From: Actinacidiphila paucisporea
GTDB taxonomy: Bacteria > Actinomycetota > Actinomycetes > Streptomycetales > Streptomycetaceae
DNA: 64,000 bases
Assembly: GCF_900142575.1 (NCBI RefSeq)
Contig: NZ_FRBI01000002.1
Coordinates: 310,001 to 374,000, forward strand
Reading direction: 5' to 3'
Below, in pieces: positions 1 to 64,000 of this stretch. A model generated the notes under the pieces. That model saw only the letters and a program-made list of their open reading frames with translations. It searched no databases and was not told the origin of the DNA. How positions within the stretch are numbered: position 1 is the first letter of the stretch; each line of letters begins with the position of its first letter. Position numbers and translations under genes: made by a program.

Positions 1-1042
1 CATCGAGACCTACCGCGACCTGCAGCCGTACATCGGGATGGTCGACGCGGCCCAGCCGTACCGGATGTCGTTCTTCGAGGTGCTCACCGCGATGGCCTAC
101 GCCGCCTTCGCGGACGCGCCGGTCGACGTCGCCGTGGTCGAGGTCGGCATGGGCGGCAGCTGGGACGCGACCAACGTGGTCGACGGGCAGGTCGCCGTGG
201 TCACCCCGATCGCGCTGGACCACACCGACCGGCTCGGCTCCACACCCGGCCAGATCGCCGGTGAGAAGGCCGGCATCATCAAGAAGGACGCCACCGCCGT
301 GCTGGGCAGGCAGCCCGTGGACGCCGCCCAGGTGCTGCTCAAGCGCGCCGTCGAGGCGGACGCCACGGTGGCCCGCGAGGGCATGGAATTCGGCGTCGCC
401 CGGCGCGAGATCGCCATCGGCGGGCAGCTGCTGACGCTGCGCGGCCTCGGCGGCGAGTACGACCAGGTCTTCCTGCCGCTGCACGGCGAGCACCAGGCGC
501 AGAACGCCGCGGTCGCGCTGGCCGCCGTCGAGGCCTTCTTCGGCATCGGCCGGATGCACCAGCGCACGCTGGACGTGGACACCGTGCGTACCGCCTTCGC
601 CTCCGTCACCTCGCCCGGCCGCCTGGAGGTGGTCCGCCGCAGTCCCACCGTGGTGCTGGACGCGGCGCACAACCCGGCGGGCGCGCTGGCCACCGCGGCG
701 GCGATCAGCGAGGTCTTCGACTTCACCCATCTGGTCGGCGTGATCGGCCCGAGCGGGGACAAGGACGTGCGCGGGCTGCTCGAAGCCTTCGAGCCGGTGC
801 TCTCCGAGGTCGTGGTGACCCGCAACTCCACCCGCCGCGGGATGGACGTGGACGAGCTGGCGGCACTGGCCGTCGAGGTCTTCGGCGAGGACCGTGTCCA
901 GGTCGAGCCGCGGCTCGACGACGCCCTGGAGGCGGCCATCACCCTGGCCGAGGACGAGGGCGTGTATTCGGGTGCCGGTGTGCTGGTCACCGGTTCCGTC
1001 ATCACCGTGGGAGAGGCCCGGCTGCTGCTGGGCCGCAAGTAA
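1..1042 (+). CDS. folC: Folylpolyglutamate synthase/dihydrofolate synthase, 3' part
   Basis: The gene enters from the left edge of the window (reading frame open from base 2), so the N-terminal P-loop region is missing. Family members add glutamates to tetrahydrofolate and often make dihydrofolate, using ATP in the cytoplasm. Seen here are a GEKAGIIKK segment (about bases 261-290), which is typical of the Mur-ligase-like central domain, and a DAAHNPAGA motif (about 658-685) at the start of the C-terminal ligase domain. About 347 residues are visible and the usual length is 430-500, so roughly the first quarter lies outside. DUF4233 and ndk follow in the same direction, as in other Streptomyces. 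Confidence 0.95.
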   Translation, partial: IETYRDLQPYIGMVDAAQPYRMSFFEVLTAMAYAAFADAPVDVAVVEVGMGGSWDATNVVDGQVAVVTPIALDHTDRLGSTPGQIAGEKAGIIKKDATAVLGRQPVDAAQVLLKRAVEADATVAREGMEFGVARREIAIGGQLLTLRGLGGEYDQVFLPLHGEHQAQNAAVALAAVEAFFGIGRMHQRTLDVDTVRTAFASVTSPGRLEVVRRSPTVVLDAAHNPAGALATAAAISEVFDFTHLVGVIGPSGDKDVRGLLEAFEPVLSEVVVTRNSTRRGMDVDELAALAVEVFGEDRVQVEPRLDDALEAAITLAEDEGVYSGAGVLVTGSVITVGEARLLLGRK

Positions 1043-1054
1043 GGGGCTGGGTCC

Positions 1055-1390
1055 ATGCGGACGCTCTGTTCGAGCACGCTGATCGGCGAGTTCTTCGTCA
1101 TCGGCTTCGCCGGGCTGGTCGCGATGAAGAATCCCGACCTGTCGATGGGCACCGTGTGGACGGTGTCCGGTGTCGCGATGGCGCTGTGCGTCCTGCTGTG
1201 CGGCTACCTGGGCAGGCCGGGCGCCCTGGTCGTCGGCTGGGCGCTGCAGGTCGGCCTGTTCGCGAGCGGCTTCGTGGTCGGTACGATGTTCTTCCTCGGG
1301 CTGGTCTTCGGCGGGCTGTGGTGGGCGGCGATCCACTACGGCCGCAAGGTCGACGAAGCCAAGGCGAGGAACGCGGCGCAAGCAGCCTGA
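1055..1390 (+). CDS. DUF4233 small integral membrane protein
   Basis: A 111-residue hydrophobic protein that begins 12 bases after folC at an ATG preceded by a GGGGCTGGG ribosome-binding stretch. It contains about three to four membrane segments (roughly residues 10-26, 33-50, 55-90) and a short charged C-terminal end. Position and profile match the DUF4233 family, which in actinomycetes almost always sits directly behind folC. Its function is unknown. The tight spacing suggests co-transcription with folC. A link to folate or precursor uptake would be only a guess from the neighbourhood. Confidence 0.85.
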   Translation: MRTLCSSTLIGEFFVIGFAGLVAMKNPDLSMGTVWTVSGVAMALCVLLCGYLGRPGALVVGWALQVGLFASGFVVGTMFFLGLVFGGLWWAAIHYGRKVDEAKARNAAQAA

Positions 1391-1455
1391 GAGCCGCCTT
1401 GTAGGCTCGTCGTACCAGCGTTCACCGTCTTCCCGTATGCAGCAGGAGCCGCACC

Positions 1456-1869
1456 GTGTCCCAGCGCACCCTCGTCCTTCTCAAGCCCGACGCAGTACGC
1501 CGTGGCCTGGTCGGTGAGATCCTCGGCCGCATCGAGCGCAAGGCGGGCTGGACGATCGGCGCGCTGGAGATGCGGACCCTGGAGCGCGGCATCCTCGAAC
1601 AGCACTACGCCGAGCACGTCGGACGCCCGTTCTACGAGCCGCTGGTGGAGTTCATGGAGTCCGGCCCCTCGGTGGCACTGGTGGTCGAGGGCGAACGGGT
1701 CGTCGAGGGGCTGCGCGCCCTGGCCGGCCCGACCGACCCGATTGCAGCAGCGCCCGGCTCCATCCGGGGGGACTTCGGCACGATCGTCCGGGAGAACCTG
1801 GTGCACGCCTCGGACTCGCAGGAGTCCGCGGACCGCGAGATCAAACTGTTCTTCCCCGGTCTGGCCTAA
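1456..1869 (+). CDS. ndk: Nucleoside diphosphate kinase
   Basis: A 137-residue enzyme of standard family length that transfers the gamma phosphate of ATP to nucleoside diphosphates through a phosphohistidine. The start is GTG with AGGAG seven bases upstream. Seen are the N-terminal LVLLKPDAVRRG strand/helix with the nucleotide-binding lysine, an IRGDFG segment, and ENLVHASDS, which carries the catalytic histidine at residue 117 followed by the Ser-Asp pair. It is a single-domain cytoplasmic protein that forms oligomers in the family. It lies between DUF4233 and the mre cluster, 65 and 185 bases away, so it may have its own promoter. Confidence 0.97.
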   Translation: MSQRTLVLLKPDAVRRGLVGEILGRIERKAGWTIGALEMRTLERGILEQHYAEHVGRPFYEPLVEFMESGPSVALVVEGERVVEGLRALAGPTDPIAAAPGSIRGDFGTIVRENLVHASDSQESADREIKLFFPGLA

Positions 1870-1906
1870 CACCCCCGCCGGACCGGGCATATGTCGCGAT
1901 CGATCG

Positions 1907-1932
1907 GGAACCAAACATCCCGACACGACGTC
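1907..1932 (+). promoter_or_regulatory. Possible sigma-E-type (ECF) promoter upstream of mreB
   Basis: GGAACC at 1907-1912 is followed after 16 bases by CGTC at 1929-1932. This resembles the GGAAC / N15-16 / (c)GTC pattern of the Streptomyces cell-envelope stress sigma factor SigE. It lies about 120 bases upstream of the mreB start, in the 185-base ndk-mreB gap. Streptomyces mre operons are known to use several promoters. The match here is read by eye only. Confidence 0.4.
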
Positions 1933-2054
1933 ACCATTACCGAGGTCCGCTGTGTGTTCTGATGACAATGACGTCGGAACCCCGACTCCGCGCCGCTCCG
2001 GTCGCGACTACGATGGAATCTCCGCTCAAGCTCGGGAAGGCCTGACGTATCCTC

Positions 2055-3089
2055 ATGGCGAACAACATGTCGTTCATCGGCCGTGACATGGCTGTCGACC
2101 TCGGGACCGCCAACACGCTGGTGTACGTCAGGGGCCGAGGGATCGTCCTGAACGAGCCGTCCGTGGTGGCCGTGAACACCAACACCGGCGGCATCCTGGC
2201 GGTCGGCTCCGAGGCCAAGAAGATGATCGGCCGCACACCGGGCAACATCGTCGCGGTCCGGCCGCTCAAGGACGGCGTCATCGCCGACTTCGAGATCACC
2301 GAGCGCATGCTGCGGTATTTCATCCTCAAAGTGCACAAGCGCCGCTACCTCGCCCGCCCGCGGGTCGTCATCTGCGTGCCCTCCGGTATCACCGGCGTCG
2401 AGCGCCGTGCCGTGATCGACGCCGCCAACCAGGCCGGTGCGCGCACCGTGCACATCATCGAGGAGCCGATGGCCGCCGCGATCGGCGCCGGGCTCCCCGT
2501 GCACGAGGCCACCGGCAACATGGTGGTGGACATCGGCGGCGGCACCACCGAGGTCGCGGTCATCAGCCTCGGCGGCATCGTCACCGCCCAGTCCATCCGG
2601 GTGGCGGGCGACGAGCTGGACAACGCGATCATCCAGCACATCAAGAAGGAGTACAGCCTGCTGCTCGGCGAGCGCACCGCCGAGCAGATCAAGCTCACCG
2701 TCGGGTCGGCCTTCGCGACCAAGGACGACGAGGAGCACACCGAGATCCGCGGCCGCGACCTGGTCAGCGGGCTGCCCAAGACGGTCGTCATCTCGGCGGC
2801 CGAAGTGCGCAAGGCCATCGAGGAACCCGTCAACGCGATCGTCGACGCGGTGAAGACCACGCTGGACAAGTGCCCGCCCGAACTGTCGGGCGACATCATG
2901 GACCGCGGCATCGTCCTGGCCGGCGGCGGCGCACTGCTGCGCGGCCTGGACGAGCGGCTGCGGCACGAGACGGGCATGCCCATCCACATCGCCGAGACCC
3001 CGCTGGACTGCGTGGCGCTCGGCGCGGGCAAGTGCGTCGAGGAGTTCGAGGCACTGCAGCGCGTGCTCGACGCCGCTCCCCGCAGATGA
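2055..3089 (+). CDS. mreB: Rod-shape/spore-wall actin homologue MreB
   Basis: A 344-residue bacterial actin. The phosphate-1 motif [11 protein letters not shown] is at residues 15-25, the phosphate-2 motif [14 protein letters not shown] lies in the centre (around bases 2528-2570), and the adenosine motif [10 protein letters not shown] is near the C-terminus. MreB polymerises under the membrane and organises peptidoglycan synthases. In Streptomyces it acts mainly in aerial hyphae and spore walls rather than vegetative elongation. It is the first gene of the mreBCD-mrdA-rodA cluster. The ATG is preceded by GGGAAGG at a rather long distance (about 14 bases). Confidence 0.98.
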
Positions 3090-3227
3090 CGCGCGGTCCG
3101 CGGCCGGACTCGGCGAGCACCCTGGCGAGCCGGACCGCCCGCGTCATGCGAACCACAGCACAGTAGCCCCGACCGGCCGCGGCCCCACCGGCGGCGGGTC
3201 CGATGAGGAAGGCACGGACTGGCGCCC

Positions 3228-4220
3228 GTGAGGGACACAAAGGAGAGCCGGCTGCTGCTGGTGCTACTGGTGGTGGTCGCGTTCGCGCTGATCACCATGG
3301 ACATCAGGGGCGGTGAGAACTCACCGCTCGACCGGCCGCGGCAGGCCGCGCAATCCGTGTTCGGGCCGGTCGAGAACGCCGTGTCCGGTGTCGTCGACCC
3401 GGTGGGCAACGCGGTGGACGCGGTGCGCGACTCGGACGGCCGCAGCAGCACCATCAGCCGGCTGCAACGCGAGAACACCGCGCTCAAGCAGCAGCTCGGC
3501 AGCAAGGACATCACCCGCAACCGGGCGCAGGAACTGGACAAGCTGCTCAAGACCGCCGGCGCGGGACAGTACGCGATCAAGGGCGCGCAGGTCATCGCGA
3601 TAGGAGCGGCCCAGGGCTTCTCCTGGACGGTCACCATCGACGCCGGCAGCCGCGACGGGATCGCCCGCGACATGACCGTCATAAACGGTGACGGGCTGGT
3701 CGGCCGGGTCACCACCGTCGGCCCCTCGACGGCGACCGTGCTGCTGGCCAACGACCCGGACTTCACCGTCGGCACCCGGCTGGAGAACTCCATGGAGCTG
3801 GGCTTCGCCTCCGGCCAGGGCGACCGCCCGATGCGGGTCGAGCTGCTCAACGGCAAGGCCGCCGTGCACAGGGGCGACCGCCTGGTCACCTTCGGCTCCC
3901 AGGCCGGCAAGCCCTTCGTGCCCGGAGTGCCGGTCGGCAAGGTCACCGGCATCGACCCGTCCGGCGGCAACCTGACCAAGACCCTGCTGGTGCAGCCCTT
4001 CGTCGGCTTCAGCCGGCTGGACATCGTCGGTGTCGTCGTCGTCGGGCCGCGCACCGACCCCCGGGACAGCGTGCTGCCCGCGAAGCCGACCCCGTCGCCG
4101 AAGCCCAAGCCCAAGGCGCCGGCCTCGCCGACGGCCCCGGCCTCTCCCGGCAGCACCCAGACCGACGGCTCGCTGCCCCCGGCGAGCGCCACCTCCACGC
4201 CCACCGGCAGCAGGGGCTGA
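3228..4220 (+). CDS. mreC: Rod-shape-determining protein MreC
   Basis: A 330-residue bitopic membrane protein with a GTG start; a GAGGAAGG sequence lies about 16 bases upstream. One N-terminal membrane helix (about residues 8-25) is followed by a coiled-coil stretch (SRLQRENTALKQQLG) and the extracytoplasmic beta-barrel MreC core. The last 55 or so residues are a Pro/Ala/Lys/Ser-rich tail (KPTPSPKPKPKAPASP), a common actinomycete extension that probably reaches into the wall. MreC bridges MreB, MreD, PBP2 and RodA. A 138-base gap separates it from mreB; the mreD start follows three bases after its stop. Confidence 0.95.
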   Translation: MRDTKESRLLLVLLVVVAFALITMDIRGGENSPLDRPRQAAQSVFGPVENAVSGVVDPVGNAVDAVRDSDGRSSTISRLQRENTALKQQLGSKDITRNRAQELDKLLKTAGAGQYAIKGAQVIAIGAAQGFSWTVTIDAGSRDGIARDMTVINGDGLVGRVTTVGPSTATVLLANDPDFTVGTRLENSMELGFASGQGDRPMRVELLNGKAAVHRGDRLVTFGSQAGKPFVPGVPVGKVTGIDPSGGNLTKTLLVQPFVGFSRLDIVGVVVVGPRTDPRDSVLPAKPTPSPKPKPKAPASPTAPASPGSTQTDGSLPPASATSTPTGSRG

Positions 4221-4223
4221 CCC

Positions 4224-4871
4224 ATGCGTCTGAACCGAATCGTGCTCCCCGCCGTCCTGGTGGTCTTCGCGATGGTCGCCCAGGTCAGCGTGCTGGCCCG
4301 GCTCCACCTGCCGGGCGCGGTGCCCGACCTGCTGCTGCTGACCGTGCTCGGGCTCGCCATCAGCTACGGCCATGTCGCCGGCTGCCTGATCGGCTTCTTC
4401 GCCGGCCTGCTCGCCGACCTGGCACCGCCCGCCGACCACGCGGTGGGCCGCTACGCCCTGGTGCTGTGCGTCATCGGCTACGTGGCGGGCCTGTTCAAGC
4501 CGGAGAGCGGCCGGCTGCGTACCGCCGCGGGACCCATGCTGGTCGTCATCGGCGCCGCCATCGGCACCACCGTGCTCTACGCGGCCGTCGGCAGCCTGGT
4601 CGGCGACACCGCGGGCGCCCATGTGGGCCTGGCCAAGCTCGTCTTCACCGCCACGGTCTACGACCTGCTGCTCGCGCCCTTCGTGGTGCCGCTGGTGATG
4701 GCGATGGCCCGCCGCTTCGACCACGACCCGCTGTCCGAGGACGCCGTCGGCGGCTACGGCGGCAGCCGCGGCCGGATGAGAACCGGCGTCGCCCCGCAGC
4801 GCGGCGGCCTGTTCGGCCGCGCCGGGAAGATGGTCAAGGTCAACTCGATGGCCCGGGGAGTCAGGCGATGA
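4224..4871 (+). CDS. mreD: Rod-shape-determining membrane protein MreD
   Basis: A 215-residue protein with about five membrane segments between residues 5 and 160, matching MreD. The family is usually about 160-180 residues; this one carries a basic, Gly/Arg-rich cytoplasmic tail of around 50 residues that ends RGVRR. Its TGA overlaps the ATG of mrdA (ATGA), pointing to translational coupling. It works with MreC as the membrane scaffold of the wall-synthesis complex. Confidence 0.92.
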   Translation: MRLNRIVLPAVLVVFAMVAQVSVLARLHLPGAVPDLLLLTVLGLAISYGHVAGCLIGFFAGLLADLAPPADHAVGRYALVLCVIGYVAGLFKPESGRLRTAAGPMLVVIGAAIGTTVLYAAVGSLVGDTAGAHVGLAKLVFTATVYDLLLAPFVVPLVMAMARRFDHDPLSEDAVGGYGGSRGRMRTGVAPQRGGLFGRAGKMVKVNSMARGVRR

Positions 4872-7117
4872 TGAGCGGCAACATCCCGGAGACGGGCCGC
4901 AACACCCGGATCACCATCCGGCTGGTCATCCTGCAGATCCTGGTCGTGTCGCTGCTGCTCACCCTCGGCGGGCGGCTGTGGTTCCTGCAGATCCGCAACG
5001 GCCAGCAGTACGACCAGAAGGCCGCGAACAACCACATCCAGCAGGTCGTCACCCCCGCGGTGCGCGGCTCGATACTGGACGACCGCGGGGTCCCGCTGGC
5101 CGACAACGAGACCAAGCTGGTCGTCTCGGCCAGCCGCACCGACCTGCTCAAGCAGGCCGACGACGGCACCGCCGTACTGGCCAGGCTGGCCGGTGTGCTG
5201 GGCATGCAGCCGCAGGAGGTCTCCGACAAGGTCCGGCTGTGCGACGCCAAGACGCCCAAGCCCTGCTGGAACGGTTCTCCCTACCAGCCCATCCCGATCA
5301 CCGACTCGGCCACCACCCAGCAGGCGCTGCAGATCATGGAGCGCCGCGAGGACTTCCCCGGCATCACCGCGGAGCCCACCGCCGTACGCCGCTACGCCGC
5401 CCCGTACAAGGTGAACGCCGCCCAGGTGCTCGGCTACCTCGGCCCGGTCACCGACGACGAGGTCAGCGCCTCGGAGAAGACCAGCACCCCGCTGCTGCGC
5501 TCCGACCAGATCGGCCGCTCGGGGCTGGAGAGCGTCTACGACAAGCAGATGCGCGGCACCGCCGGCGTGACCCGCTACGAGGTCGACAACCTCGGGCGGG
5601 TCATCGGCAAGGCCGGCGACACCCCGGCCCAGCCCGGCAGCAACCTGGTCACCAGCATCGACGCGCGGGTCCAGGCGGTCACCGAGAAGGAACTCAACGA
5701 CGCGATGGTGACCGCGCGCAAGACGTTCGACACCGTCAGCGGCAAGAACTACAAGGCCGACTCCGGCGCCGCGGTCGTCATGGACAACCGCACCGGCCGC
5801 ATCATCGCCATGGCCAGCCTGCCCACCTACGACCCCAACGAGTGGGTCGGCGGCATCTCCGCCAAGGCGTACGCCTCGCTGACCGACAAGAAGTCCGACT
5901 ACCCGCTGCTGAACCGGGCCATCCAGGGCCAGTCCGCGCCCGGTTCGACGTTCAAGGTGATCTCCACCACCGCGGCGATCAACGCCGGCTACCCGCCGGA
6001 CGGCAACTACCCCTGCACGTCGTCCATGACGATCGGCGACCACACCTTCAAGAACTTCCAGAACGAGAACTTCGGCGACATCTCCCTGGGCCGCGCGCTG
6101 GAGGTCTCCTGCGACACCGTCTTCTACGGTGTCGCCTACAACGAGTGGAAGAAGGACGGCGGCACCCACCCCAAGCACCCCAAGGACTGGTTCTTCAAGA
6201 CCGCCCACCAGTTCGGCCTGGGCGCCAAGACCGGAGTGGACCTGCCCGGCGAGGTCACCGGCCGGGTGCCGGACCGCGCCTGGAAGCAGTCCTTCTACGA
6301 CGCCAACAAGAACTACTGGTGCAGCCAGGCCGCGGCCCACAAGAACGACGCGGTCAAGAGCCAGGACGTGCAGATCTCCATCGAGAACTGCCCGGACGGC
6401 TACGTCGTGCGCGCCGGCGACTCCGCCAACTACGCCATCGGCCAGGGCGACACGCTCGTCACCCCGGTGCAGATGGCCCGGGTCTACGCGGCGCTCGCCA
6501 ACGGCGGCACGCTCTACCAGCCGACCATAGCGAAGGCCGTGGTGAGCGCGGACGGCAGGACCGTCACGCCGATCAAGCCCAAGGTCACCGGGAAGCTGCC
6601 CGACTCCAAGGCCACGCTGAAGTACATCGACAAGGCGCTCGCCGGCGTCGTCACCGAGGGCACCGCCGACTGGAAGTTCGGCGGCTGGCCGCAGGACAAG
6701 ATCAAGCTGCACGCCAAGACCGGTACCGCCGAGGTCGAGGGCAAGCAGACCACGTCCTGGTTCGACACGTACACCAAGGACTACACGATCGTCATGACGA
6801 TCTCCCAGGGCGGCACCGGCTCCGGGGCCTCCGGCGAGGCCGTGCGCCGCATCTACGAGGCGATGTACGGCATCCAGAAGGACACCGCGAAGATCGACCC
6901 GAAGAAGGGGATCATGCCGCAGCCGGTCACCGCGCTGCCGAAGATCTCCGCCGACGGTATCGCCACCCCCGCGTCCTACACCGTGCCGCCCGCCGACGAC
7001 CTGGTCGCGCCCGCCCCCGGCGGCCCGCACACCGCGGGCGGCGCCGCCCAGGTGCTCGCCGCACTCGCGCCGGGCCGCCCGGAGAAGCTGCTGCTCGGCA
7101 GGCGGTACTGGTCATGA
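4868..7117 (+). CDS. mrdA: Class B penicillin-binding protein 2 (peptidoglycan transpeptidase)
   Basis: A 749-residue PBP2. Tandem ATG codons at 4868 and 4871 overlap the mreD stop, and the first was chosen. One N-terminal membrane anchor (about residues 15-38) is followed by the PBP dimerisation domain and the transpeptidase domain. Catalytic motifs are STFK with Ser360/Lys363, SCD at 414-416 (the SxN equivalent) and KTG at 617-619. It cross-links peptidoglycan outside the membrane in partnership with the RodA glycosyltransferase. The C-terminus has an Ala/Pro-rich extension of about 80 residues beyond the catalytic fold. The next gene starts inside its last codons (ATGA). Confidence 0.97.
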   Translation: MMSGNIPETGRNTRITIRLVILQILVVSLLLTLGGRLWFLQIRNGQQYDQKAANNHIQQVVTPAVRGSILDDRGVPLADNETKLVVSASRTDLLKQADDGTAVLARLAGVLGMQPQEVSDKVRLCDAKTPKPCWNGSPYQPIPITDSATTQQALQIMERREDFPGITAEPTAVRRYAAPYKVNAAQVLGYLGPVTDDEVSASEKTSTPLLRSDQIGRSGLESVYDKQMRGTAGVTRYEVDNLGRVIGKAGDTPAQPGSNLVTSIDARVQAVTEKELNDAMVTARKTFDTVSGKNYKADSGAAVVMDNRTGRIIAMASLPTYDPNEWVGGISAKAYASLTDKKSDYPLLNRAIQGQSAPGSTFKVISTTAAINAGYPPDGNYPCTSSMTIGDHTFKNFQNENFGDISLGRALEVSCDTVFYGVAYNEWKKDGGTHPKHPKDWFFKTAHQFGLGAKTGVDLPGEVTGRVPDRAWKQSFYDANKNYWCSQAAAHKNDAVKSQDVQISIENCPDGYVVRAGDSANYAIGQGDTLVTPVQMARVYAALANGGTLYQPTIAKAVVSADGRTVTPIKPKVTGKLPDSKATLKYIDKALAGVVTEGTADWKFGGWPQDKIKLHAKTGTAEVEGKQTTSWFDTYTKDYTIVMTISQGGTGSGASGEAVRRIYEAMYGIQKDTAKIDPKKGIMPQPVTALPKISADGIATPASYTVPPADDLVAPAPGGPHTAGGAAQVLAALAPGRPEKLLLGRRYWS

Positions 7118-8313
7118 GCGCCCACGGCTACACCACCGTCCGCCGCTTCACCCCGGAGAAGTCCACCCTCGGCAAGCTCCTCGCGCGCGACTCGATAGTG
7201 CGCCGGATGGACTGGCTGCTGCTCTTCGCCGCCCTGCTGCTGTGCGGCATCGGCACCCTGCTGGTCTACTCGGCGACCCGCCACCGCACCAACCTCACGC
7301 ACGGCGACCAGTACTACTTCCTGCTGCGGCACCTGATGAACGCCGGCATCGGGGCCGGGCTCGGCATCGGCGCGGTCGTGATCGGCCACCGCAGGATGCG
7401 CGACGTGGTGCCGTTCTACTACGCCCTCGCCATCCTCGGCATCCTCGCCGTGCTCAGCCCGCTCGGCTCCACCGTCAACGGCGCGCACTCCTGGATCGTC
7501 ATCGGCGGCGGCTTCTCGCTGCAACCGTCGGAATTCGTCAAGGTCGCGATCATCCTCGGCATGGCGGTGGTGCTGTCGGCCCGGGTCGACGCGGGCGACC
7601 GCGAACACCCCGACCACCGCACCGTCCTGCAGTCCCTGGGCCTGGCCGCCCTGCCCATCGCGATCATCATGCTGATGCCGGACCTCGGCTCGGTCATGGT
7701 GCTCGGCGCGATCGTCCTCGGCGTCCTGCTCGCCTCCGGCGCGTCCAACCGCTGGGTCTTCGGCCTGATCGTCTCCGGCATCGGCGGCGCCCTGCTGGTC
7801 TGGCAGCTCGGCATCCTCGACAAGTACCAGATCGACCGCTTCGCGGCCTTCGCCAACCCCGCACTCGACCCGTCGGGCGTCGGCTACAACACCAGCCAGG
7901 CACGTATCGCCATCGGCTCGGGCGGCCTGCTCGGCAAGGGCCTCTTCCACGGCAGCCAGACCACCGGCCAGTTCGTCCCCGAACAGCAGACGGACTTCGT
8001 CTTCTCCGTCGCGGGCGAGGAGCTGGGATTCGTCGGCGCGGCCTTCATCATCCTGCTGATCGGGATCATCCTCTGGCGCGGCTGCGCCATCGCCCGCGGC
8101 GCCACCGACCTCTACGGCACGATCGTGGCCGCCGGCATCGTGTCCTGGTTCGCCTTCCAGGCCTTCGAGAACATCGGCATGACGCTCGGCATCATGCCCG
8201 TCGCCGGCATCCCACTGCCCTTCGTCTCCTACGGAGGGTCATCCATGTTCGCCAACTGCGTGGCCATAGGGCTGTTGCAGTCCGTGAAGATGCAACGCCC
8301 CATGTCCGCGTAG
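7114..8313 (+). CDS. rodA: SEDS peptidoglycan glycosyltransferase RodA
   Basis: A 399-residue polytopic membrane protein of the SEDS family (RodA/FtsW/SpoVE), with about ten membrane helices. Family signatures are visible: WIVIGGGFSLQPSEFVK in the fourth to fifth helix region and QQTDFVFSVAGEELGFVG in the large periplasmic loop area, plus a PFVSYGGSS segment near the end. It polymerises lipid II together with PBP2, encoded immediately upstream with a 4-base overlap. The ATG at 7114 was chosen because of this overlap. In Streptomyces coelicolor the corresponding gene (sfr) is linked to sporulation. Confidence 0.96.
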   Translation: MSAHGYTTVRRFTPEKSTLGKLLARDSIVRRMDWLLLFAALLLCGIGTLLVYSATRHRTNLTHGDQYYFLLRHLMNAGIGAGLGIGAVVIGHRRMRDVVPFYYALAILGILAVLSPLGSTVNGAHSWIVIGGGFSLQPSEFVKVAIILGMAVVLSARVDAGDREHPDHRTVLQSLGLAALPIAIIMLMPDLGSVMVLGAIVLGVLLASGASNRWVFGLIVSGIGGALLVWQLGILDKYQIDRFAAFANPALDPSGVGYNTSQARIAIGSGGLLGKGLFHGSQTTGQFVPEQQTDFVFSVAGEELGFVGAAFIILLIGIILWRGCAIARGATDLYGTIVAAGIVSWFAFQAFENIGMTLGIMPVAGIPLPFVSYGGSSMFANCVAIGLLQSVKMQRPMSA

Positions 8314-8318
8314 GCCCT

Positions 8319-8362
8319 CCGGGCACGGGGATGCGCAGGCCCGCTCGCGCTCCCCGGCCCGG
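8319..8362 (+). terminator. Possible terminator after rodA
   Basis: The arms CCGGGCACGGGGA (8319-8331) and TCCCCGGCCCGG (8351-8362) pair almost completely with one unpaired base, starting 5 bases after the rodA stop. There is no T-tract, which is common for GC-rich actinomycete terminators. Confidence 0.4.
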
Positions 8363-8388
8363 CGGCAGCGGCGGGGTACGGTCGGCCC

Positions 8389-9888
8389 ATGGCCAAGAAA
8401 GTGCGGGAGACCGAGCGGAAGTACGGCGCCGGGCACGGCGCCGGTACCGTACGGGCGGACTTCGCCGGGCTGGCCCCCGCGGAGAGGGCGCTGGACGCCG
8501 TCACGCTGGAGGCGGTCTACTACGACACCGCCGGCCTGGCGCTCGCCACGCACAAGGTGACGCTCCGACGGCGCACCGGCGGCGACGACGCCGGGTGGCA
8601 CCTCAAGCTGCCCGCCGCGCAGGCCGACACCCGCACCGAGGTGCAGGCCCAGCTGACCCCGGCCGCGGAGGGGCCGCCGCGCGAACTGCGCGAAGAAGTG
8701 GCCGCGCTGGTCCGGGGAAAGGAACTGCAGCCGGTCGTACGGCTCACGACGTCGCGGCGCCGGGTGCTGCTGCTGGACACCGGCGGCGCCACGCTGGCCG
8801 AGATCGCCTACGACCGGGTGGAGGCCGCGGTGCTGCCCGAGGGCCCGCACTCGCGGTGGTCCGAGGTCGAGGTGGAGCTGGGCACTGGGGACCCCGCGCT
8901 GCTCGACGCCGTCGAGGAACGGCTCACCGCGGCCGGCCTGCACCGTTCGGCCTCGGCGTCGAAGCTCGCGCGGGCACTCGGCGGGCTGCTGGTCGCCCCG
9001 CCGGCGCCGCCCCCCGCCGTCCCGGGCAGCGCGGGCCAGACCGCCGTCGGGTACCTGCACACCCAGCTCGCCGCGATCCTGGCCCTCGACCCGGCCGTCC
9101 GCAAGGACGAGGAGGACGCCGTCCACCGGATGCGGGTCGCCACCCGCAGGGCCCGCAGCGCCCTGAAGAGCTTCCGCAAGGAGCTGGACCGGGCCGCCAC
9201 CGACCCGCTGGGCGCCGAGCTGAAATGGCTGGCCGCGATCCTCGGCGCCGAGCGCGACCGGGAAGTGCTCGCCGAGAGGCTGGCCGCCCGGCTCGCCGAA
9301 CTGGACGACGCCCTGGCCACCGACGCCGTACGGGACCGGCTGCACGCGCTGGCGGCCGGCACGTCGACCGCGTCGCACACCGCCCTGCTGCGCACCCTCG
9401 ACAGCGCCCGCTACTTCACCCTGCTCGACACCCTCGAAGCGCTGATCGCCGCCCCGCCCTACCGCCGCGCCGCCCGCAAACCCGCCGACCAGGCCGCCGC
9501 CGCGACCGTACGGCGGGACCTGGCACGGCTGCGCCGCAGGATCGAGGCGGCGCTCCCACTCCAGCCGGGGGACGACAAGGACGTCGCGCTGCACGAGGCG
9601 CGCAAGGCCGCCAAGCGCGCCCGCTACTCCGGCGAGGCCGTGCAGCCGGTGCTCGGGGCGGCCGCGAAGGCGCACACCGGCCGGATGAAGTCCTTGCAGC
9701 AACTCCTCGGCGAGCACCAGGACAGCGTGCTGTGCCGGGCCGCCCTGACCACCGCCGCGGCCGAAGCACGGGCCGCCGGCGAGGACCCGGCGCCGTACGA
9801 CGCGCTGCTGGCCGCCGAGCGGGCGCGGGCCGCCGACGTCGAGGCGGAGCTGCCCCCGGCGTGGGCGCGAGCGGATCAGGAGGTCTGA
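8389..9888 (+). CDS. CYTH and CHAD domain-containing protein
   Basis: A 499-residue two-domain protein. The N-terminal CYTH (triphosphate tunnel metalloenzyme) domain covers about residues 5-200 and begins with the diagnostic ExExK motif (E7, E9, K11). The C-terminal CHAD domain covers about 215-490, a helical bundle with conserved His/Arg/Lys clusters, for example HRMRVATRRAR near residue 246 and HEARKAAKRARYSGE further on. CYTH domains bind or cleave triphosphate compounds and inorganic polyphosphate; CHAD domains bind polyphosphate. A polyphosphate or triphosphatase role is therefore inferred, not shown. The gene stands between rodA and the radical SAM gene with about 75-base gaps. Confidence 0.9.
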   Translation: MAKKVRETERKYGAGHGAGTVRADFAGLAPAERALDAVTLEAVYYDTAGLALATHKVTLRRRTGGDDAGWHLKLPAAQADTRTEVQAQLTPAAEGPPRELREEVAALVRGKELQPVVRLTTSRRRVLLLDTGGATLAEIAYDRVEAAVLPEGPHSRWSEVEVELGTGDPALLDAVEERLTAAGLHRSASASKLARALGGLLVAPPAPPPAVPGSAGQTAVGYLHTQLAAILALDPAVRKDEEDAVHRMRVATRRARSALKSFRKELDRAATDPLGAELKWLAAILGAERDREVLAERLAARLAELDDALATDAVRDRLHALAAGTSTASHTALLRTLDSARYFTLLDTLEALIAAPPYRRAARKPADQAAAATVRRDLARLRRRIEAALPLQPGDDKDVALHEARKAAKRARYSGEAVQPVLGAAAKAHTGRMKSLQQLLGEHQDSVLCRAALTTAAAEARAAGEDPAPYDALLAAERARAADVEAELPPAWARADQEV

Positions 9889-9955
9889 GCGTCCGGGTAC
9901 CCTTGAGGGTCACCCACCCCTGGGCCACCGGCCCGGGGGCGCTCCCCGTCAGCTG

Positions 9956-11923
<1,968 letters not shown>

Positions 11924-11967
11924 GCGAGGACTTGGGCCTCGCCGGCTTGCTCACCGAGTGACTGAGG

Positions 11968-11998
11968 CCGGGGCGGGGGGATCCTCTCCCGCCCCCGG
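11968..11998 (+). terminator. Imperfect hairpin between convergent genes
   Basis: A CCGGGGC...GCCCCCGG stem with a bulge and an ATCCTC loop lies 45 bases after the radical SAM stop and before the end of the AraC gene on the other strand. It is a plausible bidirectional terminator without a T-tract. Confidence 0.4.
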
Positions 11999-12072
11999 GT
12001 TCAGCACCGGGACCGGCGCGCCCGGCGGAGTTCAGCGGCTCCTGGACCACAGGCCGCCGGAGCCGGTGCGGC

Positions 12073-12924
12073 TCACTCTTCGGCCGGGCTGTCCATCGCC
12101 GCGTCCTCCGTGGTCTGACGCGGGGGCGGGCGGTGGTAGCGGCCCGGGGTGGTGCCGAAGGCCTGGCGGAAGGCCTCGATGAAAGCGCTGGTGTGGGCGT
12201 AGCCGCAGGCGGTGGCGGTCGTGGTGACCGTCGTGCCCGCGGCCAGCAGGATCAGGGAGTGGTGAAGCCGCAGCTGGGTGCGCCACTGCGGGAAGCTCAT
12301 GCCCAGCTCGCGGCGGAAGAGCCGGCTGAGGGTGCGCTCGGCGGCGCCGACGGCCGCGCCCAGGTCGGACAGCGAGCGCGGGTCGGCCGGGTCGGCGTGC
12401 AGCAGGGCCGCCACGGCGCGGAGCCGGTCGTCGGCCGGGGCGGGGAGCAGCAGGGGCATGGCGTCGACGCGGCGCAGTTCGTCGAGGGCGACCTGCTCCA
12501 GGGTGCGGCGCTGGCGGGCGGTGCGGGCCGGGGCAGGCTCCTCGTCGGTGAGGCTGATGATCACCTCGCGCAGCAGCGGGCTGACCGCCAGGACCGTGGG
12601 GCGGTCGGTGAAGGGCGGGCCGGGCCCCGGGGGGAAGGCCAGGGTGCGCATCCGGGTCGGGCCGGAGGCCTGGTGCGCGTGCGCGACGCCGGCCGGGACC
12701 CAGACCCCGCGCAGCGGCGGCACGACCCAGGTGCCGGCGGTGGTGAAGATCTGCAGCACGCCCTGGCTGGGGTGGATGAGCTGGTGCTCGTCGTGGAGGT
12801 GCCAGCCGATGCTCTCGCGGTGGGTCAGGGCCAGGTTGGTGGGCCCGTGCAGCGGAAGCCGGGGAACCGCTTCGCCGGGGACCGGTGGCGGGGGCGGCTG
12901 CTGAGGTTGGCGGGTTGGCGACAC
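12073..12924 (-). CDS. AraC-family transcriptional regulator with cupin sensor domain
   Basis: About 283 residues on the minus strand. The N-terminal half has a cupin/AraC-binding pattern (histidine-rich GWHLHDEHQL, a central VPPLRGVWVPAGVAHAHQ segment). The C-terminal half carries two helix-turn-helix motifs, ending in CGYAHTSAFIEAFRQAFGTTPG, the AraC signature. The GTG at 12924 is the most upstream plausible start but has no clear ribosome-binding site, so the exact start is uncertain. The MFS gene starts only 54 bases away on the opposite strand, so this regulator probably controls that exporter and itself. The ligand is unknown. Confidence 0.88.
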   Translation of the reverse strand: MSPTRQPQQPPPPPVPGEAVPRLPLHGPTNLALTHRESIGWHLHDEHQLIHPSQGVLQIFTTAGTWVVPPLRGVWVPAGVAHAHQASGPTRMRTLAFPPGPGPPFTDRPTVLAVSPLLREVIISLTDEEPAPARTARQRRTLEQVALDELRRVDAMPLLLPAPADDRLRAVAALLHADPADPRSLSDLGAAVGAAERTLSRLFRRELGMSFPQWRTQLRLHHSLILLAAGTTVTTTATACGYAHTSAFIEAFRQAFGTTPGRYHRPPPRQTTEDAAMDSPAEE

Positions 12925-12978
12925 AAGGAGGCAGACTACCGATGGCCGCGCCCTGCCGCCCGCCGCCAGGCTGGCAGC

Positions 12979-14160
12979 ATGACCCAGCTCACCGACCCCG
13001 CGCGGGCCACGGACGCACCCGCACCCGGCATCTGGCGGCGCATGCGCCTGTGGGGCGTCGCGCACGCCGTCGACGACCTCTACCAGGGCCTGGTGCCGGC
13101 CACCGTGCCGTACTTCGTCCTCGACCGGCACTACAGCTACGTCGCCGCCTCCGGCCTCACCCTGGCCGCCACGCTCGGCAGTTCGGTCCCGCAGCCCTTC
13201 ATCGGCGTGGCCGTGGACCGGCTGCGGCTGCGCTGGCTGGCTGCCGCGGGCGTGGCACTGGCCGGACTCGGCCTGGGGCTGTCCGGGCTCGTGCCGTCGT
13301 ACGCGGCGGTGTGGTGCCTGATCCTGCTGTCGGGTGTCGGCGTCGCGATGTTCCACCCGGCCGCGGGCAAGGCCGCGCGGGAGTCGGCGGGTGACAGCGC
13401 GGCGGCGATGAGCGTCTTCGCGGCCGGCGGCAGCGTCGGGTTCTTCCTGGCGCCGGCCCTGGCGACGCCTGCGCTGATCGCGTGGGGGGTGGGCTCGACC
13501 GCGTTGTTCATCCCGCCCGCCGTGCTCACCGCGTACGCGCTGACGCGGCACCAGCGCCGCCGGCAGGCCACGGCGCCCAAGGCGGCGGTGGACGCGGGAA
13601 CGGACCGGTGGCGGCCGTTCGCGCTGCTGACCGGCGTCGAAGTGGTGCGGTCCGTGGCCTTCTTCGGCGTGAACACCTTCATCGAGCTGTACTGGATCCG
13701 CCACCTGCACGCCTCCCGCGCCCTGGCGGGCGCCGCGCTGACCCTCTTCCTTGCCGGCGGCGTCGCCGGCACCCTGCTGGGCGGTCGGCTCGCCGACCGG
13801 CTGGGCATGGTGCGGACCGTGCGGATCGGCGGCGCGCTGGTGCTGCCGACGCTGGCGGGCCTGCTGCTGACACCCGGCAGCGTCGTGCCGCTGCTCTTCG
13901 CGGTGCTGACCGGCCTCTCGCTGAACCTGCCGTTCGCGGTGCTGGTCAAACTGGGCCAGGACTACCTGCCCACCCGCCCCGGCACGGCCGCGGGCGTCAC
14001 CCTCGGACTGGCCGTCAGCGTCGGCGGCCTGATCGCCCCGCTGCTGGGCCTGGTGGCCGACGCGCACGGGCCCCGCGGCGCCCTCGCGGTGCTCTGCGTC
14101 GTCCCGCCGATCGCGCTGGGACTCGCGCTGATGCTGCCGGAGCCGGAAGGACGCGCGTGA
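12979..14160 (+). CDS. MFS exporter, fosmidomycin-resistance (Fsr)-like
   Basis: A 393-residue, about 12-helix major facilitator protein. The N-terminal HAVDDLYQGLVPATVPYF segment and the FHPAAGKAARES loop resemble the Fsr group of drug exporters. The ATG at 12979 fits the reading frame. An excellent AAGGAGG at 12925-12931 lies 47 bases upstream and serves a different frame (ATG 12942), which is not used by this protein; this is discussed under the rejected items. The gene is divergent from the AraC regulator, typical of a ligand-induced efflux pair. Its substrate cannot be told from the sequence. Confidence 0.88.
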   Translation: MTQLTDPARATDAPAPGIWRRMRLWGVAHAVDDLYQGLVPATVPYFVLDRHYSYVAASGLTLAATLGSSVPQPFIGVAVDRLRLRWLAAAGVALAGLGLGLSGLVPSYAAVWCLILLSGVGVAMFHPAAGKAARESAGDSAAAMSVFAAGGSVGFFLAPALATPALIAWGVGSTALFIPPAVLTAYALTRHQRRRQATAPKAAVDAGTDRWRPFALLTGVEVVRSVAFFGVNTFIELYWIRHLHASRALAGAALTLFLAGGVAGTLLGGRLADRLGMVRTVRIGGALVLPTLAGLLLTPGSVVPLLFAVLTGLSLNLPFAVLVKLGQDYLPTRPGTAAGVTLGLAVSVGGLIAPLLGLVADAHGPRGALAVLCVVPPIALGLALMLPEPEGRA

Positions 14161-14203
14161 CGCCCCGGCCCCGGGAGGCGGACGGCGAAGCCGGTGGCCG
14201 GCG

Positions 14204-14698
14204 CTACGCGACGAAGGGGTCCGCGATCCCGGGTGTCGCGGGGAGCAACTGCTCGGCGGCACGCAGGCCGTGCCAGGCCTCGGCCGCTCCGAAGAGTCCG
14301 GAGAAGCGGATCACGGCCCGCACGTCGTCGGGGGTCGCGCCGATCGCCAGCGCCCGTGACACGTGGACGGCGAAGGCCCCGTCGAGTTCGCCGTGCAGCA
14401 CGTCGGCGGTCAGCGAGCCGAAGACCCGCTCCCGTACGGTCAGCCGCGGTGTGCCGGCGTACAGATGGCGCTGCAGTTCGGCGTAGTCGCCCTGGAAGAT
14501 GAGCAGTTCGCGCAGGGCGTCGCCGGACACGCCGTGGGTGAGCCCCATCGTGCCGTGCGACTCGAACGGCATGCCCAGCGTCTGCCGGCAGATGTCGGCG
14601 ACGACGCACAGCGCGACCTTCTCGCGGTCGGTCAACTCGGGGAACCTGTCCCACCCCTGGTGGTACGTCAGGGTGTCCACCGGTGCCTCGACGGGCAT
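14204..14698 (-). CDS. Carboxymuconolactone decarboxylase/AhpD-fold family protein
   Basis: About 164 residues (ATG 14698). A GTG 30 bases further upstream would add a segment repeating the EAPVD motif. The helical pattern HVSRALAIGATPDDVRAVI is typical of the CMD family, which includes gamma-carboxymuconolactone decarboxylase and AhpD-like peroxidase partners. No CxxC pair is seen, so an AhpD-like redox role is unlikely. The real substrate is unknown. It is divergently transcribed from a TetR regulator 102 bases away across a set of palindromes and is probably controlled by it. Confidence 0.8.
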   Translation of the reverse strand: MPVEAPVDTLTYHQGWDRFPELTDREKVALCVVADICRQTLGMPFESHGTMGLTHGVSGDALRELLIFQGDYAELQRHLYAGTPRLTVRERVFGSLTADVLHGELDGAFAVHVSRALAIGATPDDVRAVIRFSGLFGAAEAWHGLRAAEQLLPATPGIADPFVA

Positions 14699-14751
14699 GT
14701 CCCTGCTGGGATCCACGGGTGCCTCCACGGTGTTGCGCTGCCCGAACGGCC

Positions 14752-14774
14752 GTAGCGCTACAACTGTAGTCCTA
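14752..14774. promoter_or_regulatory. Overlapping palindromes, probable TetR operator
   Basis: The perfect palindrome GTAGCGCTAC (14752-14761) overlaps CTACAACTGTAG (14758-14769), which has inverted CTACA/TGTAG arms, and a further CCTAC follows. The site sits centrally between the CMD gene and the divergent TetR gene, the expected place for autoregulation and control of the neighbour. Confidence 0.6.
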
Positions 14775-14800
14775 CGGGTTCTGCCCTTACCATCGCCTTC

Positions 14801-15427
14801 ATGGATGCGACCACTCCAGCCCGGAGCGGAGTCAGGTGCGGCAACAACCCGCGCGGCAAGGGCGAGAGGCTGCGGGCCGACATCATCACCACGGCGGCCC
14901 GGATGCTGGACGTGCTCGCGGACGACCAGGCGCTGTCGCTGCGGGCGGTGGCCCGCGAGGTCGGCATCGCCGCCACATCCGTCTACCTGCACTTCGCCGA
15001 CCGCGACGCTCTCGTCCTCGCCACCCTCGAACGCTTCGCCGCCGACATCGGACGCGCGATGGAGGCCGCGGAGGCGGCGGCGGCCGACCCCGCGGAGGCG
15101 CTCCGCGCGAGGACGCTGCTGCTGGGGACGCGGGCGCAGGAGCACGCCGGGCTGTACAAGGTGCTCTACGAGAGCACTCTCAACCAGCGGGTCGAACTGC
15201 GCTTCAAGCGGGGCTTCCTGGAGAGCTGTGTGACCGCGGTCCAGCGCTGTGTCGACGCCGGCCTGGCTCCGCGGCGGGACGCGAGGGCCACGGCCCTCGA
15301 CCTCATGGCGGCGGTGCATGGCAGCGTGTCGCTTCGGATCAATCGTTGCGATACGCCGTGGCCGCCTTTCCCGGAACAGCTCGACCGGTTCCTCATCGGT
15401 CTCGTGGGGCTTCCCGCCCGGGGCTGA
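14801..15427 (+). CDS. TetR/AcrR-family transcriptional regulator
   Basis: A 208-residue one-component repressor. The N-terminal DNA-binding domain shows RLRADIITTAARMLD, SLRAVAREVGIAATSVYLHF and a following basic/acidic turn, the standard TetR helix-turn-helix at about residues 25-75. The C-terminal ligand-binding helices are diverse, so the ligand cannot be named. The ATG is at 14801. The promoter region contains overlapping palindromes, and the CMD gene is divergent. Lengths and layout match locally acting TetR repressors. Confidence 0.92.
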   Translation: MDATTPARSGVRCGNNPRGKGERLRADIITTAARMLDVLADDQALSLRAVAREVGIAATSVYLHFADRDALVLATLERFAADIGRAMEAAEAAAADPAEALRARTLLLGTRAQEHAGLYKVLYESTLNQRVELRFKRGFLESCVTAVQRCVDAGLAPRRDARATALDLMAAVHGSVSLRINRCDTPWPPFPEQLDRFLIGLVGLPARG

Positions 15428-15510
15428 CGGCCCCTTGCGGCGGGCGGTCGCCTTCCCGCCCGTGAGGGTTCCCGCTGCTCGGGGGCGTGGCGGTCGGTTA
15501 GGTTCTGGCC

Positions 15511-16287
15511 ATGACATATCAGGGGGAGGTCCGGCGCCCGGCGCCGGAGGGTGGGGACGGCTGCCTGGCCGCCGCGATACGGCTGCCCGTACGCGTCGTC
15601 GCGTTCGTCGTCGTACTGCCGATACGGCTGCTGTGGGACCTGCTGGCCGCCACCTGCGGGTGGCTGTGGCGTCACGTCCTGCGCCCGCCGCTGGCGTTCG
15701 TGTGGCGGTACCTGGTGGTGTGGCCGCTGGCCGCGCTCCACCGGTACGTCCTCGTACCCGTCGGCGCCGCGATCGGCTTCCTGTGGCGCTGGCTGGTGGT
15801 GTGGCCGCTCGTCGCGCTGTGGCGGTACGTGCTCGCCCCGGTCGGCCGGGTGCTGTTCCTGCCGGTGGCCCGCGCGATCGCCGCCGCCGTGGCGTTCCTG
15901 GTGCGCTACCTGCTGGTCGTCCCGGTGGGCTTCGTGTGGCGGCGGCTCGTCGTGCCGGTGGCCCGGGAGATCGGCGCGGCGCTGGCCGTCGCGTGGCGCG
16001 GGACGGCGTACGTGTCGCGGGCGGTCGGGCGGGCGCTGGCCTGGCTCGGGCGGGTGCTGATCGCCGTGCCGGTGGCGTGGGTGTGGGGCTGGACCCTCGG
16101 CCCCGCGCTGCGGTGGTTCGCGCACGCGGTCCTGCGGCCGGTCGCGGAAGCCGTCGCCGAGGTGCGGCGCACCGTACGCCGGGCACTGCTCGGAGCGCCG
16201 CCGACCCGCAGCGCGCCGGCGCCCGCTCCCGTGCGGCCGCGGCCCGACCCCCGGACGGACTTCGCGCGCCGCGACGACGACCGCTGA
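15511..16287 (+). CDS. Trp/Arg/Tyr-rich repetitive membrane-associated protein of unknown function
   Basis: A 258-residue protein not assigned to a family. Residues 20-200 consist of about seven imperfect repeats of 11-14 residues with the pattern W-R-x-L-V-V-x-P-[LV], for example VWRYLVVWPLAAL, LWRWLVVWPLVAL, VRYLLVVPVGFV, WRRLVVPVAREIG. Each has a hydrophobic face broken by an arginine and often Trp/Tyr. The last 50 residues are Arg/Pro/Asp-rich and likely disordered. Clean transmembrane helices are hard to draw because of the regular arginines, so amphipathic, membrane-surface helices are inferred. It sits directly upstream of the TIGR03936 gene. Confidence 0.75.
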   Translation: MTYQGEVRRPAPEGGDGCLAAAIRLPVRVVAFVVVLPIRLLWDLLAATCGWLWRHVLRPPLAFVWRYLVVWPLAALHRYVLVPVGAAIGFLWRWLVVWPLVALWRYVLAPVGRVLFLPVARAIAAAVAFLVRYLLVVPVGFVWRRLVVPVAREIGAALAVAWRGTAYVSRAVGRALAWLGRVLIAVPVAWVWGWTLGPALRWFAHAVLRPVAEAVAEVRRTVRRALLGAPPTRSAPAPAPVRPRPDPRTDFARRDDDR

Positions 16288-16369
16288 GGGCGGCGGCGGG
16301 GCCGTGCGGCGCGGCGTAACCTTGGACGGGACGACGTACCCCCGATTCGCACGTAGGGACTGAACGACA

Positions 16370-17179
16370 CTGGGCAAGCGACAGCCCGAAGGCCCGCCGC
16401 CCGCACCCGCGGTGCAGCGCATCCGACTGCGCTACACCAAGCGTGGCCGCCTCCGGTTCACCAGCCACCGCGATTTCCAGCGCGCCTTCGAGCGGGCCCT
16501 GCGCCGCGCCGAGGTGCCGATGGCGTATTCGGCGGGGTTCACCCCACACCCCAAGGTGTCGTACGCCAACGCCGCGCCCACGGGTGTCGGCAGCGAAGCG
16601 GAGTATCTGGAGATCGGCCTGGCGCGGTTCCGCGACCCGGAGCTGCTGCGGGCGCTGCTTGACGAGTCGCTGCCGGCCGGTCTGGACGTCGTCGAGGCGG
16701 TCGAGGCCCGCACGTCGGGCCTGGCGGAACGCCTCGAAGCGTCGGTCTGGCAGCTCAGGCTCGACGGGGTCGAGCCCGAGGTCGCCCGGCGGGCGGTCGC
16801 GGCCTTCCTGGCCGCGGACGCCGTGGAAGTACAGCGCAGCACCAAGAACGGCATCCGCACCTTCGACTGCCGGGCCGCGGTCACGCGGTTCGAGGTCGTC
16901 GAGGGCGACGGAGACCCGGACGACACGACACACCAGGGTGCCGATAGGCCGCAGGCCCAGGCCTGTGCGATACTGCGCCTGGTTGTGCGACACCTGACAC
17001 CTGCCGTGCGACCCGACGACGTACTGTCCGGCCTCCATGCGACGGCCGACCTCGCGCCGCCGGTCCCCGCTGCGGTGACCAGGCTGGCGCAGGGGCCGCT
17101 CGACGAGGACACCGGGACGGTCACCGACCCGCTCGCGCCCGATCGCGACGCCGTGACGGTGTCCGCCGGTTCCGCTTAG
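16370..17179 (+). CDS. TIGR03936 (DUF2344) radical SAM-associated protein
   Basis: The partner of the TIGR03960 radical SAM enzyme. Conserved N-terminal features are RIRLRYTKRGRLRFTSHRDF and an AGFTPHPKVSYANA segment. GTG 16412 gives 255 residues, but an in-frame CTG at 16370 has AGGGA nine bases upstream and would give a 269-residue protein with an extra Pro-rich leader; the CTG start is preferred but unproven. The function is unknown. In other genomes it is adjacent or fused to the radical SAM gene, whereas here about 4.4 kb lies between them. RNase E follows. Confidence 0.85.
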   Translation: MGKRQPEGPPPAPAVQRIRLRYTKRGRLRFTSHRDFQRAFERALRRAEVPMAYSAGFTPHPKVSYANAAPTGVGSEAEYLEIGLARFRDPELLRALLDESLPAGLDVVEAVEARTSGLAERLEASVWQLRLDGVEPEVARRAVAAFLAADAVEVQRSTKNGIRTFDCRAAVTRFEVVEGDGDPDDTTHQGADRPQAQACAILRLVVRHLTPAVRPDDVLSGLHATADLAPPVPAAVTRLAQGPLDEDTGTVTDPLAPDRDAVTVSAGSA

Positions 17180-17398
17180 CCACGTCGTCACGCGTCGCCG
17201 ACGCACCAGGGAGCCACCCGGGTCCGGCGCCGCAGACCACATGAGACTTTCGCCGGCCACCAGAACGGGCGGCCGACGAGCGACACAGCAGCTCCCGTGC
17301 GGCGCCCGCGCCCCGGAGGGCGGCCCCCGCGATCCAAGCGGCCTGCCACCTCCGACCTGGACGCGGCGCCCGGGAGCATGACGGGAGCACTGCCCGAA

Positions 17399-20300
17399 AT
17401 GCCCGACCAGACCGATTCCCAGCCCACCGCAGGCGAGACCCCCGCGGAAGCCGCTCCGGCCCGCCGCCGCCGCGCCGCCTCCCGCCCCGCCGGCCCGCCG
17501 GCCGGCGCGACCGCGGACGGCCCTGCCGCCGCGGACGACGCGGCCGAGGCCGCCCCGGCCAGGCGCCGTACGCGCAAGACCGCGGCGAGCACGGAAGAGC
17601 CCGCCGCGACCACCGACTCCGGTGACGCCCCCGAGGCCGCCGCACCGCGCCGCCGCGCGACCCGTAAGACCGCCGCGAGCACGGAAGCGCCCGCCTCGGA
17701 GGCCGCGACCTCCGAGGACGCGGCACCGCGCCGCCGCGCGACCCGCAAGGCCACCGCGCCCGCCGCCGCCGACGAGACTCCGGCGCCCGACGAGGCCTCG
17801 GCGCCCGCCCGCCGTCGCGCCACCCGCAAGGCGACCTCCCCGGCCGGTTCCCCCGCCGTCACGGAGGAGCCCGCCGCCGAGGCCGAGGAGACAGCGGCGC
17901 CCGCCCGGCGCCGTGCCACCCGCAAGGCGACCGCGCCCGCCGCGGAGGAGCCGGCCGCCGAGGCCGCCGCACCCGCGAGTGACGAGGCCGCCGGGTCCGA
18001 GGCCGCTCCGGCCCGTCCGCGGCGTCGTGCCACTCGTAAGGCGACGGCGCCTGCCGGTTCGCCCGCCGTCACGGAGGAGCCCGCCGCCGAGGTCGTGGCG
18101 CCCGCCGCGGTGGAGCAGCCCGCCGAGGCCGCCGAGCCCGCGGTCTCCGACGCGGCTCCGGCCCGTGCCCGGCGCCGTGCGACCCGTAAGGCGACCTCCC
18201 CGGCCGGTTCGCCCGCCGTCGCGGAGGAGCCCGCTGCCGAGGTCGCGGCGCCCGCCGCGGCGGAGCAGCCCGCCGAGCCCGCGGTCTCCGGCGAGGCCCC
18301 CACCCGTGCCCGGCGTCGTGCCACCCGCAAGGCGACCGCCCCGGCCGGTTCCCCCGCTGTCGCGGAGGAGCCCGCCGCGCAAGCCCCCGCCGCGCAAGCC
18401 CCCGCCCGTACGCAGCCGGCCGCGGCCCAAGCCCCCGCCGAGGAGGCCGCCCCCGCAGGGCGGGCCCGGCGGACGCGGAAGAAGGCGGCGCCCGCCGCGA
18501 CCTTCTCCGCACCCGGCGGTGACGGCTCCCGGCGCCTGAAGCCCGGCGCGCTGGCCCCCCAGCACGAAGGCGGCGCGGACGCGGACACCGCCGCGCCCGC
18601 GACCGAGTACACCGGCAGGGCGCTGCGTGACGGCGACGGCTGGGCCGTCGAGGTCGACGACGCCTACGAGATCCGCGGCTACGGCGCCACGCCCGAGGAC
18701 GCCGCCGCGCAGGCGGTGACCGCGCTGGCCGACGCCTTCGGCATCCCGGCGGAGTCGCTGACGCTCGACGTGCGGACCGAGGCGGCGCCCGCGCGCGGCC
18801 GCCGCCGGGTCGTGCAGCCGCCGACCGCGGTCTTCCAGCCGCCGGTCTTCGGCGCCCCCACCGCCGCGCCCGCGGCGGCCGAGGAGGCGGAGCCCGAAGC
18901 CGAGCCCGAGCCCGAGGCCGAGGAGCACGAGGGTGGCGGCCCGCGCCGCCGCCGTCGCCGCAGGGGCGGCGCCGCGGTGGAGGCCGAGCAGCCCGAGGCC
19001 GCGCAGAGCACCGAGACCGCCGAGGTCGAGGCCGAGGAGGCCGAGGACGGCGAGGGCGAGGACGGCGAGGACCGCCCGTCGTCCCGGCGCCGCCGTCGTG
19101 GTGGCCGCCGCCGTCGTCGCGGCGACTCCGCCGAGCACGACGAGAACGGGTCCGACCAGGACGAGGACGAGGACGAGTCGCAGGACGACGAGGCCGAGTC
19201 CGCTGACGAGCACGAGGACGACCACCCGCAGGGCGGCGGGGCCGGCGGCAGCACCAGCAGCCGCCGTCGCCGCCGTCGCCGTCGCCGTGGCGGCGACTCC
19301 GGCGCGGATGACTCGCACGGCGGCGACGTCGACGACCCGGAGCGTACGGTCGTCAAGGTCCGCGAGCCGCGGCAGAGCCCCGAACCGCTCGGTACCGGCG
19401 CCGACCAGGTGCAGTCCATCAAGGGCTCCACCCGTCTGGAGGCCAAGAAGCAGCGCCGCCGGGAGGGCCGCGAGCAGGGCCGCCGCCGGGTGCCGATCAT
19501 CACCGAGGCCGAGTTCCTGGCCCGCCGCGAGGCGGTCGAGCGCGTCATGGTGGTGCGGCAGAACGGCGAGCGCACCCAGATCGGCGTGCTGGAGGACAAC
19601 GTCCTCGTCGAGCACTACGTCAACAAGGAGCAGGCCACCTCCTACGTCGGCAACGTCTACCTGGGCAAGGTCCAGAACGTGCTGCCGTCCATGGAGGCCG
19701 CTTTCGTCGACATCGGCAAGGGCCGCAACGCGGTGCTCTACGCCGGTGAGGTCAACTTCGAGGCGCTCGGCCTGTCCGGCGGCCCCCGCCGCATCGAGTC
19801 CGCGCTCAAGTCCGGCCAGCCGGTGCTGGTCCAGGTCACCAAGGACCCGATCGGCCACAAGGGCGCCCGCCTCACCAGCCAGGTCAGCCTGCCCGGCCGC
19901 TACCTGGTCTACGTGCCCGAGGGCTCGATGACCGGCATCAGCCGCAAGCTGCCCGACACCGAGCGCGCCCGGCTCAAGACGATCCTGAAGAAGATCGTCC
20001 CCGAGGACGCCGGCGTCATCGTCCGCACCGCCGCGGAGGGCGCCAGCGAGGACGAGCTGCGCCGCGACGTCGAGCGCCTCCAGGCGCAGTGGGACGACAT
20101 CCAGCGCAAGGCGAAGAACGGCGGCGGCTCCAACGCGCCGACGCTCCTCTACGGTGAGCCCGACATGACCGTCCGGGTCGTCAGGGACATCTTCAACGAG
20201 GACTTCTCGAAGGTCATCGTCAGCGGCGACGAGGCCTGGAGCACCATCCACGAGTACGTCACCCACGTCGCACCCGACCTGGCCGACCGGCTGTCCCGCT

Positions 20301-21601
20301 GGACGTCGGAGGTGGACGTCTTCGCGACATACCGCATCGACGAGCAGCTGCTCAAGGCGCTGGACCGCAAGGTGTGGCTGCCGTCCGGCGGTTCGCTGGT
20401 GATCGACAAGACCGAGGCGATGGTCGTCGTCGACGTCAACACCGGCAAGTTCACCGGGCAGGGCGGCAACCTGGAGGAGACCGTCACCCGCAACAACCTG
20501 GAGGCGGCCGAGGAGATCGTCCGGCAGCTGCGGCTGCGGGACCTCGGCGGCATCGTGGTGGTCGACTTCATCGACATGGTCCTGGAGTCCAACCGCGACC
20601 TGGTCATGCGGCGGCTGCTGGAATGCCTCGGCCGGGACCGCACCAAGCACCAGGTGGCCGAGGTCACCTCGCTCGGCCTGGTCCAGATGACCCGCAAGCG
20701 GGTCGGCCAGGGCCTGCTCGAGTCCTTCTCCGAGACCTGCGTCCACTGCAACGGGCGCGGCGTCATCGTCCACATGGACCAGGCCACGACCATCGGCGGC
20801 GGCGGCGGCAAGCGCAAGCGGCGCGGCGCCAAGGGGCACGAGCACGTGGCCGACGTCGAGATCGAGGCGGAGGTCGAGACCGAGGCGGACGAGCTGCCCG
20901 AGCTGGAGCCGATCGAGGTCGGCGAGTCCGACCTCGTCCCGGCGGTCGGCGACCCCGAGGAGGAGTGGTTCGGCAGTGCCGCGGAGGCGGAGGCCGCCGC
21001 GAGCCCGTCCCGCGGCCGCAACCGGCGGCGGGGCGCGCGCAAGGCGACCGCGCCCGCCGGGGCGCCCGCCGCGGCGGCTGGGGAGGCCGACCAGGCCTTC
21101 GTCGTCGTCCCGGTGAGCGAGCCGGACGTCGAGCCGGTGGCAGTGCTGCCGCAGCCCGAGGGCTCCGCCGAGCCGCCGGCCCGCACGCGGCGCCGTGCGA
21201 CCCGCAAGGCCACGGCTCCCGCGGGTTCGCCCGCGGCGGCCGAGGACGCGGCCGTCGTGGTCGTCGCCGCCGAGGCGCCGGCCGCTCCGGCGGCCGCCGC
21301 CGAGCCCGAGCCGGAGGTCTCCACCGAGCCGCCGGTGCGCACGCGGCGCCGTGCGACCCGCAAGGTGACCGCCCCCGCGGGTTCGCCCGCGGCGGGCGAG
21401 GACACCGAGATCGTGGTGGCCGCGGTCGCGACGACCGCCCCCGAGTCCGCCCCCTCGGAGGCGGCCGAGGTCGAGGCCGAGCCGAAGAAGCGGGCGCCCC
21501 GCAAGGCCCCCGCCAAGAAGGCGGCGGCGGCCAAGAAGACGGCGGCTAAGAAGACGACGAAGAAGGCCGCGGCCAAGAAGGCCACGACCCCGGCGGAGTA
21601 G
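17399..21601 (+). CDS. rne: RNase E/G family endoribonuclease with long charged tails
   Basis: About 1400 residues if started at ATG 17399 (GGGAG 11 bases upstream); ATG 17378 and GTG 17297 are in frame too. The catalytic core is central: S1 domain (about 745-800), Mg-binding aspartates in VVDVNTG (about 1008-1012) and VVVDFIDM (about 1052-1057), and a zinc-link CVHC at 1114-1117. Residues 20-370 are repeats of RRRATRKATAPAGSPA plus acidic linkers, followed by a small folded-looking segment (about 402-460) and acidic/Arg-rich blocks. The C-tail repeats the same RRRATRK units and ends in AKK repeats like histone H1. It processes and degrades RNA; an internal core is known for Streptomyces RNase ES. 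Confidence 0.93.
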   Translation: MPDQTDSQPTAGETPAEAAPARRRRAASRPAGPPAGATADGPAAADDAAEAAPARRRTRKTAASTEEPAATTDSGDAPEAAAPRRRATRKTAASTEAPASEAATSEDAAPRRRATRKATAPAAADETPAPDEASAPARRRATRKATSPAGSPAVTEEPAAEAEETAAPARRRATRKATAPAAEEPAAEAAAPASDEAAGSEAAPARPRRRATRKATAPAGSPAVTEEPAAEVVAPAAVEQPAEAAEPAVSDAAPARARRRATRKATSPAGSPAVAEEPAAEVAAPAAAEQPAEPAVSGEAPTRARRRATRKATAPAGSPAVAEEPAAQAPAAQAPARTQPAAAQAPAEEAAPAGRARRTRKKAAPAATFSAPGGDGSRRLKPGALAPQHEGGADADTAAPATEYTGRALRDGDGWAVEVDDAYEIRGYGATPEDAAAQAVTALADAFGIPAESLTLDVRTEAAPARGRRRVVQPPTAVFQPPVFGAPTAAPAAAEEAEPEAEPEPEAEEHEGGGPRRRRRRRGGAAVEAEQPEAAQSTETAEVEAEEAEDGEGEDGEDRPSSRRRRRGGRRRRRGDSAEHDENGSDQDEDEDESQDDEAESADEHEDDHPQGGGAGGSTSSRRRRRRRRRGGDSGADDSHGGDVDDPERTVVKVREPRQSPEPLGTGADQVQSIKGSTRLEAKKQRRREGREQGRRRVPIITEAEFLARREAVERVMVVRQNGERTQIGVLEDNVLVEHYVNKEQATSYVGNVYLGKVQNVLPSMEAAFVDIGKGRNAVLYAGEVNFEALGLSGGPRRIESALKSGQPVLVQVTKDPIGHKGARLTSQVSLPGRYLVYVPEGSMTGISRKLPDTERARLKTILKKIVPEDAGVIVRTAAEGASEDELRRDVERLQAQWDDIQRKAKNGGGSNAPTLLYGEPDMTVRVVRDIFNEDFSKVIVSGDEAWSTIHEYVTHVAPDLADRLSRWTSEVDVFATYRIDEQLLKALDRKVWLPSGGSLVIDKTEAMVVVDVNTGKFTGQGGNLEETVTRNNLEAAEEIVRQLRLRDLGGIVVVDFIDMVLESNRDLVMRRLLECLGRDRTKHQVAEVTSLGLVQMTRKRVGQGLLESFSETCVHCNGRGVIVHMDQATTIGGGGGKRKRRGAKGHEHVADVEIEAEVETEADELPELEPIEVGESDLVPAVGDPEEEWFGSAAEAEAAASPSRGRNRRRGARKATAPAGAPAAAAGEADQAFVVVPVSEPDVEPVAVLPQPEGSAEPPARTRRRATRKATAPAGSPAAAEDAAVVVVAAEAPAAPAAAAEPEPEVSTEPPVRTRRRATRKVTAPAGSPAAGEDTEIVVAAVATTAPESAPSEAAEVEAEPKKRAPRKAPAKKAAAAKKTAAKKTTKKAAAKKATTPAE

Positions 21602-21694
21602 TCCCCGCCACCCCCGCCGCCCCGTGGGGCGCGCCCGACCCCGTTCGCACGGCGAGGCGCGCCCCGCGGGCGTGTCGGGGGACCCCCACGCCAA

Positions 21695-21861
21695 CGCGCA
21701 AGGGGGCGCCCCCCAGGGGCGCGGGGAACTGCGCGACCAGCCGTCGACCGGCCGCGGGTCGTCACCGGCCCGAAGGGGCTGTCCGATCTGTACCGGACCA
21801 CCGGCCGGTGGGTGGCTGAGCGCGCAGTTCCCCGCGCCCCTGGGGGGTACCCCTTTGCGCG
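21695..21861. repeat. Large intergenic inverted repeat with 41-base arms
   Basis: The arms 21695-21735 and 21821-21861 are reverse complements at 38 of 41 positions, with core GGGGCGCGGGGAACTGCGCG. The loop of about 85 bases itself contains a shorter GACCGGCC/GGCCGGT pairing. Repeats with this core are a recurrent intergenic element in Streptomyces chromosomes. It lies between rne and rplU and may end rne transcription. Confidence 0.85.
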
Positions 21862-21913
21862 GGGGAAGCGCCGTACGCGGCGAAGGGGTCGCGGGGGGCA
21901 ACCCCGAGGGGAT

Positions 21914-21942
21914 TTGACCGGGCCGGAGGCGCTACGTAAAGT
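21914..21942 (+). promoter_or_regulatory. Vegetative (HrdB-type) promoter for rplU-rpmA
   Basis: TTGACC (21914-21919) and TAAAGT (21937-21942) are separated by 17 bases, close to the consensus for the principal sigma factor. It gives a leader of about 120 bases before the rplU GTG. Confidence 0.75.
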
Positions 21943-21982
21943 TGAGCTTCGGCGTTTCTGCGCCATTCTCCTGAGCACGTTC

Positions 21983-22000
21983 CTCCCGGTCAGCCGGGAG
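21983..22000 (+). promoter_or_regulatory. Leader hairpin upstream of rplU
   Basis: CTCCCGG-TCAG-CCGGGAG forms a perfect 7-bp stem with a 4-base loop inside the predicted rplU leader. Ribosomal protein leaders are often sites of feedback control, so an L21-type autoregulatory role is possible but not shown. Confidence 0.45.
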
Positions 22001-22068
22001 AGGCCCCCCGCGTAAGACATGGGACGGCTGGCATCAGGGGTCCGAATCGAGCAGAGAGTGAGTTCAAC

Positions 22069-22392
22069 GTGTACGCGATCGTGCGTAGCGGTGGCCGCCA
22101 GCACAAGGTGGCCGTCGGCGACATCGTCGAGGTCGACAAGATTCCCACCGGCAAGGTCGGCGACGCCGTCGAGCTCTCGACGCTGCTCGTGGTGGACGGC
22201 GAAGCCGTCACCAGCGACCCGTGGGTGCTGGCCGGGATCAAGGTCGAGGCCGAGATCGTCGACCACCACAAGGGCCAGAAGATCGACATCCTGCGTTACA
22301 AGAACAAGACCGGTTACCGCCGTCGCCAGGGTCACCGCCAGCAGTACACGGCGCTGAAGATCACTGGCATCCCCGCTGCGGCTGCGAAGTAA
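22069..22392 (+). CDS. rplU: 50S ribosomal protein L21
   Basis: A 107-residue ribosomal protein with a GTG start. The N-terminus [17 protein letters not shown] and the C-terminal [17 protein letters not shown]-binding signature are diagnostic. L21 binds 23S rRNA in the large subunit. It is followed 14 bases later by rpmA; the rplU-rpmA-obg order is conserved across bacteria. It is transcribed from the promoter at 21914-21942. Confidence 0.98.
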
Positions 22393-22406
22393 GGGACTGA
22401 GGAGAG

Positions 22407-22661
22407 ATGGCACACAAGAAGGGCGCATCGTCCACCCGGAACGGTCGCGACTCCAACGCTCAGCGGCTCGGCGTGAAGCGCTTCGGCGGCCAGGTCGTCA
22501 ACGCCGGTGAGATCATCGTCCGCCAGCGCGGTACCCACTTCCACCCCGGCTCCGGCGTCGGCATCGGCAAGGACGACACGCTGTTCGCGCTGTCGGCCGG
22601 TGCGGTCGAGTTCGGCACGAGGCGCGGTCGTCGCGTCGTGAACATCGTTCCGGCTGCCTGA
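22407..22661 (+). CDS. rpmA: 50S ribosomal protein L27
   Basis: An 84-residue protein that begins [17 protein letters not shown], the typical L27 N-terminus reaching to the peptidyl-transferase centre. A GAGGAG ribosome-binding site lies just before the ATG. There is no Firmicutes-type N-terminal cleavage extension. A strong hairpin after the gene marks the end of the ribosomal-protein transcript. Confidence 0.98.
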
Positions 22662-22681
22662 ACGGCACGCTGAGGACTCTT

Positions 22682-22730
22682 CCGAGGGCGGACTCGCTTC
22701 CCGGCACACGGGAAGCGGGGCCGCCCTCGG
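22682..22730 (+). terminator. Two-part stem terminator after rpmA
   Basis: The outer 10-bp stem CCGAGGGCGG/CCGCCCTCGG encloses a perfect 8-bp stem CGCTTCCC/GGGAAGCG. It sits 20 bases after rpmA and about 56 bases before the obg start, so it may terminate or attenuate into obg. Confidence 0.75.
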
Positions 22731-22786
22731 CGCGTTATGACTGCACGCGAATGCGCGCAGACCCGTATGTATCTGGAGGAAATGCC

Positions 22787-24229
22787 ATGACCACCTTCGT
22801 GGACCGCGTCGAATTGCATGTCGCCGCGGGTAACGGGGGCCACGGCTGCGCCTCCGTGCACCGGGAGAAGTTCAAGCCGCTGGGCGGCCCCGACGGCGGC
22901 AACGGCGGCCGCGGCGGCGATGTGGTCCTGGTGGTGGACCAGGACGTCACGACGCTGCTCGACTACCACCACAGCCCGCACCGCAAAGCCACCAACGGCA
23001 AGCCGGGGGAGGGCGGCAACCGGTCCGGCAAGGACGGTACGGACCTGGTGCTGCCGGTGCCGGACGGCACGGTCGTGATGGACGGGCATGGCAACGTGCT
23101 GGCCGACCTGGTCGGCCAGGGCACCACGTATGTCGCCGGGCAGGGTGGCCGCGGCGGCCTCGGCAACGCGGCGCTGGCCTCGGCCCGCCGCAAGGCGCCG
23201 GGTTTCGCGCTGCTCGGTGAGCCGGGTGTCGCGCGGGACGTGGTGCTCGAACTGAAGACGGTGGCGGACGTGGCGCTGGTGGGCTACCCCAGCGCCGGCA
23301 AGTCCTCGCTGATCTCGGTGCTCTCGGCGGCGAAGCCGAAGATCGCGGACTACCCGTTCACCACGCTGGTGCCGAACCTCGGCGTGGTGACCGCGGGCTC
23401 GACCGTCTACACGATCGCCGACGTGCCCGGACTGATCCCCGGCGCCAGCGAGGGGCGGGGTCTGGGCCTGGAGTTCCTGCGGCACGTGGAGCGCTGCTCG
23501 GTGCTCGTGCACGTCCTGGACACCGCGACGCTGGAGTCCGACCGTGACCCGGCCACCGACCTGGACGTGATCGAGGCGGAGCTGCGGGCGTACGGCGCCG
23601 GGCTGGAGGACCGGCCGCGGATCGTGGTGCTCAACAAGATCGACGTGCCCGACGGGCGCGACCTGGCCGAGATCATCAGGCCCGAGCTGGAGTCCCGCGG
23701 CTACCAGGTCTTCGAGGTCTCCGCGGTCTCCCACGAGGGCCTGAAGGAACTGTCGTACGCCCTCGCGAAGATCGTCGCCGACACGCGCGCGGCCCAGCCG
23801 GTCCAGGAGTCCACCCGGGTCGTCATCCGCCCGCAGGCCGTGGACGACGCGGGCTTCACGGTCACCGCCGAGGAGGACGACCTCTTCCGCGTGCGCGGCG
23901 AGAAGCCGGAGCGCTGGGTACGCCAGACCGACTTCACCAACGACGAGGCCGTCGGCTACCTCGCCGACCGCCTCAACCGCCTCGGCGTCGAGGCCGCACT
24001 CCTCAAGGCCGGCGCCAAGCCGGGCGACGGCGTCGCCATCGGCCCCGACGAGGACGCGGTCGTCTTCGACTGGGAGCCCACCATGGCCGCCGGCGCCGAA
24101 ATGCTCGGCCGCCGCGGCGAGGACCACCGTTTCGACGCCCCGCGCGCCGCCGTCACCCGCCGCCGCGACAAGCAGGCCGAACGCGATGACGCGGAGGCGG
24201 AGTACCGGGACTTCAACCCGTTCGAGTAG
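22787..24229 (+). CDS. obgE: GTPase Obg (ribosome-associated, CgtA)
   Basis: A 480-residue GTPase. The ATG at 22787 with GGAGGA six bases upstream was preferred to an in-frame ATG at 22751. The N-terminal Gly-rich Obg fold (for example [24 protein letters not shown]) is followed by the G domain with G1 GYPSAGKSS (about 165-173), G3 DVPG and G4 NKID. The C-terminal OCT region carries acidic and Arg-rich ends. Obg couples ribosome assembly to GTP and, in Streptomyces, to the onset of aerial growth. It ends at a strong 20-bp hairpin shared with the convergent GtrA gene. Confidence 0.97.
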
Positions 24230-24278
24230 CCGTGCCGGCCTCGCGGCGCACCGGTTCCCGGACGGAAACTCGTTCCGG

Positions 24279-24321
24279 CAGATCGAGGCCCCCTGGACGC
24301 GGTCCAGGGGGCCTCGATCTG
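24279..24321. terminator. Bidirectional terminator between obg and gtrA-like gene
   Basis: A perfect 20-bp stem, 24279-24298 with 24302-24321, and a 3-base GCG loop between convergent genes. The core is GAGGCCCCCTGG/CCAGGGGGCCTC. Confidence 0.85.
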
Positions 24322-24337
24322 TGCTCCGGCTATCGGG

Positions 24338-24751
24338 TCAGAACACCGTGGCCGGTGGGGTGTCCTTGGTCAGGATGCGGCGGGAGAGGAGGTACGTGAA
24401 GGGGATCGCCGCCGCCGCGGCGACCAGCGGGGCGATCTTGTCGTTCATGTGGGCCCACTCCACGAAGGCGTAGACGCCGATGCTGGTCACCACGTAGTTC
24501 GTGACGTTCGTCAGCGGGAAGAGGAAGAACTTCCTCCACGTCGGCCGGGTGCGATAAGTGAAGTACGTGTTGAGGAAGAACGAGCCGATCATGCTCAGCA
24601 CGAACGCCATTGAGTACGCGGCGAAGTACGGCATCACCGGATGCAGCGCCAGATAGAAGCCGTAGAAGGTCGCGGTGTTGACACCGCCGACCAGCGCGAA
24701 GCGGACGATCTGCAGCAGTTGCGGCGAGAGCTTGGGCATCGTGGCGCTCAC
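24338..24751 (-). CDS. GtrA-family membrane protein (lipid-linked sugar translocation)
   Basis: A 137-residue protein with four membrane helices, starting with GTG at 24751 that overlaps the stop of the upstream glycosyltransferase (GTGA). It has the GtrA pattern: FALVGGVNTATFYGFYLAL near the start and FLNTYFTYR in the middle. GtrA proteins are proposed flippases for polyprenyl-phosphate sugars and are coupled to a GtrB-like transferase, which is encoded immediately upstream here. It probably serves side-chain glycosylation of a wall polymer. Confidence 0.88.
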   Translation of the reverse strand: MSATMPKLSPQLLQIVRFALVGGVNTATFYGFYLALHPVMPYFAAYSMAFVLSMIGSFFLNTYFTYRTRPTWRKFFLFPLTNVTNYVVTSIGVYAFVEWAHMNDKIAPLVAAAAAIPFTYLLSRRILTKDTPPATVF

Positions 24752-25776
24752 CGGATCTCCGACCGGTCCCGCTTCTCGGACGGGACTCGTTTCTCGGACG
24801 GGACCCGCTCCTCGGTGGCGGGCGCCCCGGCCTGGTCGCCGACGCGGAAGGCGCGCGGCGCGTTCGTCTCCTTGACCAGGAAGTGCGGGCGGCGCTTCGT
24901 CTCGTAGTAGATGCGGCCGATGTACTCGCCGATCAGCCCGAGCATCATCATCTGCAGCCCGCCGAGGCCGGTGACGGTGACGAGCAGCGTCACGTAACCC
25001 GGCGCGGTGGGCCCCTGGATGATCGCCTGGACGGTGATCACCGCCGCGTAGACCCCCGCGAGAGCGGCAAGGCCGAGGCCGGCGTAGATCGCCAGTCGCA
25101 GCGGGCGGTTGTTGAACGAGATCAGCCCGTCCATGCCGTAGTTGATCAGCGCCCCGAAGCGCCACTTCGTCTCGCCGGCCTCGCGGGCGGCGTTGCGGTA
25201 GTCGAAGGTGACGGTGTCGAAGCCGATCCAGGAGAACAGGCCCTTGGAGAAGCGGTTGTACTCCGGCATGGACAGCAGTGCGTCCACCGCCGGGCGCGAC
25301 AGCAGCCGGAAGTCGCCGACGCCGTCGGTCAGTTCGACGTCGACCCACTTGTTGATCATGCGGTAGTACAGCCGGCTGACGGCCGAGCGCATCTTCTTGT
25401 CGCCCTCGCGGCTGCGCCGCGCGATGACCTGGTCGTGGCCGAGGTGGTACAGCTCCAGCATCCGGGAGATCAGCTCCGGCGGGTGCTGGAGGTCCGCGTC
25501 CATCAGGACGACCGCGTCGCCGGTGGCCTCGCGCAGGCCGGCCAGCATGCCGGCCTCCTTGCCGAAATTCCGGCTGAAGGAGACATAACGGGTGCTGCCG
25601 GGGTTGTTCTTGGCGAGCCCGCGGAGCCGTTCGAGCGTCTCGTCCCTGCTGCCGTCATCGACGTAGCACAGCTCGTAGTCGATGGCGAGCGTGTCCAGGG
25701 TCTCCCTGATCCGCAGGTCGAAGAGGTCGATGACGGCTTCTTCGTTGTAGCAGGGAACTACGATCGACAGTCGCAT
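24748..25776 (-). CDS. GtrB-like polyprenyl-phosphate glycosyltransferase (GT2)
   Basis: About 342 residues. ATG 25776 with GGAAAG eight bases upstream was preferred to the GTG at 25785. The GT2 domain shows VPCYNEE, YVDDGS and DADLQHPPE (DxD-like metal site), followed by two C-terminal membrane helices (about 235-300) as in GtrB/DPM1-type enzymes that load hexose onto polyprenyl phosphate on the cytoplasmic face. The tail holds repeated RVPSEK units. It is coupled to the GtrA-like gene by a 4-base overlap. The sugar is unknown. Confidence 0.9.
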   Translation of the reverse strand: MRLSIVVPCYNEEAVIDLFDLRIRETLDTLAIDYELCYVDDGSRDETLERLRGLAKNNPGSTRYVSFSRNFGKEAGMLAGLREATGDAVVLMDADLQHPPELISRMLELYHLGHDQVIARRSREGDKKMRSAVSRLYYRMINKWVDVELTDGVGDFRLLSRPAVDALLSMPEYNRFSKGLFSWIGFDTVTFDYRNAAREAGETKWRFGALINYGMDGLISFNNRPLRLAIYAGLGLAALAGVYAAVITVQAIIQGPTAPGYVTLLVTVTGLGGLQMMMLGLIGEYIGRIYYETKRRPHFLVKETNAPRAFRVGDQAGAPATEERVPSEKRVPSEKRDRSEIR

Positions 25777-25943
25777 GGAGATCACTTTCCGCGCCGCATG
25801 TAGGTGGGGGGATGTGGCGGCACCCTCCGCCGCACGCTCTGCGGTCAGCCTAGGGTGCGAAATCCTGCACTTCGAGGTTTTACGTGCGTCGGTCGGGAGT
25901 GTTCAGTGGGGAGACCCGGTGGGTAAAGTGGGCGTTCACCCGA

Positions 25944-25973
25944 GTGACAGCTTACTAAAGCGACAAATAGTAT
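25944..25973 (+). promoter_or_regulatory. Possible promoter for the orphan GT2 gene
   Basis: GTGACA (25944-25949) and TAGTAT (25968-25973) are 18 bases apart in an unusually AT-rich stretch of the 291-base divergent gap 25777-26067. The gene start at 26068 follows about 90 bases later. Confidence 0.45.
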
Positions 25974-26067
25974 CTTGTACTCGATGGTGATCACCACGGT
26001 CGGCCCGAAGGCGGCGACCCGTGACAGCCGCCCGTCCGCCCGCTCAGGCAGAAGCGAGGATCGACCG

Positions 26068-27648
26068 ATGGCACGCGTCAGCGTCGTCGTGATTTCGTAC
26101 AATGACGTGGACCATGTCACCACCGCGGTGCGATCCGCCCTGGCGCAGGGTGACGAGGTCGGCGAGGTGATCGTCGTGGACGACTGCTCGACCGACGGCA
26201 CCGCTGAGGCGGTCGGCGCCCTCGCCGACGACGCACGGGTGCGGGTGCTGCGCAGGACCGCCAACAGCGGCGGGTGCGGCACCCCCCGCAACGACGGCAT
26301 GACCGCCGCGACGTATCCCTACCTGCTGTTCCTCGACAGCGACGACGTCCTGCCGCCCGGCGCCGTGGACGCGCTGCTCGCGGCGGCCGACCGGCACACC
26401 GCGGACGTCGCCGCCGGGCGGGCGGTCCGCCGGGAGCTGCCCGACGGCCGGGAGACCGTCTGGGCGCCGGAGCTCTACGACACCGCGGCCGGCGCCAAAC
26501 TGCCCGGCACCCTCCTGCGAGGCGTCGCCGAGCACCCCGAGGTCCTCAAGGACACCCTGTCGGTCAACAAGCTCTACCGCACGGCCTTCCTGCGCGACCG
26601 CTCGCTGATCTTCCCCGACGGCGCCTTCCACTACGAGGACTTCGTCTTCACCGCCCGCCTCTACGCGGCCCGGCCCCGTATCGCCTACATCGACGCGCCG
26701 GTCTACACCTGGAACGTCCGGCGGCAGGCCGCCACCCAGTCCATCTCGCTGCGCCGGGCCGGCATCGCCAACTGGCGGCAGCGGATCGCCGCGCACCGGG
26801 AGGTCGTCGACACCTTCGAGGAGGCCGCGGCACACGACCTGGCGCTCGCCGCCCAGGCGAAGTTCCTCGACTACGACCTGCCGATGTACGTACGCGAGCT
26901 CCCGCAGCGCTCGGCGGCGTACGTCACCGACTGGTGGCGGGTCACCCGCGACTATGTGAGCGGTTTCGAGCGGGAGGCGGTCGCGAGGGCCTCGGTGCCG
27001 TCCCGCTGGATCGTGCGGGCGCTGACCGCGCCGGGCGCCGACCGGCCCGAGCCGGGCATCGCGGGGCTCGGGCGGCTGGTGGAGCTGGCCGGACGCCCGC
27101 CGCGGCTCGTACCGCCGTACGGCGACACCCCGCCGCCCGAGCTGGCCGAGCTGGAACCGCGCGAGCTGCCCGCCGTCGTGGACGCCATGGTGCAGACCGG
27201 CACGACCGCCAGGCTCACGCTGCGGGTGCACGACCTGTACGGACGGCTGGCCGCGCTGCACCCGGTGGCACTGCGGGTGGAACTGGTCGAGCGGGGCACC
27301 CCGGACGTCCCGACCAGCATGGAGACCCCGCTGGTGGGGGAGGGGGGGACCTGGTCGGCCGCCGTCCGGCTGAACACCGCCGAGCTGGCCCGCGGCGGAC
27401 GGCTCGCCGTCTGGCACGTCCGCGCGGAGATCCGCTACGCCGGTACGTCGCAGCGCACCCCGGTCGAGGTGCGGGCCGCGGACGGCCAGGCGTCGGGCCG
27501 TGGCGTCGTCCTGCGCCGCACCGGCCAGATCCTGCTGGTGCAGACGCACATCACCGGCGGCAGGTCCCTGGTCCTGCGCGTGGCGGACGGCATGGAGGGC
27601 GCCAGGCGGGTACTCGGCGCCCGGCTCCGCCGGCTGCGCCGCCGCTGA
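26068..27648 (+). CDS. Family 2 glycosyltransferase with long C-terminal domain
   Basis: About 526 residues; ATG 26068 has a GCGAGGA ribosome-binding site seven bases upstream. The N-terminal GT-A domain (1-230) has VVVISYNDVDHV, VIVVDDCSTDGT and the DxD-like FLDSDDVL, plus NKLYRTAFLRD, a motif common to teichoic-acid-type GT2 enzymes. The C-terminal 290 residues form a beta-rich region seen in similar actinomycete surface-polymer enzymes, without an identified fold. It lies on the opposite strand from the main operon and converges with the GT-C-like gene at a strong terminator. Confidence 0.85.
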   Translation: MARVSVVVISYNDVDHVTTAVRSALAQGDEVGEVIVVDDCSTDGTAEAVGALADDARVRVLRRTANSGGCGTPRNDGMTAATYPYLLFLDSDDVLPPGAVDALLAAADRHTADVAAGRAVRRELPDGRETVWAPELYDTAAGAKLPGTLLRGVAEHPEVLKDTLSVNKLYRTAFLRDRSLIFPDGAFHYEDFVFTARLYAARPRIAYIDAPVYTWNVRRQAATQSISLRRAGIANWRQRIAAHREVVDTFEEAAAHDLALAAQAKFLDYDLPMYVRELPQRSAAYVTDWWRVTRDYVSGFEREAVARASVPSRWIVRALTAPGADRPEPGIAGLGRLVELAGRPPRLVPPYGDTPPPELAELEPRELPAVVDAMVQTGTTARLTLRVHDLYGRLAALHPVALRVELVERGTPDVPTSMETPLVGEGGTWSAAVRLNTAELARGGRLAVWHVRAEIRYAGTSQRTPVEVRAADGQASGRGVVLRRTGQILLVQTHITGGRSLVLRVADGMEGARRVLGARLRRLRRR

Positions 27649-27672
27649 CCGCGCGGCTCGCCCCTGGACGCA

Positions 27673-27712
27673 CCGGTGGGGTGCCGCCTGACCACAGGCG
27701 GCACCCCACCGG
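27673..27712. terminator. Bidirectional terminator between convergent glycopolymer genes
   Basis: A perfect 18-bp stem, 27673-27690 with 27695-27712, with loop ACCA, core GGTGGGGTGCCGCCTG. It lies between the stops of the GT2 (+) and the GT-C-like gene (-). Confidence 0.85.
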
Positions 27713-27736
27713 GCTTGAGCAACGGCTCCCGGGCCG

Positions 27737-29287
27737 TCAGACGGGAGACGGCGCGGCCGGCCGCTCCTCCTCGACAGCCTGCGCGGGTCGCGGGATCGGC
27801 CGCGGCTTCGGCTTGGCGGTGTCCGGCCCCAGGGTCAGCCTGGAGCGCACGGTGAGCAGCGGCAGGAAGAAGAAGCCGATGAACATCGGGGCGACCATGT
27901 AGCGGAAGAGCGGTGCCGGATTCGCCGCCAGCACGCAGAACTGCAGGCCGAAGGTGAAGGCCGCCAGCGCCACCAGCCCACGCTGCCGGCGCTTGCGGGC
28001 CAGCAGGAGCACGACGGCGTAGCTCGCGTAGCACCACACCGCGCCGCGGAAGAACAGCCAGTCCAGCTGCGGCAGCTTGGACGCCTTGAAGGCGAACAGC
28101 GCGCCGGTGTGCAGGGTGTCCGACAGCGGGCGCATCTTCAGGATGGGGCGGTACTTGCTGTGCTTGATCTGCGGGTTCCAGTCCGCCCAGCCGAAGAGGT
28201 TGTCCGGGGTGCTGGGCGTGGAGATCAGCGTGTAGCCGATCTTGTCCGCAGGACCGGGCCAGATCGCCCAGGCGATGTGCGAGCGGCAGAGCCGGGCGCC
28301 GATGAGCACGTCGGGGGTGCGCTTGGCGACCTCGGACCAGATGTCGAGCAGCTGGCTGTTCAGCCTGGCCGCCTCGGGGCGGTTCATGGGCGCGGCCATC
28401 GCCGGGTCGGCCGAGTAGCACGTGGAGGCGGCGCCTCCCCAGTGGCTGAGCGGTGCGACCTGCTTCATGATCGACAGGTCGTGCGCGGAGAAGGTCTGCG
28501 GGACCTTGCCGTAGGCCACGGCGATGTCCGCGTACTGCATCGCGTAGACCTGGTCCTTCGTCGGCGTCTTGATGCCCACGGCCGGGTAGACGATCGTCTG
28601 GAGGACCGCGGAGATCACCACCGGGACGATCGTCGCGGCGAGCACCCAGCGGCGCACCTTGGGCAGCGTGAACAGCAGCACCGGGGCCGCGAACAGCATC
28701 ACCAGCAGGCCGTTGGTACGGAAGACGCCCATGCACAGGCAGCCGAGGAAGAGCAGCCCCATCTCGCGGTAGAAGGCCCGGTCACGCTGCTCGGAACGCC
28801 CGCGCAGCCGTCGTGCGACCAGGCGTCCGGTCGCGGCGAAGGCGAGCAGCGCCCCGATGGTGTAGGGCACGTCCTTCCACACGAAGACCACGAAGCTGCC
28901 GGTCGACGGCAGCAGCACCGCGACCGCGGCGGCCGGCAGGCTCCAGCGGGCCCGTACCCCGAAGTCGCGCAGCATCACGCAGGTGTACGCGATCGTCGCG
29001 GACATCGCGATCGTCTGGAGCAGGGTGAGGGGCCACAGGTCGCCCGTGGTGTTGAGGGAGACCCAGACCATGGAGTCGTAGACCACCGAGTGGTTCGACA
29101 TCCAGTGGTCCGTCGTGACGTGCCACACGTAGGCGATGGAGTCGTAGCTCATCGCGCCCGGGTAGAAGGCCGCCCACCACAGCAGCAGCACCACCTGCGG
29201 GATGGCGTAGGCGGCGATGGGCAGCCGCCGGTGCGGCGGGATCTTCGCTAGCAGGTCGCGCGCTTCGGAGGTGTACGGAATTTTCAA
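27737..29287 (-). CDS. Multi-pass membrane protein, possible GT-C-type glycosyltransferase
   Basis: A 516-residue protein with about 10-12 membrane helices. It starts with TTG at 29287, overlapping the stop of the preceding gene (TTGA). After the first helix is PGAMSYDSIAYVWHV with an acidic residue in the first outer loop, the arrangement expected for GT-C transferases that use polyprenyl-phosphate sugars. VWKDVPYTIGALLAF and a long extracellular loop (about 265-400) follow. It may be the partner that uses the sugar delivered by the GtrA/GtrB pair. The family name is uncertain. Confidence 0.65.
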   Translation of the reverse strand: MKIPYTSEARDLLAKIPPHRRLPIAAYAIPQVVLLLWWAAFYPGAMSYDSIAYVWHVTTDHWMSNHSVVYDSMVWVSLNTTGDLWPLTLLQTIAMSATIAYTCVMLRDFGVRARWSLPAAAVAVLLPSTGSFVVFVWKDVPYTIGALLAFAATGRLVARRLRGRSEQRDRAFYREMGLLFLGCLCMGVFRTNGLLVMLFAAPVLLFTLPKVRRWVLAATIVPVVISAVLQTIVYPAVGIKTPTKDQVYAMQYADIAVAYGKVPQTFSAHDLSIMKQVAPLSHWGGAASTCYSADPAMAAPMNRPEAARLNSQLLDIWSEVAKRTPDVLIGARLCRSHIAWAIWPGPADKIGYTLISTPSTPDNLFGWADWNPQIKHSKYRPILKMRPLSDTLHTGALFAFKASKLPQLDWLFFRGAVWCYASYAVVLLLARKRRQRGLVALAAFTFGLQFCVLAANPAPLFRYMVAPMFIGFFFLPLLTVRSRLTLGPDTAKPKPRPIPRPAQAVEEERPAAPSPV

Positions 29288-32200
29288 CGGGACTCCGCGA
29301 TGGATGGGCTGGAAGACGAAGCAGCGGCGAGCTGGACCATGCGGTCGATGACCCGATCGGCGGCGTGCCCGTCGTCGAGATCGCAGAAGAGGTCCTGGAA
29401 CGCCTGATACGCACCCGCATAGTGGTCCGCGGTGCTGTCGATGTTGCGAAGAGCCGCGATCAACTCGTCCGACGAATGGATCAGCGGGCCCGGTGCCTTC
29501 TCCTCGAAGTCGAAGTAGAACCCGCGCAACCGGTCCCGGTAGTGCTCGAGATCGTAGGTGAAGAAGAGCATCGGGCGCCCGGTGTTCGCGAAGTCGAACA
29601 TCAGGGACGAGTAGTCGGTGATCAGGATGTCCGAGATGAGGAACAGCTCACCGATCTCGGGATAGTCGGAGACGTCCCACACGAAGCCGTTGCCCGCGCC
29701 GGGGACCGAGTCAACGATGTTCGCGTGCTTGCGGACCAGCAGGACGTGGTCGTCGCCCAGTGCCCGCGACGCCTCCTCCAGATCGATCCGCATGTCGAAC
29801 TTGTAGTTGCCCGCCCGGTAGAACTGGTCGTCCCGCCAGGTCGGTGCGTACAGCACCACCCGCTTGCCCTCAGGCAGCCCGATGGCCTCCCGGACCGCGC
29901 GGGCCCGGTCCTGCTGGTCGGGCGCGCGCAGCAGGTCGTTGCGCGGGTAGCCCGACTCCAGGATCTCCCCGTCGTAGGCGAAGGCCCGCTTCATGATCGG
30001 CGTGCTGAACCGGTTGGGGGAGACCAGGAAACTCCACTGCGGGGTCTCCTCCGACACCTTCGCCAGGTACTGGCGGTCGGCGAACTGGACGCTGTCGATG
30101 TCGTGCGCGATCCGCTTGAGCGGGGTGCCGTGCCAGGTCTGGACGATGACCTGGCCCTCGCGGCGGCGGATCCAGTGCGGCAGGTGCGAGTTGTAGACGA
30201 TGTAGCGGCTCTCGGCGAGTGCGGCGTACCACTCCTTGCTCCAGCAGCGCAGCGCGGTGGCACCCGGCGGAACCTCGGCCTGGCCGTCCTGGACGACCCA
30301 CAGGTGCTCGATGTCGGTACCCCGGCGGATCAGCTCCTCGAAGACGGCCCGCGGCGAGTCCGAGTACTGCCGGCCGTTGAAGCTGGCGTACATCACCTGC
30401 TCCTTGAGCGGCGCCGTCCTGGAGCCCTCGTAGACCTCGGTGCGCAGTCGGCGCTGCCGGTAGCGCCCGGCCTCCGCCTCGGTGAGGTCGCTGTCGGACC
30501 TGACGTACAGCCGGTCGAAGAAGCGGCTGCCGACGCTGTAGTCGCGGCCGTTGGCCACCAGGGAGAGCGGCATGTCCGGTCGCACGGCGGGGGTGATACG
30601 CACGGGGTAGCTGTCCTGGCTGCCCTCCTCGCGCAGGAACACGTACCACCGGCCGCTGCGCAGCGGCTTGGGCCCGCTCAGCCTGCTCTGCGGGACGGGC
30701 CGGAATTCGGCGCGGAAGCGGCCGTCCGTGACGGTGACCGGGTAGAGGTGCTCCTCGGCCTGCCGGCTGTGCCGGAGCACCAGGCTCAGCGGGCGCTGCG
30801 GTACGCAGGGAAGCGAGCCCTCCACCAGCAGCGTGTCCTGCGCCGACCGGGTGACCGTGTCGGCCACTCCCTGGACCGGCTGGGTACGCAGCACCAGCCC
30901 GCCGGTCGGGCTGCCGGTGACGTAGACGGCACGGTCGCCCCAGGCGAGCGTGTCCTGCCCGCTGATCGGGTACTGCCGCGCCGGGGTCTGCTCGCCGCCG
31001 GCCACCGCGATCGCGACGGCGCCACCGCCGGACCCGGCCAGTTCCAGCGTCCAGGACTCGGTGCGGTCGGGGTTGCCCGAGTCGCGGCCGGGGACGTCCA
31101 GGGAGCGGACGTCGACGGTCGCGGTGAAGGTCCGGCTGCCGTCGCCCTGGGTGTGCAGCGCGGCCGGCACCTCGAAGGAGTCGCCGGTCGATCCCTGGGT
31201 GAGGCGCAGCACCGCACCGGCCGGCAGGTCGCCGGTCAGCACGCCGTCGATCCGGATGCCGCCGCCCACGGCCTCGTGGCCGGTGAGCTTGGCCCGTACC
31301 CGCTCCACCCGGATGTACAGGTGGTCGTCGGAGATGTACGGCACCACCCGCACGTCGGGCGCGACCCAGTGGGGCGAGGGGCTCTCGGCGCTGCCCGTCA
31401 GGCCCGCCTTGATCCGGCTGCGGCGGGCCAGGCTCTGCTCCACCGCGCCGACCGTCAGCCGCCAGGTGCCCTCCTGCCACGACCCGCGGTGCTTGAGCTT
31501 GTCCGGGTCGAGGGTGAAGGTGAAACCCGACCAGTCGTAGGAGTGCAGGGACTGCCAGGAGGACACCGTTGCCTCGGCGCAGTGGGTGCGCCGCATCCGG
31601 ACGGCGACGCTGCGCCGGCTGCCCGCCTCACGCAGCAGGGCCACCCGCAGTGAGCCCCCGGGGCGCTGCACGTCCAGGTTCCTGATGTAGGCGTAGCCGC
31701 CGACGTGCAGCTTCCCCTGCTGCCACTGCACCACCTCGGCCCGCGCCCGCATGGCCAGCTCCTGGCTGAGCCGCAGCACCTCGCGGGGTACGGGGACCTG
31801 GCGCCCGTTCAGCTGGGGGTAGTCGGCGTAGTGCCGCAGCCCGCTGCGGGCCACCGGGATCGCCTTGCCGAAATCCCTCTCGTACTGGACGAGTTCCAGG
31901 ACGTCGTCGACCAGGCCCTCGGTGATGAAATGGCATTTCAGGCGCATCGGCACCGGCAGCGACGTCAGCACCTCCGGGTCGACCCGGCTGAGGAAGTCCC
32001 TGCTGCCGTCCATGAAGGCCTGGCGGAATTCGTCGCCGGCCTCGCTGAGGACGTTCCAGAACAGCGGCAGCTCGTCGGTGATCGCGGCCTCGTCGTACCA
32101 GCGCTTGTAACCGCGGTATTCGGCCCCGGGCTGGGCGGCCAGGAAGCGGCTCACCGAGTCGAAGGACGTGATGCGGTCGCGTACGGACTTCGGCTCCGTC

Positions 32201-32868
32201 CGCTTCTGCGTGATGGAGGGGGCTCCCGCGGTGCGCTGCCGCCACTGGTAGATCGGCTCGCTGAGCACGTCGACCGCTTTCGCCCGGAAATGGGCGGGAA
32301 TGGTGACGGGTGCGTCCTCGTAGAGGATTCCGACCGGGAATGCGAAGTCGTGCGCGTCCCAGAACGTGCGGCGGAACACCTTGTTCCAGGCGGTCCTGTC
32401 GTAGAGCAGGCCCTTGTCGCGGGATATGTGGGTGCGCTCGCGGGGCTTGTTCAGCCGCTTCGCGTGCAACGCGGAGGGAGAGGTCTCGCCGGCGATCAGG
32501 ATGTCCACATTGCCGGAGACGAAATCAGAACCGGTCTTGTCGAGACTTGCTATGCACCGCTGGTAGGCGTCGGCGACCACAATGTCGTCGCTGTCGACGA
32601 ACGCCAGGAATTCACTGCCCTCGCTGAGGTGCAGAACACCGGTGTTCCTGGCCGCCCCGAGCCCGGCGTTCTGCTGTTCCACCACACGGATACGCGATTC
32701 CTTGGCCGCCCACTTGCGCGCGATCTCCAGGCTGCCGTCGGTGGAGCCGTCGTCCACGACGACGGCCTCCCAGTCCGTGAACGTCTGGTCGGCGAGTGAC
32801 TGCAGGCATTCGTCGAGGAACAACTCCACGTTGTAGACAGGGACTACCACCGAGAGACGCGGAGTCAT
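29284..32868 (-). CDS. GT2 - CDP-glycerol glycerophosphotransferase fusion (large, 1194 aa)
   Basis: Start ATG 32868 (MTPRLSVVVPVYN). The N-terminal GT-A domain (about 1-300) has VVVDDGSTDGS and FVDSDDIV. The middle 400 or so residues are beta-rich and unassigned. The C-terminal TagF-type glycerophosphotransferase (about 800-1180) has the family motifs WHGTPLKR, SGYPRNDLL, YAPTWRDD and DYSSLMFDFA. It should add a sugar and polymerise or prime glycerol- or ribitol-phosphate units on a wall teichoic acid-like chain at the inner membrane face. The preceding fusion gene ends 42 bases upstream. Confidence 0.9.
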   Translation of the reverse strand: MTPRLSVVVPVYNVELFLDECLQSLADQTFTDWEAVVVDDGSTDGSLEIARKWAAKESRIRVVEQQNAGLGAARNTGVLHLSEGSEFLAFVDSDDIVVADAYQRCIASLDKTGSDFVSGNVDILIAGETSPSALHAKRLNKPRERTHISRDKGLLYDRTAWNKVFRRTFWDAHDFAFPVGILYEDAPVTIPAHFRAKAVDVLSEPIYQWRQRTAGAPSITQKRTEPKSVRDRITSFDSVSRFLAAQPGAEYRGYKRWYDEAAITDELPLFWNVLSEAGDEFRQAFMDGSRDFLSRVDPEVLTSLPVPMRLKCHFITEGLVDDVLELVQYERDFGKAIPVARSGLRHYADYPQLNGRQVPVPREVLRLSQELAMRARAEVVQWQQGKLHVGGYAYIRNLDVQRPGGSLRVALLREAGSRRSVAVRMRRTHCAEATVSSWQSLHSYDWSGFTFTLDPDKLKHRGSWQEGTWRLTVGAVEQSLARRSRIKAGLTGSAESPSPHWVAPDVRVVPYISDDHLYIRVERVRAKLTGHEAVGGGIRIDGVLTGDLPAGAVLRLTQGSTGDSFEVPAALHTQGDGSRTFTATVDVRSLDVPGRDSGNPDRTESWTLELAGSGGGAVAIAVAGGEQTPARQYPISGQDTLAWGDRAVYVTGSPTGGLVLRTQPVQGVADTVTRSAQDTLLVEGSLPCVPQRPLSLVLRHSRQAEEHLYPVTVTDGRFRAEFRPVPQSRLSGPKPLRSGRWYVFLREEGSQDSYPVRITPAVRPDMPLSLVANGRDYSVGSRFFDRLYVRSDSDLTEAEAGRYRQRRLRTEVYEGSRTAPLKEQVMYASFNGRQYSDSPRAVFEELIRRGTDIEHLWVVQDGQAEVPPGATALRCWSKEWYAALAESRYIVYNSHLPHWIRRREGQVIVQTWHGTPLKRIAHDIDSVQFADRQYLAKVSEETPQWSFLVSPNRFSTPIMKRAFAYDGEILESGYPRNDLLRAPDQQDRARAVREAIGLPEGKRVVLYAPTWRDDQFYRAGNYKFDMRIDLEEASRALGDDHVLLVRKHANIVDSVPGAGNGFVWDVSDYPEIGELFLISDILITDYSSLMFDFANTGRPMLFFTYDLEHYRDRLRGFYFDFEEKAPGPLIHSSDELIAALRNIDSTADHYAGAYQAFQDLFCDLDDGHAADRVIDRMVQLAAASSSSPSIAESR

Positions 32869-32910
32869 CAGTGCGTTGCCTTTCTTTGCATATGCCGAGG
32901 GCGGCACATT

Positions 32911-35109
32911 TCACGGCCGAGGCGGCGCCGGACGGTCCGACAATGATACGACCGGCGGGACGGCCTCCTCGCCGAGGAAGATCCTTCGTACCACCCGCTC
33001 GGCCGCGAAACCGTCATCGAACTCACAGAACCTGGCCCGGAACCTCGCCCGTTCCTGTGTGTGCTCCTCGGTGTCCCACTCGCCCGACCTGAAGAGGCGG
33101 ACCAGGTCGTCCTCGGTGGAGACGACCGGGCCCGGAGGCAGCTTGTGGATGTCGAAATACGTTCCCCGCGTCGTCCGGTAGAGCTCCCAGTCGTTGGCAT
33201 AGACGACGATCGGGCGGTCGAGGTTGGCGTAGTCGAACATCGCGGACGAGTAATCCGTGAGCAGGCAGTCGGCCGCCAGGTAGAGCTGCTCCACGTCGGA
33301 GTGGCCGCTGACGTCCACCAGCCGGGCCTTGCCGGTCGCGTCCGCCTGCTCGGCTCCGCCGTCCTGGTAGTAGTAGTGGCCGCGGGCCAGCACCACATGG
33401 CCGGCGGGCAGGCGCTCGACGAACTGCTCGAGATCGACGGGGAAGTGCAGCTGACCGAGGTAGTCGCGGTGCGTCGGGGCGTAGAGGATCACCGTCGCGC
33501 CCTCGGGCAGGCCCAGCGCGCGCCGGGCCGCGGTCACCGCGGCGCGGTCGGCGGTGACGAGCACGTCGTTGCGCGGGTAGCCGTACTCCAGCGGTTCGTA
33601 CGCCGCCGGATAGCTGCGGTCCCATATCTTCGTGGTGTAGCTGTTCGCGGTGAGGCTGTAGTCCCAGTTGTCGACCCGGCGCATCAGGTCGGTCAGCTTC
33701 ATCGCGCCGAGCGCGGTCGGGTACTCCGCCAGGTCCACGCCCATCCGCTTGAGCGGGGTGCCGTGGTGCGTCTGCAGATGGACCTGCCCGGGCCGCTTGA
33801 CCAGGCTGCTGCCGAAGTTGACGTTGTTGACGAAATACCTCGCCCGCGCCACGGCCCTCCAGTACGCGAAGGATCCCGGGTGCACCCGGGCCGTGCCCCG
33901 CGGAAGCTCGGCCCGCACCCCGGCCTTCAGCACCCAGACCGTGCGGACGCCCGGCGCGAGTTCGAGCAGCTTGCGGTGCACCGCGGCGGGGTTGCAGGCG
34001 TAGCCGCTGTTCCAGTAGGCCGCGAAGACCGCCAGGTCGTCCCGTATCGGCAGCATCCGCTGTATTCGGTAGTACGTGCGCAGGACGGCCGTCCGCAGCG
34101 GCCGCTTCACCGGTGCCGCCGACTTCTTCGCCCTCCGCAGCAGTTTGCGGGCACGGGTCGCGGCCCCCCCGCGGCCGCCGCCGCCCGCGGGGGCCGCCGC
34201 CGCGTCCTGCCGTCCGGCGGGCACGTGCGCGGCCAGCGACCGGGCGCTGCGGGTCCTGAACTCCTCCAGGTCACCGGCCGGCAGGCGGCCCGGCGACCGC
34301 TCCACCGTCCGGTAGTGGTTGCGCATCAGGTCGTACAGCCGCGGCCGCCAGCTGTCGAACCGCGGGTTGGCGTCGATGAAGCCGAAGGTCCGCTCGTACT
34401 GGTCGATGACGTCGAAGTGCTTGCGGCTCGTGCTGTGCAGGATGCTGCCCTGCCGCCGCTGGCGGTAGTGCACGCACACCCGGTCGAGCAGCGCGATGCT
34501 CTCCGCGGCGAAGAGCACCGGATACGTCCAGGGGGTGTCCTCGTAGTAGCCCGGCGGGAATTCCAGGCCCCAGCGCTCGACGAAGTCCCGGCGGTAGGCC
34601 TTGTTCCAGGCGACCTGGAGCAGGGCCAGCAGGTCGGGGTGGTCCTGCAGGGTCACCACGGGCTGTGACGCGCCGGACAGGACGGCCGCGCGGGTGTTGC
34701 GTACCGTGCGGCCGTCCCAGGTGGTCCGTGCGTAGTCGAAGACCAGCAGCTCGGGGTCGCCGGTCTCCGCCAGCCGGCGGTCGATCGCCGCCAGCGAGCC
34801 GGGCAGCATCGTGTCGTCGCTGTCGACGAAGAGCAGGTAGGTGCCGGAGGCCTTGGCCATGCCGGCGTTCCTGGCCCGGCCGAGGCCGACGTTCTCCGGC
34901 AGCCGCAGCGAGACGACCCGGGGGTCGGCGGCCGCGTACTCGTCCATGATCTCGCCGGAGGCGTCGGGGGAGCAGTCGTCCACCGCGATGATCTCGAAGT
35001 CCTCGAACGACTGCTGGAGCAGCGAGTCCAGACAGTCCCGCACGTACGCCTCGACGCCGTGGGCAGGGACAACGATGCTGAACCGCGGCGAGTTGGGCTG
35101 AGAGGGCAT
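32911..35109 (-). CDS. GT2 - CDP-glycerol glycerophosphotransferase fusion (732 aa)
   Basis: The second, shorter fusion. A GT-A domain (about 1-290; VVPAHGVEAYVRD, IIAVDDCSPDAS, FVDSDDTM) is joined through a Lys/Arg-rich linker (about 300-340) to a TagF-like domain (about 355-715). The TagF motifs are THHGTPLKRMG, YGYPRNDVLV, YAPTHRDYLG and DYSSAMFDYA. The family transfers polyol-phosphate from CDP-glycerol. With its larger neighbour it probably builds alternating sugar and polyol-phosphate units. The ATG at 35109 is preceded by AGGGA. The GT2 gene upstream ends 115 bases away. Confidence 0.9.
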   Translation of the reverse strand: MPSQPNSPRFSIVVPAHGVEAYVRDCLDSLLQQSFEDFEIIAVDDCSPDASGEIMDEYAAADPRVVSLRLPENVGLGRARNAGMAKASGTYLLFVDSDDTMLPGSLAAIDRRLAETGDPELLVFDYARTTWDGRTVRNTRAAVLSGASQPVVTLQDHPDLLALLQVAWNKAYRRDFVERWGLEFPPGYYEDTPWTYPVLFAAESIALLDRVCVHYRQRRQGSILHSTSRKHFDVIDQYERTFGFIDANPRFDSWRPRLYDLMRNHYRTVERSPGRLPAGDLEEFRTRSARSLAAHVPAGRQDAAAAPAGGGGRGGAATRARKLLRRAKKSAAPVKRPLRTAVLRTYYRIQRMLPIRDDLAVFAAYWNSGYACNPAAVHRKLLELAPGVRTVWVLKAGVRAELPRGTARVHPGSFAYWRAVARARYFVNNVNFGSSLVKRPGQVHLQTHHGTPLKRMGVDLAEYPTALGAMKLTDLMRRVDNWDYSLTANSYTTKIWDRSYPAAYEPLEYGYPRNDVLVTADRAAVTAARRALGLPEGATVILYAPTHRDYLGQLHFPVDLEQFVERLPAGHVVLARGHYYYQDGGAEQADATGKARLVDVSGHSDVEQLYLAADCLLTDYSSAMFDYANLDRPIVVYANDWELYRTTRGTYFDIHKLPPGPVVSTEDDLVRLFRSGEWDTEEHTQERARFRARFCEFDDGFAAERVVRRIFLGEEAVPPVVSLSDRPAPPRP

Positions 35110-35224
35110 TGAGCGTGATCCCTAGCGTTCCAGGAGGCGACCGGTGGGGCGGGCAGGCGGGGCGGCGAGGGGGACCGGAGGGACCGCAGGGGTCACCGGT
35201 GACCGGGGGCCGGAGCGGAAGAGA

Positions 35225-36142
35225 CTACTCCTGCCCGGCGGCGGGCTGCTTGCGGCCCCCGGCGAAGGCGTGCGTCAGCAGCGTCCTGAGCGCGGTGAAC
35301 TGGCGGGAGCGCAGCGCGCCGGGCACCATGCTCAGGGCGTGCAGCCGCATCGACACATGCCGCCGTGCCGCCCGCGCCGCCTTGTGCCAGCCGTGCTCGT
35401 CCATGGCGTCGGCCACACCGGCGAAGTAGCGGCGCGCCTCGCCGAAGCGGGCGCCGGACATCGCCTCGTGCGACGACAGGCTGGTGGAGTGCCTGCGGTA
35501 GCGGAAGCAGACGGTGGGGTCTACGGCCAGCTGCTCACCGCGCTGCACCAGGTCGATGACCAGGGCCAGGTCCTGGATGACCGACAGGTCCTCGCGGAAG
35601 CTGATCTTCTTGACGATGTCGGACCGCCAGCACACCGAGGGGAAGTACAGCCAGTTCCCGCTGAGCAGGTTGGTCGCCAGCGGCTCCCCGCCGAGGACCA
35701 GCGCCTTGGTCGCGTCCGGCGCGTACAGCCGCCGCTTCACCTCGTCGACCAGCGTCTTCACCGGTTCGCCGTGCTCGTCGATGACCTGCACACCGGGCTG
35801 GTACATCGCGGCGTCCGGCGCGGCGGCGGCCATCGAGCGGATCGTGGCGACGTAGTCGGGCAGCATCAGGTCGTCGCTGCCCATCATCACGAAGTGGGAG
35901 TGCTCGACCAGGTCCACGCACTTGCGGAAGTTGCGGGTGATGCCGAGGTTCTGCTCGTTGCGCTGGTAACGCACCCGCTCGTCGTCGAGGCTCGCGAACC
36001 ACTCGGGCACGCCGGGCTCGCGGCCGTCGTCCACGACGGTCAGCCGCCAGTCCTTGTCGGACTGGTCGAGGATGCTGTTCACCGCCAGTTGCAGCAGGCC
36101 GGTGTCCCCGTAGTGGGGCAGCATGATGTCGATCGTGTCCAT
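35225..36142 (-). CDS. Family 2 glycosyltransferase (rhamnosyltransferase-like)
   Basis: A 305-residue single-domain GT-A enzyme without membrane helices. Seen are IMLPHYGDTGLL, TVVDDGREPG and the metal-binding MMGSDDLMLPDY. The C-terminal helices are rich in Arg and Lys and may contact the membrane. Enzymes of this shape near rfb genes commonly transfer rhamnose or a hexose to lipid-linked intermediates, but the donor is an inference from context. It starts 10 bases after the preceding GT gene in the same operon. Confidence 0.85.
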   Translation of the reverse strand: MDTIDIMLPHYGDTGLLQLAVNSILDQSDKDWRLTVVDDGREPGVPEWFASLDDERVRYQRNEQNLGITRNFRKCVDLVEHSHFVMMGSDDLMLPDYVATIRSMAAAAPDAAMYQPGVQVIDEHGEPVKTLVDEVKRRLYAPDATKALVLGGEPLATNLLSGNWLYFPSVCWRSDIVKKISFREDLSVIQDLALVIDLVQRGEQLAVDPTVCFRYRRHSTSLSSHEAMSGARFGEARRYFAGVADAMDEHGWHKAARAARRHVSMRLHALSMVPGALRSRQFTALRTLLTHAFAGGRKQPAAGQE

Positions 36143-36152
36143 GCGGGGTGCC

Positions 36153-36890
36153 TTACCGTCCCGTCGTGACGGACGGCCGCTGCATGTCGACCTTCCGGCC
36201 CAGTGCGACCACCAGGATCAGGCCGATCCGCAGCAGATACATCATGGCGCGCAGCGGCGACTGGCTCGGCGTCCCCGCTATTCGCTCCCGCATGGCCACC
36301 GGCACCTGGCGGACCGAGTAGCCGGCCCGTATCGCCGACACGGTGCTCTCCACCGTGTCGCCCAGGTACTCCATGGGGTACGTGCGGGCGAACTGGCAGA
36401 TCAGGTCGCGGTTGCAGGCGCGGAAACCGGAGGTGACGTCGGTCAGCTTGGTGCGGGCCATCCGGGACAGCACGGTCGCCAGGACCGTCATCGCCCACTT
36501 GCGCGGGCCTCGCACCGTGTAGTCGCCCTCGCCCGCGAACCGGGCGCCGATGACGAGGTCGGCGTGCTCCAGCTTCTCGAGGAGCTGCGGCACGCACCGC
36601 GGGTCGTGCTGGCCGTCGGCGTCCACCTGGATGGCCACGTCGTAGTTGTTGTCCGCGGCGTAGCGGTAGCCCAGCCGCATCGCGCCGCCGACGCCGAGGT
36701 TGTACGGCAGACGCAGTACGTCCGCGCCCGCGCCGAGCGCCACCTGTGACGTCGCGTCGGGGGAGCCGTCGTCGACGACGACGGTGTCGGCGCCGGGCAG
36801 GGTCGCCCTGACTTCCTTGATCACCTCGGCCACACCCTCGGCCTCCATCCAGGCCGGCAGGATGATCAGCACGCGCTTGCCGTCGATCAC
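36153..36890 (-). CDS. DPM1/GtrB-like glycosyltransferase (GT2)
   Basis: A 245-residue GT2 enzyme starting with GTG at 36890, overlapping the DUF2304 stop (GTGA). Motifs are ILPAWMEAEGV, TVVVDDGSPDAT and QVDADGQHDP (the DxD site), plus a SGFRACNRDL segment typical of polyprenyl-phosphate mannose/glucose synthases. No two-helix anchor is obvious beyond a hydrophobic patch near the end (MYLLRIGLILVVAL). DUF2304 proteins commonly sit beside such enzymes and may supply the membrane anchor. Confidence 0.87.
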   Translation of the reverse strand: MIDGKRVLIILPAWMEAEGVAEVIKEVRATLPGADTVVVDDGSPDATSQVALGAGADVLRLPYNLGVGGAMRLGYRYAADNNYDVAIQVDADGQHDPRCVPQLLEKLEHADLVIGARFAGEGDYTVRGPRKWAMTVLATVLSRMARTKLTDVTSGFRACNRDLICQFARTYPMEYLGDTVESTVSAIRAGYSVRQVPVAMRERIAGTPSQSPLRAMMYLLRIGLILVVALGRKVDMQRPSVTTGR

Positions 36891-37303
36891 GACGCCGCTC
36901 CGGTCTCACTCGGGTTGGGGGCGGATGACGCCACCGCGGCGGCCGTCACCGGCGGGACCGGGTCGCTGCTCGCCTGTTTCGATGTGCCCCTGATGAGGGC
37001 GATCTCCTCGGCCAGCGTGCGCGTCTCCTCTTCGAGGTGGCCGACCTCCCAGCTGAGCTGGAGGCAGACCATGAAGAGGAAGACGACGCTCAGGAAGAGG
37101 ATGAAGCTGACGCCGGACCTGACGCCGACGGTCTCGGCCACCGAGTCCAGGCCGCGGGGGAAGAAGCCCAACGGGATGATGAGGAGGCCCGTCACCATCC
37201 ACAGCGCGGCGTACTTCTCCTTCAACTTCCGCCGGCGCAGCATCTCGGCGATGATCAGAACCAGCACCACCCCCGTCAAGGAGGTGAGGATCCACAGCTT
37301 CAT
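36887..37303 (-). CDS. DUF2304 membrane protein
   Basis: A 138-residue protein with three membrane helices (about residues 2-20, 33-50 and 65-88) and a charged, coiled C-terminal segment (EVGHLEEETRTLAEEIALI), then a low-complexity tail. This matches the DUF2304 family, which is associated with polyprenyl-phosphate glycosyltransferases. It is translationally coupled to the following GT2. Upstream lies a 152-base gap with an AT-rich stretch that probably holds a promoter for the downstream half of the minus-strand cluster. Confidence 0.82.
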   Translation of the reverse strand: MKLWILTSLTGVVLVLIIAEMLRRRKLKEKYAALWMVTGLLIIPLGFFPRGLDSVAETVGVRSGVSFILFLSVVFLFMVCLQLSWEVGHLEEETRTLAEEIALIRGTSKQASSDPVPPVTAAAVASSAPNPSETGAAS

Positions 37304-37455
37304 GCCAAGACACTCCAGGGAGTCGCACGTACATTCACCGAGGTCTGTTCTTCACCAGGGGCTGCTGGCGCACCCGCCGATAGCGAGCGTCTGCGCTCCT
37401 GCCGCCGGGGACTTCTGGACGCCGGCCTGGGCTTAAACTTCAAGTGAACACTGCA
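37304..37455. other. AT-rich gap between flippase and DUF2304 genes
   Basis: This 152-base interval contains a locally AT-rich stretch near 37430-37460, including GCATTATGTTACAC. It is the only long gap between minus-strand genes from rfbB to DUF2304, so a secondary promoter is plausible. No clean -35/-10 pair could be chosen. Confidence 0.35.
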
Positions 37456-38718
37456 TTATGTTACACGGACGCGCAAACTGACAGCCATGCAGGCGGCCAC
37501 CACCACGGCCCCCGCGGCATAGGCGATCTCGACCCTGCTGCGCAGGGCCATCGGGCTGACGGTGACGCCGATCAGGACCACGGTCCCGATCACCCAGGAG
37601 ACGAGTTGCCGCCGGGCGCCCCCGCTGGTGAGCAGGGCCTGGCCCAGCACCATGGCGATCATGTAGGCGGTGGTGCCGAAGGCCAGCCACCCGAAGTCCG
37701 CCGCGGTCAGCAGGTCGGGGGCGCTGAACAGAGCGGGCAGCAGGGTCGGGCCGATGGCCACCGCGCACAGCCCGCCGGTCGCGCCCAGCGATCCGGTGAC
37801 CAGGACCGCCCGGAGCAGCAGTCGTGAGTAGCCGCGGTGGTCGCCCTCGGCCGCCGCCGTCGACAGCCCGCGGAGCAGGGACACCTGGAAGGCGCCGAAG
37901 ACGAACAGCGGCACCCGCGCCAGCACCAGCGCGGCCAGCAGCGCGGTGACCAGTTCGGTGTCGTCGGTGGAGATCACCTTGGTGCTGATCACCGCGATGT
38001 TCACCAGGAGCTGTGCCAGCAGCGTGGACGCCACCAGCATGCCGAGCCGCTGGCTCATCTCTCGCCAGGGGGCCGGGGTTCCCGGCCTCGCCTCGACCAG
38101 CGCCGGGCGGACGGTGGCGGCGACCGAGAGCAGCGGCGCGACGGTGAGGATCATCGCGAAGGCGAAGGTCGAGTGCACCCCGCCGATCGCGAGCCCGACG
38201 GAGAAGGCGATCCGCAGCGCGCCGTCGAGGCCGAGCTGCAGCCCGTAGGTCCTGAACAGCCCGAGGCCGGCGAGCACACCGCGGGTGACGTGGGCGCAGG
38301 ACAGCGCGGCGAAGGCCCCCGCGAGGCTGAACACCAGGGAGATGTCGCCGTCGAAGAGCAGGTTGGCGATCGGCCGGGCCAGCAGCGCCAGCGGCAGCAG
38401 CGTGACGCACAGCAGCGACCCGGACAGCGCCGCCCCGCGCAGCAGTGCGGGGCGGGCGCCGTCGCCCGCCACCTTGCGGGCGGCGACGACCCGGGTGATC
38501 TCCTGCTCGACCGGGAAGAAGAGCCCGAGGCCGATGGAGAAGACCACCGTCCACAGCACCGAGAAGGCCGCGGTCGCGTTCGAGTCGCCATTGAGCGCGT
38601 GGTTCGCCGCGGACAGGTGGACGTAGCTGGCCAGCCCGAGGACCGCGGTGCCGCCGCCGACCAGGGCGGTGCCCTGGGGGAGCGCGGTGGAGATCCGCGC
38701 GCTGAGCGTCGTGGTCAT
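37456..38718 (-). CDS. Polysaccharide flippase (MOP/Wzx-like)
   Basis: A 420-residue protein with about 12 membrane helices, ATG 38718 overlapping the rfbD stop (ATGA). The layout and patterns such as NATAAFSVLWTVVFSIGLGLF and FPVEQEITRVVAARK fit Wzx/MATE-type lipid-linked oligosaccharide flippases of the MOP exporter group. It would move an undecaprenyl-linked unit made by the neighbouring transferases across the membrane. Because no TagGH-type ABC exporter is present, this protein is the best export candidate in the locus. Confidence 0.83.
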   Translation of the reverse strand: MTTTLSARISTALPQGTALVGGGTAVLGLASYVHLSAANHALNGDSNATAAFSVLWTVVFSIGLGLFFPVEQEITRVVAARKVAGDGARPALLRGAALSGSLLCVTLLPLALLARPIANLLFDGDISLVFSLAGAFAALSCAHVTRGVLAGLGLFRTYGLQLGLDGALRIAFSVGLAIGGVHSTFAFAMILTVAPLLSVAATVRPALVEARPGTPAPWREMSQRLGMLVASTLLAQLLVNIAVISTKVISTDDTELVTALLAALVLARVPLFVFGAFQVSLLRGLSTAAAEGDHRGYSRLLLRAVLVTGSLGATGGLCAVAIGPTLLPALFSAPDLLTAADFGWLAFGTTAYMIAMVLGQALLTSGGARRQLVSWVIGTVVLIGVTVSPMALRSRVEIAYAAGAVVVAACMAVSLRVRVT

Positions 38719-39608
38719 CGGGCGGCCCGCGGCGCGGACAGGGCGGCGCTGAGGCCGGGTATCGCCGAGGTGAGGTCCGTGTGCCAGTCGGGCATCGGGT
38801 CGAGTCCGGCGCGCGCCCAGCGGTCGTGGCCGAGCACGCTGTACGACGGCCGGCGGGCCGGACGCACGAAGCGCTCCGAGGTGGTGGGGCGCACCCGCTC
38901 CGGGTCGAGGCCGTGCAGGGCGAACGCGGCGCGGGCGAGGCCGCACCAGGTGGTCTGCCCCGACGCGGTGCCGTGGTAGATCCCGGCGGGTGCCCGCCCC
39001 GACAGGGCGGCCTCGCCGAGGGCCACCAGGCGTACCGCCAGCGAACGCGCCCAGGTGGGCTGTCCGAGCTGGTCGTCCACCACGTCGAGGGTCTCCCGCT
39101 GGTCGGCGAGCGTCAGCATGGTGGTGACGAAGTTGCGGCCGTGGGAGCCGTAGAGCCACGCGGTGCGGACCACGTAGCCGCGCTCCGGCAGCAGCTCGAG
39201 CACCGCCTGCTCGCCGGCGAGCTTGCTGCGGCCGTAGGCGTTGATCGGCGCCGTCGGGGCGTCCTCGGCATACGGGTGGGCCGCGTCGCCGGCGAAGACG
39301 TAGTCGGTGGAGGGCTGCAGCAGCGGTACGCCGTGCCGGGCGCAGGCCTCCGCGAGCCGGCGGACTCCGTCGCCGTTGACCCGGGTGGCGGCTGCCTCGT
39401 CGGCCTCGGCACCGTCCACGTCCGTCCAGGCGGCGGCGTTCACGACGATGTCCTGGCCGGCGACCGCGGCCTCGACCGCCGCCGCGTCGGTGATGTCGAG
39501 ATCCGCGCGGGTCACGGCGGTCGGGTCGGCGCCCGGTGCCGCGCCGAGTACGTCGATCAGATCCCGGCCGAGCATCCCGCCCGCTCCGGTGACCAGCCAG
39601 CGTGTCAT
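38715..39608 (-). CDS. rfbD: dTDP-4-dehydrorhamnose reductase
   Basis: A 297-residue short-chain reductase, last step of dTDP-L-rhamnose synthesis. The start is ATG 39608, overlapping the rfbB stop; a longer in-frame extension to 39647 was rejected. The NADPH-binding motif [11 protein letters not shown] is at residues 7-17, the active-site YGRSK motif (Tyr, Lys) lies mid-protein, and STDYVFAGD supplies the Ser/Thr-Asp region. Expressed with rfbB and the flippase. Confidence 0.95.
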
Positions 39609-40594
39609 GCCGACAGTTCCGCCTTTTCCTTGAGGGGTTCCCACCACTGGCGGTTGTCCCGGTACCAGGCGACGGTGTCGGCCAGGCCCTCGTCGAAGCC
39701 GACGAGGGGTTCGTATCCCAGCTCGGCGCGGATCTTGTCGATGCTCAGCGAATAGCGCAGGTCGTGGCCCTTGCGGTCCTCGACGTGCTCGACCTGGTCC
39801 CAGCCGGCACCGAACGCCTGGAGCAGGCGTTCGGTCAGCTCACGGTTGGTCACCTCGGTGCCGCCGCCGATGTTGTAGACCTCGCCGGCCCGGCCCCGGT
39901 GGAGCACCAGGTCGATGCCGCGGCAGTGGTCGGAGACGTGCAGCCAGTCCCGGATGTTGAGGCCGTCACCGTAGAGCGGCACCTTGCGGCCGTCCAGGAG
40001 GTTGGTGACGAACAGCGGGATCATCTTCTCGGGGAAGTGGTAGCGCCCGTAGTTGTTCGAGCACCGGGTGACGGTCACGTCGAGCCCGTGGGTGCGGTGG
40101 TAGGCGAGCGCCATCAGGTCGGAGGCGGCCTTGGAGGCGGAGTACGGCGAGTTGGGGGCCAGCGGCCATTGCTCGGTCCAGCTGCCCTCGGTGATCGAGC
40201 CGTAGACCTCGTCGGTCGACACGTGGGCGAACCTGCCGACGTTGTGGCGCAGCGCCGCGTCGAGCAGGACCTGGGTGCCCAGGACGTTGGTGGTCACGAA
40301 CGGGGACGCGTCCATGATGGACCGGTCGACGTGCGACTCGGCGGCGAAGTGCACGACCGCGTCCTGGCCCCTCATCACCTCGTCCACCGTGTTCCGGTCG
40401 CGGATGTCGCCGTGGACGAAGGTGTATCCCTCGTGGCCGGCGACGGGCGCGAGGTTCTCCTCGTTGCCCGAGTACGTGAGGTTGTCCAGGACGGTGACCC
40501 GGGAACCCGGGCCGGAGGGCAGCTCGCCGAGGAGCGTGGCCCGGACGAACTGGGATCCGATGAACCCGGCGCCGCCGGTGACGAGAATTCTCAT
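39605..40594 (-). CDS. rfbB: dTDP-glucose 4,6-dehydratase
   Basis: A 329-residue extended SDR. NAD-binding GGAGFIGS is at 7-14, the catalytic STDEVYG triad region at 126-132 (Thr, Asp, Glu) and YSASK with Tyr151/Lys155. It converts dTDP-glucose into the 4-keto-6-deoxy intermediate. It is the first gene of the minus-strand operon and divergent from rfbA, 78 bases away. In that gap TAAGAT, read on the minus strand about 15-20 bases before the ATG, could be a -10, so the transcript may have a very short leader. Confidence 0.96.
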
Positions 40595-40672
40595 GGGAGC
40601 ATCATCTTAAGACATGGTTGCGCGCCGATGGCCGCGTGGGGGGTGCCAGGTGGACGTGGCTATCATGACCCC

Positions 40673-41545
40673 ATGCGTGGAATCCTGCTCGCCGGCGGCA
40701 CCGGGTCTCGTTTGTGGCCGATCACCAAGGCCGTCTCGAAGCAGCTCATGCCGGTCTTCGACAAACCGATGGTCTACTACCCGCTGTCGACGCTGATCAT
40801 GGCGGGCATAAAAGACATCCTGGTCATCACGACCCCCGACGACCGCGCGCAGTTCGAGCGCCTGCTCGGCGACGGTTCGCAGTTCGGTCTCGATATCTGC
40901 TTCGCCGCCCAGGAGAAGCCCGCCGGTATCGCCCAGGCCTTCACCATCGGCGCGGAATTCATCGGTGACGACTCCGTCGCCCTCATCCTGGGCGACAACA
41001 TCTTCCACGGCAGCGGTCTCGGCACGCAGCTGCGCAATTACCGGGACCCGGACGGCGGGGTCGTCTTCGCGTACGCGGTCTCCAACCCCTCCGACTACGG
41101 GGTGGTGGAATTCGACGCGGACGGCATCGCGCGGTCCATCGAGGAGAAGCCGGAGAAGCCGCGGTCCCGCTACGCGGTGCCCGGTCTGTACTTCTACGAC
41201 CGCGAAGTGGTCCAGATGGCCGAGGGGCTGGCGCCCAGCGCCCGCGGCGAGCTGGAGATCTCGCACATCAACCAGAAGTACCTGGAGCGCGGCAAGCTCA
41301 AGGTGTCGGTCCTGGACCGCGGCACCGTCTGGCTCGACACCGGCACCTTCCACTCCCTGGTGCAGGCCTCCGAGTACGTCCGGGTGGTCGAGGAGCGGCA
41401 GGGCTTCAAGATCGGCTGTGTCGAGGAGGCGGCCTGGCGCGCCGGGCTGCTGGACGACGCGGAGCTGCGGGCGCTCGCCGAGCCGCTGTGCAAGAGCGGC
41501 TACGGCGACTACCTGCTGGAGATCCTGGAACACCCCCAGCACTGA
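40673..41545 (+). CDS. rfbA: Glucose-1-phosphate thymidylyltransferase
   Basis: A 290-residue nucleotidyltransferase. The signature [18 protein letters not shown] near residues 8-25, [10 protein letters not shown] in the active site and the EEKPEKPRS sugar-binding loop are all visible. It makes dTDP-glucose from dTTP and glucose-1-phosphate, the first step of dTDP-rhamnose synthesis. It stands alone on the plus strand between rfbB (divergent) and rfbC (convergent), so the four rhamnose genes are spread over three transcripts. Confidence 0.96.
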
Positions 41546-41566
41546 CGCGCCGCCGGCCGGGTCCCG

Positions 41567-41581
41567 GCCCGCCCGGCGGGC
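41567..41581. terminator. Short hairpin between rfbA and rfbC
   Basis: The GCCCGC-CCG-GCGGGC stem lies between the convergent stops of rfbA (41545) and rfbC (41591). It is short but perfectly paired. Confidence 0.4.
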
Positions 41582-41590
41582 GCCCCGTGC

Positions 41591-42193
41591 TCAGCGGGTG
41601 GCGGCCCGCAGCTCCCGCTGGAAGCTCTGGCACGCCTCGAACGACGGCAGCAGGCCCTGCTCCGCGGCCTCCCGCAGGGTCGGAGCGCCGCGGTCCTTGT
41701 CGGAGAGCAGCGGCTCGATGTCCGACGGCCAGGAGATGCCCAGCTCGGGGTCCAGCGGGTTAATGCCGTGCTCGCGGGTGGGCGCGTAGCCCTCGGAGCA
41801 CAGGTAGACCACCGTCGCGTCGTCGGTCAGCGCCATGAAGGCGTGGCCGAGGCCTTCTGACAGGAAGATCGCGGCGTGCTCCTGGTCGTCCAGCTGTACG
41901 CCCTCCCACCGGCCGAAGGTCGGCGAGCCGACGCGGATGTCCACCACCACGTCGAGCACCGCGCCCCGGACGCACTTGACGTACTTGGCCTGGCTCGGGG
42001 GGACGTCGGCGAAGTGGACACCGCGCAGGGTGCCGCGTTCCGAGACGGAGCAGTTGGCCTGCGCCAGCGTGAGCGACCGGCCGGTCGCGGCGGCGAAGTC
42101 GGCCTCGCGGAACCATTCGTGGAAGCTGCCGCGGCTGTCCTGGAAGACCTTCGGTTCGTGCACCCACGCCCCGGAGATGCCGAGCTGCCTCAT
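41591..42193 (-). CDS. rfbC: dTDP-4-dehydrorhamnose 3,5-epimerase (RmlC-type)
   Basis: A 200-residue cupin-fold epimerase, ATG 42193 with AAGGA ten bases upstream. GTLRGVHFA carries the catalytic base His60, with GLGHAFMAL and YLCSEGYAP further on. A 3-epimerase-only activity cannot be excluded from sequence alone, but the neighbouring rfbA/B/D genes favour rhamnose synthesis. It converges with rfbA and is divergent from the galE-like gene 114 bases away. Confidence 0.92.
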   Translation of the reverse strand: MRQLGISGAWVHEPKVFQDSRGSFHEWFREADFAAATGRSLTLAQANCSVSERGTLRGVHFADVPPSQAKYVKCVRGAVLDVVVDIRVGSPTFGRWEGVQLDDQEHAAIFLSEGLGHAFMALTDDATVVYLCSEGYAPTREHGINPLDPELGISWPSDIEPLLSDKDRGAPTLREAAEQGLLPSFEACQSFQRELRAATR

Positions 42194-42307
42194 TCGATCA
42201 CGTCCTTGCGTTGTCGCTATCGCCGGCGATCCTACCGGGGGCGGTGCGGTCGGGGAGCCGGCACACCGGGCCCCGGGCCGCGGCACCAGGCCCGATAGGA
42301 TCCGGCC

Positions 42308-43285
42308 ATGACCTGGATGATCACCGGCGGCGCCGGCTACATCGGTTCGCACGTCGTCAGGGCGCTCGTCGGCGGCGGGCAGCGGGTCGTCGTCCTGGAC
42401 GACCTGAGCACCGGCGACCCGCAGCGGCTGCCGGCCGGCGTGCCGCTGGTGCGCGGCAGCGTCCTGGACGGGGCTGTCGTCGACCGGGTGCTGCGCGAGC
42501 ACGCCGTCGAGGGGATCGTGCACGTCGCGGCCAAGAAGCAGGTGGGGGAGTCCGTCGAGCGCCCGCTGCTGTATTACCGGGAGAACGTCGAGGGCCTGCG
42601 GACCGTGCTGGAGGCGGCGACCGGCGCGGGAGTGCGCCGCTTCGTCTTCTCCTCCTCCGCGGCCGTCTACGGCATGCCCGACGTGGACCTGGTCACCGAG
42701 CGGACCCCGTGCGAGCCGATGAGCCCCTACGGCGAGACCAAGCTGGCCGGCGAGTGGCTGGTCTCCGCGGTCGGCCGGGCGCACGGCATGGCCACCGCGT
42801 CGCTGCGCTACTTCAACGTCGCCGGCGCCGCCGCGCCGGAACTGGGCGACCCGACCGCCTTCAACCTGGTGCCGATGGTCTTCGAGCGGCTCTCGCGCGG
42901 GCTGCCCCCGCTGGTCTTCGGCGACGACTACCCGACGCCCGACGGCACCTGTATCCGCGACTACGTCCACGTGGGTGACATCGCGTCCGCCCACGTCGCC
43001 GCCGCCCGCCGGCTGACCGAGGACCCCGAGGCGCACCTGGTGCTGAACATCGGCCGCGGCGAGGGGGTCTCGGTGGCCGAGATGGTGCGCGTCATCCAGG
43101 AGGTCTCCGGCCACACCGGTGCCGTGCCCGAGGTCGTCGCCCGGCGGCCGGGCGACCCGGCCAGGGTCGTCGCGTCCGCCGAGGCGATCAGCAGGGAACT
43201 GGGCTGGAAGGCCGCCCACGACGTCCGCGAGATGGTCGCCTCGGCCTGGGCGGGCTGGCAGCTGCGGCACCCGGACAGGCCCTAA
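42308..43285 (+). CDS. galE: UDP-glucose 4-epimerase-like NAD-dependent epimerase
   Basis: A 325-residue extended SDR with NAD motif GGAGYIGSH (7-15), catalytic Ser (FSSSAAVYG, about 114-122) and YGETK, Tyr141 and Lys145. The GalE-typical FNVAGAAA and RDYVHVGDIASAH motifs support interconversion of UDP-glucose and UDP-galactose or their N-acetyl forms. It would feed the glycopolymer locus. A 28-base piece of its 3' part occurs again at 45448-45475, described separately. Confidence 0.9.
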   Translation: MTWMITGGAGYIGSHVVRALVGGGQRVVVLDDLSTGDPQRLPAGVPLVRGSVLDGAVVDRVLREHAVEGIVHVAAKKQVGESVERPLLYYRENVEGLRTVLEAATGAGVRRFVFSSSAAVYGMPDVDLVTERTPCEPMSPYGETKLAGEWLVSAVGRAHGMATASLRYFNVAGAAAPELGDPTAFNLVPMVFERLSRGLPPLVFGDDYPTPDGTCIRDYVHVGDIASAHVAAARRLTEDPEAHLVLNIGRGEGVSVAEMVRVIQEVSGHTGAVPEVVARRPGDPARVVASAEAISRELGWKAAHDVREMVASAWAGWQLRHPDRP

Positions 43286-43314
43286 GGCGGCACGCACTCC
43301 CCGTACGGCAAGGG

Positions 43315-43354
43315 CGGGGGCGCCCGCACCGGGATGGTGCGGGCGCCCCCGTTT
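43315..43354. terminator. Bidirectional terminator between galE and VCBS genes
   Basis: A perfect 16-bp stem, 43315-43330 with 43336-43351, with loop GGGAT and a short TTT following on the plus strand. It separates the two convergent genes. Confidence 0.85.
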
Positions 43355-43390
43355 CGTGGTCGGATGCCCCGTTGCCGGAGGCGCCGGGCC

Positions 43391-45127
43391 TCAGAAGAGC
43401 TTCTTGTACGCGTTCCAGCCGGTGCCGACGGTCGCACGGGCCTTGAACTGGCCCGTGCCGGTGGAGCTGTAGCGGTACGCGGTGCCCGCGGACGTCACCG
43501 CGAGCAGGTCGGCGCGGCCGTCGCCGTCCATGTCTCCGGGCGAGACGAGCTGGGTGTACTGCCCCCAGCCGGTGCCGATCTTGACCCTGGGGGCGAACGG
43601 CGCCGATGCGTTGCCGGTGCCCTTGTACAGGTACAGCGTGCCGTCGCCGGTCCTGGCCACGATGTCCGCGCGGCCGTCGCCGCTGAAGTCGCCCGAGCCG
43701 ACGACGGCGTTGTAGGCGCCCCAGCCGGCGCCGACGAGCTGGCGGCCGGCCAGCCGGAGGCCGTCGCCGTAGCCGCGGAAGAGGTACAGGTTGCCGGAGG
43801 TGTCCCGGCCCAGCAGGTCGCCCTTGCCGTCGCCGCTCAGGTCACCGGGACCGGCGATCAGGTTGTAGCTGCTCCACCCGTTGGAGATGAGGGCGTACTC
43901 CTGGTCCACGTTGTACAGGCCGTTGCCGTAGTGGTCCAGGAAGGTCGGCAGGCCGCTGCTGGTCAGCGCGTTGGCGAAGGTCATGGTGAACTCGCCCGCC
44001 CAGTCGCCGGGGCCGCTGGCCGCCTGGCGGGCGTAGAAGCCGCCCGTGTTGTTGACCCCGTACCAGAAGAGGGAGCCGTTCGGGGTCTCCCCGATCAGCT
44101 CCTTCTTCCCCCAGAACGGGACGCCGCCGGTGCCTGCGGTCACGTCGGCGATGTTCCAGCCCGAGCCGAACAGCGCGCGCGCCGTGAAGCCGCCCGTGCC
44201 GTTCGGCGTGTACTGGTACAGGGCGCCGCCGGCCGTCCTGGCGAGCAGGACGCCCCTGCTGCCGTTCGAGGCGCCGACACCGATGAGCTGGTTGTACGCG
44301 TTCCAGCCGCTGCCGACGGTGGACCTGGCGCCGAAGGGGCGTGCGGCGCTTCCCGTGCCCTTGTACCGGTACAGCACACCGGAGGAGTCGCGCGCGACCA
44401 GGTCGCTGACGCCGTCGCCGTCGATGTCACCGGGGCTGGTCAGCTGGTCGTACGCGCCCCAGCCGGGACCGATGAGCAGCCTGGCCGCGAACGGCGCGCT
44501 CGGGTTGCCGGTGCCCTGGTAGAGGTAGAGCTGCCCGCTGAAGGTGCGCGCGATGATGTCGGCGCGGCCGTCGCCCGTGACGTCGTCGACGGAGACCAGC
44601 TTGTTGTAGACGTTCCAGCCGGTGCCGGTCCAGGAGGCGTAGTTGGGGAAATTCGCCGGTGAGAACAACTCCAGCGAACCGGTCGATGTCGTGGCGAGGA
44701 TCTCCGGGCCCGCCGAGGCGTCCAGGTCGCCGGGCGTCAGGACGTCGACGAATTTCTCGCTGCCCGCGCCCAGTTCCGCGTCCTGGCTCGCCTGCGAGTC
44801 GTCGCTGTACCAGTTGTCGTCGGGCGTGCGGTAGAGCAGGTCGCCGATGCCGTCGCCGTCGACGTCGTAGCGCGGCGGTGCCGCGGCCGGACTCGGCGCC
44901 AGCCTCGACTTGGTGCGCCCGGTCGCCTTCTGCCCGACCAGGTGCGGCAGTTGACCGGTGGTCACGGTCGGCCGCTGGATGCCGCGGTGGGCGCCCGGCT
45001 CCGCGGCCTGGGCGCCCGTCCCCAGCGCGAATGCGCCGAGGGAGAGAATGCCGGCTGTGCACGCCGCGACAAGGCGGCGGCGGCCCTTGGGCTGCACCGG
45101 ATGAGTTTCGGACACAAATCCCCCCAT
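43391..45127 (-). CDS. Secreted FG-GAP/VCBS repeat protein
   Basis: A 578-residue exported protein. A signal peptide lies at about residues 16-42 (basic RRR start, hydrophobic core, AQA cleavage site). The mature part consists of about ten beta-propeller-type repeats of roughly 45-50 residues with DxxGDGxxDLLAR calcium-binding loops (for example DVTGDGRADII, DIDGDGVSDLV, DMDGDGRADLL) followed by SGxLYxYxGTG strands. No enzyme domain is present. Such proteins may bind carbohydrate or calcium at the cell surface. It is an odd insertion between the sugar genes and proB. Confidence 0.85.
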   Translation of the reverse strand: MGGFVSETHPVQPKGRRRLVAACTAGILSLGAFALGTGAQAAEPGAHRGIQRPTVTTGQLPHLVGQKATGRTKSRLAPSPAAAPPRYDVDGDGIGDLLYRTPDDNWYSDDSQASQDAELGAGSEKFVDVLTPGDLDASAGPEILATTSTGSLELFSPANFPNYASWTGTGWNVYNKLVSVDDVTGDGRADIIARTFSGQLYLYQGTGNPSAPFAARLLIGPGWGAYDQLTSPGDIDGDGVSDLVARDSSGVLYRYKGTGSAARPFGARSTVGSGWNAYNQLIGVGASNGSRGVLLARTAGGALYQYTPNGTGGFTARALFGSGWNIADVTAGTGGVPFWGKKELIGETPNGSLFWYGVNNTGGFYARQAASGPGDWAGEFTMTFANALTSSGLPTFLDHYGNGLYNVDQEYALISNGWSSYNLIAGPGDLSGDGKGDLLGRDTSGNLYLFRGYGDGLRLAGRQLVGAGWGAYNAVVGSGDFSGDGRADIVARTGDGTLYLYKGTGNASAPFAPRVKIGTGWGQYTQLVSPGDMDGDGRADLLAVTSAGTAYRYSSTGTGQFKARATVGTGWNAYKKLF

Positions 45128-45589
45128 GGGATCTCAAGCAATGAATCCCGGAATCGCCACGGATTCGAGAACGCGTCCGATTCCGGTGACCGGAGTGTAT
45201 GCCCGGCTCGGAGCCCGGCCCGGGGTTATCGCGGGCCCGCAGAAAGAATTCGCCGACGGTTTGGAGGATTACCGGTGGCAAGGGCCGGAGGGATTCACGT
45301 GTCGTCAAGACGCCCGTCGCCTGAGGGCAACCGGCGGCCGTTCACAGCGGTATGGACACCGGCGATCGGCACCACCGCGGAAGGGCCGGCGTCCCGGCCG
45401 GGGACGCCGGAAGCCGCCCGGCGCGGAAAGCGGCGCGCGGCGGGAATGTCTCGGTGGCCGAGATGGTGCGCGTCACCCGGCGGTTTCGGGCGACACTGGA
45501 TCAGCCCCCGCGAAGATCGGCCGGCCGGCGGCGACCGGCGGCCGGGGCGGCCGGGCGGCGGCAGGAACCGACACGAGGGACGGGCGTAC
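45128..45589. other. 462-base divergent gap with a galE-derived fragment
   Basis: No gene was found between the VCBS (-) and proB (+) starts. The interval holds a piece (45448-45475) that repeats 28 bases of galE exactly, and presumably the promoters of both flanking genes. Confidence 0.7.
45448..45498 (+). pseudogene. Decayed fragment of a galE-like gene
   Basis: Bases 45448-45475 are identical to 43067-43094 inside galE (encoding VSVAEMVRV). The next bases CCCGGCGG...GGGCGAC match galE again from 43140, as if 45 bases (15 codons) had been deleted, and the flanks diverge. A 28-base exact match is very unlikely by chance, so this looks like a remnant of a duplicated epimerase gene. The extent is estimated by eye. 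Confidence 0.55.
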
Positions 45590-46729
45590 GTGACGACGGC
45601 GGCACGGCAGGACGTGGTGGAGGCCCGCAGAGTCGTGGTCAAGGTCGGCTCCTCGTCGCTGACCACGGCGGCCGGCGGGCTGGACGCCGACCGGGTCGAC
45701 GCCCTGGTCGACGTGCTGGCCAAGGCACGGGAGGACCGGGAGGTCGTACTGGTCTCCTCCGGCGCCATCGCCGCCGGCCTCGCCCCGCTCGGCCTGTCCC
45801 GCAGGCCGCGCGACCTGGCCAGGCAGCAGGCCTCGGCCAGCGTCGGGCAGGGCCTGCTGATGGCCCGCTACACCGCCTCCTTCGCCCGCTACGGCATCCG
45901 CGTCGGCCAGGTGCTGCTCACCTCCGACGACATCAGCCGCCGCGCCCACTACCGCAACGCCTACCGCACCCTGGACCAGTTGCTGGCGATGGGCGCGCTG
46001 CCGGTCGTCAACGAGAACGACACCGTCGCCACCGACGAGATCCGCTTCGGCGACAACGACCGGCTCGCCGCCCTGGTCGCCCACCTGGTGCGCGCCGACC
46101 TGCTGGTGCTGCTCTCCGACGTCGACGGCCTCTATGACGGCGACCCGCGCACCCCGGGTACCAGCCTGATCGCCGAGGTCACCGGGCCGCAGGACCTGGC
46201 GGGCGTCTCCATCGGCAGCGCCGGCCGGGCCGGGGTCGGCACCGGCGGGATGGTCACCAAGGTCGAGGCCGCGGCCATCGCCACCGGCGCGGGCGTCCCC
46301 GTCGTGCTGACCTCGGCCGTGCACGCCGCCGACGCGCTGGCCGGCCGCCCCACCGGCACCCACTTCCACCGCACCGGCAAGCGCTCCGCGGACCGGCTGC
46401 TGTGGCTCGCGCACGCTTCCGCCCCGCGCGGCGCCCTGCGGCTGGACGCCGGCGCGGTCAGCGCGGTCACCCAGCGGCACAGCTCGCTGCTGCCCGCCGG
46501 GCTGACCGGGGTGGAGGGCGACTTCACCGCGGGCGACCCGGTGGACCTGGTCGACGAGTCGGGCGTCGCGGTGGCCCGCGGCCTGGTCAACTACGACGCG
46601 CGCGAGCTGCCCAGGCTGCTCGGCCGCTCCACCCGCGAGCTGGCGGCGGAGCTGGGACCCGCCTACGAGCGGGAGGTCGTGCACCGCGACGACCTGGTGC
46701 TGCTGCGGCGGCAGGGGCTGCCGAGCTGA
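45590..46729 (+). CDS. proB: Glutamate 5-kinase
   Basis: A 379-residue enzyme, GTG 45590 with GAGGGA nine bases upstream. The N-terminal amino-acid-kinase domain (VVVKVGSSSLT, VSSGAIAAGL, NENDTVATDEI, LLSDVDGLYDGDP, GTGGMVTKVEAA) is followed by a C-terminal PUA domain (about 285-365). It phosphorylates glutamate as the first step of proline synthesis. The product is passed to ProA, encoded downstream with one small gene between. Confidence 0.97.
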   Translation: MTTAARQDVVEARRVVVKVGSSSLTTAAGGLDADRVDALVDVLAKAREDREVVLVSSGAIAAGLAPLGLSRRPRDLARQQASASVGQGLLMARYTASFARYGIRVGQVLLTSDDISRRAHYRNAYRTLDQLLAMGALPVVNENDTVATDEIRFGDNDRLAALVAHLVRADLLVLLSDVDGLYDGDPRTPGTSLIAEVTGPQDLAGVSIGSAGRAGVGTGGMVTKVEAAAIATGAGVPVVLTSAVHAADALAGRPTGTHFHRTGKRSADRLLWLAHASAPRGALRLDAGAVSAVTQRHSSLLPAGLTGVEGDFTAGDPVDLVDESGVAVARGLVNYDARELPRLLGRSTRELAAELGPAYEREVVHRDDLVLLRRQGLPS

Positions 46730-46891
46730 CCTCGTCGGTGGCTTCTTGCGGAAAACGCCCCCGCCGCCTGCCGGAGCCTGGTCAACTTTGATGAGGATGC
46801 GATGCGCAGGTACGTCCCTGCCGACGCCATGTTCGCGACCCTCGGTGCGGGCGGGGCGGGGCAGCGAACGCAACCCACAGGGAGGCCGCCG

Positions 46892-47356
46892 GTGAAACGA
46901 GGGCGCCCAGTGCCAGTGACCAGGAATTCGTCGGAGCGCGCGCTGGTCAGCGTCGACCGCGAGGCGCCGGACGCCGCCGTCGTGCCGCACCAGTCACGGC
47001 CGCAGGAGCGTACCGCCGCCCGGCTGTGGCATGTCACGCTCAGTGTCGCCGGTCCGCTGACACCGCTGACCGAGCTGCGCCGCAGCCTCGAACAGCTGGC
47101 CAACGACCACCCCTTCCTACTGACCAGCCGCTACGCTCCCGACCACGCGGAGATCCGCTACTGGGAGGAGGCCAGGGACGTCCACGACGCCGCCGCCCTG
47201 GCGCTGCGCCTGTGGGGCGAGCACCGTTCCACCGCGGGCCTGCCCCCCTGGGAGACCGTCGGCCTCGAAGTCATCGACCGCGCGACCTACCACCAGCGGC
47301 TGGCCGCCGGCCACGCCCCGGCCCCCGCTGTCCCGATCGGCGTCCACCCCTTCTGA
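46892..47356 (+). CDS. Conserved hypothetical protein between proB and proA
   Basis: About 154 residues. GTG 46892 has a strong GGAGG six bases upstream and is preferred over an in-frame ATG at 46802. The first 45 residues are polar and possibly disordered. Residues 50-140 look folded with alternating strands and helices ([46 protein letters not shown]). No family is recognised. The same place between proB and proA carries a small gene in other Streptomyces. Any tie to proline synthesis is unproven. Confidence 0.75.
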
Positions 47357-47420
47357 TCCTTCCGACCGCTCCGCCGAGAGACCGCGGTGGCGCGAGCGCG
47401 CCCTTGAGTACGCTGCACGC

Positions 47421-48707
47421 ATGGACCTGCTCTCGCCGCTCCCCAAGTCCCCCGTGCTGCTCGCGGCCTACCGCGCCAAATCCGCCGCGGCGGAGCTGGC
47501 CCCACTGCCGCGGTCCGCGAAGGACGACGCGCTGCTGGCCATCGCCGACGCGCTGATCGTCCGTACCCAGGAGATCGTCGCGGCGAACGCCGAGGACGTG
47601 GCCCGCGCCGAGCAGGAGGGCACCAGCCCGGCGATCATCGACCGGCTCAGGCTCACCCGGGAGCGGATCGCCGCCATCGCCGCCGACGTGCGGCACGTGG
47701 CGGGGCTGCCCGACCCGGTCGGCGAGGTGCTGCGCGGGTCCACGCTGCCGAACGGGCTCGACCTGCGCCAGGTCCGGGTCCCGCTGGGCGTCGTCGGCAT
47801 CATCTACGAGGCCCGGCCGAACGTCACCGTGGACGCCGCCGCGCTGTGCCTGAAATCGGGCAACGCGGTGCTGCTGCGCGGCTCGTCCTCCGCGTACGCC
47901 TCCAACACCGCCCTGGTCACCGTGCTGCGTGACGCGGTCGGCGGCGCCGGGCTGCCCGCGGACGCCGTGCAGCTCGTACCGGGCGAGACCCGGGAGTCGG
48001 TCACCGAGCTGATGCGCGCCCGCGGCATGGTCGACGTGCTGATCCCGCGCGGCGGCGCCGCCCTGATCCGTACCGTCGTCGAGGGCTCCACCGTCCCGGT
48101 GATCGAGACCGGCACCGGCAACTGCCACGTCTACGTCGACGCCGAGGCCGACCTCGACATGGCCGTGGAGATCCTGGTCAACTCCAAGGCCCAGCGGCCC
48201 AGCGTCTGCAATGCCGCCGAGACCCTGCTGGTGCACCGCGACATCGCCGACCGCTTCCTGCCCCGCGCCCTGGAGGCGCTGGCCGAGGCCGGCGTCACCG
48301 TGCACGGCGACCCGCTGGTGGTCGCCGCGGCCGAGGCGGCCGGCAGCAAGGCCACCGTGGTCCCGGTGACCGCGGAGGACTGGGAGACGGAGTACCTGTC
48401 CTACGACATCGCCGCCGGCGTCGTGGACTCGCTGGACGCTGCGGTCGCGCACATCCGGCTGTGGTCGTCGGGCCACACCGAGGCGATCGTGACCACCTCG
48501 CAGCCCGCGGCCCGCCGCTTCACCCAGCTGGTCGACGCGGCCGCGGTGATGGTGAACGCCTCGACGCGCTTCACCGACGGCGGCCAGTTCGGCTTCGGCG
48601 CCGAGATCGGCATCTCCACCCAGAAGCTGCACGCCCGCGGCCCCATGGGGCTGCCCGAGCTGACCTCCACCAAGTACATCGTCACCGGCGACGGGCACAT
48701 CCGCTGA
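47421..48707 (+). CDS. proA: Glutamate-5-semialdehyde dehydrogenase
   Basis: A 428-residue aldehyde-dehydrogenase-fold enzyme that reduces glutamyl phosphate to the semialdehyde with NADPH. It contains [27 protein letters not shown]-type core (short parts only quoted), [12 protein letters not shown], and the catalytic cysteine at residue 263 in RPSVCNAAE. Full length and intact. It follows the small conserved gene 64 bases later and is likely in one transcript with proB. Confidence 0.97.
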
Positions 48708-48818
48708 CCTGCGGCGGGCCGGCCGGCGGCGGGACTGCGCCATCCGGGTGAACGGTCCGCCCGCAGCCGCGTGGGATTCCCCTGCCCAAAGGGCCAACTT
48801 CCGCATTACTCTGGACAG

Positions 48819-49253
48819 ATGCCGGACGATGACGAATTCGCCTCCGTAGTCCTCGACGAAGAATTCGTACGGTCTGCTCTGTTCCACGAGCCCACGGCCC
48901 GGGAACGGATGCTGGCCGTCGCCGAAGGTCCCGCGCTACCGCCCGGCTGGCCCGGGCGGCGCAGAAACCCGCGCTCGGCCGCCGCCGAGCCGGGCGACGA
49001 CACCGACTTCCCGGAAACCGACCCGCTCTACGCCGCCGGGCACCCCTACCGCGGCAGCAGCACCCGCTGGCACCGTCCGGTGGCCTGGGCTCTTGCCGTG
49101 GTCATGGGCATCGGAGTGGTCGCCCTCACCTTCGCCGCGGTCTACCGCGGCGCGGGCGGCGCCACCCGGCAGCCGGCGGACCCCCCGCCGTCCAGTGGCA
49201 GCCCGGTCGGCGGCCGGCTGCTCCCCCCGGTCGCCAGCACCCCGGCGCCCTGA
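48819..49253 (+). CDS. Single-pass membrane protein with SVV-DExFVR-ARER N-terminal motif (short paralogue)
   Basis: A 144-residue protein, ATG 48819. The cytoplasmic N-terminal half contains DDEFASVVLDEEFVRSA and EPTARERM at about residues 3-31. A single membrane helix (about 88-110, PVAWALAVVMGIGVVALTFA) and a short Pro/Ser-rich outer tail follow. The motif is shared with the longer protein encoded 64 bases downstream, so the two are paralogues. No enzyme domain. Proteins of this type are encoded near mre-linked envelope genes in Streptomyces. Confidence 0.8.
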   Translation: MPDDDEFASVVLDEEFVRSALFHEPTARERMLAVAEGPALPPGWPGRRRNPRSAAAEPGDDTDFPETDPLYAAGHPYRGSSTRWHRPVAWALAVVMGIGVVALTFAAVYRGAGGATRQPADPPPSSGSPVGGRLLPPVASTPAP

Positions 49254-49317
49254 TCCCATGTCAACTCCACCGGTACTGGGGAGTTTATTCCCGAGCCCGC
49301 AGCCTTAACCTTGTGAT

Positions 49318-50568
49318 ATGAGCGGGCCTGGAGAGCCCCCTGAGGGCATGCCCGAGGGCGCCTCAGGAGGCGGTGAGGACGAATACCGATCCGTCGTCTT
49401 CGACGAATCGTTCGTGAGGGCTGCCCGGATCCAGGAGTATTCCGCGCGTGAGCGGCAGGACGACGCCGACCACCCGGTGCGGATCCGCCATGTGCTGCCC
49501 CGCGGCCTGGCCCGCCAGGCGGTGGCGCTGGTCCTGCTGATCGTGCTGGCCTTCGGCTTCGCGATCTACATGGGGGTGCGCCACCCCTACGAGGAGCGGG
49601 ACGCCGACTCCGGCGAGCAGCTGCGCGTCACGGTGATCCCCCTGGTGCCCGGCGGCACCGTGCCCGCCGTCTCCCCAAGGGTGCCCTTCGCCGGCACCGC
49701 CGCCGCCGGCTACCGCACCGGCCTCGCCGGGCTGAACGTGCCGACGTCGATGCACCCGATCGGCGACTACTCGCGCAGCGAGGTCAGCGCCGGCTACGAC
49801 ACGGCGGTGGACTTCATCAGCGACTCCGCCCTCGAAGCGGCGACCGTCACCGGCGGCGACATCCGCAACGTGCTGGAACTGCTCGACCCGAGCCAGGTCG
49901 ACCAGTTCAAGGACAGCCTCAGCGCTCCGGCCGCCGACGGCTCCCACGAGGTCACCGGCTGGCTGGTGCGCTTCGATCCCGACCCCGCGGTGCGGGTGGA
50001 GCTGGTCGGCGACGACCAGGGCATCCGGGTGAACGGCAGCTGGACGGCGTCGGAGACCGGTGACGACCACCTGGAACTCACCGCCGACCACACCTACGTC
50101 TACGCGATCCGTGGCTCGTCCGACCCGGACAGGACGGTGTCGCTGTTCACCGTACGGCGGCAGCTGCGCTTCCACTTCGACCACGAGGAGCTGCGGCGGC
50201 ACCACATCGAGGTGGTGCAGGCGGACGTCGCGGCCGGGCCGCTGGCCTGCTCGGCCGAGGTGGAGAGCTACTTCCGGCCGATACTGGCCGGGCACGCCGC
50301 GCCGGGCGCCGTCACCGGCGCCGACCCCTACGACCGCGCCCACCCGCCGGGCGCCGTCTGTGCGCCGCTGACCGGCGTCGAGGGCCCACCGCAGCCGACG
50401 GCCACGGCGACCACGCCCGCGGCCACGACCCCCGCGGTGACGGCGCCCGCGGCCACCGCGGCTACGGCAGCGGGCTCTCCGGCTGGTCCTCGTCCGGCGT
50501 CGCGTCGGGGTCCGCTGCTGACTCCGCGGGCCGTTCCGCGGTCGCCTGCGACGTCCCGGCTCCTGTGA
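49318..50568 (+). CDS. Membrane-anchored protein with extracellular domain and same N-terminal motif (long paralogue)
   Basis: A 416-residue protein. The N-terminal DEYRSVVFDESFVRAARI and EYSARERQ (about residues 21-46) match the upstream paralogue. One membrane helix follows (about 65-85), then an outer domain of about 250 residues without a recognised family, two cysteines in AGPLACSAEVES and GAVCAPLTG that could pair, and a Thr/Pro/Ala-rich tail. The last 107 bases overlap the 3' end of the convergent M48 gene. The ATG at 49318 lacks an obvious ribosome-binding site. It is the kind of protein reported in the Streptomyces mre-associated spore-wall network; the role is inferred. Confidence 0.8.
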   Translation: MSGPGEPPEGMPEGASGGGEDEYRSVVFDESFVRAARIQEYSARERQDDADHPVRIRHVLPRGLARQAVALVLLIVLAFGFAIYMGVRHPYEERDADSGEQLRVTVIPLVPGGTVPAVSPRVPFAGTAAAGYRTGLAGLNVPTSMHPIGDYSRSEVSAGYDTAVDFISDSALEAATVTGGDIRNVLELLDPSQVDQFKDSLSAPAADGSHEVTGWLVRFDPDPAVRVELVGDDQGIRVNGSWTASETGDDHLELTADHTYVYAIRGSSDPDRTVSLFTVRRQLRFHFDHEELRRHHIEVVQADVAAGPLACSAEVESYFRPILAGHAAPGAVTGADPYDRAHPPGAVCAPLTGVEGPPQPTATATTPAATTPAVTAPAATAATAAGSPAGPRPASRRGPLLTPRAVPRSPATSRLL

Positions 50569-51601
50569 AGCGGTCCCGCAGCTTGCCGCCGACGTCACCC
50601 GCGCCGTTGGTGATGTCGCGTATCAGACCCATCAGCGGGTCCTTGCTCTTCTTCACCGTGTCGGCGTAGTGGTTCGCGGAGTCGCGGAAGGCGTCGGAGA
50701 CCGAGGCGTCCTTGTCGGTGGTCCGCCGCGGGTAGTGCCCGTCCATCAGCCGCTGGTATTCGCGGGTGGCCGCCCAGCGGCGCAGCTCGGCGGCCCGGAT
50801 GGTGGTGAAGGGGTGGCTGCGCGGCAGCACGTTGAGGATCTTGAGCACCGAGTCGCGCAGGTCGCCGGCCGCCTCGTACTCGTCGGCCTGCTTGAGGAAG
50901 GCGTCGACGTTCATCTCGTGCAGGTGGTTGCCGCCGGCGATCTTCATCAGGCCGCGCATCGACGCCTGCAGGTCCTGACCGACCAGCAGCCCGGCCCGGT
51001 CGGCCGACAGCTCCGACTTGCGGAACCACTCGCGCAGCGCCGTGATGATCGCCAGGATCGCCAGATTGCCCAGCGGGATCCACGCGACGCGCAGCGCCAG
51101 GCTGGTGAGGAAGAGCAGTATCGTCCGGTAGACCGAGTGCCCGGACAGCGCGTGGCCGACCTCGTGGCCGATGACCGCGCGCATCTCCTCCTCGTCCAGC
51201 AGCTCGACCAGGCCGGTGGTGACGACGATGACCGGCGCGTCCATGCCGATGCACATGGCATTGGGCTGCGGGTCCATCGTCACGTACATCGACGGGACCT
51301 TCTCCAGGTCCAGGATGTAGCAGGCGTCCCGCAGCATCGCGTTGAGATGCGCGAACTGCTCGTCGCTGACCCGGACGGAGTCCGACAGGAAGAGCAGTCG
51401 CAGGCTGCGCTCGGGCAGCAGTCCGCTGAGCGCCTTGAAGACCGTGTCGAAGCCGGTGAGCTTGCGCAGGGCCACCAGCGCGGACCTGTCCGCGGGGTGC
51501 TCGTAGGCACGTGAGGAGATGTCAGGGAATCTCTTGCGGTTGCGTCCCGGCAGCTTCTCTGTACTCACGCGATCGTCGTTCGGTCCGTTCGACTCGGACA
51601 T
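50462..51601 (-). CDS. M48-family membrane zinc metalloprotease (HtpX-like)
   Basis: A 379-residue protein. ATG 51601 is preceded by AGGGGG about 11 bases upstream; a longer reading frame to 51763 was rejected. The zinc site is HEVGH at 146-150, with the third ligand Glu197 in ELSADRAG. Two or more membrane helices lie around 155-190. The last 50 residues are acidic and low-complexity. The family cleaves membrane proteins during envelope stress. It faces the paralogue pair head-on and overlaps it by 107 bases. Confidence 0.92.
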   Translation of the reverse strand: MSESNGPNDDRVSTEKLPGRNRKRFPDISSRAYEHPADRSALVALRKLTGFDTVFKALSGLLPERSLRLLFLSDSVRVSDEQFAHLNAMLRDACYILDLEKVPSMYVTMDPQPNAMCIGMDAPVIVVTTGLVELLDEEEMRAVIGHEVGHALSGHSVYRTILLFLTSLALRVAWIPLGNLAILAIITALREWFRKSELSADRAGLLVGQDLQASMRGLMKIAGGNHLHEMNVDAFLKQADEYEAAGDLRDSVLKILNVLPRSHPFTTIRAAELRRWAATREYQRLMDGHYPRRTTDKDASVSDAFRDSANHYADTVKKSKDPLMGLIRDITNGAGDVGGKLRDRFTGAGTSQATAERPAESAADPDATPDEDQPESPLP

Positions 51602-51738
51602 ACTGGCCCAACCCCCTGGTAGCCCACCGGTACATACTCTGGACGCGCAGAGCCTGCGCGAAGTTCCCGCAGGGCCGCCCGTACGATGTCCGCAGAGTCT
51701 TCCCGCCCGTCCCCGACTTCGCAAAGGGTCCCGCTGAC

Positions 51739-51888
51739 ATGTCGCCCCTCGCAGTCTCCGCACTGACCACCCTCGCCGAGGACAACGGCGGCCACCACCC
51801 CAGCCTGAGCCCGTACCTGACCGGTTTCGGCGCGCTCGGCGCGCTGCTGATCCTGCTGTGGCTGGTCACCCGCTTCAACCGGGACTGA
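51739..51888 (+). CDS. 49-residue single-pass membrane peptide
   Basis: A small protein with an N-terminal polar segment ([15 protein letters not shown]) and one membrane helix at about residues 25-45 ([19 protein letters not shown]), ending RFNRD. An AAAGGG ribosome-binding site lies about 11 bases before the ATG. It starts 137 bases from the divergent M48 gene and ends 23 bases before nadD. No family is known to me. The clean helix, ribosome-binding site and tight spacing support a real gene. Confidence 0.65.
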
Positions 51889-51911
51889 CCGGCACCGTGC
51901 CCGACAGCGCC

Positions 51912-52514
51912 ATGTCCGACAGCAAGCACCGCATCGGTGTGATGGGCGGGACGTTCGACCCCATCCACCACGGGCACCTGGTGGCGGCGAGCGAGGTGGC
52001 GAGCCTCTTCCACCTCGACGAGGTGGTCTTCGTGCCGACCGGGCAGCCCTGGCAGAAGAGCGACCGGCAGGTGTCAGCGGCCGAGGACCGGTATCTGATG
52101 ACGGTGATCGCCACCGCGTCGAATCCGACCTTCTCGGTCAGCCGCAGCGACATCGACCGCGCCGGCACCACGTACACCATCGACACCCTGCGCGACCTGC
52201 GGGCCGAGCACCCGGCAGCCGAGCTGTTCTTCATCACCGGCGCGGACGCGCTGTCGCAGATCTTCTCGTGGCGCAATGCCGAGGAGCTGTTCTCGCTCGC
52301 ACATTTCATCGGCGTCACACGTCCTGGGCATACTCTGTCGGACCCGGGCTTCCCCGAGGGCGGAGTATCGCTCGTGGAGGTCCCGGCACTGGCGATCTCC
52401 TCGACGGACTGCCGCCAGCGGGTGGCCAAGGGGGATCCGGTCTGGTACTTGGTTCCGGACGGGGTGGTGCGCTACATCGACAAGCGCGCGCTCTACCGGG
52501 ACGCTTCCGGGTAG
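51912..52514 (+). CDS. nadD: Nicotinate-nucleotide adenylyltransferase
   Basis: A 200-residue enzyme of the nucleotidyltransferase family that adenylates nicotinate mononucleotide in NAD synthesis. [15 protein letters not shown] contains the HxGH-type motif; ISSTDCRQR near the end is the second signature. ATG 51912 was chosen; GTG 51897 is in frame and possible. The nadD ... rsfS arrangement is a widely conserved gene neighbourhood, interrupted here by the LCP/LytR gene. Confidence 0.95.
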
Positions 52515-52551
52515 CAGGCGCCGCGAAACGAAGCAGGTGAAGGGGTTCCTC

Positions 52552-54399
52552 GTGAACGACGCAAACCCCCGTTGGCAATATGCCGAGGGCGGACCCGACG
52601 ACGAGAGGGACCCCTACCCGCAGGACCCCTACTACCAGCAGCAGTCCTACGGTTACGACCAGTACGGCAACCCCGTGCAGCAGCAGGCGCCGCCGGCACC
52701 CCAGGTGCCGCAGCAGCCCGGCTACCAGGACCCGTACCAGACCTACGGCGGCGGCCAGGGCCAGCAGCAGGGCTGGATCCCGCAGCAGCCCCAGCCGCCG
52801 TACTACGAGCAGCAGCCCCCGCAGCAGCAGCCGCAGGCGTACGACACGGGCCAGCAGCCGGTCTACGACACCGGGCAGCACGCCGTCTACGACACGGGCC
52901 AGCACGCGGTGTACGGGACCGGGCAGATGCCGGTGTACGAGACCGGGCAGCAGCCCGCTTACGACGCGGGCCAGCACGCGGTGTACGAGACCGGCCAGCA
53001 GCCCGCTTACGACACAGGTCAGCAGCCGGTGTACGACACCGGCCAGCACGCGGTGTACGACACCGGCCGGCAGCCTGCCCCGACGGAGGCCGAACCCGCC
53101 GCGGCGTCCCCGGCCGGTGGGGCGCCCAGAGCCGGCTACCAGACCGAGATGTTCGCGTTCGTCGACGAGGAGTCCGAGCAGTCCGAGGAGGTCATCGACT
53201 GGCTCAAGTTCTCCGAGTCGCGTACCGAGCGCCGCGAGGAGGCCAAGCGGCGCGGGCGCAACCGCAAGGTCGGCCTGGTCGTGGTGCTGGTGCTGGCGCT
53301 GCTCGGCGCCACCGGCTATCTGTGGCAGGCGGGCAAACTGCCCGGGGTCGGCAAGTCCAAGGCGGCGCAGGCCGCGGCCGGCGGCCCGCAGAAGCGCGAC
53401 GTCATCGTCGTGCACCTGATCCCGGTGGACGGCGGCCCCAGCGACACCGCGCTGCTGGTGGACAACAGCACGAAGGGCCGCGGCACCACCGTGCTGCTGC
53501 CGAACGCCCTGTCGGTGGCCTCGGACGACGGCACCGCGGCTTCCCTGGACAAGTCCGTCGGGGACGGCATCGGGCCGACCAGGGACGCGCTGAACACCCT
53601 GCTCGGCGCCGACATCAAGGGCAGCTGGCGGCTGGACAGCCCGTATCTGGAGCTGCTGGTCGACGCGCTCGGCGACGTCTACGTCGACACCGACACCGCG
53701 GTGAAGGGCACCGGCAAGGACAGCGGCAGGACGCTGGTCCAGAAGGGCGGGCAGCAGGAGCTGACCGGCCAGGCGGCCGTCGCGTACGCCACCTACCGGG
53801 CCGCCGGCGAACCGCAGACCAAGCAGCTCAGCCGCTTCGGGCAGGTCATGCAGGCGGTGCTCAAGAAGATGCCGAGCGACGCCGCGGGCGCCACCAGGAC
53901 CGTGCAGTCGCTCAGCCAGATCCTCGACCCGTCGCTCACCGACAAGCAGCTCGGCGCGTCGCTCGCGCAGCTCGCCGACCTGGCGAAGACCGGTGCCTAC
54001 AGCACCACGCTGCTGCCGGTGCAGAAGGACGGCACGCTCAGCCAGGACACCGACTCGGTCGTCAAGGACGTGCTCGGCGGCACGGTCAAGCAGTCCGCGG
54101 GCACCACCCAGGCGCGGGTCCTGATCAGCGACGCGACGGGCAATGCGAAGGCCGCCCCGATGGCGCAGGCCGCGATCGTCAACGGCGGCACGTACACCTA
54201 CGTCTCCGGCGGCAAGGGCGGCTCGGTCAAGTCCGCCTCCGAGGTGCTCTACACCGACGCGGCCCGGCTCGCCGCCGCCAAGGATGTGGCCGCCACGCTG
54301 GGGCTGCCGCCGACCGCGGTCAAGAAGGGCAAGGTGCCGGCCAACGCCGACATCGCGGTGACGCTCGGCAAGGACTACAAGCTGCCGCCGACGCAGTGA
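52552..54399 (+). CDS. LCP/LytR-type membrane protein with octapeptide-repeat tail
   Basis: About 615 residues, GTG 52552 with AGGGG seven bases upstream. A cytoplasmic N-terminus of about 235 residues is Gln/Pro/Tyr-rich and includes ten copies of an octapeptide [VA]YDTGQ[QH][PA]. A single membrane helix (about 243-262) precedes an LCP-like outer domain (about 280-475) and a LytR_C domain (about 515-610). Canonical LCP enzymes attach wall teichoic acid to peptidoglycan. Here SDTALLVD is kept but the usual S-x-PRD motif reads LLPNAL and the Y-A-R-x-R segment is altered, so ligase activity is doubtful. Confidence 0.82.
   Translation: MNDANPRWQYAEGGPDDERDPYPQDPYYQQQSYGYDQYGNPVQQQAPPAPQVPQQPGYQDPYQTYGGGQGQQQGWIPQQPQPPYYEQQPPQQQPQAYDTGQQPVYDTGQHAVYDTGQHAVYGTGQMPVYETGQQPAYDAGQHAVYETGQQPAYDTGQQPVYDTGQHAVYDTGRQPAPTEAEPAAASPAGGAPRAGYQTEMFAFVDEESEQSEEVIDWLKFSESRTERREEAKRRGRNRKVGLVVVLVLALLGATGYLWQAGKLPGVGKSKAAQAAAGGPQKRDVIVVHLIPVDGGPSDTALLVDNSTKGRGTTVLLPNALSVASDDGTAASLDKSVGDGIGPTRDALNTLLGADIKGSWRLDSPYLELLVDALGDVYVDTDTAVKGTGKDSGRTLVQKGGQQELTGQAAVAYATYRAAGEPQTKQLSRFGQVMQAVLKKMPSDAAGATRTVQSLSQILDPSLTDKQLGASLAQLADLAKTGAYSTTLLPVQKDGTLSQDTDSVVKDVLGGTVKQSAGTTQARVLISDATGNAKAAPMAQAAIVNGGTYTYVSGGKGGSVKSASEVLYTDAARLAAAKDVAATLGLPPTAVKKGKVPANADIAVTLGKDYKLPPTQ
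52837..53076 (+). repeat. Ten tandem 24-base units coding octapeptide repeats
   Basis: Units of YDTGQ-type octapeptides (VYDTGQHA, AYDTGQQP and variants) run without gaps inside the LCP/LytR gene. The unit length is a multiple of three, so copy-number change would keep the frame. Confidence 0.9.
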
Positions 54400-54420
54400 C
54401 CGCGCGGCGGTGATCGAAAA

Positions 54421-54478
54421 CCGGTCGGGGGCTGTCGGAGGGTCGTGAGACCCTTGAAGGAGACCAGCCCCCGACCGG
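54421..54478 (+). terminator. Long hairpin between LCP/LytR gene and rsfS
   Basis: A perfect 14-bp outer stem (54421-54434 with 54465-54478, CCGGTCGGGGGCTG type) encloses a second 5-bp GGGTC/GACCC stem with loop GTGA. It lies 12 bases before the rsfS GTG, so it may be a terminator, an attenuator or a structure that hides the ribosome-binding site GGAAAG. Confidence 0.6.
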
Positions 54479-54490
54479 AAAGCCGTTTCT

Positions 54491-54928
54491 GTGACCGCCA
54501 CTGACCGTTCCATCGAGCTGACCCGCGCCGCCGCACAGGCCGCCGCCGACAAGCTCGCGCACGACATCATCGCTTACGACGTCAGCGACGTGCTGTCCAT
54601 CACCGACGTCTTCCTCGTCGCGTCCGCGCCGAACGACCGGCAGGTCAAGGCTATCGTTGACGCCATCGAGGAGACGCTGCTCAAGGAGCTGGACGTCAAG
54701 CCGGTCCGCCGCGAGGGCGAGCGGGACGGCCGCTGGGTCCTGCTCGACTACATCGACATCGTCGTGCACGTCCAGCACTCCGAGGAGCGGGTCTTCTACG
54801 CTCTGGAGCGGCTGTGGAAGGACTGCCCCGAGATCGCGCTGCCCGACGACGCGGTCGCCACCCGGGGCAAGGGCAAGGAGCACGCCGCGGCCACCGCCGC
54901 CGCGGACGAGGACGGGAGCCTCAGCTGA
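54491..54928 (+). CDS. rsfS: Ribosome silencing factor RsfS (Iojap family)
   Basis: A 145-residue protein, GTG start with GGAAAG about 9 bases upstream. The fold is indicated by ITDVFLVASAPNDRQVKAIVDAIEE (parts), REGERDGRWVLLDYIDIVVHV and FYALERLWKDCPEI, the RsfS core. It binds L14 and blocks joining of the ribosomal subunits when nutrients are short. The last 20 residues are Ala-rich. Its stop overlaps the predicted CTG start of the next gene. Confidence 0.95.
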   Translation: MTATDRSIELTRAAAQAAADKLAHDIIAYDVSDVLSITDVFLVASAPNDRQVKAIVDAIEETLLKELDVKPVRREGERDGRWVLLDYIDIVVHVQHSEERVFYALERLWKDCPEIALPDDAVATRGKGKEHAAATAAADEDGSLS

Positions 54929-55590
54929 ACGGCCGAAAGGACCGGCAGACCAGCGGCAGGGGCCGCCGGATCGTGCTGTGGCGGCACGGCCAGACGGCGT
55001 GGAATCTGGAGCAGCGCTTCCAGGGGAACACCGACATCGAGCTGACCGAGACCGGTGTCGCCCAGGCCCGCCGCGCCGCCCGGCTGCTCGCCGCCCTCTC
55101 GCCCGACGCCATCGTCTCCTCCGACCTGAGCCGTGCCGCCGCGACAGCCGCCGAGCTGGCCGCGCTCACCGGCCTGCCCGTCACGTACGACAAGGGCCTC
55201 CAGGAGACGTACGCCGGGCGCTGGCAGGGTCTGACCCACGAGGAGATCCTGGCCTCGTACGGCGAGCAGTATGCCGCGTGGAAGCGCGGCGAGCCGGTGC
55301 GCAGGGGCGGCGGCGAGCTGGAGACCGAGGTCGCCGACCGCGCCGCCCCCGTGGTGCTGGCCGCGGCGGACGAGCTGGCCGACGGCGGGGTGCTGGTCGT
55401 GGTCAGCCACGGCGGCACGATCCGTACGACCATCGGCCGGCTGCTCGGCCTCGACCCGCTCACCTGGGAGTCGCTGGGCGGCCTGTCCAACTGCTGCTGG
55501 TCGGTCCTCGGCGAGGGCGCGCGCGGCTGGCGGCTGACCGAGCACAATGCCGGCACTTTGCCGGAGCCGGTGCTCGGGGACGACGCGTAG
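54925..55590 (+). CDS. Histidine phosphatase (phosphoglycerate mutase-like)
   Basis: About 221 residues. No ATG or GTG lies at the right place: CTG 54925, overlapping the rsfS stop (CTGA) and preceded by GGGAG six bases upstream, is the best start. The signature IVLWRHGQTAWN holds the phospho-accepting His21, and VVSHGGTIR the second histidine. QETYAGRWQGL supplies the conserved acid region. Substrate unknown: family members range from sugar phosphates to small-molecule phosphates. It is co-transcribed with rsfS. Confidence 0.88.
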   Translation: MNGRKDRQTSGRGRRIVLWRHGQTAWNLEQRFQGNTDIELTETGVAQARRAARLLAALSPDAIVSSDLSRAAATAAELAALTGLPVTYDKGLQETYAGRWQGLTHEEILASYGEQYAAWKRGEPVRRGGGELETEVADRAAPVVLAAADELADGGVLVVVSHGGTIRTTIGRLLGLDPLTWESLGGLSNCCWSVLGEGARGWRLTEHNAGTLPEPVLGDDA

Positions 55591-55684
55591 GGCCCGTCCC
55601 CGGCGCCCGGCAGAGCCGATTTCGTTTCCGGTCCACCCACCGGCTATGCTTCTTCACGTCGTCAGGGGAGACCCGGGCTGACGC

Positions 55685-55757
<73 letters not shown>

Positions 55758-55763
55758 CAAGAT

Positions 55764-55809
55764 CGAGGGCGGAGTGTGCTCGCGGAAAGCGCGAGCCACT
55801 TCGCCCTCG
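55764..55809 (+). terminator. Two-part hairpin after tRNA-Ala copy 1
   Basis: The outer CGAGGGCG/CGCCCTCG stem encloses GCTCGCG/CGCGAGC with loop GAAAG. The same structure follows the second tRNA copy (60120-60164). Confidence 0.75.
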
Positions 55810-55882
55810 TCGTTTCTGTTCGGCCGCGCCTCGCGCGGCGGGGCTTCGCCACCCGCACCCCCTGGGGGTCGTTCGCGCGCCG

Positions 55883-56917
55883 CTAAGCGTCGCAGTCGGC
55901 GACGGCCGCCGCGGCCGCGCGCTCGGCCATGATCACCGACAGCGGCCGGCCGTGGTAGGAGCAGCCGACGATCGGGTCCTCGATCTGCCGGAGCCGCTCG
56001 ATCCGCAGCCGGTCCTCCTCGGTGGCCGGGGTGTGCACCACGAAGCGGTGCTCGGCCATCCCGTCGATGCTCAGCGACATCGAGGTCATGTTGATCACGC
56101 CGATGCCCTCGTGCCGGAAGGACTTGAGCCGCTTGCCCGGCGCGGCCACGTCACCGCTCGCCCACAGCTGCGCGAAGGTAGGGCTCTCCTTGACCAGCAG
56201 CGCGATGAAGGACTCCCACGCGGGCTCACCGACGTGCCGCCCGTAACTCCTGCGCACCTGGGCCACCATCCACGGCAGCTCCTCCGCGCTGTTGACGAAG
56301 GTCAGGCAGCACTCGGGCACCGTGAAGAGCTTGTAGAGCACATTGCGCTCCCAGCGCGCCACCACCGAGGTCAGCGGCCACAGCGTGCGATAGGTCGCGT
56401 TGGTGGCGCGGACGTCGTAGCGGGCGTTGTAGATCGCCGCGGGGAGCGGGTTGAGCGAGTCCAGGACGCCCTGCGCCTCCTCGCCGACGACCTCCGCGTC
56501 GGAGTCCGGCTCGCTCACGAACGGGATGCCGGCCAGCCGGTAGAGGTGCTCGCGCTCGGTGGCGTCCAGGTGCAGCACCCGGGCCACCGCGTCGAGCACC
56601 TGGACGCTGGCGTTGATCGGCCGGCCCTGTTCGAGCCAGGTGTACCAGGTCACGCCGACACCGGCGAGCTGCGCGACCTCCTCGCGCCGCAGCCCCGGGG
56701 TGCGGCGCCGCAGGCCGGGCGGCATGCCGACGTCCTCCGGGGTGATCCTGGCCCGGCGGCTGCGCAGGAAGGCGGCCAGCTCGGTGCGCCGGGCGGACCC
56801 GTTCCTGCGCGCTGCGGCCTGGCCGCCGGCCGGGGCGGGGACAGGCGTAGGGGTGGAGGTAGACGCGGCGAGAGCCGTAGGGGCAGGTGTACGGGGCACT
56901 GCCGGTGAACGGGGCAT
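55883..56917 (-). CDS. MmyB-like helix-turn-helix transcriptional regulator
   Basis: A 344-residue protein, ATG 56917. After an Ala/Pro/Thr-rich start of about 45 residues comes an HTH domain (ELAAFLRSRRARITPEDVG, GLRREEVAQLAGVGVTWYTWLEQG, about 47-115) and the MmyB-type ligand-binding domain (about 165-330; NARYDVRATNATYRTLWPL and others). Such regulators in actinomycetes usually control an adjacent exporter or reductase. It is divergent from the DHA2 transporter across a 101-base gap with an inverted repeat. Confidence 0.9.
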   Translation of the reverse strand: MPRSPAVPRTPAPTALAASTSTPTPVPAPAGGQAAARRNGSARRTELAAFLRSRRARITPEDVGMPPGLRRRTPGLRREEVAQLAGVGVTWYTWLEQGRPINASVQVLDAVARVLHLDATEREHLYRLAGIPFVSEPDSDAEVVGEEAQGVLDSLNPLPAAIYNARYDVRATNATYRTLWPLTSVVARWERNVLYKLFTVPECCLTFVNSAEELPWMVAQVRRSYGRHVGEPAWESFIALLVKESPTFAQLWASGDVAAPGKRLKSFRHEGIGVINMTSMSLSIDGMAEHRFVVHTPATEEDRLRIERLRQIEDPIVGCSYHGRPLSVIMAERAAAAAVADCDA

Positions 56918-56946
56918 ACGGTCATCCTCCCCAACGCCCGCGACCC

Positions 56947-56963
56947 CTGCCAGGTGCTGGCAG
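56947..56963. promoter_or_regulatory. Probable operator: CTGCCA-N5-TGGCAG inverted repeat
   Basis: Perfect 6-base arms with a 5-base spacer (CTGCCAGGTGCTGGCAG) lie in the divergent gap between the MmyB-like regulator and the exporter, about 55 bases before the exporter ATG. Overlapping GGT...TACC arms follow. Confidence 0.6.
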
Positions 56964-57018
56964 TACCAGGATCACCGGGCTCTCGTTACCCGTACCGCAG
57001 GGCCCCCAGGCTCGAAGC

Positions 57019-58560
57019 ATGAGAAATCCCGTACTGAACGGCGCGACCGCACCGCTCGCCCCGCGCCCCGCCATGCCGGGCACCACCACCGTCGCCGGCC
57101 CCGCCACCCTGCACGGCCCCGCCACTGCCTCCGGTCCCGCCGCCGATTCCGGGACCACGAAGCCCGGGAGGGCAGGGCCCCGGGCCGGCCTGCTGCTCGC
57201 CACCATCCTCATGGGCCAGTTCATGGCCCTGCTGGACGTCTTCATCGTCAACGTGGCCGCCCCGACCATCCGCACCGACCTGCACGCCTCGGGCGCGGCG
57301 CTGCAACTGGTCATCGCCGGCTACACCATCTCCTACGCGGTGCTGCTGATCACCGGCGCGCGGCTCGGCCACCTGCTGGGCCACCGGCGGCTCTTCGTCA
57401 CCGGGCTCGCGGTCTTCACCGCCGCCTCGCTGGCCTGCGGCCTCGCCCAGAACAGCGGGGAGCTGATCGGGTTCCGCCTCGTCCAGGGCACCGGCTCCGC
57501 GCTGATGATCCCGCAGGTGCTCAGCCTGCTGCAGCTCACCTTCGTCGGCGAGGCCAGGACCCGGGCGATGAGCGTCTACTCCGCCGTGCTGGCGTCCGGC
57601 GCCGCACTCGGCCAGTCGCTGGGCGGCATCCTGGTCAGCGCCGACCTGTTCGGCGCCGGTTGGCGGCCGGTCTTCCTGGTCAACGTGCCGATCGGGGCCG
57701 CCCTGCTGCTGATCGCCCCGCGGGTGCTGCCCAGGGACGACCGCCGCGACCCCGCGCGGCGCCGCGGCCTCGACCTGCCGGGCCTGACCGTGCTGGCCGC
57801 GGCCGTCACGCTGCTCACCGTGCCGCTGGTGCTCGGGCAGGAGGAGGGCTGGCCGATGTGGGGCTGGGTGTGCCTCGGCCTGAGCGTGCTGCTGTTCGGC
57901 CTGTTCATGGCGCTGGAGGCGCGGCTCGCCCGGCGCGGGGGCGCCCCGCTGGTGTCGGCGCGGGTGCTGCGGGCGCCCGGCATGCTGCGGGCGGCGGTCG
58001 TCATCATGACGACGATGGCGGTCAACGCCGGCTTCCTCTTCGCGGTCGCCCTGCACCTGCAGTCCGCGCTCGGCTTCAGCGCCCTGCGCACCGGTCTGGC
58101 CTTCGCCTTCGCGGCCGTCAGCTTCGGCGGTGTCGGCCTGACCTGGCGCCGGCTGCCGGTGTCCTGGCGCTCCTGGCTGCCGGGGGCGGGCCTGCTGATC
58201 GCCGCCGCCTCCTTCGCGGGCCTCGGCCTGGCGCTGCGCGGCGGCGGTGACGGCGGCGCCGGACTCTACGTCTGCCTGCTGACCCTCGGCGCCGGGCTCG
58301 GCCTCGGTTTCAGCCCGACCTTCACGCTGGCGCTCTTCACGGTCGCCCCGCAGGACGCGGCCGACGCCAGCGGGCTACTGGCCACGGTGACGCAGCTCGG
58401 CCAGCTGATCGGCGTGGCCGCGCTCGGCACCCTCTACCTCAACCGGCTCGACGTTGGCGCCCACTCCTCGGCGCACGCGTTCGCGGTGACCTCGGTCGCC
58501 CTGGCCGCGGTGTCGGCGGCGGGCGCGGCGGTGGCGCTGGGACGGCGGCGCAGGGCCTGA
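57019..58560 (+). CDS. DHA2-family MFS drug exporter (14-helix)
   Basis: A 513-residue transporter. After a Pro/Ala/Thr-rich cytoplasmic start of about 50 residues, fourteen membrane helices follow. The DHA2 motifs are seen: LDVFIVNVAAPTI (motif D1 region), GARLGHLLGHRRLF (motif A) and GTGSALMIPQVLSLL in helix 4. Substrate unknown; likely a multidrug or small-molecule exporter under the divergent MmyB-like regulator. It converges with the Old Yellow Enzyme gene at a strong terminator. Confidence 0.9.
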   Translation: MRNPVLNGATAPLAPRPAMPGTTTVAGPATLHGPATASGPAADSGTTKPGRAGPRAGLLLATILMGQFMALLDVFIVNVAAPTIRTDLHASGAALQLVIAGYTISYAVLLITGARLGHLLGHRRLFVTGLAVFTAASLACGLAQNSGELIGFRLVQGTGSALMIPQVLSLLQLTFVGEARTRAMSVYSAVLASGAALGQSLGGILVSADLFGAGWRPVFLVNVPIGAALLLIAPRVLPRDDRRDPARRRGLDLPGLTVLAAAVTLLTVPLVLGQEEGWPMWGWVCLGLSVLLFGLFMALEARLARRGGAPLVSARVLRAPGMLRAAVVIMTTMAVNAGFLFAVALHLQSALGFSALRTGLAFAFAAVSFGGVGLTWRRLPVSWRSWLPGAGLLIAAASFAGLGLALRGGGDGGAGLYVCLLTLGAGLGLGFSPTFTLALFTVAPQDAADASGLLATVTQLGQLIGVAALGTLYLNRLDVGAHSSAHAFAVTSVALAAVSAAGAAVALGRRRRA

Positions 58561-58565
58561 TCTGC

Positions 58566-58608
58566 GGGCGCGGGGGGCCGGGCGATGCCCGGCCCCCCGC
58601 GCCCTTTT
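58566..58608. terminator. Strong bidirectional terminator
   Basis: A perfect 18-bp stem (58566-58583 with 58587-58604), loop GAT, then TTTT. It begins 5 bases after the MFS stop and touches the stop of the convergent OYE gene. Confidence 0.88.
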
Positions 58609-59677
58609 ACGCGTCCAGCGCCGGATAGTCGGTGTAGCCGCGGTCGTCGCCGCCGTAATACGTGGCCCGGTCCGGGGTGTTGAACGGGCCGCCTGCCCGG
58701 AGCCGGCGAGGGAGGTCGGGGTTGGCGAGGAAGAGGGCGCCGTAGGAGACCATGTCGGCGGTGCCGTCCTCGACCAGGGCCAGCTCCTCCGGCCCCGAGG
58801 GGCGGCCCTGCGTCCTGGCGTTGAGGATCAGCACACCCGCGAAGCGCTTGCGCAGCTCTAGGGTCAGCGACCGCTCGCCGGTCTCCACGACGTGCAGATA
58901 CCCGGGGCCGACCGGTTCCAGGGCGCGCAGCAGCGCCGTGTACGTCGGCTCCGGGTCCGGCTCGTCGATGTCGCCCAGCGGGTTGCCGGGCGAGATCCGC
59001 AGGCCGGTGCGCTCCGCGCCGATCGCGTCCGCGACGGCGGTGACCACCTCGGCGGCGAACCGCGCCCGGCGCTCGGGCGAGCCGCCCCAGCCGTCGGTGC
59101 GCAGGTTGGAGTTCGGCGCCAGGAACTGGTGCACCAGATAGCCGTTGGCGGCATGCACCTCGACCCCGTCGAAGCCGGCCGCGACCGCGTTCCGCGCGGC
59201 CGCCGCGTGGTCCTCGACGGTCTGCGCGATGTCCTCCTCGGTCAGCTCCCGGGGCTCCTCGAACTTTTGCGCCCCGGCGGCGGTGTAGACGCTGCCCTTG
59301 GCCCGTACCGCCGACGCGCCCACCGGCCGCTGGCCGCCGGGCAGCAGCGAACTGTGCCCGATCCGCCCGGTGTGCATCAGCTGCACGAAGATCCGCCCGC
59401 CGCCCGCGTGCACGGCGTCGGTCACCCGCCGCCAGCCGGCCACCTGCTCGGCGCTGTGCAGCCCCGGCGTGTCCGGATACCCCTGCCCCGTGGCCGACGG
59501 CTGCGTCCCCTCGGTGACGATCAGCCCCGCCGACGCGCGCTGTGCGTAATACTCCGCGGTGCGCGCGGTCGGGCTCAGGCCCGGCCCGTACGCCCGGCTG
59601 CGCGTCATCGGCGCCATCACGATCCGGTTCGCCAACCGGTTTCCGCCCAGGTCAATCGGGTCGAACGCGGTGGTCAC
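58607..59677 (-). CDS. Old Yellow Enzyme-type alkene reductase (flavin-dependent)
   Basis: About 356 residues; GTG 59677 (TTAFDPIDLGG follows) with GGAG seven bases upstream, preferred over GTG 59689 and a much longer frame to 60082 through the tandem repeat. A TIM-barrel OYE: NRIVMAPMTRSRA near the start, QLMHTGRIGHSS, GVEVHAANGYLVHQFL (His/Asn substrate pair region), GWGGSPERRARF and a C-terminal YGALFLANPDL. It reduces activated C=C bonds with NADPH and FMN. Upstream are the 26-bp repeats and tRNA copy 2. Confidence 0.93.
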   Translation of the reverse strand: MTTAFDPIDLGGNRLANRIVMAPMTRSRAYGPGLSPTARTAEYYAQRASAGLIVTEGTQPSATGQGYPDTPGLHSAEQVAGWRRVTDAVHAGGGRIFVQLMHTGRIGHSSLLPGGQRPVGASAVRAKGSVYTAAGAQKFEEPRELTEEDIAQTVEDHAAAARNAVAAGFDGVEVHAANGYLVHQFLAPNSNLRTDGWGGSPERRARFAAEVVTAVADAIGAERTGLRISPGNPLGDIDEPDPEPTYTALLRALEPVGPGYLHVVETGERSLTLELRKRFAGVLILNARTQGRPSGPEELALVEDGTADMVSYGALFLANPDLPRRLRAGGPFNTPDRATYYGGDDRGYTDYPALDA

Positions 59678-60040
59678 AGCGGTCTCCACCCCTCTCGTCC
59701 ACTCGGCCGCAGCCACCGTAACCCGCGAAGTCGACCCTAATTGTTGACACTTCATGAATATCGCCGCGGCCGGCACCCGTGCTTGCGGCTTGCGGCCGGC
59801 ACCCGTGCTTGCGGCTTGCGGCCGGCACCCGTGCTTGCGGCCTGCGGCCGGCACCCGTGCTTGCGGCCTGCGGCCGGCACCCGTGCTTGCGGCCTGCGGC
59901 CGGCACCCGTGCCTGCGGCCGCTGCCCGCACCCGTGCCGCGTCCACTGCGGACAGGCGCTGCCCCGGCTAACGATTTGCGGCCCATGCCCCTCCGGCGTG
60001 TAAAGTAACCCCAGGTCGCCGGGCATACCGGCACCGTTGC
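59678..60040. other. Gap between OYE start and second tRNA-Ala
   Basis: A 363-base interval without a gene. It contains the 26-bp tandem repeats (59768-59945), a TTGCGG/TAAAGT pair about 19 bases apart near 59969-60006 that may be the tRNA promoter, and the leader of the OYE gene. Confidence 0.7.
59768..59945. repeat. 26-bp tandem repeat, about seven copies
   Basis: Units begin at 59771, 59797, 59823, 59849, 59875, 59901 and a degraded 59927, each about CGGCACCCGTGCTTGCGGCC. The period of 26 is not a multiple of three and the copies differ only at a few bases (CTT or CCT), so this is a young non-coding minisatellite. Each unit contains GCAC-CC-GTGC, a tiny inverted repeat. Confidence 0.93.
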
Positions 60041-60113
<73 letters not shown>

Positions 60114-60119
60114 CAAGGT

Positions 60120-60164
60120 CGAGGGCGGAGTGTGCTCGCGGAAAGCGCGAGCCACCTCGCCCTT
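60120..60164 (+). terminator. Hairpin after tRNA-Ala copy 2
   Basis: The same GAGGGCG...CGCCCT and GCTCGCG/CGCGAGC nested structure as after copy 1, with a few changes and a TTTG after the stem. Confidence 0.7.
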
Positions 60165-60275
60165 TGTCGTTCCTGCTTGGCTGCGCCTCGCGAGGAGCCT
60201 CGCCGCCCGCACCCCCGTGAGGTCGTCCGGGCTGGACGCCGAGGCTGGAGCCCGGGGACAGGGCCCACCCGGTAA

Positions 60276-60307
60276 GAGGGTGCTTCCAGGTCAGGGGAAG
60301 CACCCTC
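60276..60307. terminator. Hairpin before MFS (minus) end
   Basis: A perfect 12-bp stem GAGGGTGCTTCC/GGAAGCACCCTC with loop AGGTCAGG, 12 bases beyond the stop of the minus-strand MFS gene. Confidence 0.75.
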
Positions 60308-60319
60308 CGCGCGGTGCCG

Positions 60320-61546
60320 TCACAGCGGCAGGTCGCCGCCGGCCGTGACGCGTACGGCCGCGCGCCGGGTACGGAGCAGGACCGCGAGCCCGGTCGAGAG
60401 GGCGAGCACCGCGGCCGCGGTCGGGAAGGCGGGGGCGGGGCCGTAGCGGGAGATCATGATCCCGGCGACGGCCGAGCCCATGGCGCTGCCCAGGTTGTAC
60501 GCGGTGTTGATCCAGGCGCTCGCCTCGGTGCGTGAGCCGGCCGGGATCAGCGTGTCGACCTGGAGGTAGGCGGTGATCATCAGGGTGTCGGAGCAGGCGC
60601 CGGCCAGCAGCAGGCCGACGGCGACGGCGGCCAGGGCGGGCGCCGCGGCGGGCAGCGCGTAGCAGGCGGCGGCGAGGGCGCCGAGGGCCGGCAGGCGGCG
60701 CCGCGGTGCGGCGCTCCAGCGCACGCGGCCGTAGACGAGGCCGCCGATGGCGCCGCCGGTCGCGCACAGGGCCATCAGCGGACCCGCGACGGCCGCGCCC
60801 CGGGCGGCGACGATGCCGACCTCGGCCAAGGCCGGCGCGGTGCCGCTGCCGAGGACCGTCAGCAGCAGCGCGCCGAAGCCGGGCGCGGCCGGCGGTCCGG
60901 GCCGGCGCCGCCCTTCTGTCCGCCCGTCCGCCCGCGCGGGCGCCTTCGCCGCCGGCCCGAGGACGGCCGCGAAGGCGGTGAATCCGGTGCAGGCGACCGC
61001 CGCGGTGGCCGCGAGCGACAGCGGTGCGGAGGTCGCGGCCGTCAGCAGGCCGCCGAGGACCGGGCCGACGGCGAAGACCGTGGACTCGGTGACGGCGTCC
61101 AGGCTCAGCGCGGCCTGCCGCTGGGCGTCGCTGCCGGCCATCTCGCCCCAGCGGGTCCGCATCAGCGGTCCCACGGGCGGCGGGAAGACGCCCGCGAGCA
61201 CGGCGAGCCCCACTGCGAGCCCCGCGGGCATGCCGAGCGCGGACCCGGCGGCGAGGCAGCCGAGGAGGGTGCCGTAGACGGCGGTCAGGGCGGGCAGCGT
61301 GCCCCGGCGGCGCTCCACCAGGCGGGATCGGTACGGTCCGAGGACCGCGGAGGTCAGGCCGAACAGTCCGGCGGCGGCGCCGGCGACGGCGTAGGAGCCG
61401 GTGCCGGCGCGTACCGCGAGCAGCAGCGGCAGCGACAGCAGGCCGTAGGAGAGGCGGGCCAGGGTGGCGGTGGCGAAGAGCGCGCGGGCGTGCGGCAGCG
61501 CGAGGACAGCGCGATAGGACGCGCTGCCCCTGACGGGGCGTGACAT
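60320..61546 (-). CDS. MFS transporter
   Basis: A 408-residue protein with about 12 membrane helices and a short Arg-rich central loop (ARADGRTEGRRRPG) splitting the two halves. Motif-A-like RSRLVERRRGTLP between helices 2 and 3. No substrate can be inferred. The ATG at 61546 lies 152 bases from the divergent glyoxalase-fold gene. A clear hairpin terminator follows. Confidence 0.85.
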   Translation of the reverse strand: MSRPVRGSASYRAVLALPHARALFATATLARLSYGLLSLPLLLAVRAGTGSYAVAGAAAGLFGLTSAVLGPYRSRLVERRRGTLPALTAVYGTLLGCLAAGSALGMPAGLAVGLAVLAGVFPPPVGPLMRTRWGEMAGSDAQRQAALSLDAVTESTVFAVGPVLGGLLTAATSAPLSLAATAAVACTGFTAFAAVLGPAAKAPARADGRTEGRRRPGPPAAPGFGALLLTVLGSGTAPALAEVGIVAARGAAVAGPLMALCATGGAIGGLVYGRVRWSAAPRRRLPALGALAAACYALPAAAPALAAVAVGLLLAGACSDTLMITAYLQVDTLIPAGSRTEASAWINTAYNLGSAMGSAVAGIMISRYGPAPAFPTAAAVLALSTGLAVLLRTRRAAVRVTAGGDLPL

Positions 61547-61698
61547 GGGGGACTCCGGAGCAGACGGGACGTGAGCGACCGTGGTCCGCGCGGTGCGGAC
61601 GGCGGTTCGGTCAGTGGGGTCCGGAGATCATGGGAAAAGCTTAGCCGTGGGATGACCGGGATGCCACGGGTTGTCGACGTCACGGATCGGGAGTGGTT

Positions 61699-62046
61699 GT
61701 GAGCGTTCGCCGTGTGGTGCCCAACGTGCGGTCGGAGGACGTGGCGGCGAGCCGCGGCTTCTACGGGCTGCTCGGGTTCGAGGAGGCCATGGACCTGGGG
61801 TGGGTCGTGACGCTCGCGTCGCCCGCGCACCCGGGGGCGCAGGTCAGCTTCATGGCCGCGGACCGGACCGCGCCGGTCGTCGCCGACGTGAGCGTGGAAG
61901 TGGACGACGTCGACGCGGTGTACGAGGTGGTGCGGGGGAGCGGCGCCGAGATCGTGCACCCCTTGCAGGACGAGGAGTGGGGCGTGCGGCGCTTCTTCGT
62001 ACGGGACCCGCACGGACGGGTCGTCAACGTGCTGTCCCACCTGTGA
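61699..62046 (+). CDS. Glyoxalase/VOC-fold protein
   Basis: About 115 residues; GTG 61699 has GGGAG five bases upstream and is preferred to GTG 61693. One VOC module: VVPNVRSEDVAASRGFYGLLGFE, then DVSVEVDDVDAVYEVVRGSG and a C-terminal RRFFVRDPHGRVVNVLSHL (quoted in part). The family covers glyoxalases, dioxygenases and antibiotic-binding resistance proteins; no metal triad can be fixed with certainty here. Function unknown. Confidence 0.83.
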   Translation: MSVRRVVPNVRSEDVAASRGFYGLLGFEEAMDLGWVVTLASPAHPGAQVSFMAADRTAPVVADVSVEVDDVDAVYEVVRGSGAEIVHPLQDEEWGVRRFFVRDPHGRVVNVLSHL

Positions 62047-62479
62047 CGCCGGGCCCTGGGTCGATCGGTGCGGCGGCGGTCGTCGGGCGCCGGGCCGTAT
62101 ACCACCGGGCCCTCCGTGACGAGGCGGTCGTCTCGTATGTCGCTCCGTGTCTGCCGCGACACGCGGCGGCTCACGCGGACCCGACGCCGTGTCAAATGAC
62201 CCGTGATTCCTCGACCGAGGCCGGTGCGATTGCCCCACCGAGGCGGGATTTCTCCCCCTGTCGGGCCAAGTCCCGCGCTGCTAACGTCGATCTGCCCGGT
62301 GATCAGGGGCGGTAGGGGAGGTGGTCATTCCTTGACCTGCTCTTGGGTGTTTCGTGCCCCTGACATGAACCGATCAGCGAAAGAGTATCGCTCTGCGGTA
62401 CGGCGTGTACGCATAGCGGCGACACCGCAGTGTGCGACCAACGCGACTAACGCGACAACTCGCTTCGCATGGGGGTTAC
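62047..62479. other. Gap upstream of the S53 peptidase
   Basis: A 433-base stretch without a convincing gene. It holds short inverted repeats (AGCGA-N7-TCGCT near 62377-62393), a direct repeat CAACGCGAC/TAACGCGAC near 62440-62457 and a GGGGG ribosome-binding site close to the start codon. A TTGACC at 62332-62337 has no matching -10. Confidence 0.6.
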
Positions 62480-64000
62480 ATGAGATTTGAGCGCAAAAGG
62501 ACGCGCGTAGGACTGGTGGCCGCCGCAGCGCTGCCACTGGTCGCCAGCGCGCTCGCGCTTGGTACCCAGTCCGCGTCGGCCGACCCGTCCGCCGGACGGC
62601 AGACCCTGTCCGGCACCAAGCCGCAGTGGGCCACCGCCCAGGCGGACAAGGGCGCCACGGCCGACTCCGCCAAGGTGACGGTCCGGGTCTACCTGGCCGG
62701 CAGGGACGCCAAGGGCCTCGCGGCCTACGCGAAGTCCGTGTCGGACCCGAACTCGGCCACCTACGGCCACTACCTGACGGCCGCCCAGACGCAGGCCGCC
62801 TACGGCGCGACCAAGGAGCAGGTCTCCGAGGTCACCGCCTGGCTGCGCTCCGCGGGCCTGAAGGTGACCGGCGCCAACCAGCACTACCTCACCGTCACCG
62901 GTGACGTGGCCGCGGCGGAGAAGGCGTTCGGCACCCAGCTGCACAACTTCAGCAAGTCGGGGCACACCTACCGCGCCCCGACCGGCAATGCCACCGCTCC
63001 CGCCTCGCTGCACGGCGCGGTGCTCACCGTCACGGGCCTGGACACGGCACCCAAGAAGTCAAGCCACGACGAGGAGCTGCCGCCTCCCGGAGACGTCTTC
63101 AAGAACTCCGGGCCTTTCTCCACGTATTTCGGTTCGAACACCGACCCGAAGTTCCCGGACGCCTACGGCGGCAAGGCCCCTTACGCGATCAAGGGCTACA
63201 CCGGCGACCAGCTGCGTGCCGCGTACGGCGCGGGCAAGTACACCGGTAAGGGCGTGACGGTGGCCATTACCGACGCCTACGCCTCGCCGTACATTGCGCA
63301 GGACGCGGCACGTTACGCCAAGGACACGGGCGGCCAGAAGTACAAGAGCGGCCAGCTCTCCCAGGTCCTGCCGGCGGACTACAACAGCACGGTCGACTGC
63401 GACGCCGGCGGTTGGTACGGCGAGGAGACCCTCGACGTCGAGGCGGTGCACGCGGTCGCCCCCGACGCGGACATCGTCTACGTCGGCGGTGCCTCCTGCT
63501 TCGACAACGACCTGCTCGACGCGCTGAACAAGGTCGTCGACAACCACCTCGCCGACATCGTGTCCAACTCGTGGGGCGACGTCGAGGCCAACGAGACGCC
63601 GGACATCGCGGCGGCTTACGACCAGGTCTTCCAGCAGGGCGCTGTCGAGGGCATCGGCTTCTACTTCTCCTCCGGCGACGCGGGCGACAACGTCGCGTCC
63701 ACCGGTGTGAAGCAGGCCGACACCCCCGGGAACTCCCCATGGGCCACCTCCGTCGGCGGCACCTCGCTGGCGGTCGGCAAGAACGACAAGTACGAGTGGG
63801 AGACCGGCTGGGGCACCAAGAAAGCCCCGCTGTCCGCCGACGGAAAGTCCTGGACCGGTTTCCCCGGCCCTTACACCTCCGGCGCGGGCGGCGGCACCAG
63901 CAAGTTCTACGACCAGCCGTTCTACCAGCGCGGTGTGGTCCCTGACTCGCTGGCGCTCGCCAACGGCGGCACCGTCAAGCAGCGTGTCGAGCCCGACATC
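62480..64000 (+). CDS. Secreted S53 (sedolisin/kumamolisin) peptidase, 5' part
   Basis: The gene runs past the right edge; 507 residues are visible. ATG 62480 follows GGGGG by 5 bases. Residues 1-34 are a signal peptide (FERKRTRVGL start, ASA cleavage). Residues 45-195 match the Pro-kumamolisin activation domain (SVSDPNSATYGHYLT), then the catalytic domain begins near 230. The acidic pair E315-xxx-D319 (GEETLDVEAVHA) fits the sedolisin Glu/Asp, and SSGDAGDN supplies the next Asp region. The catalytic Ser (SGTS type) should lie beyond 64000. An acid-active, pro-peptide-processed exported protease is expected. Confidence 0.93.
   Translation, partial: MRFERKRTRVGLVAAAALPLVASALALGTQSASADPSAGRQTLSGTKPQWATAQADKGATADSAKVTVRVYLAGRDAKGLAAYAKSVSDPNSATYGHYLTAAQTQAAYGATKEQVSEVTAWLRSAGLKVTGANQHYLTVTGDVAAAEKAFGTQLHNFSKSGHTYRAPTGNATAPASLHGAVLTVTGLDTAPKKSSHDEELPPPGDVFKNSGPFSTYFGSNTDPKFPDAYGGKAPYAIKGYTGDQLRAAYGAGKYTGKGVTVAITDAYASPYIAQDAARYAKDTGGQKYKSGQLSQVLPADYNSTVDCDAGGWYGEETLDVEAVHAVAPDADIVYVGGASCFDNDLLDALNKVVDNHLADIVSNSWGDVEANETPDIAAAYDQVFQQGAVEGIGFYFSSGDAGDNVASTGVKQADTPGNSPWATSVGGTSLAVGKNDKYEWETGWGTKKAPLSADGKSWTGFPGPYTSGAGGGTSKFYDQPFYQRGVVPDSLALANGGTVKQRVEPDI

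Follow-up and report, generated by a model that had tools for sequence, protein, structure and literature searches.

Can a protein that keeps the LCP fold but has lost nearly all of its catalytic residues still attach polymers to the cell wall, or does it serve the wall in another way? The question is raised by one gene in a 64,000-nucleotide stretch of Actinacidiphila paucisporea (the window, meaning the whole stretch analysed), which is the local ortholog of PdtA (SCO2578 in S. coelicolor, Vnz_11555 in S. venezuelae). PdtA is cited as the enzyme attaching one Streptomyces wall polymer, and published descriptions of SCO2578 call it a transferase (polydiglycosylphosphate transferase). This assignment apparently goes back to the phenotype of a mutant; should the catalytic set be absent from all sampled relatives, it calls for a direct assay.

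The pdtA locus and the domains of its product

The GTG start of the gene (Table 1) is preceded by AAGGGG, and the same start is common to relatives beginning VNDANP; two longer ORFs, at 52276 (forward strand) and 52315 (reverse strand), were set aside as mechanical listings. The direct neighbors are nadD and rsfS, so the placement by mre-type genes given in the first-pass annotation does not hold: mreB, mreC, and mreD lie at 2055-4868 of the window, about 48 kb away. Among 80 named loci, rsfS is found in all 80 and nadD in 76, and both genes flank pdtA in 29 out of 29 plus 17 out of 20 further loci. One locus (L128) is the sole named one in which rsfS is present and nadD finds no match, even with 3.2 kb of sequence lying upstream; its ORF is unusually long, possibly reflecting an assembly or frame problem. 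The position next to nadD and rsfS places the window gene in the PdtA group (for S. coelicolor, the link of pdtA to nadD is taken from PMC7831098, and Vnz_11555 is named as the SCO2578 ortholog in PMC11481543). Among named relatives it groups with the Actinacidiphila part of Streptomycetaceae, the closest named locus being that of A. bryophytorum (90% identity in the domain region).

Table 1. Features of the pdtA locus, in window coordinates (counts refer to the 80 named orthologs).
Feature	Position	Strand	Basis or remark
nadD, upstream neighbor	51858..52514	+	Pfam search and locus comparison
pdtA ortholog, 615 aa, GTG start	52552..54399	+	ORF, stop codon 54397-54399
Octapeptide array of ten YDTGQxxx units on the cytoplasmic side (residues 97-176)	52840..53079	+	ten in-frame units of exactly 24 bp
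Conserved juxtamembrane cytoplasmic motif TE.FaFvdEesEqsEEVIDWLKFsESRtERReEakRR, residues 194-237	53131..53262	+	alignment
Single predicted transmembrane helix, residues about 240-262	53269..53337	+	sequence; basic residues N-terminal of helix
LCP domain, residues about 281-494	53392..54033	+	Pfam, profile, model, structure comparison
D298, SDT aspartate, retained	53443..53445	+	alignment; S in 67/80, D in 6/80
N318 replacing PRD arginine (motif PNA)	53503..53505	+	alignment
W359-R360	53626..53631	+	invariant, 80/80
T414-Y415-R416 replacing RxR motif	53791..53799	+	alignment
Q425 replacing DxxR arginine; R428 one helical turn later	53824..53835	+	R428 in 80/80
LytR_C domain, residues 520-609	54109..54378	+	Pfam and structure comparison
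rsfS, downstream neighbor	54491..54928	+	Pfam search and locus comparison

The window protein matches LytR_cpsA_psr (PF03816) at 33.6 bits, over the cut-off, as a partial match (model positions 48-148 of 150), and LytR_C (PF13399) at 29.5 bits (cut-off 22.2); with the NCBIfam LCP model it scores 29.4, under that model's cut-off of 62.3. A PDB profile search with 66 rows gave TagV as the best match (E 1.3e-6), and the same search with the single protein sequence was of no use, yielding a lone chance match (E 0.54). The AlphaFold2 model built from the 66-row alignment has a mean pLDDT of 89.6 and a pTM of 0.77. Foldseek with this model ranked solved LCP proteins first (33 matches at E <= 0.001), and VIA-align aligned it to TagT with LIIa-WTA at Z 20.8 (2.8 A, 216 residues), structural ranks 1-26 being TagT, Cps2A, and other LytR/LCP entries (Z 14.8-20.8). 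The C-terminal part aligns with the Rv2700 ortholog (6q10; Z 8.3, 2.8 A over 91 residues) and with the Rv0431 C-terminal domain (2m5y; Z 7.8, 3.3 A over 86). By sequence profile and fold the protein belongs to the LCP fold family, and by its C-terminal domain to the LytR_C family; in the model, the LCP fold is intact.

Elsewhere in the window we also observed a 416-aa ORF near the pdtA locus (49318-50568) that has a single hydrophobic stretch and matches no Pfam family; imperfect long repeats of 141-150 bp (17950-18408) within the N-terminal part of an RNase E/G ORF; and a near-perfect tandem array (59766-59937; 26 bp x 6.7 copies, 96% matches), whose period is not divisible by three and which has a tRNA-like sequence just downstream (around 60045, by eye). 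The exact 23-base core of this array occurs three times in the genome, all at this site.

Active-site residues in the window protein and its relatives

A competent ligase would carry the PRD, RxR, and DxxR arginines and two metal-binding aspartates; from this set, the window protein retains D298 and R416 alone. The first-pass annotation had read PRD as PNA and the YARxR region as changed, and the alignment bears out both readings, with N318 at the PRD arginine and YATYR in the second region (i.e., T414, with R416 retained). Among the arginine ligands, R416 thus remains, and the PRD, first RxR, and DxxR arginines are gone. In addition, the Asp/Arg stretch of the metal (Mg) loop is deleted, and the DxxR aspartate, the DxxR arginine and the next glutamine correspond to Q422, Q425, and F429. 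Of the seven Cps2A-type ligands, five or more are replaced, and by alignment all but D298 (residue names of Cps2A and TagT follow PMC7831098; from motif spacing, Cps2A R362 would be the first RxR arginine). Q425, not R428, was matched to the DxxR arginine by sequence alignments rather than by superposed coordinates; if R428 is that arginine shifted by one turn, one further ligand would be retained.

We take R149 of A. oris LcpA to be the PRD arginine (TagT R118), in line with what the paper on this enzyme says of a deprotonating arginine. According to that paper (PMC6381275), R149A and R266A abolish activity and R128A does not, R266 being the equivalent of TagT R227. The counterparts of the two essential arginines in the window protein are N318 and Q425, and these replacements are clade-wide, in agreement with the earlier proposal that the protein is unlikely to ligate polymers like a standard LCP.

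In the 80 named orthologs, position 318 is N in 79 and G in one, position 414 is T in 77, and position 425 is Q in 78, which rules out a recent loss of the arginines or a sequencing error; position 416 is R in 64, and D362 and E420 are invariant (80/80). Judged from these alignments, the replacements are fixed at defined residues within Streptomycetaceae.

A wider set of 45 rows contained 17 LCPs from nadD-rsfS loci of several families (the window protein, five of the 80 named loci, six of 20 loci from another search, and five of 24 matches from a further search) and 28 standard LCPs from six genomes, which include the other 19 of those 24 matches; two degenerate LCPs of the own genome (L010 and L012, L011 being the window gene) were left out of the standard rows. 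The two groups split at 100/100. Arginine is found at positions 318 and 414 in none of the 17 nadD-rsfS rows, at 416 in five and at 425 in two, and aspartate at 298 in two, whereas all 28 standard rows have each of these residues. Position 318 is occupied by N in seven of the 17 rows, S in four, G and P in two each, and D and T in one each; R428 is present in all 17 and R360 in nine. When columns conserved in 25 or more of the 28 standard rows were scored, regardless of function, the nadD-rsfS rows had lost the polar site residues and kept P317, G374, and G406 in 17 out of 17, and 37 of the 51 hydrophobic columns stayed hydrophobic in at least 15 of the 17. The two LCP groups are joined by a long branch (1.67 + 0.77). 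Long-branch attraction may play a part in the grouping of the nadD-rsfS LCPs; the shared locus supports this grouping independently of the tree. On the sequence evidence, the loss is old and common to the whole nadD-rsfS branch in several families.

A profile of the window protein and 65 of the 80 named loci (A2) matched four of 119 phylum genomes at E <= 1e-10, including the own genome, a lower bound since A2 contains Streptomycetaceae only; at this threshold, the Streptomycetaceae-only profile had no match outside the class in the 119 genomes. A search with the single protein gave matches in five of nine class genomes outside the order. In Firmicutes, a conserved obg-...-nadD-yqeK-lytR-rsfS cluster is described (PMC7549365), and the nadD-rsfS locus may predate the loss.

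The own genome has 12 PF03816 matches, among which the pdtA ortholog is the second weakest and one of three partial ones; in each of five other genomes, the nadD-rsfS LCP is the weakest match. Standard LCPs are present in the same genomes as the nadD-rsfS LCP, so a partner ligase is available. As for the degenerate LCPs set apart above, L012 (G000:C41:281331-281639) has neither the PRD arginine nor the RxR region, and L010 (G000:C23:133160-133429) keeps PRD and misses the RxR stretch.

Values of dN/dS, computed for six of 13 pairs, were 0.28-0.45 in the LCP part and 0.25-0.71 in the LytR_C part; in the same pairs they were 0.01-0.15 in nadD and 0.09-0.24 in rsfS. By these ratios, PdtA is under selection, less strict than that on nadD and rsfS. 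Pseudogene decay is ruled out by the open frame and by dN/dS below 1 in the six pairs.

Octapeptide repeats and the juxtamembrane motif

Ten octapeptide repeats had been claimed, as a cytoplasmic tail; the ten in-frame units and the cytoplasmic side stand, and the tail does not, since the repeats are at the N-terminal end. Tandem Repeats Finder reported the array with a period of 24 (10.3 copies) and with a period of 72 (score 293). Synonymous differences among the ten units exceed replacement differences (pS 0.47, pN 0.16), which indicates that the repeat frame is the coding one. The array varies in length: strict YDTGQ-like units number 2-12 in 24 of 32 same-genus loci and 0 in the other eight (10 in the window), and they number 6-11 in 13 of the 80 named loci and 0-3 in the other 67, so that they are nearly absent beyond related species (the two sets overlap, and three of the 67 loci end at a contig end). 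The same-genus loci are from 32 of 34 other genomes, the two left out each having one in-frame stop in the match. No clear YDTGQ-like repeat was found elsewhere in the genome (six weak matches, best E 0.19). The repeats are probably a flexible spacer and, by this distribution, a variable add-on of one species group, a side feature of the protein.

The segment before the membrane (TE.FsF.ee...SEdVIDWLKF.EsRtERReE) is near-universal in Streptomycetaceae and recognizable in part of the order-level relatives, and a second copy of the motif was not found in the own genome at E <= 10. The mean majority fraction is 0.80 in the juxtamembrane motif, 0.74 in LCP, 0.67 in LytR_C, and 0.34 in the repeats (15 of the 80 rows lack a clear start or are cut by a contig end). 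If some cytoplasmic partner binds PdtA, this motif would be a better candidate than the repeats.

Possible roles of PdtA and comparison with known systems

According to PMC7831098, S. coelicolor PdtA is TagV-like, one of 11 LCPs, and was found by screening for proteins that partner with the spore-wall complex; without it, spore-wall glycopolymer is down by 48%, PDP alone is affected, and none of the ten other LCPs substitutes. It is reported as a member of a Mre-containing spore-wall complex (PMC7831098 and PMC11481543), with which the first-pass suggestion of a wall-complex component is in keeping. A part of PdtA in polydiglycosylphosphate (PDP) content and sporulation is on record for S. coelicolor alone. 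In S. venezuelae, deletion of vnz_11555 gave no developmental phenotype according to PMC11481543, so the role of PdtA may be species-dependent; its authors remark, in one sentence, that the activity of Vnz_11555 was possibly lost. In the parts of the open-access literature covered by our search, this possibility was found stated only there, for Vnz_11555. SCO2578 is not named in the main text of a phosphorylation paper and a glycoproteome paper, nor is LytR or LCP in a phosphoproteome paper.

Our best explanation, to which we give an even chance, is that PdtA is a non-catalytic LCP/LytR_C wall-assembly adaptor, most likely no ligase itself; with nearly all catalytic residues lost, a role in organizing the wall rather than in catalysis is possible. 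PdtA would be a membrane-anchored LCP-LytR_C protein that retains the LCP fold and has lost the pyrophosphate- and metal-binding residues, and it is from these replacements that we infer the absence of catalysis. The juxtamembrane motif would be the docking site in the cytoplasm, with the Mre/PBP spore-wall complex as its probable target, and the LytR_C domain would contact active LCP ligases, by analogy with VirR, which has LytR_C but no catalytic domain and uses LytR_C to bind LCP ligases (in split-GFP, truncated LCPs alone gave a signal; PMC11832169). The altered LCP pocket may hold a lipid-linked glycopolymer uncleaved, or may be purely structural. More tentatively, the nadD-rsfS LCP of Actinomycetes could as a whole be an old pseudoenzyme branch, which transfers nothing itself and recruits a different LCP ligase, together with the lipid-linked polymer, to a Mre-type wall machine via the VIDWLKF motif and LytR_C. 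If true, a conserved LCP pseudoenzyme would explain why ten paralogs cannot replace one LCP.

What counts against the adaptor is that the glycopolymer drop, the PDP-only effect, and the lack of a substitute LCP are as for a dedicated enzyme (PMC7831098), that R416 (64/80), R428, R360, and R344 could form an alternative phosphate site, and that deletion in S. venezuelae left development unchanged (PMC11481543). PdtA might accordingly be named correctly, as a divergent active ligase that transfers PDP with its phosphate-binding site moved to R428, R416, and R360, which we consider rather unlikely: the invariance of R428 and R360 in the 80 named orthologs, the presence of R428 in all 17 wider rows, the fixation of the replaced positions within Streptomycetaceae without drift, and the fall of PDP in the S. 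coelicolor mutant speak for it, but the Cps2A-type ligands, including the counterparts of both essential A. oris LcpA arginines, are replaced together, the Mg loop is deleted, D298 is kept in just six of 80, R416 is variable, and R360 is found in only nine of the 17 rows. Weighing the S. coelicolor phenotype and complex screen, the S. venezuelae deletion with its authors' suggestion of lost activity, and the VirR model, we favor the adaptor over such a re-wired enzyme.

The LCP domain could also be a relic, merely a scaffold for LytR_C without any ligand-related role, as the variation of position 318 across families and the dN/dS values above those of nadD and rsfS would allow; the retained fold and hydrophobic columns, the invariance of W359, R360, D362, E420, and R428 in the 80 orthologs, and the S. 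coelicolor phenotype (PMC7831098) make this improbable. The least probable reading, by a wide measure doubtful, is that of the first-pass annotation, in which the YDTGQ repeats bind partners: the array is on the cytoplasmic side and better kept as protein than as DNA, but it is clade-specific and variable in copy number, whereas the juxtamembrane motif is general.

Earlier publications already describe the gene family and its part in the wall and voice the suspicion that activity was lost; new here are the apparent age of the loss and its extent over the branch in several families, the fixed replacements in Streptomycetaceae, and the minor place of the repeats beside a conserved juxtamembrane motif. 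The window protein is like PdtA (SCO2578) and Vnz_11555 in its locus next to nadD, its LCP-LytR_C architecture, and the reported Mre-type complex context, and like Vnz_11555 in the loss of catalytic residues suggested in PMC11481543; it differs in its ten octapeptide repeats, SCO2578 being known here by description. It shares the fold of TagT/TagU/TagV and Cps2A-type ligases (closest to TagT by structure and to TagV by sequence); unlike in these, the catalytic arginines, the metal-binding loop, and the supporting D and Q are replaced. With VirR (Rv0431) and Cei (Rv2700) it has in common the LytR_C fold and, as proposed, the part of a non-catalytic scaffold for LCP ligases; unlike these proteins, which are without a catalytic LCP domain, PdtA has kept its LCP domain in folded form and carries a conserved motif on the cytoplasmic side. 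CglA (Vnz_13690) is likewise an LCP-LytR_C protein, and its cytoplasmic part is needed (PMC11481543); unlike the window protein, CglA retains the active-site residues and sits in another locus.
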